Position numbers and translations under genes: made by a program. The notes under the pieces were generated by a model. That model was not told the DNA's origin, searched no databases, and saw nothing but the letters and a program-made list of their open reading frames with translations. Below, piece after piece: positions 1 to 64,000 of a DNA stretch of 64,000 nt. The stretch covers positions 124,001 through 188,000 of the forward strand of contig CANMKG010000005.1 in assembly GCA_947498505.1 (NCBI GenBank), in the 5' to 3' direction. The stretch comes from an uncultured Maribacter sp. GTDB taxonomy: Bacteria; Bacteroidota; Bacteroidia; Flavobacteriales; Flavobacteriaceae. The first letter of the stretch is position 1; the number at the start of each line of letters is the position of its first letter.

Positions 1-95
1 TAAGTATTAATTAATTTAGACGTTCTCACAAATCTACAATTTTTTTTCAATCGTAAAAGTTTTTCTAGTAAAAATCCTGATTATCTTTGAACCCT

Positions 96-1529
96 ATGAC
101 ATTGCTCACTGAATCAGCGTTTTTTACACTTTTAAAGTCAAAGTTTCCTCACGAACCTACCGATAAACAATCTGTAGCGTTACAAAAGCTGGCTAAATAC
201 ATTTTGTCTAAAGAGAAGGACGAACTGTTTTTGTTAAAAGGATTCGCAGGTACAGGAAAAACAACCTTAATAGGAACTTTAGTTGGTAATCTGTGGAAAA
301 CCACAAAAAAAGCGGTGCTAATGGCGCCAACAGGCAGAGCAGCAAAGGTGATGTCTAATTACTCTAAAACACAAGCTTTTACAATTCATAGAAAGATTTA
401 TTTCCCAAAAAAGCAAGGTGCTAGTGGAGTGCAATTTGTGCTAGCCCCAAACAAACATCGAAATACGGTTTTTATAGTAGATGAAGCTTCTATGATACCT
501 GATACTCCCGCAGATTCCAAGTTGTTTGAGAATGGTTCATTATTGGATGATTTAATAATGTTTGTGTATTCTGGGCATAATTGTAAGCTTATTTTAATAG
601 GAGATACCGCGCAGCTTCCACCAGTACATTTGAGTTTGAGTCCTGCTTTAGATGAAGATAAATTATCATTAAATTATAATAAAGAGGTTGTTAGACTAGA
701 GTTAGATGATGTTGTGAGACAGGCAGAAGATTCTGGGATATTGGCTAATGCTACATTACTTAGAGAGGAAATTCAAGGAAATTATTTTGATTCCTTTAAG
801 TTTGATGTGTTACCGTATAAAGACATTGTTCGATTAATTGATGGCCATGAAATTCAAGAAGCCATTGATAATTCATATAGTGAAAACGGAAAAGAGGAAA
901 CTACGTTTATAGTGCGCTCTAATAAAAGAGCTAATCTTTATAATGAAAACATAAGGAGCCGAATTCTATACTTAGAAAACGAGCTTGCAGTTGGTGATTA
1001 TATGATGGTGGTTAAGAATAATTATTTTTGGTTAAAACCAAGTTCTGAAGCTGGCTTTATTGCTAATGGAGATATTATTGAAGTTCTTGAAATATTTGCT
1101 TTTAAAGAAATATATGGTTTTAAGTTTGCCGAAGTAAGCGTTAAAATGGTTGATTATCCTAATCAGCGTCCATTTGAGACGGTATTACTTTTAGATACCA
1201 TTAATGCAGAATCTCCTTCATTATCTTATGAGGAGAGTAATAGACTTTACCAAGAGGTAATGAAAGATTTTGAACATGAAACCTCTAAGTACAAAAAGTT
1301 TTTGGGAGTAAAAAACAATAAATATTTTAACGCACTTCAAGTAAAGTTCTCCTATGCCATTACCTGTCATAAATCTCAAGGAGGGCAGTGGAACACAGTA
1401 TTTGTTGAGCAGCCATATTTACCAAATGGAATGGATAAAGAATACTTGCGTTGGTTATATACTGCAGTGACAAGAGCTAAAAAACAACTGTATTTAATAG
1501 GGTTTAAAAACGATTTTTTTCTGGAGTAA
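96..1529 (+). CDS. RecD-like ATP-dependent DNA helicase
   Basis: Superfamily 1 helicase, expected to unwind DNA in repair or recombination. Visible motifs are Walker A GFAGTGKTT (about residues 49-57), a Walker B/motif II VDEAS near 128, motif III GDTAQLPP near 170 and a C-terminal UvrD/RecD-type motif AVTRAKK near 459. At about 477 residues it has the compact two-domain form common in Flavobacteria rather than a full-length RecD. An in-frame TTG at 87 extends the frame, but the ATG at 96 gives a normal N-terminus and is preferred. It is followed 32 bp later by a DUF4126 gene. The family is clear; which pathway it serves is not. Confidence 0.85.
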   Translation: MTLLTESAFFTLLKSKFPHEPTDKQSVALQKLAKYILSKEKDELFLLKGFAGTGKTTLIGTLVGNLWKTTKKAVLMAPTGRAAKVMSNYSKTQAFTIHRKIYFPKKQGASGVQFVLAPNKHRNTVFIVDEASMIPDTPADSKLFENGSLLDDLIMFVYSGHNCKLILIGDTAQLPPVHLSLSPALDEDKLSLNYNKEVVRLELDDVVRQAEDSGILANATLLREEIQGNYFDSFKFDVLPYKDIVRLIDGHEIQEAIDNSYSENGKEETTFIVRSNKRANLYNENIRSRILYLENELAVGDYMMVVKNNYFWLKPSSEAGFIANGDIIEVLEIFAFKEIYGFKFAEVSVKMVDYPNQRPFETVLLLDTINAESPSLSYEESNRLYQEVMKDFEHETSKYKKFLGVKNNKYFNALQVKFSYAITCHKSQGGQWNTVFVEQPYLPNGMDKEYLRWLYTAVTRAKKQLYLIGFKNDFFLE

Positions 1530-1561
1530 TAAACCGTTATTTTAGTGTTAAATGAGCAAAT

Positions 1562-2125
1562 ATGACATCAGAAACTATTTTAAGTATTTTTTTAGGAGTT
1601 GGTCTTGCAGCTTCTGTAGGCTTTAGGGTTTTTTTACCGTTGTTTGCGTTAAGTCTTGCTTCGTATTTTAACTTTTGGGAACTTAATGAAAGTTGGCAAT
1701 GGATTGGTAGTATGGCAGCCGTGGTTACCCTTGGAGTAGCGACATTTGTAGAAGTATTTGCTTATTTTATTCCTTGGGTAGATAATGTTTTAGATAGTTT
1801 TGCGGTACCTTTGGCCGCTATTGCGGGAACAGCGGTAATGGTATCAACCATAGCGAATTTAGATCCTGTTGTAACCTGGTCTTTGGCAATAATTGCAGGT
1901 GGGGGAACAGCAACAGCAATTAAATCTGCAGGAGCAACCGGTAGAATTGCTTCAACGGCTACAACTGGCGGTTTCGCAAATCCAATTGTTTCAACAGTAG
2001 AGACCGGTACAGCAGTAGCTGTTACAGCGGCGTCAATATTTGCGCCAATGATAGCCATGGTGCTGGTAATTATAATTTTGGTAATCATATTTCGTATTTA
2101 CCGAAAACTAAGACCTAAAGTATAA
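1562..2125 (+). CDS. DUF4126 integral membrane protein
   Basis: Small inner-membrane protein of 187 residues, recognised as DUF4126 by its N-terminus (LGVGLAASVGFRVFLP) and by glycine/alanine-rich hydrophobic helices separated by short polar turns. Four to five membrane spans are likely, and the C-terminus ends in a basic tail. No catalytic motif is visible and the molecular role is unknown. It sits between the helicase and kdsB on the same strand with short gaps, so it may be co-transcribed with the sugar operon. Confidence 0.7.
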   Translation: MTSETILSIFLGVGLAASVGFRVFLPLFALSLASYFNFWELNESWQWIGSMAAVVTLGVATFVEVFAYFIPWVDNVLDSFAVPLAAIAGTAVMVSTIANLDPVVTWSLAIIAGGGTATAIKSAGATGRIASTATTGGFANPIVSTVETGTAVAVTAASIFAPMIAMVLVIIILVIIFRIYRKLRPKV

Positions 2126-2146
2126 TTATAATCAAAAAGTAGTAAC

Positions 2147-2875
2147 GTGAAAATTATAGCAATGATACCCGCTCGTTATGCGGCTTCTAGGTTTCCTGCC
2201 AAATTAATGCAAGATTTATCTGGAAAACCTGTAATTCTTAGAACATACGAAGCAACTGTAAAAACACAATTGTTTGACGAAGTTTATGTGGTTACTGATA
2301 GTGATATCATATATAAAACGGTTGCAGCATCAGGGGGGAAAGCCATTATGAGTGTTAAAGAACATGATTGTGGTAGTGATAGGATTGCCGAGGCAGTTAT
2401 TGACATGGATGTTGATATAATCGTAAATGTACAAGGCGATGAGCCTTTTACCGATGAAAAGTCATTGCGAAAATTAATTCAAACTTTTAAGGAAGATGAT
2501 GAAAAAAGAGTTGATTTGGCATCTTTAATGGTTCATATTACAGACGAAGATGAAATTAACAATCCAAATACAGTAAAAGTAATTATAGACAAATTTGACT
2601 TTGCTTTGTATTTTTCAAGAAGTCCAATTCCTTACCCAAGAGATAAAAGTGTAGATGTAAAATATTACAAGCACAAAGGTATTTATGCATTTAGAAAAGA
2701 AGCTTTGCTTGATTTTTATCGTTTGCCAATGTTAACTTTAGAAGCTTCTGAAAAATTGGAACAACTAAGGTATTTAGAATACGGAAAGCGAATTAAAATG
2801 GTCGAAACTAATGTTCAAGGTATAGAAATAGATACTCCTGAAGATTTAAAAAGAGCACAGCAACAATGGAAGTAG
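2147..2875 (+). CDS. kdsB: 3-deoxy-manno-octulosonate cytidylyltransferase
   Basis: Cytoplasmic CMP-Kdo synthetase, which activates Kdo with CTP for lipopolysaccharide inner-core synthesis. The nucleotide-binding N-terminus [13 protein letters not shown] (about residues 6-18), VQGDEP near 95 and SRSPIPYPR near 163 are typical, and the 242-residue length is normal. The start is GTG at 2147, with no better ATG upstream. Its last 10 bases overlap the next gene, implying translational coupling. The downstream KdnB-like gene suggests that the sugar activated here may be Kdo, 8-amino-Kdo or both, since KdsB homologues in Kdo8N producers use the amino sugar. Confidence 0.93.
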
Positions 2876-3564
2876 ATTATTCTGAAATAAAAGTAATTGG
2901 TTTTGATGCTGACGACACCTTATGGGTTAACGAAACGTATTTTCGAGATGCAGAGGAAAAATTTTCATCTCTTTTGGGAGCATACGAAACCAAAAATAAG
3001 GTTGATCAAGAGCTTTTTAAAATGGAAATGAAAAACCTAGAGCTATATGGATATGGTATTAAAGGTTTTATTTTGTCTATGATAGAGTCCGCGATGGAGT
3101 TATCAAATAATAAAATTCCTCAATCAACCATTAATGAAATTATAACACTCGGTAAAGAAATGATATCTCGTCCTGTGGAATTAATAGGTGGGGTAGAGAA
3201 TGTGTTAAAAAAGTTACAGGGAAAATACCGATTAATAGTATTAACAAAAGGGGATCTTTTGGATCAAGAAAGAAAGTTGGAAAGGTCCAATTTATCCAAC
3301 TATTTTCATCATATTGAAGTATTAAGCGAAAAAAAAGAAGATAATTACAAAAACTTACTTGAGCATTTAGAGATTAATGTTAATGAATTTCTAATGGTAG
3401 GAAATTCTTTAAAATCAGATGTGTTGCCAATTATAAATATTGGGTCTCAGGCGGTTCATGTTCCTTTTCATACCACATGGCAGCATGAAATGGTTTCAAA
3501 AGAAAATGATAATGGAGGTTATTTAAAACTGAATAAAATAGAAGAGCTTTTAAGATACCTATAA
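2866..3564 (+). CDS. HAD-family hydrolase (phosphatase type)
   Basis: HAD superfamily hydrolase of 232 residues. The nucleophile motif is FDADDTLW, with D14 and D16 as the expected nucleophile and acid/base. A motif II LTKGD and a motif [11 protein letters not shown] follow, and a helical cap lies between motifs I and II. It resembles YjjG-like phosphatases rather than KdsC, which is shorter and lacks this cap. It overlaps kdsB by 10 bp and its stop directly abuts the next ATG, so it belongs to the envelope-sugar operon. The substrate cannot be told from sequence. Confidence 0.8.
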
Positions 3565-4188
3565 ATGCGTTATTTAGAAATAGATAGTTGGGAAAGAAAA
3601 CAACATTTTGAATTTTTTAATACGTTTTTTGACCCTTATTTTGCTGTGAGCATGGATGTTGAGGTGAGCAAGGCCTATACTTTTTCTCAAAAAAAAGGTA
3701 TTGGTTTTTTTACAGTATATCTGCATGCTTGTTTAAAGGCCATCAACTCAATTGAAAATTTTAAATATCGAATTCAAGATAATAAGGTGGTGGTCTATGA
3801 TACTATTCATAGTTCTGCAACAATTATGAGACCAAATAAAACTTTTGGTTTTTCTTTTATTAAATTCAATGAAGATATAGTAGACTTTAGTGCAAATGTC
3901 AGAACGGAAAAGAAGCGGATATTTAATTCGGATGAACTTTTTCCACCAGTAAATTCGGATGATTGTATTTATTGCTCTGCAATGCCCTGGATTAATTTTA
4001 AAGGACATAAAGAGCCAATAAATGGGGGTAAAGAGTCGGTTCCCAAATTGGCATTTGCCAAAATGGTTAAAGAGGATAATAAGTTAAAAATGAATGTGTC
4101 AATTAGTGTTAATCATGCATTAGTGGACGGATATCACGTTGGGCTTTTCTATGAGGAATTTCAGAAAGCCTTAAATGCGTATAAATAG
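3565..4188 (+). CDS. CAT-family (chloramphenicol acetyltransferase-like) acyltransferase
   Basis: 207-residue trimeric-CAT-fold acyltransferase. The catalytic signature NHALVDGYH carries H184 and D188 in the HxxxD arrangement, and the upstream motif HACLKAIN is also typical. The start ATG lies immediately after the stop of the HAD gene. Context is kdsB, HAD, this gene, KdnB-like and acyltransferase, all on one strand with gaps under 10 bp for the first four. That argues for an envelope-related acyl transfer rather than drug resistance, though drug activity cannot be excluded. The acceptor is unknown. Confidence 0.8.
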   Translation: MRYLEIDSWERKQHFEFFNTFFDPYFAVSMDVEVSKAYTFSQKKGIGFFTVYLHACLKAINSIENFKYRIQDNKVVVYDTIHSSATIMRPNKTFGFSFIKFNEDIVDFSANVRTEKKRIFNSDELFPPVNSDDCIYCSAMPWINFKGHKEPINGGKESVPKLAFAKMVKEDNKLKMNVSISVNHALVDGYHVGLFYEEFQKALNAYK

Positions 4189-4194
4189 ATTTGA

Positions 4195-5271
4195 ATGAAG
4201 TTTAAAAATTTTCCAATGGTACCCAGAGTGGTTTTTGGTAATGGCTGTTTTCAACAGCTGGAAGAGATTCTTTTGCCAAAACGTAAAAATTCTGAAGCAC
4301 CATTTATATTTTTAGTAGATGATGTTTTTGAAAATCAACAATTATCAACTCAGATTCCTAAGTTGTTTAATGATTTAATTATATATGTTTCCGCTGAAGA
4401 AGAACCTAAAACGGGACAGGTTGATGCTTTGGTTAAGCTAATTCAAACAAGCTTTTCAGAAGAGCCTTCTGGAGTAATTGGTATTGGAGGAGGAACACTT
4501 TTAGACTTGGCAAAGGCAGTTGCAGTTATGCTAAATAACAAGGGCAATTCAGCAGATTATCAGGGTTGGGATTTAGTTAAAAGACCCGCGGTATACCATG
4601 CTGGTATTCCAACAATAAGTGGTACTGGAGCAGAAGTTTCTAGAACAGCTGTTTTATCAGGACCGGAAAAAAAGCTAGGTATAAATTCTGATTACACTCC
4701 TTTTGACCAAGTAATTTTAGACCCAGAATTAACTAAAGGAGTTTCTAAAGAACAACGGTTTTATACAGGTATGGACTGTTACATTCACTGTATTGAGTCC
4801 TTAAACGGTACTTTTTTAAACGCTTTTAGTCAATCCTATGGAGAAAAGGCGTTGGAATTATGTAAAGAGGTGTACCTTGGAGATATAGAAGAATCAGAAT
4901 CAAGAGAAAAGCTAATGATGGCGTCTTGGCATGGAGGTATGAGTATTGCGTATTCACAAGTAGGTGTTGCTCATGCATTAAGCTATGGGTTATCTCATTT
5001 ATTAGGAGTAAAACACGGATTAGGAAATTGTTTAGTCTTTCAACATTTAGAGGAGTTTTATCCAGATGGGGTTCAACTTTTTAATAAAATGAAAACTAAG
5101 CATAATATAAGTTTACCAGAAGGTATTTGCGCTAATCTATCAGAAAGTGATTTTGATATTATGATTAACGTAGCGCTTGGCATGACGCCTTTATGGGAAA
5201 ATGCCCTTGGAAAAAATTGGAAAACAGTAATGACTCCTGAAAAAGTGAAATCCATTTATAAGAAAATTTAA
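4195..5271 (+). CDS. kdnB: KdnB-like iron-containing alcohol dehydrogenase (Kdo 8-oxidase type)
   Basis: Group III iron-dependent alcohol dehydrogenase fold, 358 residues. Seen: nucleotide-binding GIGGGTLLDLAK (about 96-107), GIPTISGTGAEVSR (127-140), and metal ligands D194, H198, H260 and H274 in the family spacing. From memory, several stretches, such as NSDYT.FDQ, FYTGMDCYIHC and MMAS..GGMSIAYSQVG, closely match Shewanella KdnB, which oxidises C8 of Kdo before amination to 8-amino-Kdo. Placement behind kdsB fits this. The partner aminotransferase KdnA is not in this window. The alternative is a generic Fe-ADH of unknown substrate. Confidence 0.75.
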   Translation: MKFKNFPMVPRVVFGNGCFQQLEEILLPKRKNSEAPFIFLVDDVFENQQLSTQIPKLFNDLIIYVSAEEEPKTGQVDALVKLIQTSFSEEPSGVIGIGGGTLLDLAKAVAVMLNNKGNSADYQGWDLVKRPAVYHAGIPTISGTGAEVSRTAVLSGPEKKLGINSDYTPFDQVILDPELTKGVSKEQRFYTGMDCYIHCIESLNGTFLNAFSQSYGEKALELCKEVYLGDIEESESREKLMMASWHGGMSIAYSQVGVAHALSYGLSHLLGVKHGLGNCLVFQHLEEFYPDGVQLFNKMKTKHNISLPEGICANLSESDFDIMINVALGMTPLWENALGKNWKTVMTPEKVKSIYKKI

Positions 5272-5307
5272 TAGCATTTTGTAATTGTCCATTAATTTTT
5301 TTAGCAC

Positions 5308-5850
5308 ATGCAACAATTGTCCAAATTTATTTATTTTAAAATTCTGCGATGGAAGCTGGAGGGTGACTTTCCTGGTCATTTGAATAAATTTGTAATTATT
5401 GTAGTACCACATACTAGTTGGGTTGACTTTTTTTTAGGATTATTAATTCGAAGAGTATGGAATGAAGAAATCAATTTTATAGCTAAAAAGAGTTTATTTG
5501 CATTTCCGTTTGGGTACTATTTTAGATGGATGGGAGGGACGCCCATAGATAGAAGTAAGCATAATAATGTAGTAAGTGCTACAGTAGCAATTTTTGAGGA
5601 AAAGAAAAAGTTTAGATTGACCATTGCTCCAGAAGGAACGCGGAAAAAGGTAAGTGGCTGGAAAACTGGTTTCTATTTTATAGCGAAACAAGCAAATGTC
5701 CCTATTGTACCTATAGCATTTGATTTTGGTAAAAAATTGATAAAGGTAGGAGCGCCTCAATACACTTCAAATAACCAAGAGACTGATTTTAAAAACTATG
5801 AAACCTTTTTTAAAGGAGTAAAAGGTTATGTAGCAGAAAATTCGTTCTAA
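5308..5850 (+). CDS. Lysophospholipid/1-acylglycerol-3-phosphate acyltransferase family protein
   Basis: PlsC-type acyltransferase of 180 residues, short for the family because it lacks an N-terminal membrane anchor. The catalytic HX4D motif is HTSWVD (H35-D40). The acyl-acceptor motif EGTR lies at 109-112, followed by VPIVPIAFDFGKK. It probably transfers acyl chains onto a lipid in the inner membrane. It lies 36 bp behind the KdnB-like gene on the same strand, closing the envelope operon. Confidence 0.82.
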   Translation: MQQLSKFIYFKILRWKLEGDFPGHLNKFVIIVVPHTSWVDFFLGLLIRRVWNEEINFIAKKSLFAFPFGYYFRWMGGTPIDRSKHNNVVSATVAIFEEKKKFRLTIAPEGTRKKVSGWKTGFYFIAKQANVPIVPIAFDFGKKLIKVGAPQYTSNNQETDFKNYETFFKGVKGYVAENSF

Positions 5851-6161
5851 AAGTAAGTTTCAAATACCGATTTTTAGAAATAAATCTATAAATAAATTGT
5901 TTTTATCTTGATTTATAGCATTTTGTCGATGATTAGTTTCTTTTTAACACTATTTTTTTTACTAAATCAGAATAATTTTAATATTTGCCGCGTAGTTCAG
6001 AAGAGAGAATTATACGACAGTAAAAAGTCAAATTTTGATTTTAAATAATAGTTTGTTTTTAAGAAAAAAATGAACACCCGAAATAGGGTGTTTTTTTGTT
6101 TGTTGTAACGAGTATTCTCTTTTGGACTTCACAAACCAATTGACCGCAAACACAATCTAAC
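5851..6161. other. Intergenic region with orphan terminator and possible small RNA
   Basis: 311 bp without a supportable ORF between the envelope operon and the M4 protease gene. It is very AT-rich. A -7-like AATATTTG sits at 5980-5987 and an intrinsic terminator at 6073-6097. The roughly 85 nt between them contain no start codon with a reasonable frame. This is either a long 3' UTR of the upstream operon or a small transcript of its own. Downstream of the terminator, about 65 bp lead to the protease start without a clear promoter match. Confidence 0.4.
6073..6097 (+). terminator. Intrinsic terminator
   Basis: Stem AACACCC / GGGTGTT with a 6-nt loop, followed by seven T. It ends either the envelope operon transcript or a small RNA, and insulates the protease gene. 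Confidence 0.8.
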
Positions 6162-9100
6162 ATGAAAAAAATTACGCTTTTTTCTTTTATTTATCTATTT
6201 TTTATTGCTTCACTTTTTGCTCAAGAGCCAACTTCTTATAAGGGAATAAAGATTTTTAAGCAAAATCAGTTTAGAGGAATAGTTTCTTCGGAGCAAATTT
6301 TTAATCAAGAGTTTCAACTTAATAGTCAGAATCAGTTTATTTCTGTTAAAAATGAAGCAAACCTCACGGGGTTTACGACCGAAAAATTTCAACAATATTA
6401 TCAAGGCGTCAAGGTGGAGTTTGGAGAGATTTCCTTACATAGAAAGCAGGGAAATTTACACTCTATGTCTTATAATGTTGCTCCTCTTGAAAATGTTAAT
6501 GTTAGTCCTGGTTTAAGCAGTGAGAATGCTTTTAATAGAGCAATTTTGCATGTTGGAGCTTCTAGGTATTTATGGGAGGATAGTGCGCAAATGGCATTAG
6601 TAAAAGACTATGCAAGGCCAATGGGTGAATTGGTAGTTTTTTCAAATCCTAACAATACTAGTTTTCAGGCCGTTATTGCTTACAAGTTTGATATTTATGC
6701 AATTGCTCCTTTGTATAGAGCTGATGTTTATGTTGATGCGCAAACTGGTCAGATTTTGTTGGAAAACAATACAATTCATATTGCTGATGTACCCGCCACG
6801 GGAGAAAGTCTGTATAATGGTATTGTATCTTTTACAGCCGATGATGCTTTAGGTAATTTTAGGTTGCAACAAACGTTAAGTGGAGGTGGAGTGAATACTT
6901 TTGATTTAAACAATGGTACAAATTACGCAGCTGCAACTGATATAACAAGTGATACAAATGTATTTTCTGTAGAAACTGCAACTGGAGTACAAGCACATTG
7001 GGGGGCAGAAAACACATACAATTATTTTTCGCAAAAGCACGGTAGAGATTCATACGATAATCAGGGCACACCTTTAAACTCTTATGTTAGTTATGGGTTT
7101 AACTATGTCAATGCTTTTTGGGATGGCTCTAGGATGACATATGGAGACGGAGATGGAGTTAATTATGGTCCACTAGTTTCATTGGATATTGTTGGTCATG
7201 AAATTGCTCATGGAGTTACGCAGCATTCCGCTAATTTGTTGTACCAAAAGGAGTCCGGAGCTTTAAACGAATCGTTTTCAGATATTTTTGGAGAAGCAAT
7301 TGAATTTTTTGGAAGTGGAACTAACGATTGGCTTATGGGTGATCACATTGGGGCAGGAGGAAGTAATGGAGCTCTTCGTTCGTTTAGTAATCCAAACCAA
7401 TTTGGAGACCCAGATACTTATGGAGGTGTTTTTTGGATAAACCCTGATTGTTCGCCTTCTCCAGGAAATGATTATTGTGGAGTTCATACCAATTCAGGGG
7501 TACAAAATTATTGGTTTTATTTATTAAGTGTAGGTGGTTCTGGGACTAATGATATTGGTAATGACTTTACCGTAAATGCTATTGGTATGGAAAAAGCCGC
7601 CGCCGTAGCATATAGAAATTTATCTGTGTACCTTAATAGTACTTCAACTTTTGAGGAGGCCAGAATAGGAGCTATTCAATCCGCTATAGATTTGTATGGA
7701 GAAAATAGTCAAGAAGAAATTGAAGTAACAAACGCATGGCATGCAGTTGGAGTTGGTAATAAGTTTTTAACACCTAATTCTATTAAAAATTTGGTTTTAG
7801 TAGACGCAAATTCTAACGAAGATATTTTAGAGCTAAAGGATGGGGTAGAAATTAACTTGTTGGATTTATCAACAAATCTTTTGAATATAAGAGCAGATGT
7901 AACCTCGTTGGTTGAAAGTGTTAGCTTTGAGCTTGTTGGACCATTAATCCAAAATAATATTGATAACGCTGAACAGTACTCTTTGTTTGGAGGTTCTTCT
8001 TCGGGTGAATTTTTGGTCGGAGATTACACCTTAACAGTTACTCCGTATTCTGAGGATGATGCGGGTGGAGATATAGGTAACGGAATCACCATGAACTTTT
8101 CTATAATAAGTGTTGATGAGGTTCCTCCCGTACTAACCTGTTCAGGTGACATTTTTGTTCAAGTAGGTGAGAATGAATGCGAAACTATTGTCACTATTGA
8201 ACAACCTTTGGCCACAGATAATTCTGGAAATGTTATTAGTATAACAGGTACTCGAAATGACGGAAAAGAATTAGCTGCACCTTTTAGTTTAGGAAATACA
8301 TATATAGAGTGGGTAGCGGTTGATGAAGCGGATAATGAATCTATTCATTGTATACAGACAATAAATGTTCAAGAATCTATTTCGCAAACACTGGTTTGCC
8401 CTGAAGATATTTCTGTATTAGCTTCAGGAGTAAATGGAGCAATTGTATCGTATGAATTACCAAATGTTTCTAATAGCAATTGCGTAGATATATCCGAAAT
8501 TACAACAAAGAACTATATTGTTAATGGTAGATTTGAGACAGCGGACTTATCTGGTTGGATATTAGATATTTCCGGTTCGGGATCTGTGATAATTAATGAT
8601 GGTAGTTATGATCCCCCTGGGACTAATTTAGCTTTAGAGCCTATTTCGGGTAATTATGATGTTATTTTTGCACAAACTGGACCTACCAAGCAATTAATTA
8701 GTAAACCTTTTACTGTTCCAACTAATGTTATGGAGGCAGACATTTCGTGGAAGGATCGAATTAGAAACACTGCGTCAGTATTTTCGGACCCAAGCCAAGA
8801 GTTTAGGGTAGAGCTGTTAGATGAAAATATGAATGTTATTTCTGAAATTTTTTCAACAAATCCAGGAGACCCAAACATTCAAATTGGACCTAATCCTAGA
8901 CAGTTTGAACTTACTGAGGTATTACAAGAATATGCAGGAAAACAAGTTTGTGTCAAATTTGTTGAGGAAGATAATTTGAATCATTTTAATGTTAACCTAG
9001 ACGATATAAGTCTTAATATAACTGGTAATAATAGTGCGCAACCAGAGCATCAAATTACGCAAACAGCAGGTTTGTCAAGCGGTTCTTTGTTTCCTATAGG

Positions 9101-12100
9101 AACCACAACAAATACATTTGAAGTGCAAAATGCTCAAGGGGTTTCAACTTGCAGTTTTGATGTAGTAGTTAACTTTAATTTTGAGAATGCTTTTGTGACT
9201 ACTTGGAAAACAGATAACCCAGGAGTTTCGGACGATAATCAAATTACGATTCCCACACATTCTGAAGAGACATATAATTTTTCCGTGAATTGGGGAGATG
9301 GTACATCAGATTCTGGAGTAACGGGAGATATTACTCACACTTATGCTGTTCCTGGTACTTATGAGGTAGCTATTATAGGTGAGTTCCCTAGAATTTCGTT
9401 TAACCCTTTTACCGTAGGAGATCAAACTAAAATTTTGCTGGTAAATCAATGGGGTAATGCTAGTTGGACTTCTTTTGACCTTGCATTTTATGGTTGCAGT
9501 AATTTGGATATTGTGGCAACAGACGTTCCTGATTTGTCCAGAGTTAACTCTTTAGCAGGAGCATTTTGGGATTGTAATTCGTTGAGGGGAAACAACTTTT
9601 TTAACGAGTGGGATATAAGTAATGTCACCGATTTAACCGCCATGTTTTTTTTAGCAAATTCTTTTAATCAACCTCTAGATAAATGGGATTTAAGAAATGT
9701 AACTCAAATGTCGAATATGTTTTTCCAGGCAACCCAATTTAACCAACCACTTGATAAATGGAATGTGGAAAATGTGGAAAATATGCATAGCATGTTTAAA
9801 CTTGCCACATCGTTTAATCAAAATCTGGAAAAATGGAATATTGAAAAAGTATCTTCCATGATTGATTTTTTAGATAGCGTTACCCTTTCTGAGGAAAATT
9901 ATGATGCTATTTTAAATAGTTGGAGTAATCAACAAATACAGAGTTCATTGGTTTTTGATGCAGGGAATAGTCAGTATTGCTCAGGCGAATCAGGAAGACA
10001 AAAACTTATAGATGATTTTGGTTGGACAATAACAGATGGAGGTAAAGCTTCGGATTGTGAAGAACCAAATGATTTTGCATTACGAATAAATGCAGGAGGT
10101 GTATCTACCACGTATAATGGAGAGACCTTTGTTGATGATATTTACTTCAATACAGGTAACACCTTAGATAGGCCTCAAACAGGATTACCTGAGCCCTATC
10201 GGAGCTTTAGGTTTAGTCGCTCACAACAGATGAGTTATAACATTCCAGTACCAGATGGGGAATATACTGTTAATTTATATTTTGCAGAATTATGGTTTGG
10301 AGCTACAGGTGGAGGTTCTGGCGGAGTAGGTAGTCGTGTTTTTGATGTAAATATTGAAAATATTTTAGCAGAAGATAATCTGGATGTTTTTGCCGAAGTG
10401 GGTGCTGACGCTATGCTTATGAAAGCGTATACAGTTACGGTAACGGACGGTATGTTGAATATTGATTTTGATTCTAGAGCTGAGGTAGGTGGTGAACGTC
10501 ATCCTATTGTTAATGCTATTGAAATTTTAGGAAAGCAACAGGAACCGCAAAGACCATTTATAACCACTTGGAAAACGGATAACCCTGGGATTTCTAATGA
10601 TAATCAAATTACAATTCCAACTTTCCCAGGAGAAACGTATAATTACACTGTAGACTGGGGTGATGGCACATCAGATTCTGGAGTAACAGGTGATATAGTG
10701 CATACTTATGCTACGGCAGGTACATATAAGGTTTCAATTTCAGGGGATTTTCCAAGAATTTATTTTAATAACCCTAGTGGTATTGATTCTTTTAGCGATG
10801 CTTCAAAATTAATGTTAGTTGAGCAATGGGGGGATTTGACATGGTCTACTATGAACTCGGCTTTTAATGGTTGTAAAAACTTAGATGTAAATGCGTTAGA
10901 TAGCCCTAATTTGAAAGAAGTATCTGATTTAAGCTATATGTTTGGACGATGTGCTTCCCTAATTGGGAACTCTGCTTTTGGAGATTGGGATATTAGTGGA
11001 ATAACCAATATGTCAAATTTGTTCGCAGGAGCGTCGTCCTTTAATAATGAAGGAGTAATAACTTGGAATACAAGTAATGTAACCAACATGTCCAATACAT
11101 TTAATGGTAGTGGTGTTTTTAATCAAAACATTGGCTCTTGGGATACCTCAAAAGTTGAAAGAATGGAAGCTATGTTTTTAAATGCATCTTTATTTAATCA
11201 AGATATTGGAGGATGGGATGTATCTCAAGTAACAGATATGTATCTTATGTTTGAGGAAACTGCAAATTTTAATCAAGATATCAGCAATTGGGATGTTAGT
11301 AAAGTTAAAAATATGGGATATATGTTTCATAATTCCTCCCTCTCACAAGAAAATTATGATGCTTTGTTATTAGGTTGGAGTAGTTTACCTACGCTACAGA
11401 ATGGGGTTATTTTTGACGCTAGTTCTAAATATTGCTCAGGCGAATCAGGAAGACAAAAACTTATAGATGATTTTGGTTGGACAATAACAGATGGAGGTAA
11501 AGCTTCGGATTGTGAAGAACCAAATGATTTTGCATTACGAATAAATGCAGGAGGTGTATCTACCACGTATAATGGAGAGACCTTTGTTGATGATATTTAC
11601 TTCAATACAGGTAACACCTTAGATAGGCCTCAAACAGGATTACCTGAGCCCTATCAGAGCTTTAGGTTTAGTCGCTCACAACAGATGAGTTATAACATTC
11701 CAGTACCAGATGGGGAATATACTGTTAATTTATATTTTGCAGAACTATGGTTTGGAGCTACAGGTGGAGGTTCTGGCGGAGTAGGTAGTCGTGTTTTTGA
11801 TGTAAATATTGAAAATATTTTAGCAGAAGACAATCTGGATGTTTTTGCGGAGGTAGGAGCGGATGCTATGTTAATGAAAGCGTATACAGTTACGGTAACG
11901 GACGGTATGTTGAATATTGATTTTGATTCTAGAGCTGAGGTAGGTGGTGAACGTCATCCTATTGTTAATGCTATTGAAATTTTAGGAAAGCAACAGGAAC
12001 CGCAAAGACCATTTATAACCACTTGGAAAACGGATAACCCTGGGATTTCTAATGATAATCAAATTACAATTCCAACTTTCCCAGGAGAAACGTATAATTA

Positions 12101-15098
12101 CACTGTAGACTGGGGAGATGGTACTTCAGATAATAATGTTACTGGAGATATTACTCATACTTATGTTAATCCGGGTGAATATCAAGTTTCGATTTCAGGA
12201 GATTTTCCTCGTTTGAAGCCAGGAGGTACATTTGGGGAAACAGATAAAGAAAAGTTAATATTTGTAAATCAATGGGGCGATATTGAATGGCAAACTTTTA
12301 ATAGTCAGTTTGCTGGTTGTACAAATTTAGATGTTTTGGCTACAGACGTTCCAAATTTATCTAAGGTGATTAGTTTTTCCGCAGCATTTTCAAATTGCGC
12401 GAGCTTGGTGGGTAATGATTCTTTCAATGATTGGATTATGACTAATGCGCAAGATATTTCCTATATGTTTTTTAGAGCTAGTTCTTTTAATCAAAATATT
12501 GATGCTTGGGATTTGCAAAATGTAACTGAAATGAATGATATGTTTCATGGTGCAGAATCATTTAATAAAGATATTGGGTCATGGAAGTTTCCAAAAGTAA
12601 CTAGTTTAAATAGCATGTTCGAATGGGCTACTAACTTTAATGGGGATATATCTGGTTGGGATGTTAGTGGAATTGTATATATGGGAGATTTATTTTATCA
12701 TGCCTATGCTTTTAACCAAGATTTATCTAATTGGGATGTGGGGAATGTAGAGTCCATGGAGAATACTTTTTTTGAAACTAGATCATTTAATCAAAATATT
12801 AGCAATTGGAATGTAAGTTCAGTTTTAACGATGCGGAATTTATTTTTTAACTCAGGACTTTCTACGGAGAATTATGATAATATTTTAATTGGTTGGAGTA
12901 CTCAACAACTACAAAATGGAGTTATTTTTGATGGTGGTGATAGTCAATATTGTCTTGCTGAAGAAGCCCGTCAAAAATTAATTGATGATTTTGGTTGGAT
13001 TATTACGGATGGAGGTAAAGCGTCTGACTGTATTGATATAAACCCTTTTATAACAACTTGGAATACTGTTAATCCTGGAACCTCGGAGGACAATCAAATT
13101 ACGATTCCTACTTTCCCAGGAGAAACGTATAATTATACTGTAGACTGGGGAGATGGTACTTCAGATAATAATGTTACTGGAGATATTACTCACACGTATC
13201 CTACTTCTGGAACATATGAAGTTTCTATTTCTGGAGATTTCCCGAGAATATACTTTTCATCCCGTATAGGCCAAAATATTAATGATTCTAGAAAAATAAT
13301 TAACGTTAATCAGTGGGGAAGTCAGATTTGGACTTCAATGGAAAATGCATTTTCAGGATGTGATTTTATGGATGTAAAAGCAATTGATGTTCCTGACTTA
13401 TCAGAGGTAAACAATATGTCAGGTATGTTTAATGGTTGTGAATCTCTAAAAGGAAACGAATTTTTTAATGATTGGAATCTTAGTAGTGTTACAAATATGG
13501 CTCAAATGTTTGCTGGATGTACAAGTTTTAATCAAGAAATTGGAGCTTGGAATGTTGCTAATGTAATAAACATGCATAACATGTTTGGAGCAGCAATTAG
13601 TTTTAATCAAAATATTGATAATTGGAATGTGGGTAATGTAGTGAATATGCAAGGGATGTTTATAGGAGCCGAGTCATTTAATCAAAATATAAACAGCTGG
13701 GATGTTAGTAGTGTAACTAATATGGATAGAATGTTTTTAAATGCTACAAATTTTAATGGAGATATAAGTGATTGGAATATTAGTAATGTAGCGGAGATAA
13801 GCTCTATGTTTAGAAATTGTGTGAATTTTAATCAAGATATTAGTAATTGGAATATCAGTGGTACTATTAATATATCAGGAATGTTTGATGGAGCATCATC
13901 TTTTAATCAGGATATAGGAAGCTGGGATGTTAGTCATGTAAATTTTATGATAGCTTTATTCAGAGGTTGTACAAATTTTGATCAAGATATAAGTGGCTGG
14001 GATGTTAGTAATGTTAAAAGTATGTTGGTAATGTTTTCTGGAGCAACATCCTTTAATCAAGATATAGGTAATTGGGATGTAGGTAATGTGATAGGTATGT
14101 TTGATATGTTTCTTGATGCGGGATTTTCACAAGACAACTATGATAAATTGTTAATGGGTTGGAGTAGCTTACCATCATTGCAAAATGATGTGCTTTTTAA
14201 TGCAGGCAATAGCCAATACTGTGACGGAGAACAAGCTCGTCAAAAAATAATAAATGATTATGGTTGGATAATTACTGATGGAGGCAAAGCTGCGGATTGT
14301 GAGGAACCAAATGATTTTGCATTACGAATAAATACAGGAGGAGTGTCTGCAAGTTACAATGGAGAAGCCTTTGAGGCCGATACCTATTTCAATACCGGAA
14401 ATACTTTAGATAGACCTCAAACTGGATTACCAGAACCTTATCAAAGTTTTAGATATAGTCCTTCTCAGCAAATGAGTTATAATATTCCAGTGCCAGACGG
14501 AGAATATACGGTTAATTTATACTTTGCAGAACTCTGGTTTGGAGCAACAGGTGGAGGCTCAGGAGGAGTTGGTAGTCGTGTTTTTGATGTAAATATCGAA
14601 GGTGTTCTGGCAGAAGATAATTTGGATATTTTTGCTGAGGTAGGAGCTGATGCCATGTTAATGAAAGCACATACGGTAACTGTAACTGGCGGTGTGTTAA
14701 ATATTGATTTTGATTCAAGTAATGCTGTAGGTGGAGAACGTCATCCAGTAATTAACGCAATTGAAGTGTTGTCTATAAATAATCAAATCCACAACAATAA
14801 GTTTTTTGCAGCCAAAGGAGTAGGCGCAGATATTATAGGACTTAATAATGTTGAAATGCAGTTATTTCCAAATCCAGCTCAAGAGCATACCACGGTAAGT
14901 TTTAGTAGTGCAATAACTATTGATGCTATTACTATTTTTGATATTCATGGTAGATTGATACAAACGATTTCTGGAAATAATGTTTCCAAAACAAATGGTA
15001 ATGTAGTAAATGTTGATACATTCTCACCAGGAATGTATATAATACGAGCAAAAGATACTGCAGGGAATACGTATCAAAAACAGCTTGTAGTTCGTTAA
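6162..15098 (+). CDS. T9SS-exported M4 (thermolysin-like) metallopeptidase with PKD, DUF285 and malectin modules
   Basis: Giant secreted protein of 2978 residues. Signal peptide 1-20 is followed by a fungalysin/thermolysin-type propeptide to about 200 and an M4 catalytic domain at about 215-530. That domain has HEIAH (H346, E347, H350) and the third zinc ligand E370 in GALNESFSD. Next come an Ig-like segment, HYR domains (about 655-1005) interrupted by a jelly-roll carbohydrate-binding-like insert, and then four PKD + BspA-like DUF285 blocks (about 1010, 1465, 1950 and 2293 onward). Three malectin-like domains lie at about 1302, 1787 and 2717. The tail (2890-2978) is a type A T9SS sorting domain beginning FPNPAQEHT and ending QLVVR. 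The DUF285 unit reads close to FNQDISNWDVSNVTNMSGMF. It is probably a surface or released protease that binds carbohydrate or protein. A bidirectional-looking terminator follows. Confidence 0.9.
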   Translation: MKKITLFSFIYLFFIASLFAQEPTSYKGIKIFKQNQFRGIVSSEQIFNQEFQLNSQNQFISVKNEANLTGFTTEKFQQYYQGVKVEFGEISLHRKQGNLHSMSYNVAPLENVNVSPGLSSENAFNRAILHVGASRYLWEDSAQMALVKDYARPMGELVVFSNPNNTSFQAVIAYKFDIYAIAPLYRADVYVDAQTGQILLENNTIHIADVPATGESLYNGIVSFTADDALGNFRLQQTLSGGGVNTFDLNNGTNYAAATDITSDTNVFSVETATGVQAHWGAENTYNYFSQKHGRDSYDNQGTPLNSYVSYGFNYVNAFWDGSRMTYGDGDGVNYGPLVSLDIVGHEIAHGVTQHSANLLYQKESGALNESFSDIFGEAIEFFGSGTNDWLMGDHIGAGGSNGALRSFSNPNQFGDPDTYGGVFWINPDCSPSPGNDYCGVHTNSGVQNYWFYLLSVGGSGTNDIGNDFTVNAIGMEKAAAVAYRNLSVYLNSTSTFEEARIGAIQSAIDLYGENSQEEIEVTNAWHAVGVGNKFLTPNSIKNLVLVDANSNEDILELKDGVEINLLDLSTNLLNIRADVTSLVESVSFELVGPLIQNNIDNAEQYSLFGGSSSGEFLVGDYTLTVTPYSEDDAGGDIGNGITMNFSIISVDEVPPVLTCSGDIFVQVGENECETIVTIEQPLATDNSGNVISITGTRNDGKELAAPFSLGNTYIEWVAVDEADNESIHCIQTINVQESISQTLVCPEDISVLASGVNGAIVSYELPNVSNSNCVDISEITTKNYIVNGRFETADLSGWILDISGSGSVIINDGSYDPPGTNLALEPISGNYDVIFAQTGPTKQLISKPFTVPTNVMEADISWKDRIRNTASVFSDPSQEFRVELLDENMNVISEIFSTNPGDPNIQIGPNPRQFELTEVLQEYAGKQVCVKFVEEDNLNHFNVNLDDISLNITGNNSAQPEHQITQTAGLSSGSLFPIGTTTNTFEVQNAQGVSTCSFDVVVNFNFENAFVTTWKTDNPGVSDDNQITIPTHSEETYNFSVNWGDGTSDSGVTGDITHTYAVPGTYEVAIIGEFPRISFNPFTVGDQTKILLVNQWGNASWTSFDLAFYGCSNLDIVATDVPDLSRVNSLAGAFWDCNSLRGNNFFNEWDISNVTDLTAMFFLANSFNQPLDKWDLRNVTQMSNMFFQATQFNQPLDKWNVENVENMHSMFKLATSFNQNLEKWNIEKVSSMIDFLDSVTLSEENYDAILNSWSNQQIQSSLVFDAGNSQYCSGESGRQKLIDDFGWTITDGGKASDCEEPNDFALRINAGGVSTTYNGETFVDDIYFNTGNTLDRPQTGLPEPYRSFRFSRSQQMSYNIPVPDGEYTVNLYFAELWFGATGGGSGGVGSRVFDVNIENILAEDNLDVFAEVGADAMLMKAYTVTVTDGMLNIDFDSRAEVGGERHPIVNAIEILGKQQEPQRPFITTWKTDNPGISNDNQITIPTFPGETYNYTVDWGDGTSDSGVTGDIVHTYATAGTYKVSISGDFPRIYFNNPSGIDSFSDASKLMLVEQWGDLTWSTMNSAFNGCKNLDVNALDSPNLKEVSDLSYMFGRCASLIGNSAFGDWDISGITNMSNLFAGASSFNNEGVITWNTSNVTNMSNTFNGSGVFNQNIGSWDTSKVERMEAMFLNASLFNQDIGGWDVSQVTDMYLMFEETANFNQDISNWDVSKVKNMGYMFHNSSLSQENYDALLLGWSSLPTLQNGVIFDASSKYCSGESGRQKLIDDFGWTITDGGKASDCEEPNDFALRINAGGVSTTYNGETFVDDIYFNTGNTLDRPQTGLPEPYQSFRFSRSQQMSYNIPVPDGEYTVNLYFAELWFGATGGGSGGVGSRVFDVNIENILAEDNLDVFAEVGADAMLMKAYTVTVTDGMLNIDFDSRAEVGGERHPIVNAIEILGKQQEPQRPFITTWKTDNPGISNDNQITIPTFPGETYNYTVDWGDGTSDNNVTGDITHTYVNPGEYQVSISGDFPRLKPGGTFGETDKEKLIFVNQWGDIEWQTFNSQFAGCTNLDVLATDVPNLSKVISFSAAFSNCASLVGNDSFNDWIMTNAQDISYMFFRASSFNQNIDAWDLQNVTEMNDMFHGAESFNKDIGSWKFPKVTSLNSMFEWATNFNGDISGWDVSGIVYMGDLFYHAYAFNQDLSNWDVGNVESMENTFFETRSFNQNISNWNVSSVLTMRNLFFNSGLSTENYDNILIGWSTQQLQNGVIFDGGDSQYCLAEEARQKLIDDFGWIITDGGKASDCIDINPFITTWNTVNPGTSEDNQITIPTFPGETYNYTVDWGDGTSDNNVTGDITHTYPTSGTYEVSISGDFPRIYFSSRIGQNINDSRKIINVNQWGSQIWTSMENAFSGCDFMDVKAIDVPDLSEVNNMSGMFNGCESLKGNEFFNDWNLSSVTNMAQMFAGCTSFNQEIGAWNVANVINMHNMFGAAISFNQNIDNWNVGNVVNMQGMFIGAESFNQNINSWDVSSVTNMDRMFLNATNFNGDISDWNISNVAEISSMFRNCVNFNQDISNWNISGTINISGMFDGASSFNQDIGSWDVSHVNFMIALFRGCTNFDQDISGWDVSNVKSMLVMFSGATSFNQDIGNWDVGNVIGMFDMFLDAGFSQDNYDKLLMGWSSLPSLQNDVLFNAGNSQYCDGEQARQKIINDYGWIITDGGKAADCEEPNDFALRINTGGVSASYNGEAFEADTYFNTGNTLDRPQTGLPEPYQSFRYSPSQQMSYNIPVPDGEYTVNLYFAELWFGATGGGSGGVGSRVFDVNIEGVLAEDNLDIFAEVGADAMLMKAHTVTVTGGVLNIDFDSSNAVGGERHPVINAIEVLSINNQIHNNKFFAAKGVGADIIGLNNVEMQLFPNPAQEHTTVSFSSAITIDAITIFDIHGRLIQTISGNNVSKTNGNVVNVDTFSPGMYIIRAKDTAGNTYQKQLVVR
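9975..10660 (+). repeat. Long direct repeat, copy 1 (malectin module)
   Basis: About 686 bp nearly identical, with only scattered substitutions, to 11430-12115, offset 1455 bp (485 codons). It covers the end of a DUF285 block, a full malectin domain and the start of the next PKD domain. The near-identity implies recent duplication or gene conversion. Confidence 0.85.
11430..12115 (+). repeat. Long direct repeat, copy 2 (malectin module)
   Basis: Second copy of the 9975-10660 repeat. Recombination between the two copies would remove exactly 485 codons and keep the frame. Confidence 0.85.
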
Positions 15099-15120
15099 AT
15101 AAGAATCTTTATGTTACATT

Positions 15121-15150
15121 AAAAGCGACCTGTTCAGGTCGCTTTTTTTT
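15121..15150 (+). terminator. Intrinsic terminator after the M4 protease gene
   Basis: Eleven-pair stem (AAAAGCGACCT / AGGTCGCTTTT) with a GTTC loop and a run of eight T starting in the stem. It lies 23 bp behind the protease stop. Confidence 0.9.
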
Positions 15151-15307
15151 ATCCAATTTGCATATATAGAATTTTTTCTTACATTTATATAGAAAAAAAT
15201 CGAAATATATTAATCCCTTTTTTCATCTGCCTCCAATCTTTTTAAGTAAACTAATATTCATTTTCAGTAATTCCTACAAGGTTTTATTGGTTAAACACTA
15301 ACATCAA

Positions 15308-18300
15308 ATGAAAAAAATTATGTTACCTAAAAAGGTATTAACCTTTTTAATTATTACTTCGTTACTAAGTTTCTCGAAAAAACAAAGAACAGCAAACCTA
15401 GGAGCTTCGATATTGATTACGGAAATCATGTACAATCCTAATGATTCGGAGAGTAAATGGGAATGGATAGAAGTGTATAATAATACTTCTGAAGCAATAA
15501 ACTTAAATGGTTATGTTATTGATGATAATAATTCATCCAAACATGCAGAGGCAAATATTACCGGCGGGTTTTTACTTCCCAAAACATCAGGAGTGCTATA
15601 TAATGCTGATGCCACTGATATTAATTTTTTGGATGCATGGGGAGTTGTTAACTTAATTCCAGTTTCAGGCTGGAGTAAAATGACACTAAATAATGGTGGA
15701 GATACTATTGGTATTTGGGATAGTTTCTCTAACTATAATGGGGACCATCAAAATCAGTTGAATGTTATTGAACAAGTAACGTTTCAAAACAACAGAAATT
15801 CATGGCCTCAAACCGATAACCAAGGCTCCATATATTTGGTAGATATTAATGCTGATAATACAGTTGGAGAAAATTGGAGATTGAGTGTAGAAGGAGTTAG
15901 CACGCCGGTTAATATAACCTATAAGAGTTTTAATGAAGGAGGAAATTCAGGAGAGGATATTGGTTCTCCTGGAATAACGGGTATTGATGAGGAACCACCA
16001 TTAGCAAAATGCAAGCCTTTTACATTGGTTTTGAGTGAAATGGGAGAAGCACAATTAACTCCATTTGATATTAATGATGGGTCTAAGGATAACGTAGAAA
16101 TAGCATCAATGCAAATTTCTAGAGAGGTATTTTCTTGTGAGGATTTGGGAGAAAATACAATAGAACTAACGGTGGTTGATACTGCGAACAACAAAAGCAT
16201 ATGCAAAGCGTTAGTTACAGTTGTTGATGAAAGTCTTCCAGAAATTTTATGCCCGGAAAATGTAGAAATTACTTCGGAAAATAGCAATCCGCTAGTACTG
16301 AGTATTGTACAGCCAAGTGTTATCGATAACTGTAATATTGTGGAGATTTCTGAAGAACGAAGTGATGGTCTGGCAATTAATGACCCTTTTCCGCTTGGGG
16401 TAACAACCATATTATGGAAAGCAACCGATAGTTCTAGAAACTCCTCCACCTGTGCTCAGGAGGTTAATATTGTTTTTAATCCATCAACTGAAAAAGAGAT
16501 TATTTCATTTTCTATACAAAACCAAATAGGAGAAACTATTATTGATAAGTCTAATTTTACTATTAAGCTTAGCATGCCTTTTGGTACCGATGTAACAAAT
16601 TTATCACCAATTTTTGAAATTTCTAATGAGGCAGAAAGCTTACCTACATCTGGAGAGATAGTAGATTTTAGTGAATCCGCCGTTTTTCAGATAACCGCCG
16701 AAGATAAATCTATTCAGGAGTGGAAGGTGGTTATTGTTATTGAGAAAGATAGCACTATTCCAGAAGTTTTTTGTCCAGAAGATATTCGGGTAAATGCTGG
16801 AGAAAACTTATGTGGGGCGGTGGTGAATTATGAAGTAGTCAGCAATGATAATCAGTCAAACAAAACAATCAAACAAATAGAGGGTTTGGAAAGTGGAGCC
16901 GTATTTCCCATTGGTGAGACCGACAACGTTTTTGAGGTTACAGATACTTCTGGAAATGTAGTAACCTGTAGTTTCATTGTAACCGTTGTTGATACTACTA
17001 AACCAAGTTTAATATGTAAAAATTATGAAGTAAGTCTAGATAGTAATGGAAATGCAATATTGTCTACTGAAAATCTTATAGAAAGCTATTCAGATAATTG
17101 TGAAGTAAAAACGATATCAGCAAGCAAGACACTTTTTACAACAGACGATTTGGGGGAGAATACGGTAGTTGTAAAAGTTGCAGATGCATCTGGTAACGAA
17201 ACTAGTTGCGAAGCAATTGTGAAGGTAAATCGTTATACTAATTATAGTAACGAAATTTGGCTTGAGGCAGAATGCGCAGAAGTTGGTCGGAATTGGAAAC
17301 AAAGGAGCAATTCTGAAGCTTCAGGATTTACGTATCTACAATCTCCTTTGGGCAATAAATATACTGAAGCACCAACAAATCCAGAAGATATTGTATCGTT
17401 CAAGTTTTCTGCAAATAAAGGATTGTATAGGTTATATGCTTTAGTTAATACACCTTCGGTTGAAGATGATAGTTTTTGGATTAGGGTTAATAATGGAGAA
17501 TGGTTAAAATGGAATAACATTCCAGGGAATGGTTCTTTTGCATGGCATCAAGTTCATGAAAAAGAAAATGTTGATACTAACATAGTATTTAAACTAATTG
17601 ATGGAGAAAATTCTATTGAAATAGGGCACCGTGAAGATGGAGCTAGTTTAGATAAAATTTTAATAAAAGCAGCTTACGAACCCGATGATAGTTTAAGTCA
17701 ACCCGTTTCATGTGGAGTAACATCTACAATTCATGACATTATTATTGAAGCAGAATGTGCAGATATTGGAGGCCATTGGGCAATGGTAAACGAAGAAGAA
17801 ACGGAAATCAGTTATTTAAGAGCTCCTTCAGGAAATAATTTTACACCATCAACAGATAAAAATGATATTATAAAATTCAATTTTACTGCTGCTGAGGGAG
17901 TTTATAAAATTTATGGACTTATTAAAGCACCAACGGGAGAAGATGATAGTTTTTGGATTCGAGTAAACAATGAAAAATGGTTACGGTGGAATAATATTCC
18001 AAAAGATCTAGGTTTTAAATGGAATCAAGTGCATGACCGTGAATTGCAGAAAAAGTCACTTTTTTTTAATTTAATTGCAGGAGAAAATACTATCGAAATA
18101 GGTCATCGTGAAGATGGAATAAGTATAGATAAAATATATATACAAGCGCAAAACATAGTCCTTGAAGGTTTAGGAGGGGAAGATAAAAACTGTATATCCC
18201 CTAAAGAACCACCTAACTTTCCAGAAAATGTTTGGTTGGAAGCCGAATGTGCTATTATTGGTTCAAATTGGATGATTGAAAGCAGTGTAAACGCTTCAAA

Positions 18301-18997
18301 TTCGCAATACGTTTTACCACCGTTGGGCTTTAGTTCACAAATACCAAGCACTGAAGAAAACGTTGTTAAGTTTAATTTTGAAGTAGCAGAGGGTACATAT
18401 AAAGTTTATGCAAGAACCCTTGCTCCAACCCTGTCTGATGATAGTTTTTATGTTCGTATAAATAACGGTAACTGGTTAAGATGGAACAATATATCAAAAG
18501 GAGAAACTTTTACGTGGAATCAAGTACATGACAGAGAATTGGTTTCTGTTCCGTTAGAGTTTGATTTACAGCAAGGTCTAAATACAATTGAAATTGGAAA
18601 TCGAGAAGATGGAGTTGGTTTAGATAAATTATTTATTACAAAAAAAGAAGAGATTCCAAATAACTTTGGAGAAATCGATTTTAGTTGCGAATCCAATCAA
18701 AACATTTTTTTAGCGAAGCGTTTGGAGACTGATATTCTAGACGATATAGATTTAAAATTAGTGCCAAACCCAGCGAGTGAAATGGTTACGTTAAGTTTTA
18801 ATAAGCCAGTTAAGTTTTCATCAGGAGCAATTTTTGATATTCATGGTAGATTAGTTCAAGTAATTTCAACAATCAATAATCCATCAAACCCAATGGTTTA
18901 TTCTATTAATATAAATACACTTCAACCGGGTTTGTATTATGTTAATATAATAGATGTTTACGGTACTTCATATGAAGAGCGGCTATTAGTTAAGTAG
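15308..18997 (+). CDS. T9SS-exported lamin-tail/HYR protein with three CBM-like modules
   Basis: Secreted protein of 1229 residues. After a signal-like N-terminus, a lamin-tail domain (about 33-190) opens with ILITEIMYNP and WEWIEVYN. HYR/Ig-like domains follow at about 235-395 and 485-640, separated by a DUF5018-like segment (about 397-480). Three homologous carbohydrate-binding-like modules (CBM6/35 style) start near 647, 811 and 973. Each opens with EAECA and carries RVNN.-WLRWNNI and IEIG.REDG. The tail (about 1150-1229) is a T9SS type A signal beginning VPNPASEM and ending ERLLVK. No catalytic domain is seen, so it is probably an adhesive or scaffold protein. It is flanked by two unrelated giant T9SS proteins in the same orientation. 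Confidence 0.85.
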   Translation: MKKIMLPKKVLTFLIITSLLSFSKKQRTANLGASILITEIMYNPNDSESKWEWIEVYNNTSEAINLNGYVIDDNNSSKHAEANITGGFLLPKTSGVLYNADATDINFLDAWGVVNLIPVSGWSKMTLNNGGDTIGIWDSFSNYNGDHQNQLNVIEQVTFQNNRNSWPQTDNQGSIYLVDINADNTVGENWRLSVEGVSTPVNITYKSFNEGGNSGEDIGSPGITGIDEEPPLAKCKPFTLVLSEMGEAQLTPFDINDGSKDNVEIASMQISREVFSCEDLGENTIELTVVDTANNKSICKALVTVVDESLPEILCPENVEITSENSNPLVLSIVQPSVIDNCNIVEISEERSDGLAINDPFPLGVTTILWKATDSSRNSSTCAQEVNIVFNPSTEKEIISFSIQNQIGETIIDKSNFTIKLSMPFGTDVTNLSPIFEISNEAESLPTSGEIVDFSESAVFQITAEDKSIQEWKVVIVIEKDSTIPEVFCPEDIRVNAGENLCGAVVNYEVVSNDNQSNKTIKQIEGLESGAVFPIGETDNVFEVTDTSGNVVTCSFIVTVVDTTKPSLICKNYEVSLDSNGNAILSTENLIESYSDNCEVKTISASKTLFTTDDLGENTVVVKVADASGNETSCEAIVKVNRYTNYSNEIWLEAECAEVGRNWKQRSNSEASGFTYLQSPLGNKYTEAPTNPEDIVSFKFSANKGLYRLYALVNTPSVEDDSFWIRVNNGEWLKWNNIPGNGSFAWHQVHEKENVDTNIVFKLIDGENSIEIGHREDGASLDKILIKAAYEPDDSLSQPVSCGVTSTIHDIIIEAECADIGGHWAMVNEEETEISYLRAPSGNNFTPSTDKNDIIKFNFTAAEGVYKIYGLIKAPTGEDDSFWIRVNNEKWLRWNNIPKDLGFKWNQVHDRELQKKSLFFNLIAGENTIEIGHREDGISIDKIYIQAQNIVLEGLGGEDKNCISPKEPPNFPENVWLEAECAIIGSNWMIESSVNASNSQYVLPPLGFSSQIPSTEENVVKFNFEVAEGTYKVYARTLAPTLSDDSFYVRINNGNWLRWNNISKGETFTWNQVHDRELVSVPLEFDLQQGLNTIEIGNREDGVGLDKLFITKKEEIPNNFGEIDFSCESNQNIFLAKRLETDILDDIDLKLVPNPASEMVTLSFNKPVKFSSGAIFDIHGRLVQVISTINNPSNPMVYSININTLQPGLYYVNIIDVYGTSYEERLLVK

Positions 18998-19239
18998 TAT
19001 TTTTATGATATATTTAAATGCGGTTTTATTTTAGGTGGGTTGTTTGTAAGTTGCTTATATGTATATTGTTATCGATGAATTGCACTTGGTGTGATAATGT
19101 TTAAAAGTGTATTTCGTCGAGTATTTTCGTAGTTTAACCAGATATAACATTGAGTAAATACGTACAATATTTTGTTTTTATATTTTCACGAGGTATAAAG
19201 TATTTAACCAGTATTTTTAAGTATAAACCATAACCAAAA

Positions 19240-22200
19240 ATGAAAAAAAACTACTTCACTTTATTTATAATCTTATTTATCGTAGGATTTTATCAAATAT
19301 CCGCTCAAAATGAAGGCCCTTTTGCCTTGCAAATTAATGCGGGAGGTTCAGAAACCACTTATAACGGAGAAACGTTTATTACCGATGCCTATTTTAGTTC
19401 AGGTAGTACTCTAGATCGTCCTCAAACGGGTCTTGAAGAACCTTATCAGAGTTTTAGATTTAGCCGCTCACAACAGATGAGTTACGATATTCCAGTCCCA
19501 GATGGAGAATATATCGTTAACTTATACTTTGCAGAACTCTGGTTTGGTGCAACTGCTGGTGGCTCTGGTGGAGTTGGTAGTCGTGTTTTTGATGTAAATA
19601 TAGAAGGCCAATTGATGGAAGATAACCTAGATGTATTTGCTGAGGTTGGTGCTGATGCAATGCTAATGAAAACATATACAGTAACCGTAACGGGTGGAGT
19701 GTTAAATATTGGTTTTGATTCTAGAGATGAAGTAGGAGGGGAACGTCACCCAATAATTAATGGAATTGAGGTTTTAGAAGAAAAGAAATCAGACAATTTA
19801 ACTATCGAAAGTTTTTCTCAAGTTAGGGCTCCTTATGGAGGAGATTCGGGAGTAGGTGAATTTAGTTTGAATGATGGAGATCAAATTACTTTTAGAACTG
19901 AATTTGGAGTTTTTCGTGGTATAGTAGCTAATCCAAACGAAAATGTTGAAAGTGTTTTCTATGAATATGTAAATGAGGAAGGTATTCCAGAAACTAAGGT
20001 GGTTAATGCGCCATTTTATTTTGAAGACTGGACTAAAACTAGTACAGAAGTTGGAGTGTACTCTATAACTGCAACACCATATTCAGAACCTGACAAGGGT
20101 GGTGAGGTAGGTACACCAGTAACTATTTCTTATGAGATTATTGAGGATCTTGTTATAAGCGAATTGTATGCGGTAAGATCTTCTAATGGGGCTTCAACCA
20201 TTTTTGAAGAAATTACATACTTGCCTAATGGTGATTATAAAGATGGGGAAGATTATTCTAAGACGGTAGACGAACAGGTTTTTAGTGGTATTGCGCCAAT
20301 TATTTCAAGTAATATTAAGAGTTTGCGATTTGGGATTCATGGACCCGATGGTAATGTAGAAGTGAAGACGCTACATGGAGAATTTCCTGTTTTAAATATA
20401 GATAAAATAGGACGTTATGATATATATATTACCCCATTTTCGGAAGAAAATTTAGGAGGAATAGCAGGTTTTACATATTATTATCGCTTTAATATAGTTG
20501 ATCAATGTGAAGGCTCTGGTTGTGAAGATCCCAATAATTTCGCTCTAAGAATTAATTCAGGAGGTTCAGAAACTTCTTATAACGGAGAAACTTTTATTAC
20601 AGATGCCTATTTCAATACCGGAAATACCTTAGATAGGCCTCAAACGGGTCTTGAAGAACCTCATCAGAGTTTTAGATTTAGCCGCTCACAACAGATGAGT
20701 TACGATATTCCAGTCCCAGATGGAGAATATATCGTTAACTTATACTTTGCAGAACTCTGGTTTGGAGCAAAAGGTGGAGGCTCAGGAGGAGTTGGTAGTC
20801 GTGTTTTTGACGTAAATATTGAAGGGGTTTTAGCTGAAGATAATTTAGATGTCTTTGCTGAGGTTGGAGCTGATGCAATGCTGATGAAAACATATGGCGT
20901 AACCGTAACAGGTGGAATATTAAATATTGATTTTGATTCCAGAGATGAAGTAGGAGGGGAACGCCACCCTATTGTTAATGCTATTGAAATATTGGGTGAA
21001 GTAGCTGAACCAGAGCAACGCCCTTTTATATTTTCAATTACCCAAGCAGCTGGTTATAATATGTTAACATTTACAATTCCTATTGACCAGCAATACCAAT
21101 ACAATTATAGTGTGGATTGGGGGGATGGAAATAGTAATGAAAATGTAACAGAAGTTGTAAGTCATACCTATTCTTCAGAAGGAACATATGTGGTGAAAAT
21201 ATCTGGAGATTTTCCAAGACCCATGTTTAATGAAAGTTCTAATTTTATTGCTAACAATATTTATGAGATTCTTCAATGGGGAGATCAAAAATGGAAAAAC
21301 CTGGAAGGAGCTTTTCAAAATACTCATTTGTTACGTTTGGAGGCAAACGATATACCCGATTTAAGTGAATGTTCTAGCATTCGAAATTTATTCAGAAATT
21401 CCGGAATGTCTGGCAGTGGTATGGCTTTGATTCCGCAATGGGATATTAGTCAATTTACGGATTTGTCAGGTCTTTTTCACGGAACTAATTTTAATGAAGA
21501 TATTTCTCATTGGGATGTTTCTCATGTTACAGATATGTCTTATATGTTTTCTTCAGGTACTTTGGGTAATGGTGATAGTCCTGGCCCAATGGGAGGAGCA
21601 TTTAATCAAGACATATCCTCCTGGGATGTGTCCAATGTAACTAATATGGAGGGTATGTTTAATGGGTCATCATTCAACCAAGATATCTCTGTATGGAACA
21701 TAAGTGGAGTTACTAATATGAGCGGATTGTTCGCTGATTCAAAGTTTAATAAAGATATTTCAAATTGGGATGTTTCTCACGTTACCGATATGTCTTACAT
21801 GTTTTCAGGTATGAATCTTGGTGAAATTGATCGTTTTCCTCGGGGACCAGATTTTAATCATCCGTTAAATGACTGGAATGTTTCCAATGTTACAGATATG
21901 AGTGGTATGTTCAGTGGTGCAAATAACTTTAATCAAGATATCGGCGATTGGAATGTTTCCAATGTTATCGATATGAAATTTATGTTCTATGCGGCTCGTA
22001 ACTTTAATCAAGATATTGGTGATTGGAATGTTTCCAGTGTGACTAATATGCGAGCAATGTTTTCGAATGGGTTTATTTATGAAAACTCTGATCAGTATAT
22101 ATTTAATCAGGACATAACTGGTTGGGATGTATCTAATGTGACAAATATGTCAGGGATGTTTAATGAGACAGAGGCTTTTAACCAAAATATTGGGGTATGG

Positions 22201-25104
22201 GATGTATCTAATGTGATAAATATGTCAGAGATGTTTAATAGGGCAGAGGTCTTTAACCAAGATATTGGGGTATGGGATGTTGGAAATGTAGTTAATATGA
22301 GTTCCATGTTTAAGAAAACTAAAAACTTTAATCAGGATATAGGAGATTGGAATGTTTCAAATGTCACAAACATGTATAGTATGTTTACTGAGGCAGAGTC
22401 TTTTAACCACAGTCTTGGGGATTGGGATATTTCTAATCTAAAGGGTAGTAAATATTCGTGGTCTTTCGATAGTATGAAAAATATGTTTACTAATTCGGGT
22501 TTATCTAATGAAAACTACGATGATACCCTAACTGGCTGGAGTCAACTACCCTCGTTGCAAAACGGGGTAACTTTAGATTCATCTAGTAAATATTGTAAAT
22601 CAGAAGTGGCTAGACAGTATATTATAGATACTTATGGTTGGACAATTAATGATGATGGTAAGACAGAGAGTTGCGATAATGTTACTGATTTTGCATTACG
22701 TATAAACACAGGTAGCTCAGAAATCACTTATAACGGAGAAACGTTTATTACAGATACCTATTTCAATACAGGAAATACTTTAGATAGACCTCAAACTGGA
22801 TTACCGGAACCTTATCAAAGTTTTAGATATAGTCCTTCTCAGCAAATGAGTTATGATATTCCGGTACCGGATGGAGAGTATACTGTTAATTTATACTTTG
22901 CTGAACTGTGGTTTGGAGCAACAGGTGGAGGCTCAGGAGGAGTCGGCAGCCGTGTATTCGATGTAAATATAGAAGGTGCTTTAGCAGAAGATAATCTGGA
23001 TGTTTTTGCTGAGGTTGGTGCAGATGCAATGTTAATGAAGAACCATGTGGTGACGGTAACGGATGGAATATTAAATATAGCTTTTGATTCAAGAGATGAA
23101 GTGGGAGGGAAACGTCACCCGATAATAAATGCTATTGAAGTTATAAGTAGTTCAAATGGTGATAGTATACCGCCAATGGTAACTAGTATTGCCACAGAGG
23201 ATATTACTGAAAATTCATTTAAAGTAGATTGGATGCTTAATGAAGCAAGTACGGGAAAAGTACTCTGGGGAACATCCGATGCTGCCCTAGATAATGCTAC
23301 CACGTTTGAGCCTAATTTTTTAACGCACCATATTCAAACTGTAAGCGGATTAAATGCAAATACTACTTATTATTATAGCGTAGTTGGTGAAGATGAAGCA
23401 GGTAATAGTTTTGTTGGAGAAATTCAAACTGTAAAAACTTTAGAAGATATAACTGCACAGCGTCCTTTTATATTTTCGGTCAAAAGAAACGAAGGAGTAG
23501 GTTTAGAACCAATTAGCTCTGTAAGAATACCAATAGACCCCAACCTCACTTATAATTATACTGTTGATTGGGGAGATGGTTATATGGATGAAAATGTAAC
23601 CACCGAAATTACGCATGATTATGGCGAGTCGGTTACTCAAACGTATAAAATAAAAATAACTGGTATTTTTCCAAGACCGTATTTTGGAGTTGATAGAGAA
23701 TATAGACATTATAGATTTATAGAACTTTATCAATGGGGAGATATAGAGTGGATTTCTTTGGAACAGGCTTTTGAGATTACCCACTTAGAGTATTCTGCTT
23801 TAGATGTTCCAGACCTTAGTGAATGTTCCAGTTTAAAAAATATGTTTAAGAATTCTTTAATGACAGGAGAAGAAAGTCATTCACTTTCTAATTGGGAAGT
23901 AGGCGCAATTACTGACATGTCTGGAATGTTTGAAGGAACAATTTTTAATCAAGATATTTCCTCTTGGGATGTAGGTAACGTTACAAATATGTCTAATATG
24001 TTTGCTGGATCAGTTAAATTTCATGACAATAATTCACAATTTATAGCCTCTCATTTCAATAAAGACATTTCGAATTGGGACGTTAGCAATGTAACTAATA
24101 TGAGCGGAATGTTTAGTTTCGATGGTGCTTTTTCTAATGAAAATTATGATAAAATGCTAATTGGTTGGAGTCAACTACCCTCATTGCAAAATGGAATACG
24201 TTTAGATACACCTCGAAATCAATATTGTAAATCAAAAGTGGCTAGACAGTATATTATTGATACTTACGGCTGGACTATTAATGATGCTGGTAAGACAGAG
24301 AGTTGCGATAATGTTACTGATTTTGCATTACGTATAAACACAGGTAGCTCAGAAACCAATTATAACGGAGAAACGTTTATTACAGATACCTATTTCAATA
24401 CAGGAAATACCTTAGATAGGCCTCAAACTGGATTACCAGAACCTTATCAAAGTTTTAGATATAGTCCTTCTCAGCAAATGAGTTATGATATTCCGGTGCC
24501 AGACGGAGAATATACGGTTAATTTATACTTTGCAGAACTGTGGTTTGGAGCAACAGGTGGAGGTGCTGGCGGAGTCGGCAGCCGCGTATTCGATGTCAAC
24601 ATCGAAGGCCAACTGGCCGAGGATAATCTCGATGTTTTTGCACAAGTAGGTGCCGATGCGATGCTGGTCAAGACCCATACCGTCATTGTTACCGGAGGCG
24701 TATTGAACATCGAATTTGATTCTAGAGATATAGTAGGAGGCGAACGTCATCCAGTAATTAACGCAATTGAAGTATTATCTATAAATAATCAAACCAGCAA
24801 CAATCAGTTTTTTGCAGCCAAAGGAGTAGGCGCAGATATTATAGGACTTAATAATGTTGAAATGCAGTTATTTCCAAATCCAGCTCAAGAGCATACCACG
24901 GTAAGTTTTAGTAGTGCAATAACTATTGACGTTATTACTGTTTTTGATATTCATGGTAGGTTAATACAAACGATTTCTGGAAACCATGCTCTTCAAGGAA
25001 ATAGTTATGATGTAAACGTGAGTACTTTACAGCCAGGTTTATACATTATAAAAGTATTGGATGTTGAAGGTGTTTCTTATGAAAAACAGTTGATTGTAAA
25101 GTAA
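19240..25104 (+). CDS. T9SS-exported malectin/DUF285/FN3 surface protein
   Basis: Secreted protein of 1954 residues. The signal peptide (1-22) is followed by malectin-like domain 1 (about 27-180) and two Ig-like segments (188-424). Next are malectin 2 (433-585), a PKD plus a long DUF285 block (592-1143) and malectin 3 (1151-1303). Then come fibronectin type III (1308-1404), a second PKD + DUF285 block (1408-1687), malectin 4 (1691-1846) and a T9SS type A tail (1865-1954). There is no enzymatic domain. Malectin modules bind sugars in characterised relatives, so surface glycan or matrix binding is inferred. The tail is nearly identical in DNA to that of the M4 protease. Part of malectin 4 (24560-24720) has distinctly GC-richer codons than the other copies. 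Confidence 0.87.
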   Translation: MKKNYFTLFIILFIVGFYQISAQNEGPFALQINAGGSETTYNGETFITDAYFSSGSTLDRPQTGLEEPYQSFRFSRSQQMSYDIPVPDGEYIVNLYFAELWFGATAGGSGGVGSRVFDVNIEGQLMEDNLDVFAEVGADAMLMKTYTVTVTGGVLNIGFDSRDEVGGERHPIINGIEVLEEKKSDNLTIESFSQVRAPYGGDSGVGEFSLNDGDQITFRTEFGVFRGIVANPNENVESVFYEYVNEEGIPETKVVNAPFYFEDWTKTSTEVGVYSITATPYSEPDKGGEVGTPVTISYEIIEDLVISELYAVRSSNGASTIFEEITYLPNGDYKDGEDYSKTVDEQVFSGIAPIISSNIKSLRFGIHGPDGNVEVKTLHGEFPVLNIDKIGRYDIYITPFSEENLGGIAGFTYYYRFNIVDQCEGSGCEDPNNFALRINSGGSETSYNGETFITDAYFNTGNTLDRPQTGLEEPHQSFRFSRSQQMSYDIPVPDGEYIVNLYFAELWFGAKGGGSGGVGSRVFDVNIEGVLAEDNLDVFAEVGADAMLMKTYGVTVTGGILNIDFDSRDEVGGERHPIVNAIEILGEVAEPEQRPFIFSITQAAGYNMLTFTIPIDQQYQYNYSVDWGDGNSNENVTEVVSHTYSSEGTYVVKISGDFPRPMFNESSNFIANNIYEILQWGDQKWKNLEGAFQNTHLLRLEANDIPDLSECSSIRNLFRNSGMSGSGMALIPQWDISQFTDLSGLFHGTNFNEDISHWDVSHVTDMSYMFSSGTLGNGDSPGPMGGAFNQDISSWDVSNVTNMEGMFNGSSFNQDISVWNISGVTNMSGLFADSKFNKDISNWDVSHVTDMSYMFSGMNLGEIDRFPRGPDFNHPLNDWNVSNVTDMSGMFSGANNFNQDIGDWNVSNVIDMKFMFYAARNFNQDIGDWNVSSVTNMRAMFSNGFIYENSDQYIFNQDITGWDVSNVTNMSGMFNETEAFNQNIGVWDVSNVINMSEMFNRAEVFNQDIGVWDVGNVVNMSSMFKKTKNFNQDIGDWNVSNVTNMYSMFTEAESFNHSLGDWDISNLKGSKYSWSFDSMKNMFTNSGLSNENYDDTLTGWSQLPSLQNGVTLDSSSKYCKSEVARQYIIDTYGWTINDDGKTESCDNVTDFALRINTGSSEITYNGETFITDTYFNTGNTLDRPQTGLPEPYQSFRYSPSQQMSYDIPVPDGEYTVNLYFAELWFGATGGGSGGVGSRVFDVNIEGALAEDNLDVFAEVGADAMLMKNHVVTVTDGILNIAFDSRDEVGGKRHPIINAIEVISSSNGDSIPPMVTSIATEDITENSFKVDWMLNEASTGKVLWGTSDAALDNATTFEPNFLTHHIQTVSGLNANTTYYYSVVGEDEAGNSFVGEIQTVKTLEDITAQRPFIFSVKRNEGVGLEPISSVRIPIDPNLTYNYTVDWGDGYMDENVTTEITHDYGESVTQTYKIKITGIFPRPYFGVDREYRHYRFIELYQWGDIEWISLEQAFEITHLEYSALDVPDLSECSSLKNMFKNSLMTGEESHSLSNWEVGAITDMSGMFEGTIFNQDISSWDVGNVTNMSNMFAGSVKFHDNNSQFIASHFNKDISNWDVSNVTNMSGMFSFDGAFSNENYDKMLIGWSQLPSLQNGIRLDTPRNQYCKSKVARQYIIDTYGWTINDAGKTESCDNVTDFALRINTGSSETNYNGETFITDTYFNTGNTLDRPQTGLPEPYQSFRYSPSQQMSYDIPVPDGEYTVNLYFAELWFGATGGGAGGVGSRVFDVNIEGQLAEDNLDVFAQVGADAMLVKTHTVIVTGGVLNIEFDSRDIVGGERHPVINAIEVLSINNQTSNNQFFAAKGVGADIIGLNNVEMQLFPNPAQEHTTVSFSSAITIDVITVFDIHGRLIQTISGNHALQGNSYDVNVSTLQPGLYIIKVLDVEGVSYEKQLIVK

Positions 25105-25125
25105 CACAAAAAAGTAAAGTTTATT

Positions 25126-25148
25126 AAAAGCCCCTATTTGGGGCTTTT
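25126..25148. terminator. Bidirectional terminator
   Basis: Nine-pair stem AAAAGCCCC / GGGGCTTTT with a TATTT loop. It lies between convergent genes ending at 25104 (+) and 25155 (-) and can serve both strands. Confidence 0.9.
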
Positions 25149-25154
25149 ATTGAT

Positions 25155-25649
25155 TTATAATTTTTGTTTTTCTTCCGATTCCTCTTTCTTTTTAGTGTTT
25201 CCAGGAAAAGTGAGGTTTGTACTGGAGTACGTGCTGCCAAAAGTAACATTTGCAGCGTAAACTTGTTTTATAGCATCTTCCACTTGATGCTCCGAAAGCT
25301 CCTTTAGTGGATGAATAAAAACGGACCATATAATTTCATCACTTAAAGCATATTTTACATCTAAAGCGGTGTGAAAGTTCGCTACCAATGCATTTAAAAT
25401 ATCATCTTCTTTAATATCTTCCCTTTTAATAATTGGAGATATTATGCGCATTCGATTTGCATTGGTATCATACACACACATTAAAGGTCGTTCTTTGTAT
25501 ATAAATTGATGGGAATTTCCTGTGGAAACTAATGTGTCTGATACTTTAGAAATGATACTTTCCAATTTTTCTGGAGTCATTTCTTGAGCGTTAACAGCAT
25601 TGCTAAATATCAAGAAAAAAAGAGCTAGAAAAAATAACGACCGATTCAT
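25155..25649 (-). CDS. Hypothetical exported protein
   Basis: 164 residues with a clear signal peptide (MNRSLFFLALFFLIF..., cleavage likely after VNA near 21), so periplasmic or outer-membrane associated. The mature part looks like a compact alpha/beta domain, with a charged C-terminal tail rich in K and E. I do not recognise the family. It stands alone, transcribed toward the giant surface gene and separated from it by a shared terminator. Just upstream is the motif ATCAGTCGTTTCAA (25665-25678), nearly repeated in the gcvT promoter region. Confidence 0.7.
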   Translation of the reverse strand: MNRSLFFLALFFLIFSNAVNAQEMTPEKLESIISKVSDTLVSTGNSHQFIYKERPLMCVYDTNANRMRIISPIIKREDIKEDDILNALVANFHTALDVKYALSDEIIWSVFIHPLKELSEHQVEDAIKQVYAANVTFGSTYSSTNLTFPGNTKKKEESEEKQKL

Positions 25650-25955
25650 AAACTTAATTTATTAATCAGTCGTTTCAATATGTTTTTATTTACAATAAGT
25701 ATGAAAAACCTTTCAAAAATTATTCTTTCATAGTGTGATAAACGTTTTGTACACCTTGATATTGTACTTAAATAATTGATATACAATAAATTAATAAGGT
25801 GTGAAATAGTATTTGTTCGGTATTTGTTCGAAACTAGGATGTAAATCCTTTTAAAAAATTGAATTGTTTTAGTAAAAACGGACAGAGTTTAATTTACACA
25901 ACCCTAAAGTATGAAACAACTATGAATTTTAGGCTTCGCTAGGGTTATTTTTTAT
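25650..25955. other. Intergenic region with an 11-bp tandem repeat
   Basis: No gene seen. It contains a perfect tandem duplication of GTATTTGTTCG (25809-25830). The second unit runs into TATTTGTTCGAAACTAG (25821-25837), which reappears with one mismatch at 31530-31546 on the far side of the decayed island. A weak 7-bp inverted repeat AACCCTA/TAGGGTT (25900-25946) precedes a T-rich stretch. Confidence 0.5.
25821..25837 (+). repeat. Putative island-flanking direct repeat, left copy
   Basis: TATTTGTTCGAAACTAG, matching 31530-31546 at 16 of 17 positions. The two copies bracket the degraded genes at 25956-31290, as expected for an attachment-site duplication. This is an inference from position only. 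Confidence 0.4.
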
Positions 25956-26227
25956 TTATTCAGGTTTACAATGCTGTAATCCCCATATTTTCCAGAGCAT
26001 TCCAAAACCACAAAACTCTAGGTCGAATGACCTCTCCCAAGGTTCGCGAACACATCTGTTATCAGTTATATTTCCTTTTACAGAATTTTACAATAGTTAA
26101 TTAAGCCACACCTACCTTTCCCCGTATCAAAAACCTTGAAAATTTCGTTGATTGCTGAAAACACATCAATGCGAAGTGGAATATTTTCAAGTCCTCTAGG
26201 GATAAACATATGTGATTCATTATCCAT
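25956..26227 (-). pseudogene. Broken coding remnant
   Basis: A frame beginning ATG at 26227, 16 bp after the stop of the frame above it, reads protein-like sequence (IPRGLENIPLRIDVF, then GRCGLINYCKIL) to a stop at 26078. Shifting frame near 26084 gives further protein-like sequence with VREPWERSFDLEF and GMLWKIWGLQHC before a stop at 25956. This suggests a gene of about 90 residues with one frameshift, or the continuation of the broken gene upstream, since the 26243 TAG is in frame with it. The product is not recognised. Confidence 0.35.
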
Positions 26228-26242
26228 ATTTTGAATTAATGG

Positions 26243-26840
26243 CTATCCCAGTTCCATAATGATGTTTCGCAGGTATGTGGAGTTTGCCTTTTCTTGCCTT
26301 GGGAGGTCAAGTAAAAAAGCAGGGTGATTTAGTCGGAATTCCTTTGCTCGTTCTAATACTGTAATAATCCACTCCTTTTCATTATCGTAGAAATTTGTTG
26401 TAAAGGAATGAGTAAATCCCTCTCGTGCTTCATTATTCAATTCCCTGAAATTTTCTAAAATGCTTTTGCCGTTGCCAGTTATTGTGTAATAAACAAGTTC
26501 GTATACCTCTTCTTCATTCAAAAGTAAAATACCTTCATTTTTAACTCCATTTAAAAATTCAAAAAAAGGTTAACACTGGGTGACAAGTCATTAAACAGGC
26601 ATCGCAGAGAGCAAATACATATAGTGGATTTTTAGCAAATTCAGGATATTTGTGATTGACAACTAATTGGGCTAACTTATAAGGAATTGCATTGTGAATC
26701 ACTTCTGGATAGTAATGCGTTTGCGCAATATAAGACATGCCTTCAATCAATGCTAAGCCTCCGAAATAGATTTCTTTAATGGAAGCCGCACTTTTATGAT
26801 GAAAATATTTGAACAAAACCCTTATTTTTTTCATGACCAT
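26243..26840 (-). pseudogene. Gene split by a one-base insertion in a 7-T run
   Basis: Two consecutive frames (26840 to 26559 and 26521 to 26243) join into one 198-residue protein if the seven-base A run at 26562-26568 (T on the coding strand) had six bases. The joined region reads CHPVLTFFEFLNGVKNEGIL. The total span of 598 bp is one base over a multiple of three, which fits a single insertion. The product is unknown: an N-terminal basic helix, then an alpha-helical protein with several His and Cys. It is divergent from the truncated lysR next to it. Either a recent pseudogene, a slippage-variable gene, or a sequencing error in a homopolymer. Confidence 0.6.
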
Positions 26841-26891
26841 TAATCTTCAACATGATCTTTCTAGTTGTATTTTGGTCAAAACCGTAGTCGA

Positions 26892-27101
26892 ATGAGCCAA
26901 ATAGAAATTAGATATCTAAGACTGATAGATACAATCGGAGAGGTTGGCACTATGCAAGAAGCAACCAAAAAGATTTTCCTTAAGCCATCTGCCCAGAGCC
27001 ATCAGCTGAAAGAGTTGGAATCAAGACTTGATACAAAGGTATTCTATCGTGTCAAGAATTCCCTATATGTGGGTAGTAGGAATGTATCAACCCTTTTTTG
27101 A
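26892..27101 (+). pseudogene. Truncated LysR-family regulator (DNA-binding domain only)
   Basis: Starts MSQIEIRYLRLIDTIGEVGT and shows the LysR winged-helix signature PSAQSHQLKELESRL followed by VFYRVKNSLYV, then ends after about 69 residues with unrelated sequence. The roughly 230-residue effector-binding half is absent and no continuation is seen in other frames before 27150. The ATG at 26892 is preferred over the upstream TTG at 26865. It is divergent from the split gene at 26243-26840, the usual arrangement of a LysR regulator and its target. Probably non-functional, though a stand-alone DNA-binding domain could still bind. Confidence 0.7.
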
Positions 27102-27149
27102 ATTTTCTGTTTTTACAATTTTTATGAATTTATAGTAAGAACAGATTCG

Positions 27150-30100
27150 TCAATCGACCACAGATACTTCATCGGATGATATGTTCAAAAATTGATAGTT
27201 TACATTCCTAGCGCGCAGTTTGAGAATCTTTACGGCCTCCACCCCTTTCTTATTGTCCCTTACTGTGAATTTCAAATAGGTAGGAGTATTTTCTTGATTA
27301 CCGATATAATTTACATTAATCATCCACGGACCTCCGCCAATATCTTGAATATCAAAGCTATTGCAAAAATATCCTTGTCGTAATTCCTCAAGGAAGAGTG
27401 AACTATTGTCCGCCCGTGTATGTTTCCAGGTATAATAATGTTTCTCGGGCCCTACAAATTGAAGTTCAAATTCGGCATTTGGATTGTTCCATTCTACGAT
27501 AATCGAGATATCCTGTTGTTCCTCGCCCAATGAAAAGGCATGGGTATCCAATTCTATTTCTTTATTATGCTCTTTCAAAAGTCGTCGCATTTCACTTCTT
27601 ACAATTTTATTCATTACGCTGTTATCTGAATCATCTTTTCGCGCTCTAAGATATTCAGTGTAAACGCTCCAGGCTTTGGTATATTTGCCCGATTTAACAT
27701 ACGCATTTGCCAGGTCCCTATTGCTCTGTAACTGGGAAGGTTTTAACTCATGGATATTTTCATAAACGGAGCACGCTTTTTCAAAGTAGCCTTTTCGATC
27801 ATAGGTATAGGCCAGAAGCCTTAAAGCACTAGCGTCCCTAGGAAATTTCTCCCCTATGTTGGACAGGATTTGTGCTGCTTTGTTCTCGGCATTCCATTTT
27901 TGGAGAAGATAATCGTGAACATCAACAAAAAAATGCGATTGCCCACCATACAGGGGCCGGAACCCAAGATACCGTTGATAGGCCTCTTCAAGAGTTTCTG
28001 CTTTATCGATTTCCATTAGGTATTTCGGTTGGCTTGAAATAGTGCTTTCGGGCAGTACCGCTTCTCCGTTATAATAATTATTCCGAAGCCTTGCCTGGTC
28101 ATATACAGGGTCAGCGCTGGCTCCCAGTCTATTAATAAATTGTTTAGTGCTCACAATAATAATTCCACCCTCGCCAACGGGACCGTATCTGGTACCTGCC
28201 CAACTACCATTCATTATAGTAATTCTGGCCACATCCTGTGCATTGATAAGCAGTGGAGGTTCACTCGAAGGGTAAACCACCCCGTCAACATCCCAACCCG
28301 CTGCTGGGGCCAAGGGCTTAATTCTACCAATTCTTAAGAATACGCGACTACCGATGATTTTCATACCTGCAAATGTTCCTCTTAATGCGTCCAATAATGT
28401 ACCGGTCAGATTCAATTTATCTCCCTCAATCTGCCTTAAGGCAAGTCCGGTCTTTTTAGGATCCAAAACCCCTGTTGAGGTAACTACCTTTTTTTTGCCT
28501 ATAGCGTCTGTTTTCAACTTTTCCAATCGCTTTCTTTTGTCTTCAGATACCACAACCTCGTCCAAAACGTTTACCTGCAAAGGCATAGTAATAGTGAGCA
28601 TTGAGGTCCCTTGATTTGCCACGGCTTCCACGGTATTTCTACCAGGGTAAGAAAAGACGAGTATTTCCCCTGATTCTGCCTGGATGGTAAAGTTGCCCTT
28701 AGTATCGGTTCGGGTTTTCCTATTGGTATTTTTTACTTGAACAAGCACATGCTCAATTGGGTCATTAAAATCTGAGACATGACCCCGAACTGTTATTAAT
28801 TGTGAGATGGACGGGTTTTCGTATATATTTTGAAAAGTGTAATTTCCTTGCATTCTGGCGTAATCGGCAACCTTGTTCATATCGTGTACGTATGCAAGAT
28901 TGATATAATTACCTCCCGATTCTTCCGCAATTTTAGTTAAAAGATTATGATTTGCTTGAGTCTTGCTGTTGATCGGGTAAAGCTTTCCATACCAATTTTT
29001 GCCGATTTCTTGGTTAAAGCCTAGTCCGTCTGTGAAGAGTAATGTGAAATCATTGGTTTGTATTTTTTCAAGGACTTCAGAATTGGTCGCACCATCATTT
29101 ATTAACTTCTGAATTCGCAACTTTAGTGAATCCCAATCACCATCTTTAATTTCAAATTCTTGTTCTTGGCCCAATTCATAGCCAAACGGTTGAAAAATAA
29201 CTTGAACATCTCCGAGTTTCTTAAAAAACTGATTTAGATAAAGTAATTCTTTATCCAAATTCCTGTTATTCGAGGATAGCGAGTTATCCCACAAGATCTT
29301 TACATCCCGTGGCTTTTTATTCTTCTTTTTAGATTTGAAGGAGACAACAGTATTGCTTTTCGCAAGAGGTGTTTTATGATATAGGTAATCTATGGGGAGC
29401 ATGTCGCCAATCCTCAACTCGGCCATATAGCCGCCAAGGGCTAAATTTTCATATGGTCTATAACTTCCATATTTATCAATAGAGAAAGTATCGGTTTTCT
29501 TTATTTGAACAGTAGACTGATAATAAGGTTTCTTATGATAATTAATGGTAATGGAATCCTTTTTGAATCGGATAATTCTAAAATCTCCGACCCCACTCTC
29601 GATATTCTCTATTAATTGATCGGACGAGACCGTATTTGAACCTTGTTTAAAGGTAAAATTTTGGTCCTTCCAATCGCTGTTCCAGCAGCTGCGCATAAAA
29701 TGCATAGATGACCCGAGATAGGCTTTTTCCCTTCTTTTGATTATTTTAGGGTCGTCATTCGCTATATCTGAAAACTGAGTGAAACCGGAATATAAAGTGT
29801 ACTTGACATTGTCGAACTGGTTAAGACTTTTTTTCTTAAAATAGATTTTGAATTCATTTAAATCGAACTTGATTCGGTATCCTAGATATTCATTTTGTAT
29901 GACTATAGGTCCATTGGCAAGGGCCGTGAGTGTGTTGTCGTAGGTATTAAAGAATAGCTCAATGGAATCTTCATTGAGAATCTTGCAAAGTTTAGCTGCT
30001 TTGGTATCACCAAGAAATTCTATCCTAAAAGCTTTTAATTTTTGTTTGCGCGAAAAAGGGTCGGATGTTACTACAACTTCAGATAATTTTTGCACATCTT

Positions 30101-30386
30101 CTACAAGAGTTATTTCAAGCTTTTCATTCTTTGATGGATTATCGATTTTCTTTGTAATATATCCCATATGACTTATAACTAGGGTGGCATGGGTATTAAT
30201 CGCTTGGTGAATTCTAAATTGCCCGTCTAGATCTGTTGTGGTTCCAATTGGACTCCCATCAAGATAAACCGATGTTCCAGGTAGGGGTTCCCTGGTTTTT
30301 GAGTCAATGACATAACCAGAGATATCTTGACCAAGAGCTAGACCATGACCGAAAAGAAACATGGTAAACACTAAAAATCTAATCAT
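27150..30386 (-). CDS. Exported fusion protein: carboxypeptidase-like domains, VWA-like, TonB-plug-like and TPR
   Basis: 1078 residues with a signal peptide. In order: a CarboxypepD_reg-like beta-sandwich (about 20-110, opening ISGYVIDSKTREPLPG), a region of unknown fold to about 340, and a VWA-like domain (about 355-510, VKILWDNSLSS and LLFTDG). A second CarboxypepD-like domain (about 530-615) follows, ending LDEVVVSE. Then come a TonB-receptor plug-like segment (about 655-755), TPR-like helices (about 830-930) and a C-terminal beta domain resembling DUF2135. No beta-barrel follows the plug, so it is not a transporter. Its codon use and GC look higher than its neighbours. It lies in the decayed island, so transfer is likely. 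The function is unknown. Confidence 0.75.
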   Translation of the reverse strand: MIRFLVFTMFLFGHGLALGQDISGYVIDSKTREPLPGTSVYLDGSPIGTTTDLDGQFRIHQAINTHATLVISHMGYITKKIDNPSKNEKLEITLVEDVQKLSEVVVTSDPFSRKQKLKAFRIEFLGDTKAAKLCKILNEDSIELFFNTYDNTLTALANGPIVIQNEYLGYRIKFDLNEFKIYFKKKSLNQFDNVKYTLYSGFTQFSDIANDDPKIIKRREKAYLGSSMHFMRSCWNSDWKDQNFTFKQGSNTVSSDQLIENIESGVGDFRIIRFKKDSITINYHKKPYYQSTVQIKKTDTFSIDKYGSYRPYENLALGGYMAELRIGDMLPIDYLYHKTPLAKSNTVVSFKSKKKNKKPRDVKILWDNSLSSNNRNLDKELLYLNQFFKKLGDVQVIFQPFGYELGQEQEFEIKDGDWDSLKLRIQKLINDGATNSEVLEKIQTNDFTLLFTDGLGFNQEIGKNWYGKLYPINSKTQANHNLLTKIAEESGGNYINLAYVHDMNKVADYARMQGNYTFQNIYENPSISQLITVRGHVSDFNDPIEHVLVQVKNTNRKTRTDTKGNFTIQAESGEILVFSYPGRNTVEAVANQGTSMLTITMPLQVNVLDEVVVSEDKRKRLEKLKTDAIGKKKVVTSTGVLDPKKTGLALRQIEGDKLNLTGTLLDALRGTFAGMKIIGSRVFLRIGRIKPLAPAAGWDVDGVVYPSSEPPLLINAQDVARITIMNGSWAGTRYGPVGEGGIIIVSTKQFINRLGASADPVYDQARLRNNYYNGEAVLPESTISSQPKYLMEIDKAETLEEAYQRYLGFRPLYGGQSHFFVDVHDYLLQKWNAENKAAQILSNIGEKFPRDASALRLLAYTYDRKGYFEKACSVYENIHELKPSQLQSNRDLANAYVKSGKYTKAWSVYTEYLRARKDDSDNSVMNKIVRSEMRRLLKEHNKEIELDTHAFSLGEEQQDISIIVEWNNPNAEFELQFVGPEKHYYTWKHTRADNSSLFLEELRQGYFCNSFDIQDIGGGPWMINVNYIGNQENTPTYLKFTVRDNKKGVEAVKILKLRARNVNYQFLNISSDEVSVVD

Positions 30387-30553
30387 AATTTTTGGGTTTA
30401 TGGCATTATAATTTTAAGCTGACCTATTTTCAGGTAAGGCTACAAAGTTACGGTTTATAAACTAAAATATGTCAAATGAAAAATGTTCATACATTCCACT
30501 CAAAATGAGGAATGGGAGGCATAAATCCAAAATTGGGATAAGTATCTGATTAC
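30387..30553. other. Short intergenic gap
   Basis: AT-rich leader region of the 27150-30386 gene. No ORF or clear promoter match was found. Confidence 0.3.
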
Positions 30554-30829
30554 TCAAATTGACATATCCAAGCCTTTATCTTTATCCCTATTTTTTTCTT
30601 CCTTAGAATCCATATCCCGGTCGGCAAGTTCATTATCTAAATCAAGATCTTTGCGCTGTTCTTGTTTTAGTTCGGTGCTACATTCGACCATACCCGCCTG
30701 CATAGCATTCGAACGGATATTCTCCGAATTTATATCTTTTAACATCGGAGATTTTAAGCTCAATTCCTTTGCCAGTTCATAGCCAAGGTTAAATGCTTCT
30801 TTAAAGTCAATACTAACTTTGGTACCCAT
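30554..30829 (-). CDS. Small acidic/lysine-rich protein of mobile-element type
   Basis: 91 residues from the ATG at 30829 (an in-frame TTG lies 6 bp upstream). The N-terminal part is ordinary (FNLGYELAKELSLKSPML), while the C-terminal third is almost entirely charged, with repeated K, D, E and R and an ending DKGLDMSI. It directly follows the dead excisionase-type HTH gene on the same strand. I recall similar HTH-plus-charged-protein pairs in Bacteroidetes mobilisable elements, but this is recollection only. No catalytic motif. It may be a surviving fragment of the element. Confidence 0.45.
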   Translation of the reverse strand: MGTKVSIDFKEAFNLGYELAKELSLKSPMLKDINSENIRSNAMQAGMVECSTELKQEQRKDLDLDNELADRDMDSKEEKNRDKDKGLDMSI

Positions 30830-30840
30830 ATCCAAAATTT

Positions 30841-31107
30841 AAAAAGTTTCTCTTACATGTTCTTCAATATAATCACCTATGGAAAGCCGGTCATAAGGAA
30901 TGATTTTCTTTTGAAGCTTCGAAAATCTTATTTTCTCCTAAACCCTTAATTTTCGCAAGATGGTCGTGGACTTTATCTTAAGCAGGAACATTGCCTCATC
31001 ACCATTTACCATTTGGCAGGTTTATCTTTTCTTTTAGCCTCTATATGTTCGACCACCTTATCAAATAAAGCGTAGAAAGCTTCTTCTTGTAAGCAAACGG
31101 CTTTCAT
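30841..31107 (-). pseudogene. Degraded excisionase-type HTH gene
   Basis: Starts MKAVCLQEEAFYALFDKVV at 31107 and stops at 31006 after KPAKW. In the next frame it continues GDEAMFLLKIKSTTILRKLR, meets an in-frame TAG at 30938-30940, then resumes EKIRFSKLQKKIIPYDRLS and IGDYIEEHV. This is the usual layout of the helix-turn-helix (MerR/excisionase-like) proteins of Bacteroidetes integrative elements, broken by one frameshift and one nonsense codon. It shows that the region once belonged to a mobile element. Confidence 0.7.
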
Positions 31108-31217
31108 AAATTATAGTTTGATAAATATCGGGCAAAATTAGGAGTATCTTGGAATAAATAAAGCACGCCACCAAACAAAAAAGTAGGTACATTTTTATGT
31201 GACTGCTTGATTTTAAA

Positions 31218-31290
31218 GCTTCCTCTCTTGGACTCGAACCAATAACCCTCTGATTATTAGATATTTACTAACTAACTGAGCTAAGGAGGA
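31218..31290 (-). pseudogene. Degenerate tRNA (tRNA-Asn-like relic)
   Basis: The reverse strand reads TCCTCCTTAGCTCAGTTAG at the 5' end, with an intact T-arm GGTTCGAGTCC, but the acceptor stem has mismatches. The D-stem GCTC has no partner, and the anticodon arm is damaged with no U33-type loop. The ends resemble Flavobacterial tRNA-Asn(GTT). Its length of 73 is normal, so it looks like a decayed copy, perhaps left by integration of an element at a tRNA gene. Confidence 0.6.
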
Positions 31291-31781
31291 ATTTAGTAAA
31301 ATGGACGTTTAAATTAGGATATCGGCATAAAAAAGCCGACAATAAATATCAGCTTCACTAGCTAACTAAAACTAAGAACGTATGCCGTACAGAGGTGGCA
31401 ATTGAAACATTTTAAGCGCTTTGACATATGAAATACTTGATGTACTTTACACATCATCTGATTCTATAATATTCATTTGATTATCAGTTGGTTAGTAAGT
31501 TTTTGTGTTGAATGTGCTATGCGCAATTTTATTTGTTCGAAATTAGTGCGATTCTTGGTGTATTTTATGCTGAATAAATTACCTTTTAGTTAGTTAACTT
31601 TGAATAGCTGTGAACTTTGGGCTATTAGTTTTACTTGCTTCTTCATGTAAATTAAGTCATTGATTTAAAGATGGTTATGTGATTCCGTCAAGCTTTAGGC
31701 AACACCATAAAATATGAAGTGCATGATGTGCAGAACAAGTTTTCAGATGCATCCATAAATACCTGAAAACCAATAATATAA
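31291..31781. other. Non-coding stretch at the island edge
   Basis: About 490 bp with no supportable ORF. It includes the right copy of the 17-bp direct repeat and stop-rich, AT-rich sequence that looks like decayed DNA. Nothing else was recognised upstream of the yebC-like gene's 3' end. Confidence 0.4.
31530..31546 (+). repeat. Putative island-flanking direct repeat, right copy
   Basis: TATTTGTTCGAAATTAG, 16 of 17 identical to 25821-25837. The pair encloses about 5.7 kb of mobile-element relics. Confidence 0.4.
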
Positions 31782-32492
31782 TTAAAGTTCTATATTGTGG
31801 AACACGTTCTGGACGTCATCATCTTCTTCAATTTTTTCAAGAAGTTTTTCAACATCTGCTACTTGTTCTTCAGTAAGTTCTTTGGTGACCTGAGGAATCC
31901 GTTCAAAACCAGAAGATAAAATTTCAATCTCCCTATTTTCAAGCTCTTTTTGTATGGAACCAAAGCTTTCAAAAGGCGCATATATTAAAATTCCGTCATC
32001 ATCAACAAAAACCTCTTCAGCTCCAAAGTCAATTAGTTCAAGCTCAAGCTCTTCAGGGTCTAAACCTTCACCATTAATTCTAAAGTTGCATGTGTGGTCA
32101 AACATAAATTCAACCGAACCAGAAGTGCCTAAACTACCATTGCATTTATTGAAGTAACTACGTACATTGGCGACGGTTCTAGTGTTATTGTCAGTAGCAG
32201 TTTCTACTAAAATTGCAATACCATGCGGTGCGTATCCTTCAAACAACACAATTTTGAAATCACCTAGACTTTTATCACTGGCTCTTTTAATAGCGCGTTC
32301 AACATTATCTTTAGGCATGTTTACAGACTTAGCATTCTGTATCACCGCTCTAAGTTTAGCATTTGAGTCTGGGTCAGGGCCACCTTCTTTAACAGCCATA
32401 ACAATATCTTTACCAATACGTGTAAAGGCCTTAGACATTGCTGACCATCTTTTCATTTTACGCGCTTTTCTAAACTCAAAAGCTCTTCCCAT
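31782..32492 (-). CDS. yebC: YebC/PmpR-family protein
   Basis: 236-residue cytoplasmic protein of the YebC/TACO1 family. The N-terminus MGRAFEFRKARKMKRWSAM and the segment NAKLRAVIQNAKSVNMPKDN are family-typical, and acidic motifs such as ELELELIDFGAEEV follow. Members act as transcription regulators or assist translation of difficult sequences. It is the last gene of a same-strand run beginning at gcvT, separated from the pterin dehydratase gene by about 78 bp, so it may have its own promoter. Confidence 0.92.
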   Translation of the reverse strand: MGRAFEFRKARKMKRWSAMSKAFTRIGKDIVMAVKEGGPDPDSNAKLRAVIQNAKSVNMPKDNVERAIKRASDKSLGDFKIVLFEGYAPHGIAILVETATDNNTRTVANVRSYFNKCNGSLGTSGSVEFMFDHTCNFRINGEGLDPEELELELIDFGAEEVFVDDDGILIYAPFESFGSIQKELENREIEILSSGFERIPQVTKELTEEQVADVEKLLEKIEEDDDVQNVFHNIEL

Positions 32493-32570
32493 AATATTCT
32501 AAGTTTTTTAAATGAGTAATGGCAAATTTAATAAATTTTGTGTCCTTGTCAAGGGGAATGTTTTTAGCGT

Positions 32571-32858
32571 TTATTCACTTAGAATAATATCTTCTATGGT
32601 TTTCGCTAAAGTAATATCTTTTAGTGTTACACCATTAGCATCATGAGTATTTAAACGTATGCTTAAAGTGTTGTATACATTGCTCCAGTCTGGGTGATGA
32701 TTTTGGATTTCACATTCAAAGGCAATGCGTGTCATCACCGAAAAGGTATCTTTAAAATTTTTAAACTCAAAAGTGGTTTCTAATGCACCATTGTTATATT
32801 CCCATCCGTCCAAATCCTTTAGATGTTGTTCTATTTCTAAAGCAGTAAGTTTTTTCAT
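32571..32858 (-). CDS. phhB: 4a-hydroxytetrahydrobiopterin dehydratase (pterin carbinolamine dehydratase)
   Basis: 95 residues, the standard length of the PCD/DCoH family. Catalytic-site residues are visible in NHHPDW (H54, H55, P56) and THD (H72). It dehydrates pterin-4a-carbinolamine formed by aromatic amino acid hydroxylases, allowing cofactor recycling; some bacterial members may serve molybdopterin metabolism instead. It lies 18 bp downstream of an SDR gene in a same-strand cluster. No phenylalanine hydroxylase is in the window. Confidence 0.9.
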   Translation of the reverse strand: MKKLTALEIEQHLKDLDGWEYNNGALETTFEFKNFKDTFSVMTRIAFECEIQNHHPDWSNVYNTLSIRLNTHDANGVTLKDITLAKTIEDIILSE

Positions 32859-32876
32859 AATTACTTTTTTATAAAG

Positions 32877-33698
32877 TTAGATAATTAAATGATGGTCTAT
32901 AATGTCTTGATAACCAAATTGTAGGTTTTTAGGGAGTTTATTGGTTTTAGGAAGAACTGCTAAATAACGTTCGTTATTAGTGGTGTAGTTTCTTTTATAG
33001 ATAGGATTAAAAGTGCCAATACGGTCTATAATTTCTTTTATAAAGTCTTCGTGATGTACTAAATCTGTACTACCCAAATGAAAAATTCCACTTTTATTTC
33101 TGTTTATTAAATAATGAATTTGTTGAGTAAGCTTGTCATCATTAGTAACATTCATTACTAGGTTTGGAAAAACATCAATAGGCTCGTCAGCAAAAATGCT
33201 ATTTTTAATATCTTTTACTCTAACTGAGGTATTCCCAAAAACCATAGGTACTCTTAAAATTGCGGTTTTTTCTTTAGGTAACCTCAGTAACATGTTTTCT
33301 ATGCGGATTTTTAATCTACCGTAAATACTTTCTGATAGTGTTTTATCGTTTTCATAGGATGGATATTTACTATATGCGTCAAAAACATTAGCCGAAGAAA
33401 GAAAAAGAAGCTTGCATTTATGATTTAATAAATATTCTGCAATATGCTGATGCGCTTGTATTTGGGAGGCAAAATTTCCTCGTAATGCCGATATTATAAT
33501 TTGGGGTTGTATATCTTCGAGAATGCTATAAACGTCATCCTCTTCCATATTGTATTTTAAAAATTGTTTATTGTCTTCAAAAGACCTTCTGGCGGAATTG
33601 TAGCTTGCATAAGTATTAAAATAGGGGCAGAGTTCTTTATAAAGCGCGTTACCCAAAAAACCACTACCTCCTAATATTAATATCTTTTTTTTATCCAA
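32877..33698 (-). CDS. RmlD-like SDR-family oxidoreductase
   Basis: 273-residue extended short-chain dehydrogenase fold. It has a Rossmann motif ILGGSGFLG (about 7-15), a mid-region SSANVFDAYSKYPSY with the catalytic-type Ser, and a downstream YGRLKIRIE supplying the YxxxK pair. The closest style is dTDP-4-dehydrorhamnose reductase/NAD-dependent epimerase relatives, but no dTDP-rhamnose genes accompany it. It sits 4 bp after glsA and 18 bp before phhB in a housekeeping cluster. The substrate is unknown. Confidence 0.78.
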   Translation of the reverse strand: MDKKKILILGGSGFLGNALYKELCPYFNTYASYNSARRSFEDNKQFLKYNMEEDDVYSILEDIQPQIIISALRGNFASQIQAHQHIAEYLLNHKCKLLFLSSANVFDAYSKYPSYENDKTLSESIYGRLKIRIENMLLRLPKEKTAILRVPMVFGNTSVRVKDIKNSIFADEPIDVFPNLVMNVTNDDKLTQQIHYLINRNKSGIFHLGSTDLVHHEDFIKEIIDRIGTFNPIYKRNYTTNNERYLAVLPKTNKLPKNLQFGYQDIIDHHLII

Positions 33699-33702
33699 AT
33701 TT

Positions 33703-34617
33703 TTAAAAGATTGATTGTTGAGTTTGGGTTGTTAATTGTTCCAAAGCAAGCATTCCTAGTTTTGAATTTCCCTTTTCGTTTAAACCTGGTGCCCAGGTAA
33801 CAACAGTATATTTATTAGGTAGCACTGCTGCTATACCTCCGCCAACTCCACTTTTTCCGGGTAGACCAACTTCAAAAGCAAATTCCCCAGCTTCATCATA
33901 AAAACCGCAGGTAAGCATAAGCGCATTTATTCGTTTTATCTGATTAATGTTTAGATAGGTTTCTCCTTGCAAACATTTTCCGTGATTCATGAAAATGAAA
34001 AAGGCTTTTGCAAGTTGCTCACAGTTCATTTCTATGGCGCAAAGGTGAAAATAGAAATCTAATACAATTTCTACATCATTGTGTAGGTTACCAAATGATT
34101 TTAAAAGGTTGGCAGCAGCGAAGTTTTTAAAACCGGTTATTCTTTCAGATTCTGCTACTTTTTTATTGTATGTTATTGTAGCGTCATTGCAAAGCTTTTG
34201 TAGAAAGACTAAGAAATCCACTTTAGGATTTTTAAGTTTAGAGATAAGAATATCAGCTACTACAATAGCACCATCATTATTAAAAGGGTTTCTTGGAATT
34301 CCTTTCTCAAATTCAAGAAGGGATAAATGATTAAATGGACTCCCTGATGGTTCTACATTAATACGTTTCCAAATGTCGTTTCCAACAATACTAAAACAAA
34401 GGGTAAGTGAAAGCACTTTTGAAATACTTTGAATAGAAAATTTTTCAGAAGCATCTGCGGCGCTATAGCTATTTTTACTAGCGTCTATTAAATGGATGCC
34501 AAATTTATTACCATCTACTTTTGCAAGTTCGGGGATGTATGAGGCAACAGTTCCTTTGTTTTTGGCCTTTTTAACACCGCTAGAAATGTTATCTATAATT
34601 TCTTGATATTTAATCAT
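33703..34617 (-). CDS. glsA: Glutaminase
   Basis: Cytoplasmic serine-dependent glutaminase (beta-lactamase-like fold), converting glutamine to glutamate and ammonia. The 304-residue length fits the family. The catalytic SxxK is S64-I-S-K67 in FSIQSISKV. Also seen are [21 protein letters not shown] and, near the C-terminus, [10 protein letters not shown], all highly conserved in GlsA. Its start overlaps the end of gcvT by 8 bp, indicating translational coupling. Confidence 0.93.
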
Positions 34618-35701
34618 TGCCTTTGTAGAAAGGAAGTTTTACAACCGTTGCTGGAATAGCTTTTTTGCGAACTTGTATATTAACTTTAGCACCTACTTCT
34701 GAAAATACTTTTGGAACATACCCAAGTCCAATTCCTTTGCCTAATGAAGGAGACATAGTCCCAGAAGTAACTACGCCAATTTTATTTCCTTGTCCGTCAA
34801 CAATATCATAATCATGACGTGGAATTCCTCTTTCATCTAATTCAAAGGCAACTAATTTTCGTTCTAACCCTCGTTCTTTTTCTTTTGCAAGGGCTTCACT
34901 ATTTACAAAGTTTTTTGAAAACTTGGTTATCCATCCTAAACCAGCTTCGAAAGGAGAAGTTGTGTCATTAATATCATTTCCATAAAGGCAATAGCCCATT
35001 TCCAAACGCAAGGTGTCTCTTGCAGCTAAACCAATGGGTTTAATATTGAAAGCTGCTCCAGCTTCAAAAACCTTGTCCCAAATTTGTTTTACTTCTTCGT
35101 TTTTGCAATATATTTCAAATCCTCCTGACCCAGTATATCCAGTTGCAGAAATAATAACATGTTGAATGCCTGCAAAGTCCGCAACTTCAAAATTGTAAAA
35201 TTTTATTTGAGATAAATCTATACTGGTCAAACCTTGCATTGCATCCACTGCTTTTGGTCCCTGAATGGCAAGTAGTGAATAGCCTTCTGAAAGGTTTTTC
35301 ATGTCGGCATTGTATTCACTGTTATATTTTGAAATATGCGCCCAATCTTTTTCAATGTTAGATGCATTTACAACCAGTAAATATTGTTCTTCCTTTATTC
35401 TATAAACAATTAAATCGTCTACAATTCCACCGGTTTCATTTGGAAAACAACTGTATTGAGCTTTACCAATAGTAAGTTTAGACGCGTCATTTGATGTTAC
35501 TTTTTGAATTAAATCTAGTGCCTTTGGACCACTGATTAAAAATTCGCCCATGTGAGAAACATCAAAAACACCTACACCGTTACGTACAGTCTCGTGTTCA
35601 ATATTTACACCTTCATATGAGACAGGCATATTATAACCAGCAAAAGGAACCATTTTTGCGCCTAATGCTTCATGGGTGGAGGTTAATGCAGTATTTTTCA
35701 T
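34610..35701 (-). CDS. gcvT: Glycine cleavage system aminomethyltransferase (T protein)
   Basis: 363 residues, full length. It transfers the methylene of aminomethyl-lipoyl H protein to tetrahydrofolate and releases ammonia. Seen: [26 protein letters not shown] and [11 protein letters not shown], with LGYVP near the C-terminus, as in all GcvT. The other glycine-cleavage genes are not adjacent, which is common in Bacteroidetes. It leads the gcvT-glsA-SDR-phhB run and has a TAnnTTTG box about 90 bp upstream. Confidence 0.94.
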
Positions 35702-35787
35702 CCAGAAATAATTTGTTTAAATCCCCAATTAACCCTACGTATAGGATTAATGGGTTATCGTTTTATTTTCATATAAATTAGTCGTTT

Positions 35788-35795
35788 CAAATTTA
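35788..35795 (-). promoter_or_regulatory. Putative Bacteroidetes -7 box for gcvT
   Basis: The reverse strand reads TAAATTTG, an exact TAnnTTTG match. No convincing -33 TTG was found. It is followed by AAACGACTAAT, and the same TTGAAACGACT string is seen upstream of the 25155-25649 gene. The predicted leader of about 80 nt contains a TAACCC/GGGTTA inverted repeat. Confidence 0.4.
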
Positions 35796-35871
35796 TCGAA
35801 AATATATTGGATGTTTTCCGCTAACTATGCCTTTTACTAATATTCTTCTTCGCTAAAAAGAATTAATAAAT

Positions 35872-37173
35872 TTAATTAGCTAACAAATAGTCTTTTAACT
35901 CATTGTAGGTTTCTATTTTGATAGAAACTTTTTCTTTATCCATTACCTTGGTAATTTGAGCTGGGATTTCAATTTTTTTACCAATTGTATCCTCAACAAT
36001 GTCCAAAAACTTCACTGGATGCGCTGTTTCTAGAAATATTCCGTAAGTATCAGCCTCTTTTTCTTGGTATTTTTTTAATCCAAGATATCCAACAGCACCA
36101 TGAGGGTCAGCGGCATAGTTGCTATTATTGTATATCTGAATCATTGCCTTTTTGGTTTCCTCATCCGTAAAGGAATAAGAAGAAAGGTTCTTGGAAAGAT
36201 TCTCAAAATTGTCTTTAAACAGATGACGAATTCTAATAAAATTACTAGGGTCACCTACATCCATTGCGTTAGATATTGTAGCAGTAGAAGGCTTAGGATT
36301 ATATTCCTGAGTTTTCATAAACTGAGGAACAGTGTCATTTACATTAGTGGCGGCAACAAACTGTTTAACGGGCATTCCTAATTTTTGCGCCATCATACCA
36401 GCGCAGATGTTTCCGAAATTTCCACTGGGAACAGAGAAAATAATTTCTTTTCCTTTTCCTTTTGATCTTGCTTCTTTATAAGCAAAAAGAAAATAAAATA
36501 ATTGTGGAAGCCAACGAGCAACGTTTATGGAGTTGGCAGATGTAAGCTGCATTTGGCTTAGTAAGTCATTATCTAAAAAAGCGGTTTTTACCATGTTCTG
36601 ACAATCGTCAAAAGTACCATCAACTTCAAGTGCGGTAATGTTTTTTCCCAATGTGGTTAATTGTCTTTCTTGAATATCACTAACCTTTCCGCTAGGATAT
36701 AAAATAACAACGTTTATACCTTTCACACCTAAAAAACCATTGGCCACAGCACCACCCGTATCTCCGGAGGTAGCCACAAGTACAGTGACTTCTTTATTTT
36801 CACCTTCTGAAAAATATCCTAGACAATTCGCCATAAATCTGGCACCAACATCTTTGAATGCCATTGTGGGGCCATGAAAAAGTTCTAAAGTGCCCGTATT
36901 TTCATCTATTTCAACAACAGGAAAATCAAAGTCAAGAACAGTTGCTAAAATGGCTTTTAATTTGTCTTCCGGAATTTCCTCCGAAACAAATTGTTTTATA
37001 GCCTCAAATGCAATTTCTACGTTGGATAACGATTCTATATTTTCAAAAAAAGAAGCTGGCAAAGGTGTAATACTTTCTGGAAAGTACAATCCTCTATCTG
37101 GAGCAATACCTTTAATTACCGCATCTTTAAAAGATACATTAGGAGCTTGTTTATTTAGACTGTAAAAATTCAT
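35872..37173 (-). CDS. thrC: Threonine synthase
   Basis: PLP enzyme converting O-phosphohomoserine to threonine, the last step of the pathway. The 433-residue length is standard. The PLP-lysine region reads HGPTMAFKDVGARF, followed by VATSGDTGGAVANGF and SVPSGNFGNICAGM, all diagnostic. It is the third gene of thrA-thrB-thrC, starting 4 bp after thrB, and should be controlled with the others by the leader upstream of thrA. Confidence 0.95.
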   Translation of the reverse strand: MNFYSLNKQAPNVSFKDAVIKGIAPDRGLYFPESITPLPASFFENIESLSNVEIAFEAIKQFVSEEIPEDKLKAILATVLDFDFPVVEIDENTGTLELFHGPTMAFKDVGARFMANCLGYFSEGENKEVTVLVATSGDTGGAVANGFLGVKGINVVILYPSGKVSDIQERQLTTLGKNITALEVDGTFDDCQNMVKTAFLDNDLLSQMQLTSANSINVARWLPQLFYFLFAYKEARSKGKGKEIIFSVPSGNFGNICAGMMAQKLGMPVKQFVAATNVNDTVPQFMKTQEYNPKPSTATISNAMDVGDPSNFIRIRHLFKDNFENLSKNLSSYSFTDEETKKAMIQIYNNSNYAADPHGAVGYLGLKKYQEKEADTYGIFLETAHPVKFLDIVEDTIGKKIEIPAQITKVMDKEKVSIKIETYNELKDYLLAN

Positions 37174-37177
37174 TTTA

Positions 37178-38101
37178 CTATTTAATTATTTTAATTCCTT
37201 CGGAATTTATTTTTGATACATGAATATCGAAATCAATTCCAATATTCTGATATGTTTTTTTGATAGCATCTGCTACAATATCAGCGGTTTGTTTTCCTTT
37301 ACTAAAAGCAAAAATGGAAGGTCCTGACCCTGAAATACCACAGCCCATGGCTCCTGCACTTAGAGCTTCTTTTTTAACGTCATCAAAACCTGGTATTAAA
37401 ATAGAACGAATAGGTTCTATGATGTGGTCTTCTAAAGACCTACCTATTAAATCATAATCTTCTGTAAAAAGACCAGCAATCAACCCACCAACATTTCCCC
37501 ATTGTTTTATACCATTTTCCAAAGAAATATTAGTTTTTAATATTTTTCTAGAATCTGCTGTTTTAATTTCAATTTGCGGATGAATAACTGTAGCGAATAA
37601 TTCAGACGGATTTTTAATAGGTATAATGTCTAGCGGGGTGTAACTTCTAACTAGGGTAAAAGCTCCGAACAGGGCAGGGGCTACATTATCTGCATGTGCA
37701 ACACCACTTGCAAGTTTTTCTCCTTCCATGGCAAACTTTACCAAGTCTGTTTTTGAAAAAGGATTTCCTAATAAGTAATTCATTGCCCATACGGCACCTG
37801 TAGAGCTCGCAGCACTACTTCCAATACCACTTCCAGCTTTAATTTTTTTGTAAATTTCGATTTCAAAACCACCATTATAATCAGCTTTTTCTAAAAACGC
37901 TAATCCAGCAACTCCGGCAACATTTTTTTTAGTTTCAAGCGGTAAGTCTTGACCTTCTAATTTGGTGATCCGAATACCTTTTTCATGTGTTTTTCGTACG
38001 ACCATTTCGTCACCTACTGCATCTAAAGCAACACCAAGAACATCAAAACCACAAGAAATATTGGCAATAGTGGCTGGGCAAAAAACTCTAATTTCTTCCA
38101 T
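37178..38101 (-). CDS. thrB: Homoserine kinase
   Basis: GHMP-family kinase of 307 residues phosphorylating homoserine. It has the GHMP ATP-loop signature IKAGSGIGSSAASSTGA (about 86-102) and a C-terminal GAMGCGISGSGPSIFAF. The start is 2 bp from the thrA stop. Gene order matches the E. coli thrABC operon, although the organisms are distant. Confidence 0.95.
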   Translation of the reverse strand: MEEIRVFCPATIANISCGFDVLGVALDAVGDEMVVRKTHEKGIRITKLEGQDLPLETKKNVAGVAGLAFLEKADYNGGFEIEIYKKIKAGSGIGSSAASSTGAVWAMNYLLGNPFSKTDLVKFAMEGEKLASGVAHADNVAPALFGAFTLVRSYTPLDIIPIKNPSELFATVIHPQIEIKTADSRKILKTNISLENGIKQWGNVGGLIAGLFTEDYDLIGRSLEDHIIEPIRSILIPGFDDVKKEALSAGAMGCGISGSGPSIFAFSKGKQTADIVADAIKKTYQNIGIDFDIHVSKINSEGIKIIK

Positions 38102-38103
38102 GC

Positions 38104-40548
38104 TTAAAAATTACCAATTCTAATAATGTCAGCAAAAATACCCGATGCGGTAACATCGGCACCAGCACCAGCTCCTTTTATAATCATAGGTTGATTAGGA
38201 TAGCGTTCTGTATAAAACAAAACAATATTATCACTGCCTTCAAGGTTGTGAAAATCATGTCCTTTCGGAATTTCTTGAAGCCCAACACTAGCTTTTCCAT
38301 TTTCGTATTGAGCAACATATTTTAATTTGCTATCTGCATCCTGAGCTTTTTTGTACATGTCTTGGAATGAAGATTCATGTTTGATTAATGATGTAAAAAA
38401 GTCTTCATTATTTGTGGTGTCTAAACTTTCTTGAGGAAGAAATGAATTGTTTATAATATCTCCAATTTCTAATTGGTTACCACTTTCTCTAGCAAGAATT
38501 AATATTTTACGCATTACATCAACTCCACTTAAATCAATTTTTGGGTCAGGTTCTGTATAACCTTCTTCCTGCGCCTGTTTAACAACATCGTGAAAAGTAG
38601 TTTTGTCATTAAAATTGTTAAATACAAAATTTAAACTTCCAGAAAGTACAGCCTGTATTTTAAGTATTTTGTCACCAGAAGTAATTAAATGTTTTAAGGT
38701 GTCAATAATTGGTAGCCCAGCTCCCACATTGGTTTCGAATAAGAACGGAGCATTATATTCTCTGGCTAGTTGCTTAAGTTTTTTGTAATTGTTGTATTCA
38801 GATGAACATGCAATTTTATTGCATGTAACAACAGATATACTATTTCCTAAATATGAATGGTATGTTTCTGAAACTTCCGCACTAGCAGTGTTGTCAACAA
38901 AAATACTATTTCGGTAATTTAATTGATTAACGGTTTCAAGAAATTTCGCTTTATCTGCTTTTTCGCCTTTTGCTAAAACACTTTCCCATATATTTAAATC
39001 TATGCCATTTTCGTCAAAAAGCATGGTTCTGGAATTAGAAATTCCAATAACTCTGATATTTAGTTTTAAATTTTCTTTTAAATAATTTCCTTGTTGTAAA
39101 ATTTGATTTAAAAACTTAGAACCAACATTTCCAACCCCCATTACAAAAAGGTTAAGTTGCTTTACGTTTTCTTCAAAAAACTCTTCATGTAAGGTGTTTA
39201 AAGCCTTTTTTACATCGAGCTTTTTAATTACTGTGGAAATATTTCTTTCAGAAGCTCCTTGTGCAATAGCTCTGATGTTTACGTTGTTTTTACCCAAAGT
39301 GCTAAACATTTTACCACTTAAACCTTGATGACTTTTCATGTTGTCACCAACTAGAGCAACTATAGCTAAATCTTTTTCAACTATGGCTGGTTTTATTTTT
39401 CCACGTTCTATTTCGTATTCAAAAGCATCATTAACTATTTCAATTGCTCTTTCGATATCGTCATCAGAAATACCAACACAAATAGAATGTTCAGAAGAAG
39501 CTTGCGTGATTAAAACAACACTTATTTCGGCTTGCGATAAAACTTCAAAAAACCTTTTGGAAATACCTGGAATACCAACCATTCCAGAACCTTCTAAAGA
39601 CAACAATGAAATATTTTCAACATGACTTATACCACGTACTGTTTTGCCTTTTTCGTTTTTAATCTTAGTTATTAATGTCCCTTGGTTTTCTGGGTCGAAA
39701 GTGTTTTTAATACAGATTGAAATTCCTTTTGCTAAAACAGGTTGAATAGTTGGCGGATAAAGTACTTTTGCACCAAAATGCGAAAGTTCCATAGCTTCTT
39801 CGTAAGAAATATGAGGAATCGCTTTTGCTTGCTTTACTAATTTAGGATTAGCTGTATACATTCCGCTTACATCGGTCCATATTTCTAAAATTTCAGCCTT
39901 TATCGCTGCAGCATAGATTGCTGCTGTATAATCAGAACCTCCACGCCCTAATGTTGTGGAATTTCCATTTTCAGAAGAGGCAATAAATCCTGCTGTAACG
40001 ATAATTTTAGATGAAGTAGTATTGAAGAAATCTTCACAATTGGCATTTGTAATATCAAAATTTACAATTGCTTTTCCGTTAAGCTCATTAGTTTTAATAA
40101 GTTCTCTACTGTCTTTATGTACTGCATTTAAACCTTCTTGGGCAAAATATTCGCTGATAATATATGAAGAGAGTATTTCTCCAAAACTTACAATTTTATC
40201 AGATAATTTTGGTGTTATTTCACCAATTAAAAAAGCCCCTTCAAGCAATGTTTCGAGAGTGTTTAATTCAGATTTTACTTTACTTAAAACAGCACTTTGT
40301 TCTTTAATTGCAATAAGCTCTTTTATAGTATCTAAGTGCCTTTTTTCAATTTCGCTAACAACCGTTGTGTAGGTTTTATCCTGGTTAGCGGCTAATTCAG
40401 CTGTTTTTAACAATAAATCTGTTACGCCACCAAAAGCAGAAACAACAACTATTGTTTTGTCACTTTTGCTATTGCTAACAATGTTTTTTACTAAGGCTAT
40501 ATTATTTGCATTGGCTACTGAAGTGCCTCCAAATTTTAAAACTTTCAT
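38104..40548 (-). CDS. thrA: Bifunctional aspartate kinase / homoserine dehydrogenase
   Basis: 814-residue fusion catalysing the first and third steps of threonine synthesis. Aspartate kinase (about 1-290) opens KVLKFGGTSVAN and contains GRGGSDYTAAIYAA. ACT regulatory domains (about 300-455) follow, the likely site of threonine feedback. The homoserine dehydrogenase half opens GVGNVGSKFL and contains LFETNVGAGLPIIDTL and GYTEPDPKIDLSG. It leads the operon and is preceded by a Thr-rich leader peptide and promoter. Confidence 0.95.
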   Translation of the reverse strand: MKVLKFGGTSVANANNIALVKNIVSNSKSDKTIVVVSAFGGVTDLLLKTAELAANQDKTYTTVVSEIEKRHLDTIKELIAIKEQSAVLSKVKSELNTLETLLEGAFLIGEITPKLSDKIVSFGEILSSYIISEYFAQEGLNAVHKDSRELIKTNELNGKAIVNFDITNANCEDFFNTTSSKIIVTAGFIASSENGNSTTLGRGGSDYTAAIYAAAIKAEILEIWTDVSGMYTANPKLVKQAKAIPHISYEEAMELSHFGAKVLYPPTIQPVLAKGISICIKNTFDPENQGTLITKIKNEKGKTVRGISHVENISLLSLEGSGMVGIPGISKRFFEVLSQAEISVVLITQASSEHSICVGISDDDIERAIEIVNDAFEYEIERGKIKPAIVEKDLAIVALVGDNMKSHQGLSGKMFSTLGKNNVNIRAIAQGASERNISTVIKKLDVKKALNTLHEEFFEENVKQLNLFVMGVGNVGSKFLNQILQQGNYLKENLKLNIRVIGISNSRTMLFDENGIDLNIWESVLAKGEKADKAKFLETVNQLNYRNSIFVDNTASAEVSETYHSYLGNSISVVTCNKIACSSEYNNYKKLKQLAREYNAPFLFETNVGAGLPIIDTLKHLITSGDKILKIQAVLSGSLNFVFNNFNDKTTFHDVVKQAQEEGYTEPDPKIDLSGVDVMRKILILARESGNQLEIGDIINNSFLPQESLDTTNNEDFFTSLIKHESSFQDMYKKAQDADSKLKYVAQYENGKASVGLQEIPKGHDFHNLEGSDNIVLFYTERYPNQPMIIKGAGAGADVTASGIFADIIRIGNF

Positions 40549-40622
40549 TATGTAAGGAAATTAACTTGTACTGAATATTTGAATTGCGTAAAAACGCGAA
40601 AAATGGACGTATATGTTGTTGT

Positions 40623-40639
40623 TTACCCCAATGGGGTAA
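40623..40639 (-). promoter_or_regulatory. Leader hairpin at the end of thrL
   Basis: Perfect stem TTACCCC / GGGGTAA with a 3-nt loop, containing the thrL stop codon. Its central bases (40628-40634) can alternatively pair with 40660-40666 inside thrL. It would behave as a translation-sensitive switch, but lacks the T tract of a standard terminator. Confidence 0.5.
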
Positions 40640-40706
40640 TCGTACCAATTGTTGTTGTACCATTGGTCAATGAAGAGAATAATATGTCCGTGAATTTGTA
40701 GTACAT
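40623..40706 (-). CDS. thrL: Threonine-rich leader peptide of the thr operon (putative attenuator)
   Basis: A 27-codon frame just upstream of thrA that reads MYYKFTDILFSSLTNG followed by TTTIGTITPLG. It holds seven Thr and three Ile codons, with ACA ACA ACA ATT GGT ACG ATT ACC clustered at the end, like the enterobacterial thrL logic. It starts about 10 nt downstream of the predicted transcription start. The stop codon lies in a perfect 7-bp hairpin. An upstream segment CCAATGG can pair with CCATTGG of that hairpin, giving two exclusive structures across the Thr codons. No T-run follows the hairpin, so the exact termination mechanism is uncertain. Confidence 0.7.
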   Translation of the reverse strand: MYYKFTDILFSSLTNGTTTIGTITPLG

Positions 40707-40722
40707 GATTCTTTGTGAGGCT

Positions 40723-40753
40723 CAAAAGTAGTACATTTGATTTGCTAATCAAA
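40723..40753 (-). promoter_or_regulatory. Promoter of the thr operon
   Basis: On the reverse strand, TTTG, a 19-nt spacer and TACTTTTG match the Bacteroidetes -33/-7 consensus exactly. An 8-bp inverted repeat ATTTGATT/AATCAAAT (40735-40754) covers the -33 element and could be an operator or chance. Confidence 0.7.
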
Positions 40754-40807
40754 TCTTTTCAAGTGATTTTTGCGAAATCTTCACTAATTGACTAATAATT
40801 GTATAGA

Positions 40808-42352
40808 ATGAAACTTTTTAATGCGCAGCAGATATACGCTGCTGATAAATTTACCATAGAAAAGCAGAAAATTACAAGTGATTCTTTAATGGAGCGATCT
40901 GCGATTCAAATTTTTAATTGGATGCATTTACGAATGCAAGGGGCGCCCGTAAAAATCCATCTTTTTTGTGGAATTGGCAATAATGGCGGAGACGGCATAG
41001 CTTTAGCAAGACATTTACAAGAGCATGGTTATAATATTGAAGTGTATGTAGTGAATTATAGTGAAAAGCGCTCAAAAGACTTTTTAATTAATTTAGATAG
41101 GCTTAAAGACCGTAAAATTTGGCCGAATTTTTTAGATGACAATTGTGATTTTCCGGAAATAGGAAGAGATGATATTATTGTGGATGCGATTTTTGGTATT
41201 GGATTAAATAGAGCTCCTGAAGATTGGGTGGTGGATTTAATGGCACATTTACATGGTTCAGAAGCTTTTATTTTGTCTGTAGATATTCCTTCGGGGTTGT
41301 ATACTGATAAAATTCCAGTGAATAAAGAGGCAGTTGTAAAAGCTAATTACGTTTTGAGTTTTCAAGCTCCTAAATTAGTATTTTTTCTTCCTGAAACGGG
41401 TATCTATATCAATCAATGGGAGGTTTTGGATATTGGATTAGATCCAGAATTTTTGATGAGTGAGAACACGGCTTATGAGATAATAGGTAGGCATGAGGTT
41501 CTTCCTTTGTATGTGCCTAGAGAAAAATTTTCACATAAGGGTACTTATGGGCATGCCTTGTTAATAGGGGGGAGCTATGGCAAAATTGGTGCTATGATTT
41601 TAGCATCCGAAGCTTCGCTGAGGGCGGGTTCTGGTTTAACAACTGTTTGTGTTCCAAATTGTGGTTATGTGTCAATGCAATCATCTGTACCAGAGGTAAT
41701 GGTGTTGTCCGGTGGAGAAGAATTAATATCGGAAATTAAGATAGATTTTGAGCCATCTGCAGTTGGTATTGGAGTTGGTTTTGGAAAACATGTTGACACG
41801 GTTAAAGTTTTTGGAGACTTTCTAAAGAATAGTAAGAAGCCTTTAGTAATAGATGCTGATGCGCTAAATATATTGTCTGAAAACAAGAAATTTTTAAAAG
41901 ACGTACCTGCGCAATCTGTTTTAACACCTCACCCTAAAGAGTTAGAACGATTAATTGGGAAATGGGAAAATGATTTTGATAAATTGGAGAAGACTAAGGC
42001 TTTTGCTAAAAAGTACGATTTTGTATTAGTAATTAAAGGGGCTCATACAATTACGATTTATGAAAATAAAGGATATATAAATACTACTGGAAATCCAGGG
42101 ATGGCAACAGCAGGAAGCGGAGATGTGTTAACAGGTATAATTACAGGCTTAATTGCCCAGGGATATGAGACTTTGAGTGCTGCAATTTTTGGAATTTACT
42201 TACATGGTAAAGCTGGTGATCTTATGGTTGAAAAAACAGGGTATCAATCATTAATTGCTACAAATATAGTAGAAGGGATAAAAGAAGCTTATTTGGATTT
42301 ATTTAAACAGCCAGAACAACCTCAGGAAGTTCAGTCAGAAGAGCAACAATAA
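40808..42352 (+). CDS. nnr: Bifunctional NAD(P)H-hydrate epimerase / ADP-dependent dehydratase
   Basis: Metabolite-repair enzyme that restores damaged NAD(P)HX. The N-terminal epimerase domain (about 1-215) has the YjeF_N-type CGIGNNGGDGIALARHL. The C-terminal ribokinase-like dehydratase (about 225-495) has GTYGHALLIGGSYGKIGA, VIDADALN, TPHPKE and NPGMATAGSGDVLTG. The ATG at 40808 (MKLFNAQQ) is preferred to an in-frame TTG at 40799. It is divergent from the thr operon, sharing a 250-bp intergenic region. A strong terminator follows. Confidence 0.94.
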   Translation: MKLFNAQQIYAADKFTIEKQKITSDSLMERSAIQIFNWMHLRMQGAPVKIHLFCGIGNNGGDGIALARHLQEHGYNIEVYVVNYSEKRSKDFLINLDRLKDRKIWPNFLDDNCDFPEIGRDDIIVDAIFGIGLNRAPEDWVVDLMAHLHGSEAFILSVDIPSGLYTDKIPVNKEAVVKANYVLSFQAPKLVFFLPETGIYINQWEVLDIGLDPEFLMSENTAYEIIGRHEVLPLYVPREKFSHKGTYGHALLIGGSYGKIGAMILASEASLRAGSGLTTVCVPNCGYVSMQSSVPEVMVLSGGEELISEIKIDFEPSAVGIGVGFGKHVDTVKVFGDFLKNSKKPLVIDADALNILSENKKFLKDVPAQSVLTPHPKELERLIGKWENDFDKLEKTKAFAKKYDFVLVIKGAHTITIYENKGYINTTGNPGMATAGSGDVLTGIITGLIAQGYETLSAAIFGIYLHGKAGDLMVEKTGYQSLIATNIVEGIKEAYLDLFKQPEQPQEVQSEEQQ

Positions 42353-42354
42353 TT

Positions 42355-42389
42355 AAAAAGAAAATAGGCTTTTAGCCTATTTTCTTTTT
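42355..42389. terminator. Bidirectional terminator between nnr and the STAS-like gene
   Basis: Perfect 16-pair stem centred on AATAGGCT TTT AGCCTATT, with A and T flanks on both sides. It serves convergent genes, and the arm overlaps the last codons of the minus-strand gene. Confidence 0.92.
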
Positions 42390-42778
42390 AATTTCTTTTT
42401 AACCCAAGTGAGGGCATTTTCATATTCAATAAAAAATTTCATTTGTTTTTTATAAAATAGCTTTTCTATTTTAAAGTTATGCATGTCAATTTCTTTAATA
42501 GAAACTATGGCAAATGCTTTAAGATTTTCTAATCCGGCTAAATAACTATATATGGTAGGATCCACTGCATACGAGTTTTTTCGAAAACTAATGTATCCAA
42601 AATCTTTATTTCTAAAATGAATTTCAGAAATTCCTATTAGTTGATATGCTCTTTCGAGAGTTAATGTGGCGCCTTCTTCAAAAATGGCTACCATATAATT
42701 ATCATAAACTTGAACTTTTCCAATGTCTAATTGATACTCTCTTACTATAATTGTTCTCTTTGCTGAACTCAATTTCAT
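42377..42778 (-). CDS. Conserved hypothetical protein, possibly STAS/SpoIIAA-like
   Basis: 133 residues from the ATG at 42778 (MKLSSAKRT); an earlier in-frame start at 42820 adds 14 unlikely residues. The pattern of short strands alternating with helices, including YMVAIFEEGATLT and AFAIVS, resembles the SpoIIAA-like fold of small Flavobacterial proteins, but I cannot assign it firmly. No catalytic residues or signal peptide. It stands alone and converges with nnr. Confidence 0.6.
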   Translation of the reverse strand: MKLSSAKRTIIVREYQLDIGKVQVYDNYMVAIFEEGATLTLERAYQLIGISEIHFRNKDFGYISFRKNSYAVDPTIYSYLAGLENLKAFAIVSIKEIDMHNFKIEKLFYKKQMKFFIEYENALTWVKKKLKRK

Positions 42779-42903
42779 TATTGTATTTCTAAGTGTCCGA
42801 GACGAAAATATAGGTAACAAAAATGATTGAATAAATTTTTAGACAAAAAGCTTAAATATCGTTCATACTGCTTTTGCAAGGTATTTCATCGATTCTTTTA
42901 AAG

Positions 42904-42926
42904 TAAAAAAGCGCCGATAGGCGCTT
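42904..42926 (-). terminator. Intrinsic terminator of clpC
   Basis: Reverse-strand stem AAGCGCC / GGCGCTT with a 4-nt loop, followed by six T, about 22 bp past the clpC stop. Confidence 0.88.
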
Positions 42927-42947
42927 CTTATTTATGGTGTTGAAAAC

Positions 42948-45497
42948 TTACGTTTTGGAAGGTTTTTTAGCCTTTTTAATTTTTATAGTAAGTTGATCTT
43001 CGTCTTTATCTAAATCCATATAGATGTGGTCGCCTTCTTCTAGTTTAGAATTTACAATTTCTTCTGCCAGTGCATCTTCAATGTATTTCTGAATAGCTCT
43101 TTTTAAAGGTCGAGCGCCATATTGTTTGTCGAAACCTTTTTCGGCAATGTAATCTTTTGCTTCTTCGGTAAGTTCAAGATTATACCCAATATCTTTAATT
43201 CTTTCGAAAAGTTTACGTAATTCAATATCAATAATCTTATGAATATGTTCTCTTTCTAAAGCATTAAAAACAATTACATCATCAATTCTGTTTAAAAATT
43301 CAGGAGCAAATGCTTTTTTAAGCGCATTCTCAATAACACTTTTTTGGTGAGAATCTGTTTGCGCTTTTTTCGCTGCTGTTCCAAAACCGACTCCTTGACC
43401 AAAATCTTTTAATTGACGCGCTCCAATGTTAGATGTCATTATAATAATGGTATTCCTAAAATCAATTTTTCGACCAAGACTGTCGGTAAGATAACCATCA
43501 TCTAATACCTGAAGTAGCATATTAAATACATCGGGATGTGCTTTTTCAACTTCATCAAGTAATACAACAGCATATGGCTTACGACGTACTTTTTCGGTAA
43601 GTTGCCCACCTTCTTCATAGCCCACGTAACCTGGAGGTGCTCCTACTAATCTTGATATTGCGAATTTTTCCATGTATTCGCTCATATCAATTCTAATAAG
43701 GGCTTCTTCAGAATCAAACAATTCTTTAGCAAGAACTTTAGCTAGCTGTGTTTTACCTACACCAGTTTGTCCTAAGAAAATAAACGAACCAATTGGCTTG
43801 TTTGGGTCTTTTAGTCCAGCTCTATTACGTTGAATTGCTTTGGCAACCTTGGCAACGGCCTCATTTTGCCCAATAACATTTGATTTTATTAAATCAGGTA
43901 ATTCAGCTAATTTGTTACTTTCGGTTTGCGCAATTCTGTTCACGGGAATACCACTCATCATCGAAACAACATCGGCAACATTATCTTCCGAGACAATTTC
44001 TTTATGAAGCTTACTGTCTTCTTCCCATTTTTCTTGAGCAAGTGCTAAATCTTTTTCAATTCTTTTCTCGTCGTCTCTAAGTTTGGCTGCTTCTTCGTAC
44101 TTCTGTTTTTTAACAACACTGTTTTTTAGTACGCGAACATCTTCTAGTTGCTTTTCAAGCTCTAGAATTTGCTCAGGAACATCCATATTGACAATATGTA
44201 CTCTAGATCCAGCTTCATCAAGAGCATCAATAGCTTTGTCTGGAAGGAACCTGTCTGTCATATATCGGTTAGTAAGCTTTACACAAGCAGCAATTGCCTC
44301 ATCAGTATAACTTACATTGTGGTGTTCTTCGTATTTGCCTTTAATATTTTGAAGAATTTCAATGGTCTCTTCAACAGATGTGGGTTCTACAGTAACTTTC
44401 TGAAAACGTCTTTCAAGAGCACCGTCTTTTTCTATATACTGTCGGTACTCATCTAAGGTTGTTGCACCTATACATTGAATTTCTCCTCTAGCTAAGGCTG
44501 GTTTAAACATGTTAGAAGCATCTAAACTTCCTGTAGCTCCTCCGGCACCTACTATAGTATGAATTTCGTCAATAAAAAGAATTACATCGTCATTCTTTTC
44601 CAACTCATTCATTACAGCTTTCATTCGCTCTTCAAATTGCCCTCTGTACTTTGTGCCAGCAACCAGCGAAGCTAAGTCTAGTGTAACAACTCTTTTACCG
44701 TATAGAATACGTGAAACTTTTTTGTTGATAATTCGTAATGCCAAACCTTCGGCAATAGCACTTTTACCAACACCAGGTTCTCCAATTAAAAGAGGGTTAT
44801 TTTTCTTTCTTCTACTTAATATCTGAGAAACTCTTTCTATTTCTTTTTCTCTACCTACAACAGGGTCTAATTTATTTTCCTCCGCCATGCGAGTTAGGTC
44901 ACGACCAAAATTATCTAAAACAGGCGTTTTAGACTTTTTATTTCCTTTAGGGTTTGGGGAAGAACCGAAAGTACCTTCTTTACCAGCACTGGGCTCCTCT
45001 GGGTCACTAGGGAAAGACTCACTTGTAGGTTCGTCAACAATATCGTCGTCACTTGTAATCATAAACTTAAATTGTTCTTTAACACCATCATAATCCACTT
45101 TTAATTTGTGGAGTAATTTGGTTGTAGGGTCATTTTCGTTTCGTAGTATACACAGTAATAAATGTGCAGTATTAATGGAAGAACTTTGAAACAACTTAGC
45201 TTCAAGAAAAGTTGTTTTAAGAGCTCTTTCTGCCTGACGTGTAAGGTGCAGGTTTTTTTTATCTTTTTGCAAGCTGCTCGGATTTGGATTAGAAGGGCTT
45301 AATATTTCTACTTTTCTTCTTAGGTGATCCAAGTCTACATCTAAAGCATCAAGTATTGTTATTGCTTTTCCATTACCATCTCTTAAAAGCCCCAGCATTA
45401 GGTGCTCGGTTCCAATGAAATCGTGCCCCAATCTTAACGCTTCTTCTTTACTATAAGCTATAACATCCTTTACTCGAGGTGAAAAATTATCATCCAT
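42948..45497 (-). CDS. clpC: ATP-dependent Clp protease ATP-binding subunit ClpC
   Basis: 849-residue Hsp100 unfoldase feeding ClpP. It has two N-terminal Clp repeats (about 1-145) and AAA-1 with Walker A GEPGVGKSA near 239. A UVR-containing middle region (KLRDDEKRIEKDL near 470) and AAA-2 with GQTGVGKTQ near 575 follow. Sensor and arginine-finger segments are present (SEYMEKFAISRLVGAPPGYVG). Length and architecture are those of ClpC rather than ClpB, which has a longer coiled middle. It is divergent from gyrA. Confidence 0.95.
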   Translation of the reverse strand: MDDNFSPRVKDVIAYSKEEALRLGHDFIGTEHLMLGLLRDGNGKAITILDALDVDLDHLRRKVEILSPSNPNPSSLQKDKKNLHLTRQAERALKTTFLEAKLFQSSSINTAHLLLCILRNENDPTTKLLHKLKVDYDGVKEQFKFMITSDDDIVDEPTSESFPSDPEEPSAGKEGTFGSSPNPKGNKKSKTPVLDNFGRDLTRMAEENKLDPVVGREKEIERVSQILSRRKKNNPLLIGEPGVGKSAIAEGLALRIINKKVSRILYGKRVVTLDLASLVAGTKYRGQFEERMKAVMNELEKNDDVILFIDEIHTIVGAGGATGSLDASNMFKPALARGEIQCIGATTLDEYRQYIEKDGALERRFQKVTVEPTSVEETIEILQNIKGKYEEHHNVSYTDEAIAACVKLTNRYMTDRFLPDKAIDALDEAGSRVHIVNMDVPEQILELEKQLEDVRVLKNSVVKKQKYEEAAKLRDDEKRIEKDLALAQEKWEEDSKLHKEIVSEDNVADVVSMMSGIPVNRIAQTESNKLAELPDLIKSNVIGQNEAVAKVAKAIQRNRAGLKDPNKPIGSFIFLGQTGVGKTQLAKVLAKELFDSEEALIRIDMSEYMEKFAISRLVGAPPGYVGYEEGGQLTEKVRRKPYAVVLLDEVEKAHPDVFNMLLQVLDDGYLTDSLGRKIDFRNTIIIMTSNIGARQLKDFGQGVGFGTAAKKAQTDSHQKSVIENALKKAFAPEFLNRIDDVIVFNALEREHIHKIIDIELRKLFERIKDIGYNLELTEEAKDYIAEKGFDKQYGARPLKRAIQKYIEDALAEEIVNSKLEEGDHIYMDLDKDEDQLTIKIKKAKKPSKT

Positions 45498-45760
45498 AAA
45501 TTATCTTATCAATTATAAAATTAATAAATATCAGCTTATGTTAGTACAAATACAATGCCTAATTATACTATTGCTTGAATATAGAAGACGAAAAAAAAAG
45601 GAATTTATTACATTTTGGGTCATGATAATTGTGTTTTTTTATTAGCGAATAGAGTGTTAATAAATTATTGAATAAAGTATTGTTGATATGCTTTGAAGCC
45701 TTTAAAAATACGTATATTGGCATGCTTTTTTAATTAAAATATAAACAATAATATTTTTAG
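45498..45760. promoter_or_regulatory. Divergent clpC/gyrA promoter region
   Basis: 263 bp AT-rich gap. For gyrA, TTTG at 45692-45695 and TATATTGG at 45713-45720, 17 nt apart, resemble a -33/-7 pair with one deviation. For clpC a near match TGTATTTG is read on the reverse strand. No CtsR-like operator was recognised. Confidence 0.35.
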
Positions 45761-48295
45761 ATGGCAGAAGGAGAAAAATTGATTCCTATTAACATAGAAG
45801 ATGAAATGAAATCTGCCTACATTGATTATTCAATGTCGGTCATTGTGTCACGTGCTTTACCCGATGTAAGGGATGGCTTAAAACCTGTTCATAGAAGGGT
45901 GCTTTATGGAATGCACGAATTAGGTGTTAGGTCCAATAGTGCGCATAAGAAATCTGCACGTATTGTGGGTGAGGTTTTAGGTAAGTATCACCCTCATGGA
46001 GATACCTCAGTATATGATTCTATGGTACGTATGGCTCAGGAATGGAGTCTACGATATATGTTAGTTGATGGTCAAGGTAACTTTGGTTCTATTGATGGAG
46101 ACAGTCCTGCAGCAATGCGTTATACGGAGGCCCGTATGCGAAAGATTGCAGATGAAATGTTGTCAGATATAGAAAAGGATACCGTAGATCACCAATTAAA
46201 TTTTGATGACTCTTTACAAGAGCCAACAGTGTTACCTACCAGAATTCCCAACTTATTAGTAAATGGAGCTTCGGGTATTGCTGTTGGTATGGCAACAAAT
46301 ATGCCTCCTCACAACCTTTCTGAGGTTGTGGACGGTACCGTTGCTTATATTGATAATAATGATATTGAGATAGATGAGTTAATAACACATATTAAAGCTC
46401 CTGATTTTCCAACAGGTGGAGTTATATATGGTTATGATGGTGTAAAGGAAGCTTTTCATACAGGAAGAGGTAGAGTTGTAATGCGTGCAAAGGCCAATAT
46501 TGAAGAAGTTCAAGGCAGAGAGTGTATTATAGTTACTGAGATTCCATATCAAGTTAACAAGGCAGACATGATTAAGAAGACTGCTGACTTGGTAAATGAT
46601 AAAAAAATAGAAGGAATATCTACTATTAGAGATGAATCTGATAGGACAGGAATGCGTATTGTTTATATTCTTAAAAGAGATGCAATACCAAATATTGTTT
46701 TAAATACCCTTTATAAATATACAGCATTACAATCTTCATTTAGTGTAAATAATATTGCACTTGTAAATGGGCGTCCTCAGTTATTGAATGTTAAAGAAAT
46801 GATTCACTATTTCGTGGAGCATAGACATGAAGTAGTAGTTAGGCGAACTAAGTTTGAATTAAAGAAAGCTGAAGATAGAGCTCACATATTAGAAGGATTA
46901 ATTATAGCTTCTGATAATATAGATGAGGTAATTGCGCTGATAAGAGCATCTTCTAATGCAGATGAAGCTCGTGAAAAGCTTATGGAGCGCTTTAAGCTAA
47001 CTGAAATTCAGGCGAAGGCAATCGTAGAAATGCGATTAAGACAGCTAACGGGTCTGGAGCAAGATAAGTTACGCGCTGAGTACGACGAAATAATTAAGAC
47101 TATTGCTGATTTAAAGGATATTTTAGAAAATAAAGACCGTAGAATGCAAATCATTAAAGATGAGCTTCTAGAGGTTAAAGATAAATATGGTGATGAGCGT
47201 AGATCAGAAATCAATTTTGCTGGTGGAGATCTTAGTATGGAAGACATGATTCCTAACGAGCAAGTAGTTATTACCATTTCTCATGCTGGTTATATAAAAC
47301 GTACTCCGCTTACTGAGTATAAAACACAAAATAGAGGGGGTGTTGGGCAAAAAGCATCTTCAACAAGAAATGAAGATTTCCTTGAACATTTGTTTGTAGG
47401 AACTAATCACCAGTATATGTTGTTCTTTACGCAAAAAGGAAAATGTTTCTGGATGCGTGTTTACGAAATTCCTGAAGGAAGTAGAACCTCCAAAGGGCGT
47501 GCTATTCAAAACTTAATAAATATTGAACAAGACGATAAGGTTAAAGCCTTTATTTGTACGCAAGATTTAAAGGATGAGGAATACGTTAATAGTCATTACG
47601 TGATAATGGCTACAAGAAAAGGAACCGTTAAGAAAACTTCATTGGAGCAGTATTCTCGTCCGCGTCAAAACGGAATTAATGCTATTGGTATTAGAGAAGG
47701 AGACGAGTTATTAGAAGCTAAACTTACTACGGGAACAAGTCAAATTTTCTTAGGATTAAAATCAGGTAAGGCAATTCGTTTTGAGGAAAGTAAAACTAGA
47801 CCAATGGGTAGAAATGCCTCTGGAGTTAGAGGTATTACGTTAGCTCATGATGATGATGAAGTTATTGGAATGGTTTCAGTTCATAATTTTGACGATGAAT
47901 TGTTAGTGGTTTCTGAAAATGGTTATGGTAAGCGTTCTAGTATTGATGATTATCGAATTACTAACCGAGGAGGAAAAGGTGTTAAAACAATTTCCATAAC
48001 AGAGAAAACAGGAGGACTAGTTGCTATTAAAAATGTAACGGATTCTGATGATTTAATGATTATTAATAAGTCTGGAATTGCTATTAGAATGAGTGTTGAA
48101 GACCTAAGAGTAATGGGAAGAGCAACTCAGGGAGTTAGACTTATCAATATAAAAGGTAATGATTCTATCGCGGCTGTTGCTAAGGTGATGAAAGATGATG
48201 AGGAAATTAGCGATGCTGATATAGCTGATATAGAGGTAGATACAGAAGATGGCACGGCAATTGATAATACGAATAACGAAGAATCTAAAGAATAG
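45761..48295 (+). CDS. gyrA: DNA gyrase subunit A
   Basis: 844-residue topoisomerase II A subunit, introducing negative supercoils together with GyrB. The active-site tyrosine is Y121 in AAMRYTEAR. The quinolone-determining region reads [11 protein letters not shown], with Thr at the E. coli Ser83 position and Asp kept at 87. The C-terminal beta-pinwheel blades are visible (for example [12 protein letters not shown] and [10 protein letters not shown]), and the GyrA-box-like QNRGGVGQK is present. The acidic tail is typical. The TPR gene 30 bp downstream is probably co-transcribed. Confidence 0.96.
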
Positions 48296-48325
48296 TATAA
48301 CACTAATATTTTAATTAAATTAATA

Positions 48326-49588
48326 ATGAAAACTAAAATTATTTTACTGGCTGCCTTATCCCTTTCTATGGTAGGATATTCTCAGAAGAATGAAATAAAG
48401 GCCGCTGAAAAAGCACTTAAAAGTGGAGACTCTAATGCTGCAAAAGCGTCATTAGAAGCTGCAGCCGGATTAATTTCTGGAGCGGATGCCAAATTACAAT
48501 CTCAGTTTTATTATGTAAAAGGAAAGACATATGCTGACTTAGCTAAAAAAGGTGATAATGCTGCTTTTAATGAAGCTATAAACGCGTATAATAAAGTTGT
48601 TGAGGTAGAAGAAAAGTCTGGAAAATCTAAGTATACTGAGGAAACAAAGACGTTAATGACTGCTTTGTCTGCGGATTTAGTAAATTCTGCTGTTGAAGAT
48701 AATGGTACTAAAAAGTTTAAAGAGGCAGCTGAAAAATTGTATTTAAGCTATAAACTTAGTCCACAGGATACCGTTTACTTATATTATGCAGCAAGTAGTG
48801 CAGTAAATGGAGGAGAGTATCAAGATGCGCTTAAATACTATAACGAACTTCAAGAAGTTGGTTACGATGGTAGTGCCATAGTTTATAAAGCAACAAATGT
48901 TGAAACAGGAAAGGTTGAAGAAATGCCAAAAGGTCAACGTGATTTAATGGTTAAATCTAAAACTTACAAAGATCCTGTAGACGAAAAAACACCTTCAAAA
49001 AAGGCAGAAATAGTTAAGAATACTGCCTTAATATATACACAATTAGGGCAAGATGAGAAAGCTTTGGAAGCATACGAATTAGCAAGAGCTAATGATCCAA
49101 AGGATGTTAATCTTATACTCAATCAAGCTAACCTATATTATAAGTTAGATGATAAGACTAAATTTAAAGAGTTAATGGCAGAAGCTGCGTCTGTTGATCC
49201 GGAAAACCCAGATTTACACTATAATATTGGTGTAATTAATATGGAACAGAATAACATTGAGGAGGCAAGAGCTTCTTATAGGAAAGCTCTTGAAATTAAC
49301 CCTGGATATACTAATGCACAGTTAAACCTTTCTACAACTTATGTTAATGAAGGTAACGGTTTAATTGATGAAATGAATTCTTTAGGGAACTCTAGAAAAG
49401 ATATCGCAAGATACGATGAGTTGAAAGCTAAAAAAGATGGTTTGTTTCAAGAAGGAGCTAACGTTTTAGAGGAAGCTTTAAAAACAAATCCAGATAATCA
49501 AGGAATTTTAAATCAATTGAAGAATATTTATGGAGCTATGGGCGACAATGAAAACTTCATGAGGTTAAAGAAGTTGCTTGGTGAGTAG
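48326..49588 (+). CDS. Exported tetratricopeptide repeat protein
   Basis: 420 residues with a signal peptide (MKTKIILLAALSLSMVGYSQ). Predominantly helical, with TPR units recognisable at about 230-330 (ALEAYELARANDP, then DLHYNIGVINMEQ and EARASYRKALEINPGY). It probably acts as a periplasmic protein-interaction scaffold. It follows gyrA closely in Flavobacteria from memory. The partner is unknown. Confidence 0.82.
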   Translation: MKTKIILLAALSLSMVGYSQKNEIKAAEKALKSGDSNAAKASLEAAAGLISGADAKLQSQFYYVKGKTYADLAKKGDNAAFNEAINAYNKVVEVEEKSGKSKYTEETKTLMTALSADLVNSAVEDNGTKKFKEAAEKLYLSYKLSPQDTVYLYYAASSAVNGGEYQDALKYYNELQEVGYDGSAIVYKATNVETGKVEEMPKGQRDLMVKSKTYKDPVDEKTPSKKAEIVKNTALIYTQLGQDEKALEAYELARANDPKDVNLILNQANLYYKLDDKTKFKELMAEAASVDPENPDLHYNIGVINMEQNNIEEARASYRKALEINPGYTNAQLNLSTTYVNEGNGLIDEMNSLGNSRKDIARYDELKAKKDGLFQEGANVLEEALKTNPDNQGILNQLKNIYGAMGDNENFMRLKKLLGE

Positions 49589-49605
49589 TATTCGCTAAGT
49601 ATTAT

Positions 49606-49647
49606 AAAAAAAGCCTTGCATCAATTATGATTAGCAAGGCTTTTTTT
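49606..49647. terminator. Bidirectional terminator
   Basis: Stem AAAAAAAGCCTTGC / GCAAGGCTTTTTTT with a 14-nt loop between the convergent TPR and NlpC/P60-like genes. It slightly overlaps the end of the latter. Confidence 0.9.
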
Positions 49648-50398
49648 ATATAATCTTTTTAATGACTCTAAGTTTATGAGTATAATTTTTTAGTTCCGCA
49701 TTAAATATTCCTGTATGATCTAATCTATCTATACGAACGCAGCCGTTGACGTGAATAATATAATTATCGTTCATAATTATTCCAACATGATTAATAATCT
49801 TATCTTGATTGTCAAAAAAAGCTAAGTCTCCAGCCTCACTTTCTTCAATAAAACTTAAGGCTGTTCCTTGAGTAGCTTGTTCATGTGAAAAACGTAATAG
49901 TTGGTACCCATTTATTTTATAAACCATCTGAACAAATCCTGAGTTGTCAATTCCAAATGGACTTTTTCCTCCCCATAAATGTGGAGTATTTAAATAAGAT
50001 AAAGCAGTTTTGATAAGATTGTCTTTACTCTTTTTTTCATTATAAAATTGGCAATCGTATTTACGATTTACTAGTATTTGAGAACTAAGAGTTGAGCCTA
50101 AAACAATAGAGAGTAATGAGTGGTTTTTTAATTCTACAAAGGATACTAAATCCGAAGAATATTTTGGGTTGTCTACGGCTTTAATTTCATTGTATTCATA
50201 TTCTTCTATTTCATTAATCTGAACATTTTTTACCCAACCTTCACACTTATCAAAAGCAATACGAATTTTACTCCATAACTTTCTTTTTTCTAGTATTTTA
50301 AAATGTTCTCCATAAAGTAATTGCGTAACCATTTCAGAAGCATCCTGCGAAGATTCTCTTACAGGTACCACACTTAAAGCACAAATTCCGTATTGCAT
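49646..50398 (-). CDS. SH3/NlpC-P60-like protein with Asn in place of the catalytic Cys
   Basis: 250 residues. SH3-like repeats (about 1-115) precede an NlpC/P60 fold (about 130-250). Conserved family context is clear: LWGGKSPFGID then SGF.QMVY, the later SHEQATQG and AGDLAFF, and NHVGII with the catalytic His. At the position of the nucleophile, where active members have GIDCSGF, the sequence reads GIDNSGF (N152, codon AAC). It is therefore predicted to bind but not cleave peptidoglycan peptides, unless another residue substitutes. There is no signal peptide at the chosen start, unlike exported relatives. It lies 9 bp after the thiolase gene. Confidence 0.85.
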   Translation of the reverse strand: MQYGICALSVVPVRESSQDASEMVTQLLYGEHFKILEKRKLWSKIRIAFDKCEGWVKNVQINEIEEYEYNEIKAVDNPKYSSDLVSFVELKNHSLLSIVLGSTLSSQILVNRKYDCQFYNEKKSKDNLIKTALSYLNTPHLWGGKSPFGIDNSGFVQMVYKINGYQLLRFSHEQATQGTALSFIEESEAGDLAFFDNQDKIINHVGIIMNDNYIIHVNGCVRIDRLDHTGIFNAELKNYTHKLRVIKKII

Positions 50399-50407
50399 AG
50401 TTTGTGT

Positions 50408-51583
50408 TTATAGGCTTTCAACAATAATTGCCGATGCGCCCCCTCCACCATTACAAATAGCAGCGGCTCCTATTTTTCCGTTATTCTGTTTTAATACATT
50501 TAGGAGGGTAACAATAATTCTTGCCCCAGAACAGCCTAATGGATGCCCTAAAGAAACAGCTCCACCATTAACATTTACGTTAGCGTCATTTAAACCTAGA
50601 AGTTTCATATTGGCTAATCCAACAACAGAAAAAGCTTCATTAAATTCAAAATAATCAATGTCTTTTATTGTAATGTTAGCTTTAGAGATAGCTTTAGGCA
50701 AAGCCTTAGCTGGAGCAGTGGTAAACCATTTTGGCTCTTGAGCCGCGTCAGCATAACTTTTAATATAAGCCAGAGGGTTTATATTCAGTTCCTTAGCTTT
50801 TTCTTCGCTCATAAGAATAAGAGCGGCTGCACCATCATTAATGGTAGATGCATTTGCAGCAGTAACAGTACCCTCTTTTGAAAAGGCAGGACGTAAATTT
50901 GGTATTTTATCTAGTTTAACATTTTTGTATTCTTCATCTTCAGTAACCACTATAGGTTCTCCTCTTCGTTGTGGAACTTCAACGGGTATTATTTCGTTGC
51001 TGAATTTTTTGTTATCCCATGCGGCCGCACTTCTTTGGTAAGATTGTATAGCATAATTGTCCTGTTCTTCCCTTGAAAAATCATGTTCCAGGGCACAAGC
51101 GTCTGCGCAAACACCCATCGCATTTTGGTCGTAGGCATCTACTAAACCATCTTTTTGCATACCATCAACAAAGGTAGTTGGACCAAATTTAACACCATTT
51201 CTAAGGTGCGAATAATGAGGTATTAAACTCATGTTTTCCATTCCTCCTGCTACAACAATTTCCGTATCACCTATAGCAATAGACTGTGCTGCTTGCATTA
51301 CCGTTTTCATTCCAGAAGCACATACTTTATTTACCGTAGTGCATGGAACAGAATCCGGAATACCAGCATAAATAGCTGCTTGCCTTGCTGGAGCTTGTCC
51401 AGTACCGGCTTGAACCACATTCCCCATCAATACTTCATCAACCAAATTAGGATTAAGATTTACGCTTTCTAAGGCTCCTTTTATCGCTACGGCTCCCAAT
51501 TTTGGGGCAGGAATACTTGAAAGAGAACCCATGAAACTTCCTATTGGCGTTCTAACAGCGGATACAATAACTACTTTTTTCAT
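50408..51583 (-). CDS. Acetyl-CoA C-acetyltransferase (thiolase)
   Basis: 391-residue thiolase. The nucleophile Cys is in NKVCASGMK (about 84-92), and the C-terminal GGAVSLGHPLGCSGARI and CNGGGGASA supply the His/Cys acid-base pair. It condenses two acetyl-CoA or cleaves 3-ketoacyl-CoA. No other beta-oxidation gene is adjacent, so biosynthetic (AtoB-like) and degradative roles cannot be separated. Confidence 0.92.
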   Translation of the reverse strand: MKKVVIVSAVRTPIGSFMGSLSSIPAPKLGAVAIKGALESVNLNPNLVDEVLMGNVVQAGTGQAPARQAAIYAGIPDSVPCTTVNKVCASGMKTVMQAAQSIAIGDTEIVVAGGMENMSLIPHYSHLRNGVKFGPTTFVDGMQKDGLVDAYDQNAMGVCADACALEHDFSREEQDNYAIQSYQRSAAAWDNKKFSNEIIPVEVPQRRGEPIVVTEDEEYKNVKLDKIPNLRPAFSKEGTVTAANASTINDGAAALILMSEEKAKELNINPLAYIKSYADAAQEPKWFTTAPAKALPKAISKANITIKDIDYFEFNEAFSVVGLANMKLLGLNDANVNVNGGAVSLGHPLGCSGARIIVTLLNVLKQNNGKIGAAAICNGGGGASAIIVESL

Positions 51584-51675
51584 ATTTTTTTATATTACCA
51601 ATTACGAAATTAGTAAAATAATGCTCAATCATTAGGCTTATAGCATTAAATGGTATTTTTAAGGTTATATTTTTC

Positions 51676-51683
51676 TATTTTTG
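51676..51683 (+). promoter_or_regulatory. Putative -7 box for the 7TM-HD gene
   Basis: TATTTTTG, an exact TAnnTTTG match 18 bp before the chosen ATG. No -33 TTG at the right distance, so the confidence is moderate. Confidence 0.35.
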
Positions 51684-51701
51684 ATAATAGATACTTTCTA
51701 C

Positions 51702-53750
51702 ATGCGAAAATCCTTAGATCAGCTTTATAAAAAACAATCGCTGTTATATAAATATTTTTTATACATAGCTTCTATATGTTTTATAGTTTTCTTTTTTCCG
51801 AAAGGAGGAAAATTTAAGTATGAGTACTTTAAAGGGCAAACTTGGCAATATGAAGATTTAAGAGCACCGTTTGATTTTTCAATTCAAAAAACAAATGAAG
51901 AGGTTCTTCTTGAAAAAAAGGATATTGAAAGTAATTCTCCAGACTACTATAGTTACAATCAAGAAATTGTAAACGATGTAAGTAAGCGATTTAATCAAAA
52001 GTTCAATACTACTTTTAGTAACAATGATTTCTCAGAAGCACAATTATATAGGCTAAGAGTTATTGGAAAAAAATTGATAGAAAACATTTATCATAAAGGA
52101 GTATTTGACGAAGAAGAGGTAAAGTCAACTACAAAAAATGTATTTCTAATAAAAGATAATGAAGCTAATAATGTTGCATTTTCTGAATTGTTTAAAGTTT
52201 CTCAAGCAAATAGGTTAATAAAGAATACTCTCGAAAATCAGAGTTTAGATGACTTAGAAGTACATTATAAATCGATTTTCGATGGTTTAATTAGGTCTAA
52301 TATTGTTTATGACAAAGACCTCTCTGAAAAAGCCCTTAACGATGAGTTATCAAAGGTGTCCTATACCAGAGGTACCGTTGATGAAGGAGAACTCATAATT
52401 ACCAAAGGAGAAGTGGTGGAATCTGAAGATGTAAAAGTGTTAGACTCCTTGGCGACAGAATTTGAATCAGAATTATGGATAGGAAATAATTATTATTACA
52501 TTCTTGTAGGGTATACTATCTTGGTCGCATTAGTATTAATGATGTTGTTTCTTTTTCTTAAGAAATACAGAAGAGAAATTTCCGATAATAATACTAAAGT
52601 CACGTTCATCATTTTTAATATTTTGCTCCAAGTTCTTATAACTACTTTGGTTGTAAAATATAATGACACGTATGTTTTTGTCGTACCTCTTTGTATTTTA
52701 CCCCTTATATTAAAAACGTTTTTTGATGCTAGATTAGGTTTGTACGTTCATGTATTAACAGTATTAATACTTGGGTTTGTTGTTCCTAATAGTTTTGAAT
52801 ATATTTTTCTTCAAATAATTGCCGGAATTGTTACTATTCTTACCGTTTCAGAACTGTACAAAAGAGCTAACCTTTTTGTTTCTGTAGCTCAAATTACGTT
52901 CATTTATTTGATAGGGTATTTAGCATTTCATGTGATTCATGAAGGTAGTATTGAAGCTGTAAACTGGTTTGTTTTTAGTCTGTTTTTATTAAACGGAATG
53001 ATTACTTTGTTTGTTCAACCATTAATATATATATACGAAAAGTTATTTGGGCTAGTATCGGATGTTTCATTGTTAGAGCTTTCAGATACAAATTCAAAGT
53101 TGTTAAAAGAGCTTTCTAATAAAGCGCCAGGTACCTTTCATCATTCGTTACAGGTTGCTAATTTAGCTGAGGCGGCGGCAAATGAAGTAGGTGCAAATGC
53201 AATGTTAGTTAGAGTAGGAGCATTGTATCACGATATCGGAAAAATGGAAAACCCAACGTATTTTACCGAAAATCAAATTACAAATGTTAATCCGCATGAT
53301 GCTTTAACTCCTTTAGAGAGTGGAAAAATAATAGTTGGTCATGTTATTAAAGGAATTGAAATAGCTCGCAAAAATAAATTACCCGATCGGGTAATTGATT
53401 TTATTAGATCTCATCACGGAACAACTCTGGTATATTATTTCTATAAAAAACAGGAAGATCAGGAAGGGGAAGCAAATGCTGATGATTTTAGATACCCTGG
53501 GCCTTTACCTTTTTCTAAAGAAACCGCTATATTAATGATGGCTGATTCGGTTGAAGCAGCCTCGAAAAGTTTGAAAAACCCAACGTTTTTAATTATTGAT
53601 GAATTTGTGGATAAAATTATTAGTGGACAAATGAATGCTAATCAATTTTTAAATGCTGATATCACGTTTAAAGAGATAGAATCTATTAAAAAAATATTTA
53701 AACAAAAGTTAACTAATATTTATCACCTACGTGTAGAATACCCAGAATAA
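51702..53750 (+). CDS. pgpH: 7TM receptor-HD domain phosphodiesterase (PgpH-like)
   Basis: 682 residues from the ATG at 51702; an upstream in-frame TTG at 51681 is less likely. It has one N-terminal membrane span, an extracytoplasmic 7TMR-HDED-type domain (about 45-255), six to seven further membrane helices (about 265-445) and a cytoplasmic HD domain. The HD motif is H510-D511 in LYHDIGK, with HHSLQVANLA before it and SHHGTT after. Related proteins hydrolyse cyclic di-AMP, so turnover of c-di-AMP is inferred. It is the last core gene before the tRNA pair. Confidence 0.9.
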   Translation: MRKSLDQLYKKQSLLYKYFLYIASICFIVFFFPKGGKFKYEYFKGQTWQYEDLRAPFDFSIQKTNEEVLLEKKDIESNSPDYYSYNQEIVNDVSKRFNQKFNTTFSNNDFSEAQLYRLRVIGKKLIENIYHKGVFDEEEVKSTTKNVFLIKDNEANNVAFSELFKVSQANRLIKNTLENQSLDDLEVHYKSIFDGLIRSNIVYDKDLSEKALNDELSKVSYTRGTVDEGELIITKGEVVESEDVKVLDSLATEFESELWIGNNYYYILVGYTILVALVLMMLFLFLKKYRREISDNNTKVTFIIFNILLQVLITTLVVKYNDTYVFVVPLCILPLILKTFFDARLGLYVHVLTVLILGFVVPNSFEYIFLQIIAGIVTILTVSELYKRANLFVSVAQITFIYLIGYLAFHVIHEGSIEAVNWFVFSLFLLNGMITLFVQPLIYIYEKLFGLVSDVSLLELSDTNSKLLKELSNKAPGTFHHSLQVANLAEAAANEVGANAMLVRVGALYHDIGKMENPTYFTENQITNVNPHDALTPLESGKIIVGHVIKGIEIARKNKLPDRVIDFIRSHHGTTLVYYFYKKQEDQEGEANADDFRYPGPLPFSKETAILMMADSVEAASKSLKNPTFLIIDEFVDKIISGQMNANQFLNADITFKEIESIKKIFKQKLTNIYHLRVEYPE

Positions 53751-53790
53751 GCGGTTTACAATTTTTAGGTAAAAAAAAGCTATAAAAATG

Positions 53791-53821
53791 TTGCGTTATA
53801 GTAATTGAAAACATACATTTG
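53791..53821 (+). promoter_or_regulatory. Promoter of the tRNA-Ser/tRNA-Pro pair
   Basis: TTG at 53791-53793, 20-nt spacer, TACATTTG at 53814-53821: an exact -7 box with a good -33, 43 bp before the first tRNA. Confidence 0.65.
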
Positions 53822-53863
53822 CAACCGCATTTTAGGATGCACGTTCATTAAAAAGAAAATATT

Positions 53864-53947
53864 GGAGAGGTGCCGGAGTGGTAACGGAGCAGATTGCTAA
53901 TCTGTCGACGCGCAAGTGTCGCATGGGTTCGAGTCCCATTCTCTCCG
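53864..53947 (+). tRNA. tRNA-Ser (anticodon GCT)
   Basis: Acceptor arm GGAGAGG pairs with TCTCTCC with a G discriminator. The anticodon loop TTGCTAA is flanked by a CAGAT/(A)TCTG stem. It has the long class II variable arm of tRNA-Ser and the T-arm GGTTCGAGTCC. CCA is not encoded. It reads AGC/AGT codons. Confidence 0.97.
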
Positions 53948-53981
53948 CAATTTTTTCAAAATTTTAAAATGATAGCCATAT

Positions 53982-54056
53982 CGGGGTGTAGCGTAGCCCG
54001 GTTATCGCGCCGCGTTTGGGACGCGGAGGTCGCAGGTTCGAATCCTGCCACCCCGA
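53982..54056 (+). tRNA. tRNA-Pro (anticodon TGG)
   Basis: Acceptor CGGGGTG / CACCCCG with an A discriminator. Anticodon stem CCGCG/CGCGG around the loop TTTGGGA, T-arm AGGTTCGAATCCT. CCA is not encoded. The gene is intact, and an integrase gene begins 224 bp downstream, so its 3' end is the probable attachment site of the element that follows. Confidence 0.97.
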
Positions 54057-54058
54057 CA

Positions 54059-54134
54059 AAAATGGTATTTTTTAATACCATTTTATAACTAATTAAATGA
54101 AAACCAAGGAATTAAATATTTCTTGGTTTCATTT
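54059..54134 (+). terminator. Tandem hairpins after tRNA-Pro
   Basis: First stem AAAATGGTATT / AATACCATTTT (54059-54084) with a T4 loop. A second hairpin pairs AAATGAAAACCAAG with CTTGGTTTCATTT (54095-54134) with one bulge. Together they end the tRNA transcript at the junction with the element. Confidence 0.75.
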
Positions 54135-54279
54135 GAATAGTTTTAATACCATATTGAGCGAGACCTATTCGGTTACCTATTATTAATACCGAATTTACTT
54201 CCTCGTTTATCAGCAATCGACTTTTCACGGCGATTTGACTTTCGTTCAACTGATTTAATAATCTTTAAAAACGAAAGTG

Positions 54280-55545
54280 ATGAAAACTACAAACACTTTT
54301 AGTATCCATTTTTGGCTTAAGAGAGTAGCCGAAAGAAGGGATGGAAAATCTCCAATTTATGTTCGCATTACTGTAAATGGTAGACGTGCCGAACTAAGTC
54401 TTCAAGAATATGTGCGACCAGATTATTGGTGCTCCAAAACGGGACGCGTAACTTTTAGAGCTCCAGGAGCACAGAAGATCAATGATAATTTAACCCAAGT
54501 GCATTCTGACCTCATTGAATGTAGGAAGGTTTTGAAAGGAGACGGAATTTTTATTACTGCCCAATTAATTAAATCTCGTTATCTGGGTGTAGATAAACCA
54601 CTATCAACCCTGATGGAGCTCATAAAGTACCACAAGGATCGTGAGTTGAAAAAGTTGGAAAAGGGTACTGCAAAAAATTATGGAGCAACCGAAAAATACC
54701 TCTATCAATTTATTAAAACGAAGTACAAAACTACAGATGTAAACTTGGGTCAAATTGACTACGCTTTCGTTCTAAGTTTTGAAAATTATCTCCGGAACTG
54801 CAAACCTTTGATGAAATCACAACCCTTAGGCAATAATGGGATTATGAAGCATTTGGAGCGTTTTAAAAAGATGACCACAATTGCATGTAAACTGGATTGC
54901 ATTAAAAAGGATCCATTTGCTTTTTTTAATGCGAAGTTCAAACCTTATGATCGGCAATATTTAACTATCGAAGAACTTATCTTAATTGAAGAACTTGATT
55001 TGACTGATATCGGTTTAAGAAGGGTTCGGGACTGTTTCGTATTTGCTTGCTATACCGGTCTTTCTTATGTTGATGTTAAATGGTTAAGACCGGAGCAAGT
55101 AGTTGTTGGTATTGATGGAGACGAGTGGATTTTCACGAAACGTGAAAAAAGTAAAACATCAGTCAAAGTTCCATTATTGAATAGGGCAAAAGAGGTTTTA
55201 GAAAAATACTCTGATACCGGCTATGGGAAGAATAAGGAATTATTGTTACCGGTATATTCGAACCAGAAGTGTAACGCATATTTGAAGAAAATCGTCGCCA
55301 AATGTAAAATCGATAAGAATATTTCTTTTCATGCGGCACGGCACACTTTTGCGACTACCGTGACCTTGGCGAATGGAGTACCACTTGAAACGGTATCAAA
55401 GCTTCTTGGCCATAGAAGACTTTCCACAACTCAAATCTATGCTAGGGTAATGGAAAAGAAAATCAGTGAGGATATAGCTCTATTAAAGACAAAACTCAAA
55501 TTGTCGCACGTAACCATTGAGAATTCGGTATCGAGGAGTTCTTGA
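54280..55545 (+). CDS. int: Tyrosine recombinase (integrase of the integrative element)
   Basis: 421 residues from the ATG at 54280; a GTG lies one codon upstream. It has an arm-binding N-terminus (about 5-95), a SAM-like core-binding domain (about 105-215) and a catalytic domain. The box II residues are H351, R354 and H355 in HAARHTFAT, with LLGHRRLSTTQIYARV giving His and the nucleophile Y387. At box I, where many relatives have TGLR, it reads CYTGLSYVDV, a variation also remembered in Bacteroidetes integrases. Its place beside tRNA-Pro marks the left end of the element. The recombination partner site is outside the window. Confidence 0.92.
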   Translation: MKTTNTFSIHFWLKRVAERRDGKSPIYVRITVNGRRAELSLQEYVRPDYWCSKTGRVTFRAPGAQKINDNLTQVHSDLIECRKVLKGDGIFITAQLIKSRYLGVDKPLSTLMELIKYHKDRELKKLEKGTAKNYGATEKYLYQFIKTKYKTTDVNLGQIDYAFVLSFENYLRNCKPLMKSQPLGNNGIMKHLERFKKMTTIACKLDCIKKDPFAFFNAKFKPYDRQYLTIEELILIEELDLTDIGLRRVRDCFVFACYTGLSYVDVKWLRPEQVVVGIDGDEWIFTKREKSKTSVKVPLLNRAKEVLEKYSDTGYGKNKELLLPVYSNQKCNAYLKKIVAKCKIDKNISFHAARHTFATTVTLANGVPLETVSKLLGHRRLSTTQIYARVMEKKISEDIALLKTKLKLSHVTIENSVSRSS

Positions 55546-55832
55546 GAATTATAGTTTTAGATTTATTGGGAAAATAAGTATCACCAATAAAGGCATGATT
55601 TTTGTACTTTTTTTGACAGAAATATCCTATTTTTAAGAATATATCGGTCCCCAAGTTGCCTGAACAGAAAACTATGTTACACTAACCATTTCTGTAATAA
55701 GGTATTGTATGTGCGATTTTCACCTCTCTCATTGCTTTACCCAATTTTAGAATATAGTGTACCTATCTGGCTTAGCCTGTAATGTCTATAAGCCAGAATA
55801 TTTTATTGTTGAATAAAGTTAATAGTAACGGT

Positions 55833-56321
55833 ATGAAACACATTTTGACCACGGGAGGCACTATAGAGGGGCTAGAATATGATAAACCAGAAAATAGGAT
55901 TTCCAGCCCGACCATATCTATTGCGAACTTTCTTGAATCTGCAAATGTATCCTTCGAGTATACTATCGATACTGTTTTTCAAAAAGATAGTCGGTTCATT
56001 ACTCCTGAGGATAGAATAAAATTAGCTTCTAGAATAGCTGCTTCCGACTCAGATAAAATTCTCATCACGCATGGTACGTTGACAATGGCGGAAACTGCTA
56101 AATTTTTGGGTCGGCTTCAACTTGATAAAACCATTGTGTTGGTTGGTGCACTTATTCTAGGAACCGAAAAGGATACTGATGCTCCCTTCAATTTAGGTTA
56201 CGCCTTAGGTGTTCTCGATTTCTTAGAAAAGGGAGTCTATATTGCCATGAATGGAAATATCTTTTCTTGGGACAATGTCAAGAAGAATGTTGAGACTAAT
56301 CGATTTGAAAAGGAACTCTAA
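55833..56321 (+). CDS. Half-size asparaginase-like protein
   Basis: 162 residues from the ATG at 55833 (MKHILTTGGTIEG). The earlier start at 55782 adds 17 residues that do not fit the family. It corresponds to the N-terminal domain of L-asparaginases, with the nucleophile Thr region TGGTIEG. The second motif reads THGTLTM, where enzymes have THGTDTM, so the catalytic Asp is Leu83. The C-terminal domain is missing. It may be a non-enzymatic ligand-binding protein or a distinct family. It lies 12 bp ahead of a LuxR-type membrane regulator, probably one operon. Confidence 0.75.
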   Translation: MKHILTTGGTIEGLEYDKPENRISSPTISIANFLESANVSFEYTIDTVFQKDSRFITPEDRIKLASRIAASDSDKILITHGTLTMAETAKFLGRLQLDKTIVLVGALILGTEKDTDAPFNLGYALGVLDFLEKGVYIAMNGNIFSWDNVKKNVETNRFEKEL

Positions 56322-56333
56322 TGTACAAGGCCT

Positions 56334-57248
56334 ATGTTTGGAACATCGATACATTGGACTACTTTCTTCTATCTGTTGATAGAAATTTTTATCGTGCTAT
56401 TTGTTTTCCTTAAAAGCGAAAAACTCAAGCATAACAATTTGAATCGGTTTTTGATTTTAGGTGGCTTGTTTATTCTTTATAATTTAACAGGTGGCTTGCT
56501 TCCAATCGATAATTTCCCTGGTCCCTTCATTCTGCAATACGTAATAACCTATGGCGTTGCCATCGCTATGTGTGTTTATGTGGTACGTTACCTCTACAAT
56601 GAATACGATATTTCAGTTTTGAAGTTTCGTTTGACGGTATCGAACATTGCCTATTATGTGATTGGCTGTTTTTTACTGCTATTTTTAGTGCCCTATTATT
56701 TGACGGATTCTATAGACATGGGGAGAATCTATTTTTCGTTACCTGTGTCCGCCATTTGCCTTTACATCTGTTGGGCTTTTTTCAAAAAAATCTCTAATCC
56801 TTTAAATCCGAATAAGTTTATTTTACGTCGGAATAGGTTATCCTTAATAAGTATTACATGTATCGCGCTACTGCCAATTTTGACCGTAATAGGTGACTAC
56901 CAATGGTTGACTTTTACGGTAATAAACATCTCCTTCTTTGCGATTACAGCTATGGAGATAGATCGCTACTTGTATCTTTTAGAACATAAGAGTAAATTGG
57001 TTGAAGTACTAGAGTTTTACAAGGATAATAAGGAACAATTTCTTAAGCCTAAATTTTTAAATAAAGGTTTGACAAGGCGTGAGTTTGAAATCGCAATGTC
57101 GGTTCTAGGCGATAGGAGCTATAAAGAAATTGGTGACGATCTCTTTATTGCTGAAAGTACTGTTTCTAAACACGCTTCCAATATTTTTAAAAAGATGAAT
57201 GTCAAAAGTAGAGCTGAATTTTTAAAGAGATTTAAATCGAAAAACTGA
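56334..57248 (+). CDS. Membrane-bound LuxR-type transcriptional regulator
   Basis: 304 residues. About seven hydrophobic helices (about 8-210) are followed by a linker and a C-terminal LuxR/GerE helix-turn-helix (about 240-300) with RREFEIAMSVLGDRSYKEIG and ESTVSKHASNIFKKM. No receiver domain, so the signal is probably sensed in or through the membrane. It is co-directional with the asparaginase-like gene and upstream of the rteC-like gene, so it could control element functions. Confidence 0.85.
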   Translation: MFGTSIHWTTFFYLLIEIFIVLFVFLKSEKLKHNNLNRFLILGGLFILYNLTGGLLPIDNFPGPFILQYVITYGVAIAMCVYVVRYLYNEYDISVLKFRLTVSNIAYYVIGCFLLLFLVPYYLTDSIDMGRIYFSLPVSAICLYICWAFFKKISNPLNPNKFILRRNRLSLISITCIALLPILTVIGDYQWLTFTVINISFFAITAMEIDRYLYLLEHKSKLVEVLEFYKDNKEQFLKPKFLNKGLTRREFEIAMSVLGDRSYKEIGDDLFIAESTVSKHASNIFKKMNVKSRAEFLKRFKSKN

Positions 57249-57271
57249 CCTTTAAAAAGCACCTTGTGCAT

Positions 57272-57310
57272 CCGTACAAAAAATACGGACTTTTCCGTAG
57301 TTCAATACGG
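57272..57310 (+). repeat. Two tandem inverted repeats of CCGTA/TACGG
   Basis: CCGTA-7 nt-TACGG at 57272-57288 and CCGTA-6 nt-TACGG at 57295-57310, in the 249-bp gap before the rteC-like gene. Both form 5-6 bp stems. The shared CCGTA half-site recurs at 58371 and 58509, suggesting a protein-binding family or RNA hairpins in a leader. Confidence 0.55.
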
Positions 57311-57497
57311 GCGTAAGTCTTATTTTTTTAATTCCTGTAACCTAAATTTAAGTGACCCCGAAACTGGCTTAACAGATACGATTTAGCCTAAGCTTCTGGG
57401 TAAATAGAATGCTGTATGGAAATCGTCAATTTCCCAAATAACCACCATGCCAAACATCTTTTTCGATTTCCATAAGCCTTAATTTAATTGGGTTGCT

Positions 57498-58334
57498 ATG
57501 GATTTTAAACCCTTTATCGAAGGCCTTCAAAGTGATTTGAAAGAGGCGCAGGACAATATTCCCAATATTGTAAAACGCGCAAATCATTCAATTCACCTAT
57601 GTCACACCCTACTTTCTATTTTCAAGAGAAGCGTTGTTAATGATGGATTTGATTCTGTAGAAAGGGAAATAGATTTTTTTAAAAATATCAAAACCGTTCC
57701 ATCTGCTCAATTGCTTTACCATTCTCAGGTGCGCTCTTTCGAACTGGAATTTCCAAAAGCGAATTTAGAGGTGCAGCGTAAATTCATTAAAAAAAGATTA
57801 AATCGTCTAAATCGATTCTATCGGAATCACATCGATTTTGGTGAATATATCTCATCTGGGCGTACCCATTTTGATGAACACTATTTTACCAGAAAATACC
57901 TGAATAAATTTCCTATCCTATCACCACATATATACTTTCATGACCCTGATTTCAGTACGCCAAAGGATTTGTTGCTTTCCGAATTTAAGGCATTCGATTT
58001 ACTAGTAATGTATCTGCAAAATCGAATGATAGATAAAACAAAATCATATAATCAAGAGCCTACCGAGCTCAACGCTCATTTAAACCTACAATGGACTTCG
58101 AGCAAATCTGCCCTTACTGAATTAATCTACGCGTTGCATTACAATCGGGTTATCAATAATGGCAATGCCGATATTAAAGAAATAGCGCTCGCATTTCAAC
58201 AGGTTCTTCATTTCGATATTGGGGATTTTTATAAGATTTTCTCTGAAATCAAATCAAGAAAAAATAGTCGGACTAAGTTTCTTGACGATTTATCCTCTGG
58301 ATTACAATCTCACATGGATAGTACTGAAGAGTAG
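57498..58334 (+). CDS. rteC: RteC-family regulator
   Basis: 278 residues, recognised as RteC by overall composition and segments such as FEGLQ/FIEGL, FYRNHIDFGEYISSGRTHFDEHYF and TELIYALHYNRVINNG. In CTnDOT, RteC activates excision genes, and this copy likewise lies ahead of an excisionase-type HTH gene. No RteA/RteB pair is present; the membrane LuxR gene upstream may play that part. It is flanked on both sides by CCGTA-type repeats. Confidence 0.82.
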   Translation: MDFKPFIEGLQSDLKEAQDNIPNIVKRANHSIHLCHTLLSIFKRSVVNDGFDSVEREIDFFKNIKTVPSAQLLYHSQVRSFELEFPKANLEVQRKFIKKRLNRLNRFYRNHIDFGEYISSGRTHFDEHYFTRKYLNKFPILSPHIYFHDPDFSTPKDLLLSEFKAFDLLVMYLQNRMIDKTKSYNQEPTELNAHLNLQWTSSKSALTELIYALHYNRVINNGNADIKEIALAFQQVLHFDIGDFYKIFSEIKSRKNSRTKFLDDLSSGLQSHMDSTEE

Positions 58335-58369
58335 TGCTTTCGGATATCCCGTATTTATTGACTTTTATG

Positions 58370-58522
58370 ACCGTACTCCGGTCGACCTCCGGTAATCGAT
58401 AAATAAGCCTTATAAAGACTCTATTTTGGAAATTTCAATTCTATTTGAGAGTTTTTTACTGTACAATTCATACCATTTCATGCCAAATTTAATAGTGTTA
58501 AAATTTAACCGTAGTCCGGTCG
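58370..58522 (+). repeat. Paired 15-bp repeats ACCGTA(C/G)TCCGGTCG
   Basis: 58370-58384 and 58508-58522 differ at one base and are 138 bp apart. Each contains ACCG-5 nt-CGGT. They lie between the rteC-like gene and the HTH gene where no coding is supported, so they are candidate binding sites for RteC or the HTH protein. Confidence 0.55.
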
Positions 58523-58583
58523 TACTGGTGAACAAAACCTATCAAAACTATTCAAATTTGTTCTTGAAAAGTCAAATTGCTGT

Positions 58584-58623
58584 AATCCCACCGCTTCTAA
58601 AAACGATAACCAGCGGTGGGATT
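58584..58623 (+). promoter_or_regulatory. Strong hairpin in the leader of the HTH gene
   Basis: Perfect 12-bp stem AATCCCACCGCT / AGCGGTGGGATT with a 16-nt loop, ending 18 nt before the ATG. The following T-run is only four to five bases, so it may be an attenuator or a structure blocking translation rather than a full terminator. Confidence 0.6.
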
Positions 58624-58641
58624 TTAAAAACAAAAGAATAT

Positions 58642-58941
58642 ATGCCAACGAGTATTATAACTACGGACGATTTAAGGGAGTTCAAAATAGAATTACTTGA
58701 AGAGCTAGAAGAGCTACTTTCCAAATTTCATACAACACCGGAACCCATTTCGTGGCTTCGTTCTGCCGATGTGAAAAAGAAATTGAAAATCAGTAATACC
58801 ACACTTCAAAATCTCAGGAACAAAAAGATAATCAAAGGTCATAAGATAGAGGGTATCCTATTTTACGATGCCGCTGAAATCGATAGGGTCTTATTGGAAA
58901 ACGCAGTTGAAAATGAAGGTGTCGGGCATGAACTACATTAA
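58642..58941 (+). CDS. HTH (excisionase-like) DNA-binding protein
   Basis: 99 residues from the ATG at 58642. An open frame extends back to 58426 but would cross the 15-bp repeat and the hairpin, so it is rejected. A coiled N-terminus (LREFKIELLEELEELL) is followed by a MerR/excisionase-type HTH: SWLRSADVKKKLKISNTTLQ then NLRNKKIIKGHKIEG. It probably directs excision or replication of the element. It overlaps the next gene by 14 bp. Confidence 0.83.
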   Translation: MPTSIITTDDLREFKIELLEELEELLSKFHTTPEPISWLRSADVKKKLKISNTTLQNLRNKKIIKGHKIEGILFYDAAEIDRVLLENAVENEGVGHELH

Positions 58942-59599
58942 ACATTTGAACGCAGCTTTTCATGAATTTTATTCAGATACACGTCTTCATGGGGGGCATA
59001 TCAGTTTATATATGGCCTTGTTCTTCTATTGGAACTTACATCACTTTCCGGATACCTTTTATGCAAATCGAATTGAAATAATGAAAATGGCAAAAATCGG
59101 TTCCCGTTCAACGTACCACCGCCTTATAAATGACCTTTCTGAATGGGAATATATCCACTATTTGCCGACACAGAATCCTACGCAAAAAACAATGGTCAGA
59201 ATGTCCCAAATCTGTACCAACGGTAGTACAGAAACAGGACTTACTAGTACACTTATGAAACGGTACTGTCCTAAAAATGTACCACTTTCCTTATATACAA
59301 AACAACCCAAACAATATAAACGCTCTGTAAAGAGCAGCCCAAAAAATGAATTTATTGTAATTGAATTTTTTAAAGAAAAAAAATGGCCTTTGGTCGAAGC
59401 CTCAAAATTCTACAATCACTATGATGGCATCGGATGGAAAATAGGGGGGAAGATAAAAATTGAAAATTGGCAGGCTATCGCTGAAAATTGGATGCTAAAG
59501 GCCAAAGAAATTAAAGAAAAGCCGACCCTTCAGATAGTATCAAAAAATACAGATTTTTTAATAACCAATGAGCAAAAAAACTATGGCGAACCCCTCTAA
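58928..59599 (+). CDS. Hypothetical element protein, replication/regulator type
   Basis: 223 residues from the ATG at 58928; an upstream in-frame start at 58868 lies inside the HTH gene. The N-terminal half contains a winged-helix-like stretch (MAKIGSRSTYHRLINDLSEW), reminiscent of replication-initiator or DnaD-like proteins that precede a DnaC-like ATPase in Bacteroidetes elements. The C-terminal part has FIVIEFFKEKKWPLVEASKF and YDGIGWKIGGKIKIENW. Overlaps with both neighbours indicate coupled translation. Confidence 0.65.
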   Translation: MNYIKHLNAAFHEFYSDTRLHGGHISLYMALFFYWNLHHFPDTFYANRIEIMKMAKIGSRSTYHRLINDLSEWEYIHYLPTQNPTQKTMVRMSQICTNGSTETGLTSTLMKRYCPKNVPLSLYTKQPKQYKRSVKSSPKNEFIVIEFFKEKKWPLVEASKFYNHYDGIGWKIGGKIKIENWQAIAENWMLKAKEIKEKPTLQIVSKNTDFLITNEQKNYGEPL

Positions 59600-60239
59600 G
59601 ATAACGGAAGGTAGTGTGGTCTATACCCTAGGGGATTTTGATGGCAAAAAGGTGGAGTACGACTTCACCAAGGTGCTGATTTATCTGGAAGCGAAAGGTA
59701 GAATCTTGTTTGGTAAACACTTTAAGATTTACGAAGAGGATAAAGATGTGCTTTTAAGGCTCTGTAACTATATGGTTCGAGACTATGATAACTGCGCTAA
59801 GTACGGAATCGACCCTAACAAAGGTATTTTGTTGACAGGGCCTGTAGGCTGCGGCAAGACAAGTCTGATGCGATTGATTCGCTATATCGTACCCCATAGA
59901 CGTGCTTATGAAATCATCCCTGCTCGAAATGTTGCTTTTGGCTTCAATCATATCGGCTTTCGAATTATTGAGGATTATGGTGATGGACGTTTTTACTGCT
60001 TTGATGATTTGGGAGTGGAACCTATGGGGCGCCATTTTGGAAAAGATTGCAATGTACTCGGTGAAATTATCCTTTCCAGATATGAGTTGTTTTTAAAGGC
60101 CAAAATACCAACACATGCTACTACGAATTTAAATGCTGAAGAATTGGAAGAACGCTATGGAAAACGGGTACGAAGCCGAATGCGGCAAATGTTCAATCTA
60201 ATAGCCTTTGATAAGAGTACCAAGGATAAAAGAATTTAA
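59568..60239 (+). CDS. DnaC/IstB-like AAA ATPase
   Basis: 223 residues. Walker A GPVGCGKTS starts at G91 and Walker B FYCFDDLG lies near 143-150. A C-terminal arginine-rich segment (RYGKRVRSRMRQMF) has the sensor/arginine-finger look of helicase loaders. It probably loads a helicase for replication of the excised element. It starts 32 bp inside the previous gene; an alternative start at 59583 would reduce the overlap. Confidence 0.82.
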   Translation: MSKKTMANPSKITEGSVVYTLGDFDGKKVEYDFTKVLIYLEAKGRILFGKHFKIYEEDKDVLLRLCNYMVRDYDNCAKYGIDPNKGILLTGPVGCGKTSLMRLIRYIVPHRRAYEIIPARNVAFGFNHIGFRIIEDYGDGRFYCFDDLGVEPMGRHFGKDCNVLGEIILSRYELFLKAKIPTHATTNLNAEELEERYGKRVRSRMRQMFNLIAFDKSTKDKRI

Positions 60240-60249
60240 TAATTACAAT

Positions 60250-61356
60250 ATGAAAATAGCCACATTCAACATTCAAAACTTATTCCACAGACATCGGGAA
60301 CTCATTAAAACGAACAGAACTAAAAACGCTACCGATTGGATTTCCGAATTGGATGCGCTGTTAAGAAAGCCTACAAAAAATACGGAGGACAACGAGCGTA
60401 TCAATTGTTTATCATTCTTACTTGGGTTTGAGAAGACAGAAGACAATCCGTATGCTATCTTGAAGCGGCAAGCGGGTGAACTTCATTTTAAGGGTAGGGT
60501 AGTGGAAAATACAACCAAGGCTTCTTTTCTTACCGACTGGCAAGGTTGGACGAAATTAGCGAACAGGCCCATACATGAAAAGGCCATTTTCTGTAAGGCG
60601 TATATGGTTGCCGAAACCAATCCTGATATTTTAATTTTACAAGAAGTCGAAGACCGCGCTTCACTAGTGGAGTTTAATTATGAATTTTTGCCACTCCTAA
60701 AGATTACACCCTATCAAGAAGTCATGGTCTTTGAAACAAATGATAGTAGAGGGCTGGGAATGGGAATAATGTTGAAAGAAGGATATCACTTAAGCGGTTT
60801 TAAAAATCATCTACATGATTTAGACTACGAAGGTTTTACCTTATTTGATGTGGATTGTCAAGAATATTCGATTGTAACTCCAAAAGGAGCTACTATTTAT
60901 GTATTGAGCAACCAGTTTTCATCGGATGAAAACCAACGAAAGGAACAGGCTGAGAAAGTGGCTGAGCGCTATTTGCAATTACGGGAAGGAGATAATAATT
61001 TGATTGCAGTATGCGGTACCTTAAATGATGTGTCATACAGCGATTGTTTGTCGCCATTACTTCGAGAAACGGATTTAACGGATGTATCCAAAAACAAAAG
61101 ATTCAAATCCGATACAGATTTAGGAAGGGATAAGAATTACTTTAGATTGGGAGCCTACCGTATGGGAATAAATATTAAGCAGCAAGACTATCTAATGCTC
61201 TCGCCTAGCTTATTCGAAAAAATAAAGAAGGCAGGAATGAACCGACAAGGCACCTGGCCAGAACGGAAACCGAATTGGAAACTGTATCCGTCAATAGCAA
61301 GTAAGAATCATGCTGCTAGTGAACATCCTTTGATTTGGGCTCGAATTGATTTATAA
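60250..61356 (+). CDS. EEP (endonuclease/exonuclease/phosphatase)-family protein with altered active site
   Basis: 368 residues from the ATG at 60250 (MKIATFNIQNLF). Early family motifs are present (FNIQNL, then ILILQEVE with the metal-binding Glu). Later ones are changed: the usual NHxxS motif reads SNQFSS (Q222 for His), and GDFN/GDxND reads CGTLND (T257 for Asp). The final SEHPLIW keeps H359. Metal-dependent cleavage may be weak or lost, unless this is a family with its own chemistry. It follows the ATPase by 10 bp in the element. Confidence 0.78.
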   Translation: MKIATFNIQNLFHRHRELIKTNRTKNATDWISELDALLRKPTKNTEDNERINCLSFLLGFEKTEDNPYAILKRQAGELHFKGRVVENTTKASFLTDWQGWTKLANRPIHEKAIFCKAYMVAETNPDILILQEVEDRASLVEFNYEFLPLLKITPYQEVMVFETNDSRGLGMGIMLKEGYHLSGFKNHLHDLDYEGFTLFDVDCQEYSIVTPKGATIYVLSNQFSSDENQRKEQAEKVAERYLQLREGDNNLIAVCGTLNDVSYSDCLSPLLRETDLTDVSKNKRFKSDTDLGRDKNYFRLGAYRMGINIKQQDYLMLSPSLFEKIKKAGMNRQGTWPERKPNWKLYPSIASKNHAASEHPLIWARIDL

Positions 61357-61363
61357 TTATTCG

Positions 61364-62770
61364 TCAATATCTTACTAGTTGTAGTTCCTCAAGCCGTATA
61401 GCCATAGCTTCGGTTGAGACGTTAAATTTGTTTGATAACGAAGTGAATTCTTTATTATCAAATGACTCTAATGCGGCTAATTTTCTTGAAAATCCGCGAA
61501 GATTTTTACATTCCCTTCTTATATCATTCGTACTGCGCCCACCAAATTTAAAAGCAGAGTTTTCGTTTAGCTCAAAAAGCTTTGATGAGAAGATTTTTTC
61601 GAATTCTTTTTGAATTGATTTTGTGGGCATTAAGAAAAAGGTGGCGAATTTATCAGCATGAACTTCGGTTTTATCCCGAGTTTTTCTTTTTCCGGCACAA
61701 TCGGTGGGTATATCTCTATGTAAAATCGGTTGTTCATGAAGTATTGCATGACCTAGTTCATGTGCAGCTGTAAATTTCTGTACCTCTGGTGAAAACGAAT
61801 TGGATACGGCAACAAGCTTATTTGGTTGGTCTATTATTCCAGCAACTTCAATTACTTCACCCTCTTTAGAAGGGATTCCAAATCTAGTAGAAGAGAAGTA
61901 GTCGTAACCCAAGACTCTCTTTAAAATCAAATCAGGACGGAGGATTTGAAGTTCATTATTTGGAATGTTCTTTTTCCATATTAAATGTCTATTTGTCCAT
62001 ACAAGATTTTGCAATTCTCTAACACATTGTTCGATATTCAAATCTATATTTCCACGATATTTATTTATTATGTCGTTTACTCCTTGAAATAAAGGTATTT
62101 TCTCTTCAAATTCAGCTTGAAGTATTTTGATTTTTGAATTAGCAAGTTTGTTTAATATTTGATATTCCTTGTCCAAATCATCTACTTTGGAAACAACAGA
62201 TTTACAATATTCAAATTCATCACTATCAAAAGAAAGTACGTTAAGTCTAATAATTGCGATACAACCCGCCAGAGCAGAAACAGCACCGCTTAAACCTACT
62301 TGAGAATCACCACGAGCAGATTTAAAGCCGTTATCAAATACATAAGCTGAAATTTCGGCTAACTCATTGCAAAGAGAGGCAATCTGCAATGGTATGGCGA
62401 TAGCAATTTTGAGCTCTTCAAGTGCTTGCCTTCTAAGCTGATTTTTGGTTGCTTCATCTTTCTCTTCATTCCGAGCTATTCTCAGTTTTATCGTTTTATC
62501 AAATTGTTCAGAATCAAATTGAAACAAATCTACAAGCGTGGGATAAATTCGTCTTTCAATTTGTTCTTGAAAATCGAGTAATTCAATTACACAATGTGAA
62601 TATAAATGCCTTCTTTTTTCGTCTGCGGTTAGACTAATTACCGTGGAAATCAGTTTGGCGGAAATCATACCTTGAAACGCCGCAGCACTTCCGGAGCCGG
62701 GCTTATGGTTTCCTGCTCCAAATTTTTCCATTAAGTCTTCAACTGTTTTTTTTATCAATTCTGATTCCAT
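61364..62770 (-). CDS. Cyclodeaminase/cyclohydrolase (FTCD_C-like)-ImmA/IrrE metallopeptidase fusion
   Basis: 468 residues. The N-terminal half (about 5-205) is all-helical and matches the formiminotransferase-cyclodeaminase C-terminal family (FGAGNHKPGSGSAAAFQGM, then LSGAVSALAGCIAIIRLNV). A helical linker leads to an ImmA/IrrE-type zinc peptidase: AHELGHAIL with H337, E338 and H341, and E369 in EVHADKFATFFLMP as third ligand. ImmA/IrrE proteins cleave repressors in characterised systems. The folate-ring or ligand-binding half may be a sensor. It is convergent with the EEP gene and divergent from two small genes, with a 10-bp inverted repeat between. I know no described system with this fusion. 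Confidence 0.78.
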   Translation of the reverse strand: MESELIKKTVEDLMEKFGAGNHKPGSGSAAAFQGMISAKLISTVISLTADEKRRHLYSHCVIELLDFQEQIERRIYPTLVDLFQFDSEQFDKTIKLRIARNEEKDEATKNQLRRQALEELKIAIAIPLQIASLCNELAEISAYVFDNGFKSARGDSQVGLSGAVSALAGCIAIIRLNVLSFDSDEFEYCKSVVSKVDDLDKEYQILNKLANSKIKILQAEFEEKIPLFQGVNDIINKYRGNIDLNIEQCVRELQNLVWTNRHLIWKKNIPNNELQILRPDLILKRVLGYDYFSSTRFGIPSKEGEVIEVAGIIDQPNKLVAVSNSFSPEVQKFTAAHELGHAILHEQPILHRDIPTDCAGKRKTRDKTEVHADKFATFFLMPTKSIQKEFEKIFSSKLFELNENSAFKFGGRSTNDIRRECKNLRGFSRKLAALESFDNKEFTSLSNKFNVSTEAMAIRLEELQLVRY

Positions 62771-62845
62771 TCCAAAATGATTTATTGTAAAGATACCTTT
62801 TAACCTACAAAATGTTAAAATTTAATTTTAGAATAGGTAGTTCGC

Positions 62846-62853
62846 TATATTTG
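62846..62853 (+). promoter_or_regulatory. -7 box for the small-gene pair
   Basis: TATATTTG, an exact TAnnTTTG match 33 bp before the 62887 start. The -33 element is weak. Confidence 0.5.
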
Positions 62854-62888
62854 GATATAATCCAATAAATAGGAAATAATCCAAATAT
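62847..62888. promoter_or_regulatory. 10-bp inverted repeat across promoter and start codon
   Basis: ATATTTGGAT (62847-62856) and ATCCAAATAT (62879-62888) are perfect inverted copies 22 bp apart. One arm covers the -7 box and the other the ATG of the small gene. It is a candidate operator between the fusion gene and the small genes, or an RNA hairpin hiding the start. Confidence 0.55.
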
Positions 62889-63147
62889 GAAAGATATCGT
62901 GTTTCGCAATTACGATAGATATGCCTTAAAGCATTTATTGAAAGAAATAGGGGAGCATCGGCTAAGAAAGGAATGCGAAAACAAGCATTTAAATTTTCCA
63001 AGACGGTTGGCCTTGTTTTATATCGAAGCACGGGATAGCAATACCATGCTAATCTATAAATATCCGCAAAAAGGGATTTGGGGCATCATGGTCATTGACC
63101 GTTATGACTTACCAGATTCGGGTTGGGTACGGGTACATTTACAATGA
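62887..63147 (+). CDS. Small hypothetical protein
   Basis: 86 residues, basic, no signal peptide and no known motif. A strand-rich C-terminal half (LALFYIEARDS, MLIYKYPQKG, WGIMVIDRYDL) suggests a small alpha/beta domain. Its TGA overlaps the next ATG by the ATGA pattern, so the two genes are coupled. The minus-strand frame opposite it has no support. Confidence 0.6.
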   Translation: MKDIVFRNYDRYALKHLLKEIGEHRLRKECENKHLNFPRRLALFYIEARDSNTMLIYKYPQKGIWGIMVIDRYDLPDSGWVRVHLQ

Positions 63148-63479
63148 AAAAGAACGAAGATATACGAACGGTAACTATTGGAATACGGACATTGCATCTC
63201 ATTGAAGGTCTAACGATAAAAAAATATATACCGGAAACTATTCTGAATATGGTTCATGATGCATTGGCGGATCAAGACATGAAATGGGAGGATGAGGTAA
63301 TCGCTAACTGTACCATGGTGATAAGCCACGGTACACATGTATCGGTACTATATGAACACGAACCCATGCGTTTTAATGGGCTACTGCTTTTTACCTTTTG
63401 CCAAGATGCTAAAAATGAGCATTGCTTTGGTTTTCCAAAGAAGGGGAATCATATTGAGTATTATACTCGAATAAAGTAA
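63144..63479 (+). CDS. Small hypothetical protein
   Basis: 111 residues from the ATG at 63144, four-base overlap with the previous stop; an earlier in-frame start at 63123 lies inside that gene. Mixed alpha/beta, with several His and Cys (CTMVISHGTHVSVLYEHEP and FTFCQDAKNEHC) that could bind metal. The family is not recognised. It is part of the cargo between the metallopeptidase fusion and the SIR2-type gene. Confidence 0.6.
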   Translation: MKKNEDIRTVTIGIRTLHLIEGLTIKKYIPETILNMVHDALADQDMKWEDEVIANCTMVISHGTHVSVLYEHEPMRFNGLLLFTFCQDAKNEHCFGFPKKGNHIEYYTRIK

Positions 63480-63522
63480 CAAACGGTTTTGTGTTAATCT
63501 ATTTTAACAAGAAATTATCTAC

Positions 63523-63530
63523 TATATTTG
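63523..63530 (+). promoter_or_regulatory. Putative -7 box for the SIR2-type gene
   Basis: TATATTTG, an exact TAnnTTTG match, 67 bp before the start at 63597. No good -33 element. Confidence 0.4.
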
Positions 63531-63596
63531 GAGCATTAACGTTGTATATTTTGTATGTGATTTCACCGCCGTAGGTGGACAAAATGACCAAATTGA

Positions 63597-64000
63597 ATGG
63601 AAGACCACGAACTAAATCATCAAAAAAGTATTTTTCAAGATTGCAATATAAATTTCCTTATTGGTTCTGGGTTATCAAGCCCTTTTTTCGGAACGTTAGG
63701 TAACATTGAGACTTGGTTAGAAGGACTTGAAAGTTTGAAGTCTTCTAAATTAATTAGTGATGCCGATTACACTATTGTAAAAGCAACTCTTTATAAAACC
63801 TATTTTGATGTTGCGATGAAAGCAAATATTGAAATTAGTAAAACCAAAATAACCAAAGATGAGTACGAAGCTGCTGAGAAAACTTCAGCGCATAAGCTGA
63901 ACAATACGTATAAAGCGTATAAGGATTTTTTTAAAACTCTCAATCATATTTTATATGAAAGAAGAAGCAATACTGTAAACAAACAGATAAACCTTTTCAC
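63597..64000 (+). CDS. SIR2-family protein, N-terminal part (cut by window end)
   Basis: Open from the ATG at 63597 to the last base, 134 complete codons. It reads MEDHELNHQKSIFQDC then NFLIGSGLSSPFFGTLGNIE (residues 19-38). This NFLIGSG-type glycine loop followed by a GN motif is the NAD-binding start of SIR2-like domains found in antiphage proteins. The rest is helical and charged (SDADYTIVKATLYKTYFDVA). It does not appear as a complete frame because it has no stop inside the window. A downstream HerA-type ATPase or other effector partner would be expected if it is a defence gene. The function is inferred. Confidence 0.7.
   Translation, partial: MEDHELNHQKSIFQDCNINFLIGSGLSSPFFGTLGNIETWLEGLESLKSSKLISDADYTIVKATLYKTYFDVAMKANIEISKTKITKDEYEAAEKTSAHKLNNTYKAYKDFFKTLNHILYERRSNTVNKQINLF

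Follow-up and report, generated by a model that had tools for sequence, protein, structure and literature searches.

On the integrative element ICEBs1, excision is set off when the M78 protease ImmA cuts the repressor of the element, and ordinary relatives in the FTCD_C family, which includes FchA and the FTCD cyclodeaminase domain, form oligomers. PprI is described as an M78 protease activated by single-stranded DNA, with a GAF-like domain needed for activation (PMC10904395), and this is a precedent for a ligand-switched M78 protease helped by an added domain. Sensor-coupled M78 proteases are a known kind of protein, and those considered here respond to single-stranded DNA. In the gene described here an M78 protease is joined to a quite different domain. 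Both this type of sensor and a clade of stand-alone relatives appear to be new, and no paper joining the cyclodeaminase-type and M78 families was found in the open-licence literature, in agreement with the first, sequence-only reading of this DNA, which took the idea of a small-molecule-sensing protease controlling the element or a defence response to be undescribed.

The gene lies near the right end of the window (the whole stretch of 64,000 nucleotides that was analysed), and its parts are as follows.

61364..62770, minus strand: fusion gene, 468 aa, ATG start; divergent FTCD_C-like domain and M78 (ImmA/IrrE) metallopeptidase
62213..62746, minus strand: FTCD_C-like all-helical domain, residues 9-186 (Pfam PF04961; helices in the model)
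62039..62212, minus strand: helical extension, residues 187-244 (model helix 183-238), the least conserved stretch
61367..62038, minus strand: M78 peptidase half, residues 245-468 (Pfam PF06114 over residues 315-393; PADLOC capP over 316-392)
61748..61762, minus strand: HELGH zinc and catalytic motif, residues 337-341, identical in 10/10 intact fusions
61664..61666, minus strand: E369, third zinc ligand, identical in 10/10 intact fusions

Both halves were matched well above the Pfam gathering cut-offs in an HMM check, FTCD_C over residues 9-186 (E 1.9e-24; 86.8 bits versus 24.5) and Peptidase_M78 over residues 315-393 (E 1.3e-14; 54.4 bits versus 22), so that the claim of two unrelated families in one chain, with the N-terminal half in the cyclodeaminase family, was borne out. 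The protease site had been read as intact, and H337, E338, H341 and E369 (HEXXH and the downstream Glu) are indeed identical in the alignment of all ten intact fusions. Structure prediction, which had been proposed as a check, gave an AlphaFold model of the chain with a mean pLDDT of 89.9 and a pTM of 0.72 (15 aligned sequences as input), in which helices extend as far as residue 238 and the mixed protease half follows. The C-terminus after the peptidase is helical in the model and conserved in the alignment, and Pfam yielded only PilB3_C (E 0.039) and no HTH family. Relative to the Aequorivita fusion, dN is lowest in the N-half (0.18), higher in the protease half (0.26) and highest in the joining stretch (0.36; dS was saturated or not computed). 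The genome of the window has one FTCD_C match and one M78 match, both of which are the fusion gene.

PprI/IrrE of Deinococcus resembles the fusion in that an M78 protease with the HEXXH motif is combined with a further domain involved in sensing, and the family profile weakly matches the solved IrrE chains 8slm (1.2e-4) and 3dte (3.3e-4). However, the extra domain of the fusion is an N-terminal FTCD_C and not a C-terminal GAF-like domain, the IrrE/PprI mark, for which no Pfam match was found, and no DdrO-like partner is seen alongside the gene. Among the PADLOC models, capP matches the protease half best (2.4e-19, residues 316-392), and the solved CapP of CBASS (CapH/CapP), 7t5t, matches positions 330-383 of the family profile. 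The fusion differs from CapP in its FTCD-like N-half, which is unmatched by the solved CapP sequence, and neither CapH nor a CBASS operon was found among the seven window proteins scanned with PADLOC, or in SIR2 and HerA; for the other loci this comparison covered 25 of 117 matching families.

Intact fusions, each in one open frame and with identical domain order, were found in ten distinct genomes, namely nine Bacteroidota and one Burkholderiales MAG; the count of further fusions that had been called for thus comes to nine besides the window. A pattern-based scan of a species-genome collection detected 11 relatives (five intact fusions, one broken and five protease-only), the intact ones being those of Kordia algicida, Mucilaginibacter pankratovii, an uncultured Mucilaginibacter, Aequorivita capsosiphonis and the Burkholderiales MAG. 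Whole-genome surveys added four (genomes G150, G474, G513 and G1061), and the window completes the ten; G1064 proved to be the Kordia genome once more and was not counted; since it falls in one family with the window genome, the window probably comes from Flavobacteriaceae. Because ten distinct genomes hold both parts in one frame and in constant order, the possibility raised at the outset that two separate genes had been joined by an assembly error is ruled out. The broken relative, from a Balneola MAG (L009:7959-9384), is not open in one frame and is preceded by genes that look phage-like by reading. The five protease-only relatives (Ferrigenium, Nitrosomonadales, Spongiibacter, a gammaproteobacterial symbiont and Mariprofundus) show 39-45% identity. 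At the N-terminus of protease-only relatives (L010-L013, L096), a short peptide resembling RRLLQNPYAYLDxxGGY, present once or twice, replaces the FTCD half.

The fusion is rare. In overlapping genome draws that include the centre genome itself, intact fusions were found in 2 of 395 genomes of the phylum at a threshold of 1e-20 (plus one broken copy and one broken FTCD-only gene), 4 of 395 of the class (with 18 more matches that are FTCD_C-only, 17 of them ordinary) and 3 of 397 of the family (with two more FTCD-only matches). Draws from two other orders gave 1/16 and 1/248, the centre genome both times, and the phylum of the Burkholderiales MAG gave 1/378, again the centre genome, together with five protease-only matches, one of which has an internal stop. 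No match to the fusion was found at 1e-5 in 50,697 phage records, and 72,556 plasmid records contained no match at 1e-5 to the fusion, the stand-alone protein or a protease-only relative; as a positive control, ordinary FchA detected 14 plasmid records. In viral contigs 32 loci were matched, every match falling inside query residues 265-400, and the N-half profile had no match there. On these searches, a phage- or plasmid-borne module was rejected.

The N-half is not an ordinary member of its family. In the domain tree, the ten fusions and two intact stand-alone proteins (245-246 aa) form a clade with support 1.000, on a long branch apart from 17 ordinary FTCD_C proteins. Within the clade, the nine Bacteroidota fusions are grouped at 0.996, and all ten N-halves are monophyletic at only 0.690. 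The M78 tree places the Burkholderiales fusion with proteases that have no N-half (support 0.893), so the coupling of the two halves may have arisen or vanished more than once. Six residues (H22, S26, R97, R100, R153 and G154) occupy their alignment columns in all ten fusions and both stand-alone proteins and in none of the 17 ordinary relatives, which have P, A or M (mostly P) at 22, G at 26, F, Y or H at 97, P or N at 100, V, I or L at 153 and T or S at 154. The solved relatives 7vg4, 1tt9 and 1o5h, which are of one family with the N-half by sequence, have Gly at the position of S26 and no H22. Conversely, N46, D84 and N173, fixed in 17/17 ordinary relatives, are replaced in the fusions, and the ordinary GGG loop is GSG. 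K51, found in 16/17 ordinary relatives, is apparently lost, a loss that depends on the alignment because the fusions differ in length there and often have basic residues nearby. P24, G25, G27, S28, D86 and N177 are kept in all ten fusions and D155 in nine. A housekeeping FchA was considered and ruled out by the clade support, and the Burkholderiales genome has an ordinary FchA-like gene as well.

Judged from these alignments, the clade residues may line one pocket, and the His and three Arg fixed in the clade suggest an anionic ligand and not the usual folate chemistry. With these residues gained and three of the family's fixed ones replaced, the N-half more probably holds a rebuilt, more basic ligand site than a working folate enzyme. 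A small-molecule-sensing protease, as the sequence-only reading had proposed, stays the best idea, and in our tentative opinion, with somewhat less than an even chance of being right, the fusion is best explained as a self-contained, one-gene, ligand-gated M78 sensor-protease for stress or phage defence. The N-terminal helical domain would descend from cyclodeaminase/cyclohydrolase enzymes, with its ligand site rebuilt and made more basic, and would most likely bind a small anionic ligand that arises or is altered in phage infection or similar stress. This signal would pass through the connecting helix to switch on the M78 peptidase, which would then cleave a protein encoded elsewhere, either a host or phage protein or a non-adjacent repressor. 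Among 114 neighbour proteins from the ten loci no Pfam family occurred in more than two, and HTH_3 was found in two, so that an adjacent XRE repressor is not the rule; since no partner is fixed beside the fusion, the protease probably acts on a conserved protein of the host or of a phage, or on the fusion itself. By analogy with PprI, the gene may encode an M78 protease switched by a re-purposed cyclodeaminase fold. If this is true, a protease is hard-wired to a re-purposed metabolic enzyme domain, and a small-molecule state becomes regulated proteolysis in one gene; a clade of 12 members with clear signature residues makes the ligand-sensor idea testable. A broader view, which we regard as possible but on balance doubtful, is that the divergent FTCD_C clade comprises unrecognised ligand receptors of immunity or stress, acting alone or fused to M78, the fusion then being a one-gene metabolite-gated protease whose sensor is an old folate-enzyme fold remodelled for a nucleotide-like or other anionic signal.

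The strongest competitor of the ligand-gated protease is that the N-half is an oligomerisation scaffold that binds nothing, while the M78 half senses the signal, for example single-stranded DNA, to which PprI and CapP are reported to respond. The oligomers of ordinary relatives, the existence of the protease-only relatives, the capP match of the protease half and the activation of PprI by single-stranded DNA (PMC10904395) are consistent with such an arrangement. A mere scaffold would, however, not be expected to keep P24, G25, G27, S28, D86 and N177 in 10/10 fusions, or to fix H22, R97, R100 and R153 in 12/12 clade members, and we consider it unlikely.

Less probable still, and quite improbable in our judgement, is a true folate sensor or enzyme, with methenyl- or formimino-tetrahydrofolate as ligand or substrate of the N-half, which would couple the one-carbon state to the protease. 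The N-half is homologous to FchA and FTCD, with an NCBIfam FchA (NF045657) match at 9.4e-18 and a profile match to the solved FchA 7vg4 at 1.3e-22, and part of the glycine loop, D86, D155 (9/10), N177 and often a basic residue near the ordinary K51 are kept. The FchA match nevertheless reaches only 64.4 bits versus the equivalog cut-off of 275, and the replacement of N46, D84 and N173, the GSG loop and the His at position 22 in place of mostly Pro all speak against it. The separate clade, the gain of His and three Arg and the fused protease also set the protein apart from FchA and FTCD. A folate-type ligand, named among the checks of the sequence-only reading, is weakened by the replacement of fixed residues in a separate clade and by the lack of S26 and H22 in the three solved relatives.

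The fusion gene is cargo of an integrative element of 45.8 kb in tRNA-Pro. Two direct copies, 17 bp long, of the 3' end of tRNA-Pro bound it and support the mobile element that had been proposed. Its conjugation genes were recognised by reading and RteC by Pfam. The features of the element near its left end and around the fusion are listed below.

54045..54061, plus strand: left attachment repeat, tRNA-Pro 3' end, repeated 45.8 kb downstream (C5:223837)
62887..63147, plus strand: small ORF, 86 aa; similar ORF in the sister element L084 (by reading)
63144..63479, plus strand: small ORF, 111 aa from ATG (118 aa from an upstream TTG); similar ORF in the sister element (by reading)
63597..64000, plus strand: first part of the SIR2 gene (full length 398 aa; PADLOC); HerA (609 aa) follows beyond the window

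The SIR2 defence gene noted alongside was confirmed (PADLOC SIR2, 1e-59), and HerA lies just past the window end (3.7e-174). The gene adjoining the fusion on the other side (60253-61353) has a weak Pfam match to the endonuclease/exonuclease/phosphatase family (E 0.092). The other, right end of the element carries a mixed defence cassette (L003:11668-19500, L109:569-8182) made up of a type IIG restriction-methylation enzyme and of helicases like DrmD, DruE and UvrD, the DruE-like protein having been scanned without its N-terminus. In a sister element (L084, genome G973) similar small ORFs adjoin a stand-alone clade member, and the stretch that was read there contains no fusion. The 86-aa ORF thus belongs to the element, and the two small ORFs are ruled out as partners of the fusion. 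The stand-alone FTCD-like protein stands in a row (L084:7919-12369) with an ASCH protein, a 681-aa protein that has a GNAT domain and matches the PADLOC candidate PDC-M11A, a 150-aa protein without a Pfam match and an HNH-looking gene.

At the other loci, no genes like those of the tRNA-Pro element were noticed in the flanks, which were read for at most about 9 kb to either side and for less where a contig ended. The Kordia fusion is a single gene between two conserved flanking genes, the downstream one of which is present in 9 of 11 Kordia genomes, K. algicida among them; the fusion is absent there in the other eight. In seven of these eight both flanking genes are present, 0.5-1.3 kb apart, and five of the seven gaps are filled by other genes, so the site is a variable spot and not a simple empty site. 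Two of the gaps contain an HTH and PIN pair (L115, L119), which shares 67-72% identity with the one next to the fusion of G1061 (L083:10523-11531). The fusion behaves as accessory cargo. An ImmA-type regulator that cleaves the element's repressor to cause excision is very improbable: the fusion, like ImmA, is an M78 protease gene on an integrative element, and a 90-aa XRE-looking gene (by reading) at the element's far end, about 37 kb away, is a possible target in the window genome, but no XRE gene adjoins the fusion in the window, the sister element shows a stand-alone FTCD-like gene and no fusion in the part that was read, and the Kordia copy is alone at its variable chromosomal spot. The fusion further differs from ImmA in being much longer by its extra half and in having no ImmR-like gene beside it, and its homologues show no tie to elements as far as their flanks were read. 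Control of the element, one of the two roles first suggested, is weakened accordingly.

As for the other role, defence-type genes were found within 6 kb of the fusion at six of the ten loci: SIR2-HerA; dCTP deaminase with an RmrA-like gene; AbiTii; type I RM with PrrC; SoFic; and a partial Ppl match. As controls, ten segments at arbitrary positions in six of the fusion genomes were used, 13 of their 102 proteins being scanned singly. When only clear systems were counted, a criterion set after seeing the data, 6/10 fusion loci versus 1/10 controls were positive (p 0.029), the latter being one clear restriction locus (L101). When any PADLOC match at 1e-15 was counted, at least 5/10 controls were positive too (p 0.50), with DnaG-, dGTPase-, UvrD- and GlgB-type matches in segments L099, L103, L104 and L106. 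An earlier test with five loci gave p 0.07 or 0.17, and SoFic was added as the sixth by a later scan. The enrichment of defence genes near the fusion thus depends on how matches are counted, and the context is at most suggestive of a defence role. Just upstream of a Mucilaginibacter fusion (L006:2479-7610), a multi-ubiquitin protein, a ThiF/E1-like protein, a dCTP deaminase and an XRE-ImmA protein were found, the last with weak capH and capP matches and a better match to RmrA.
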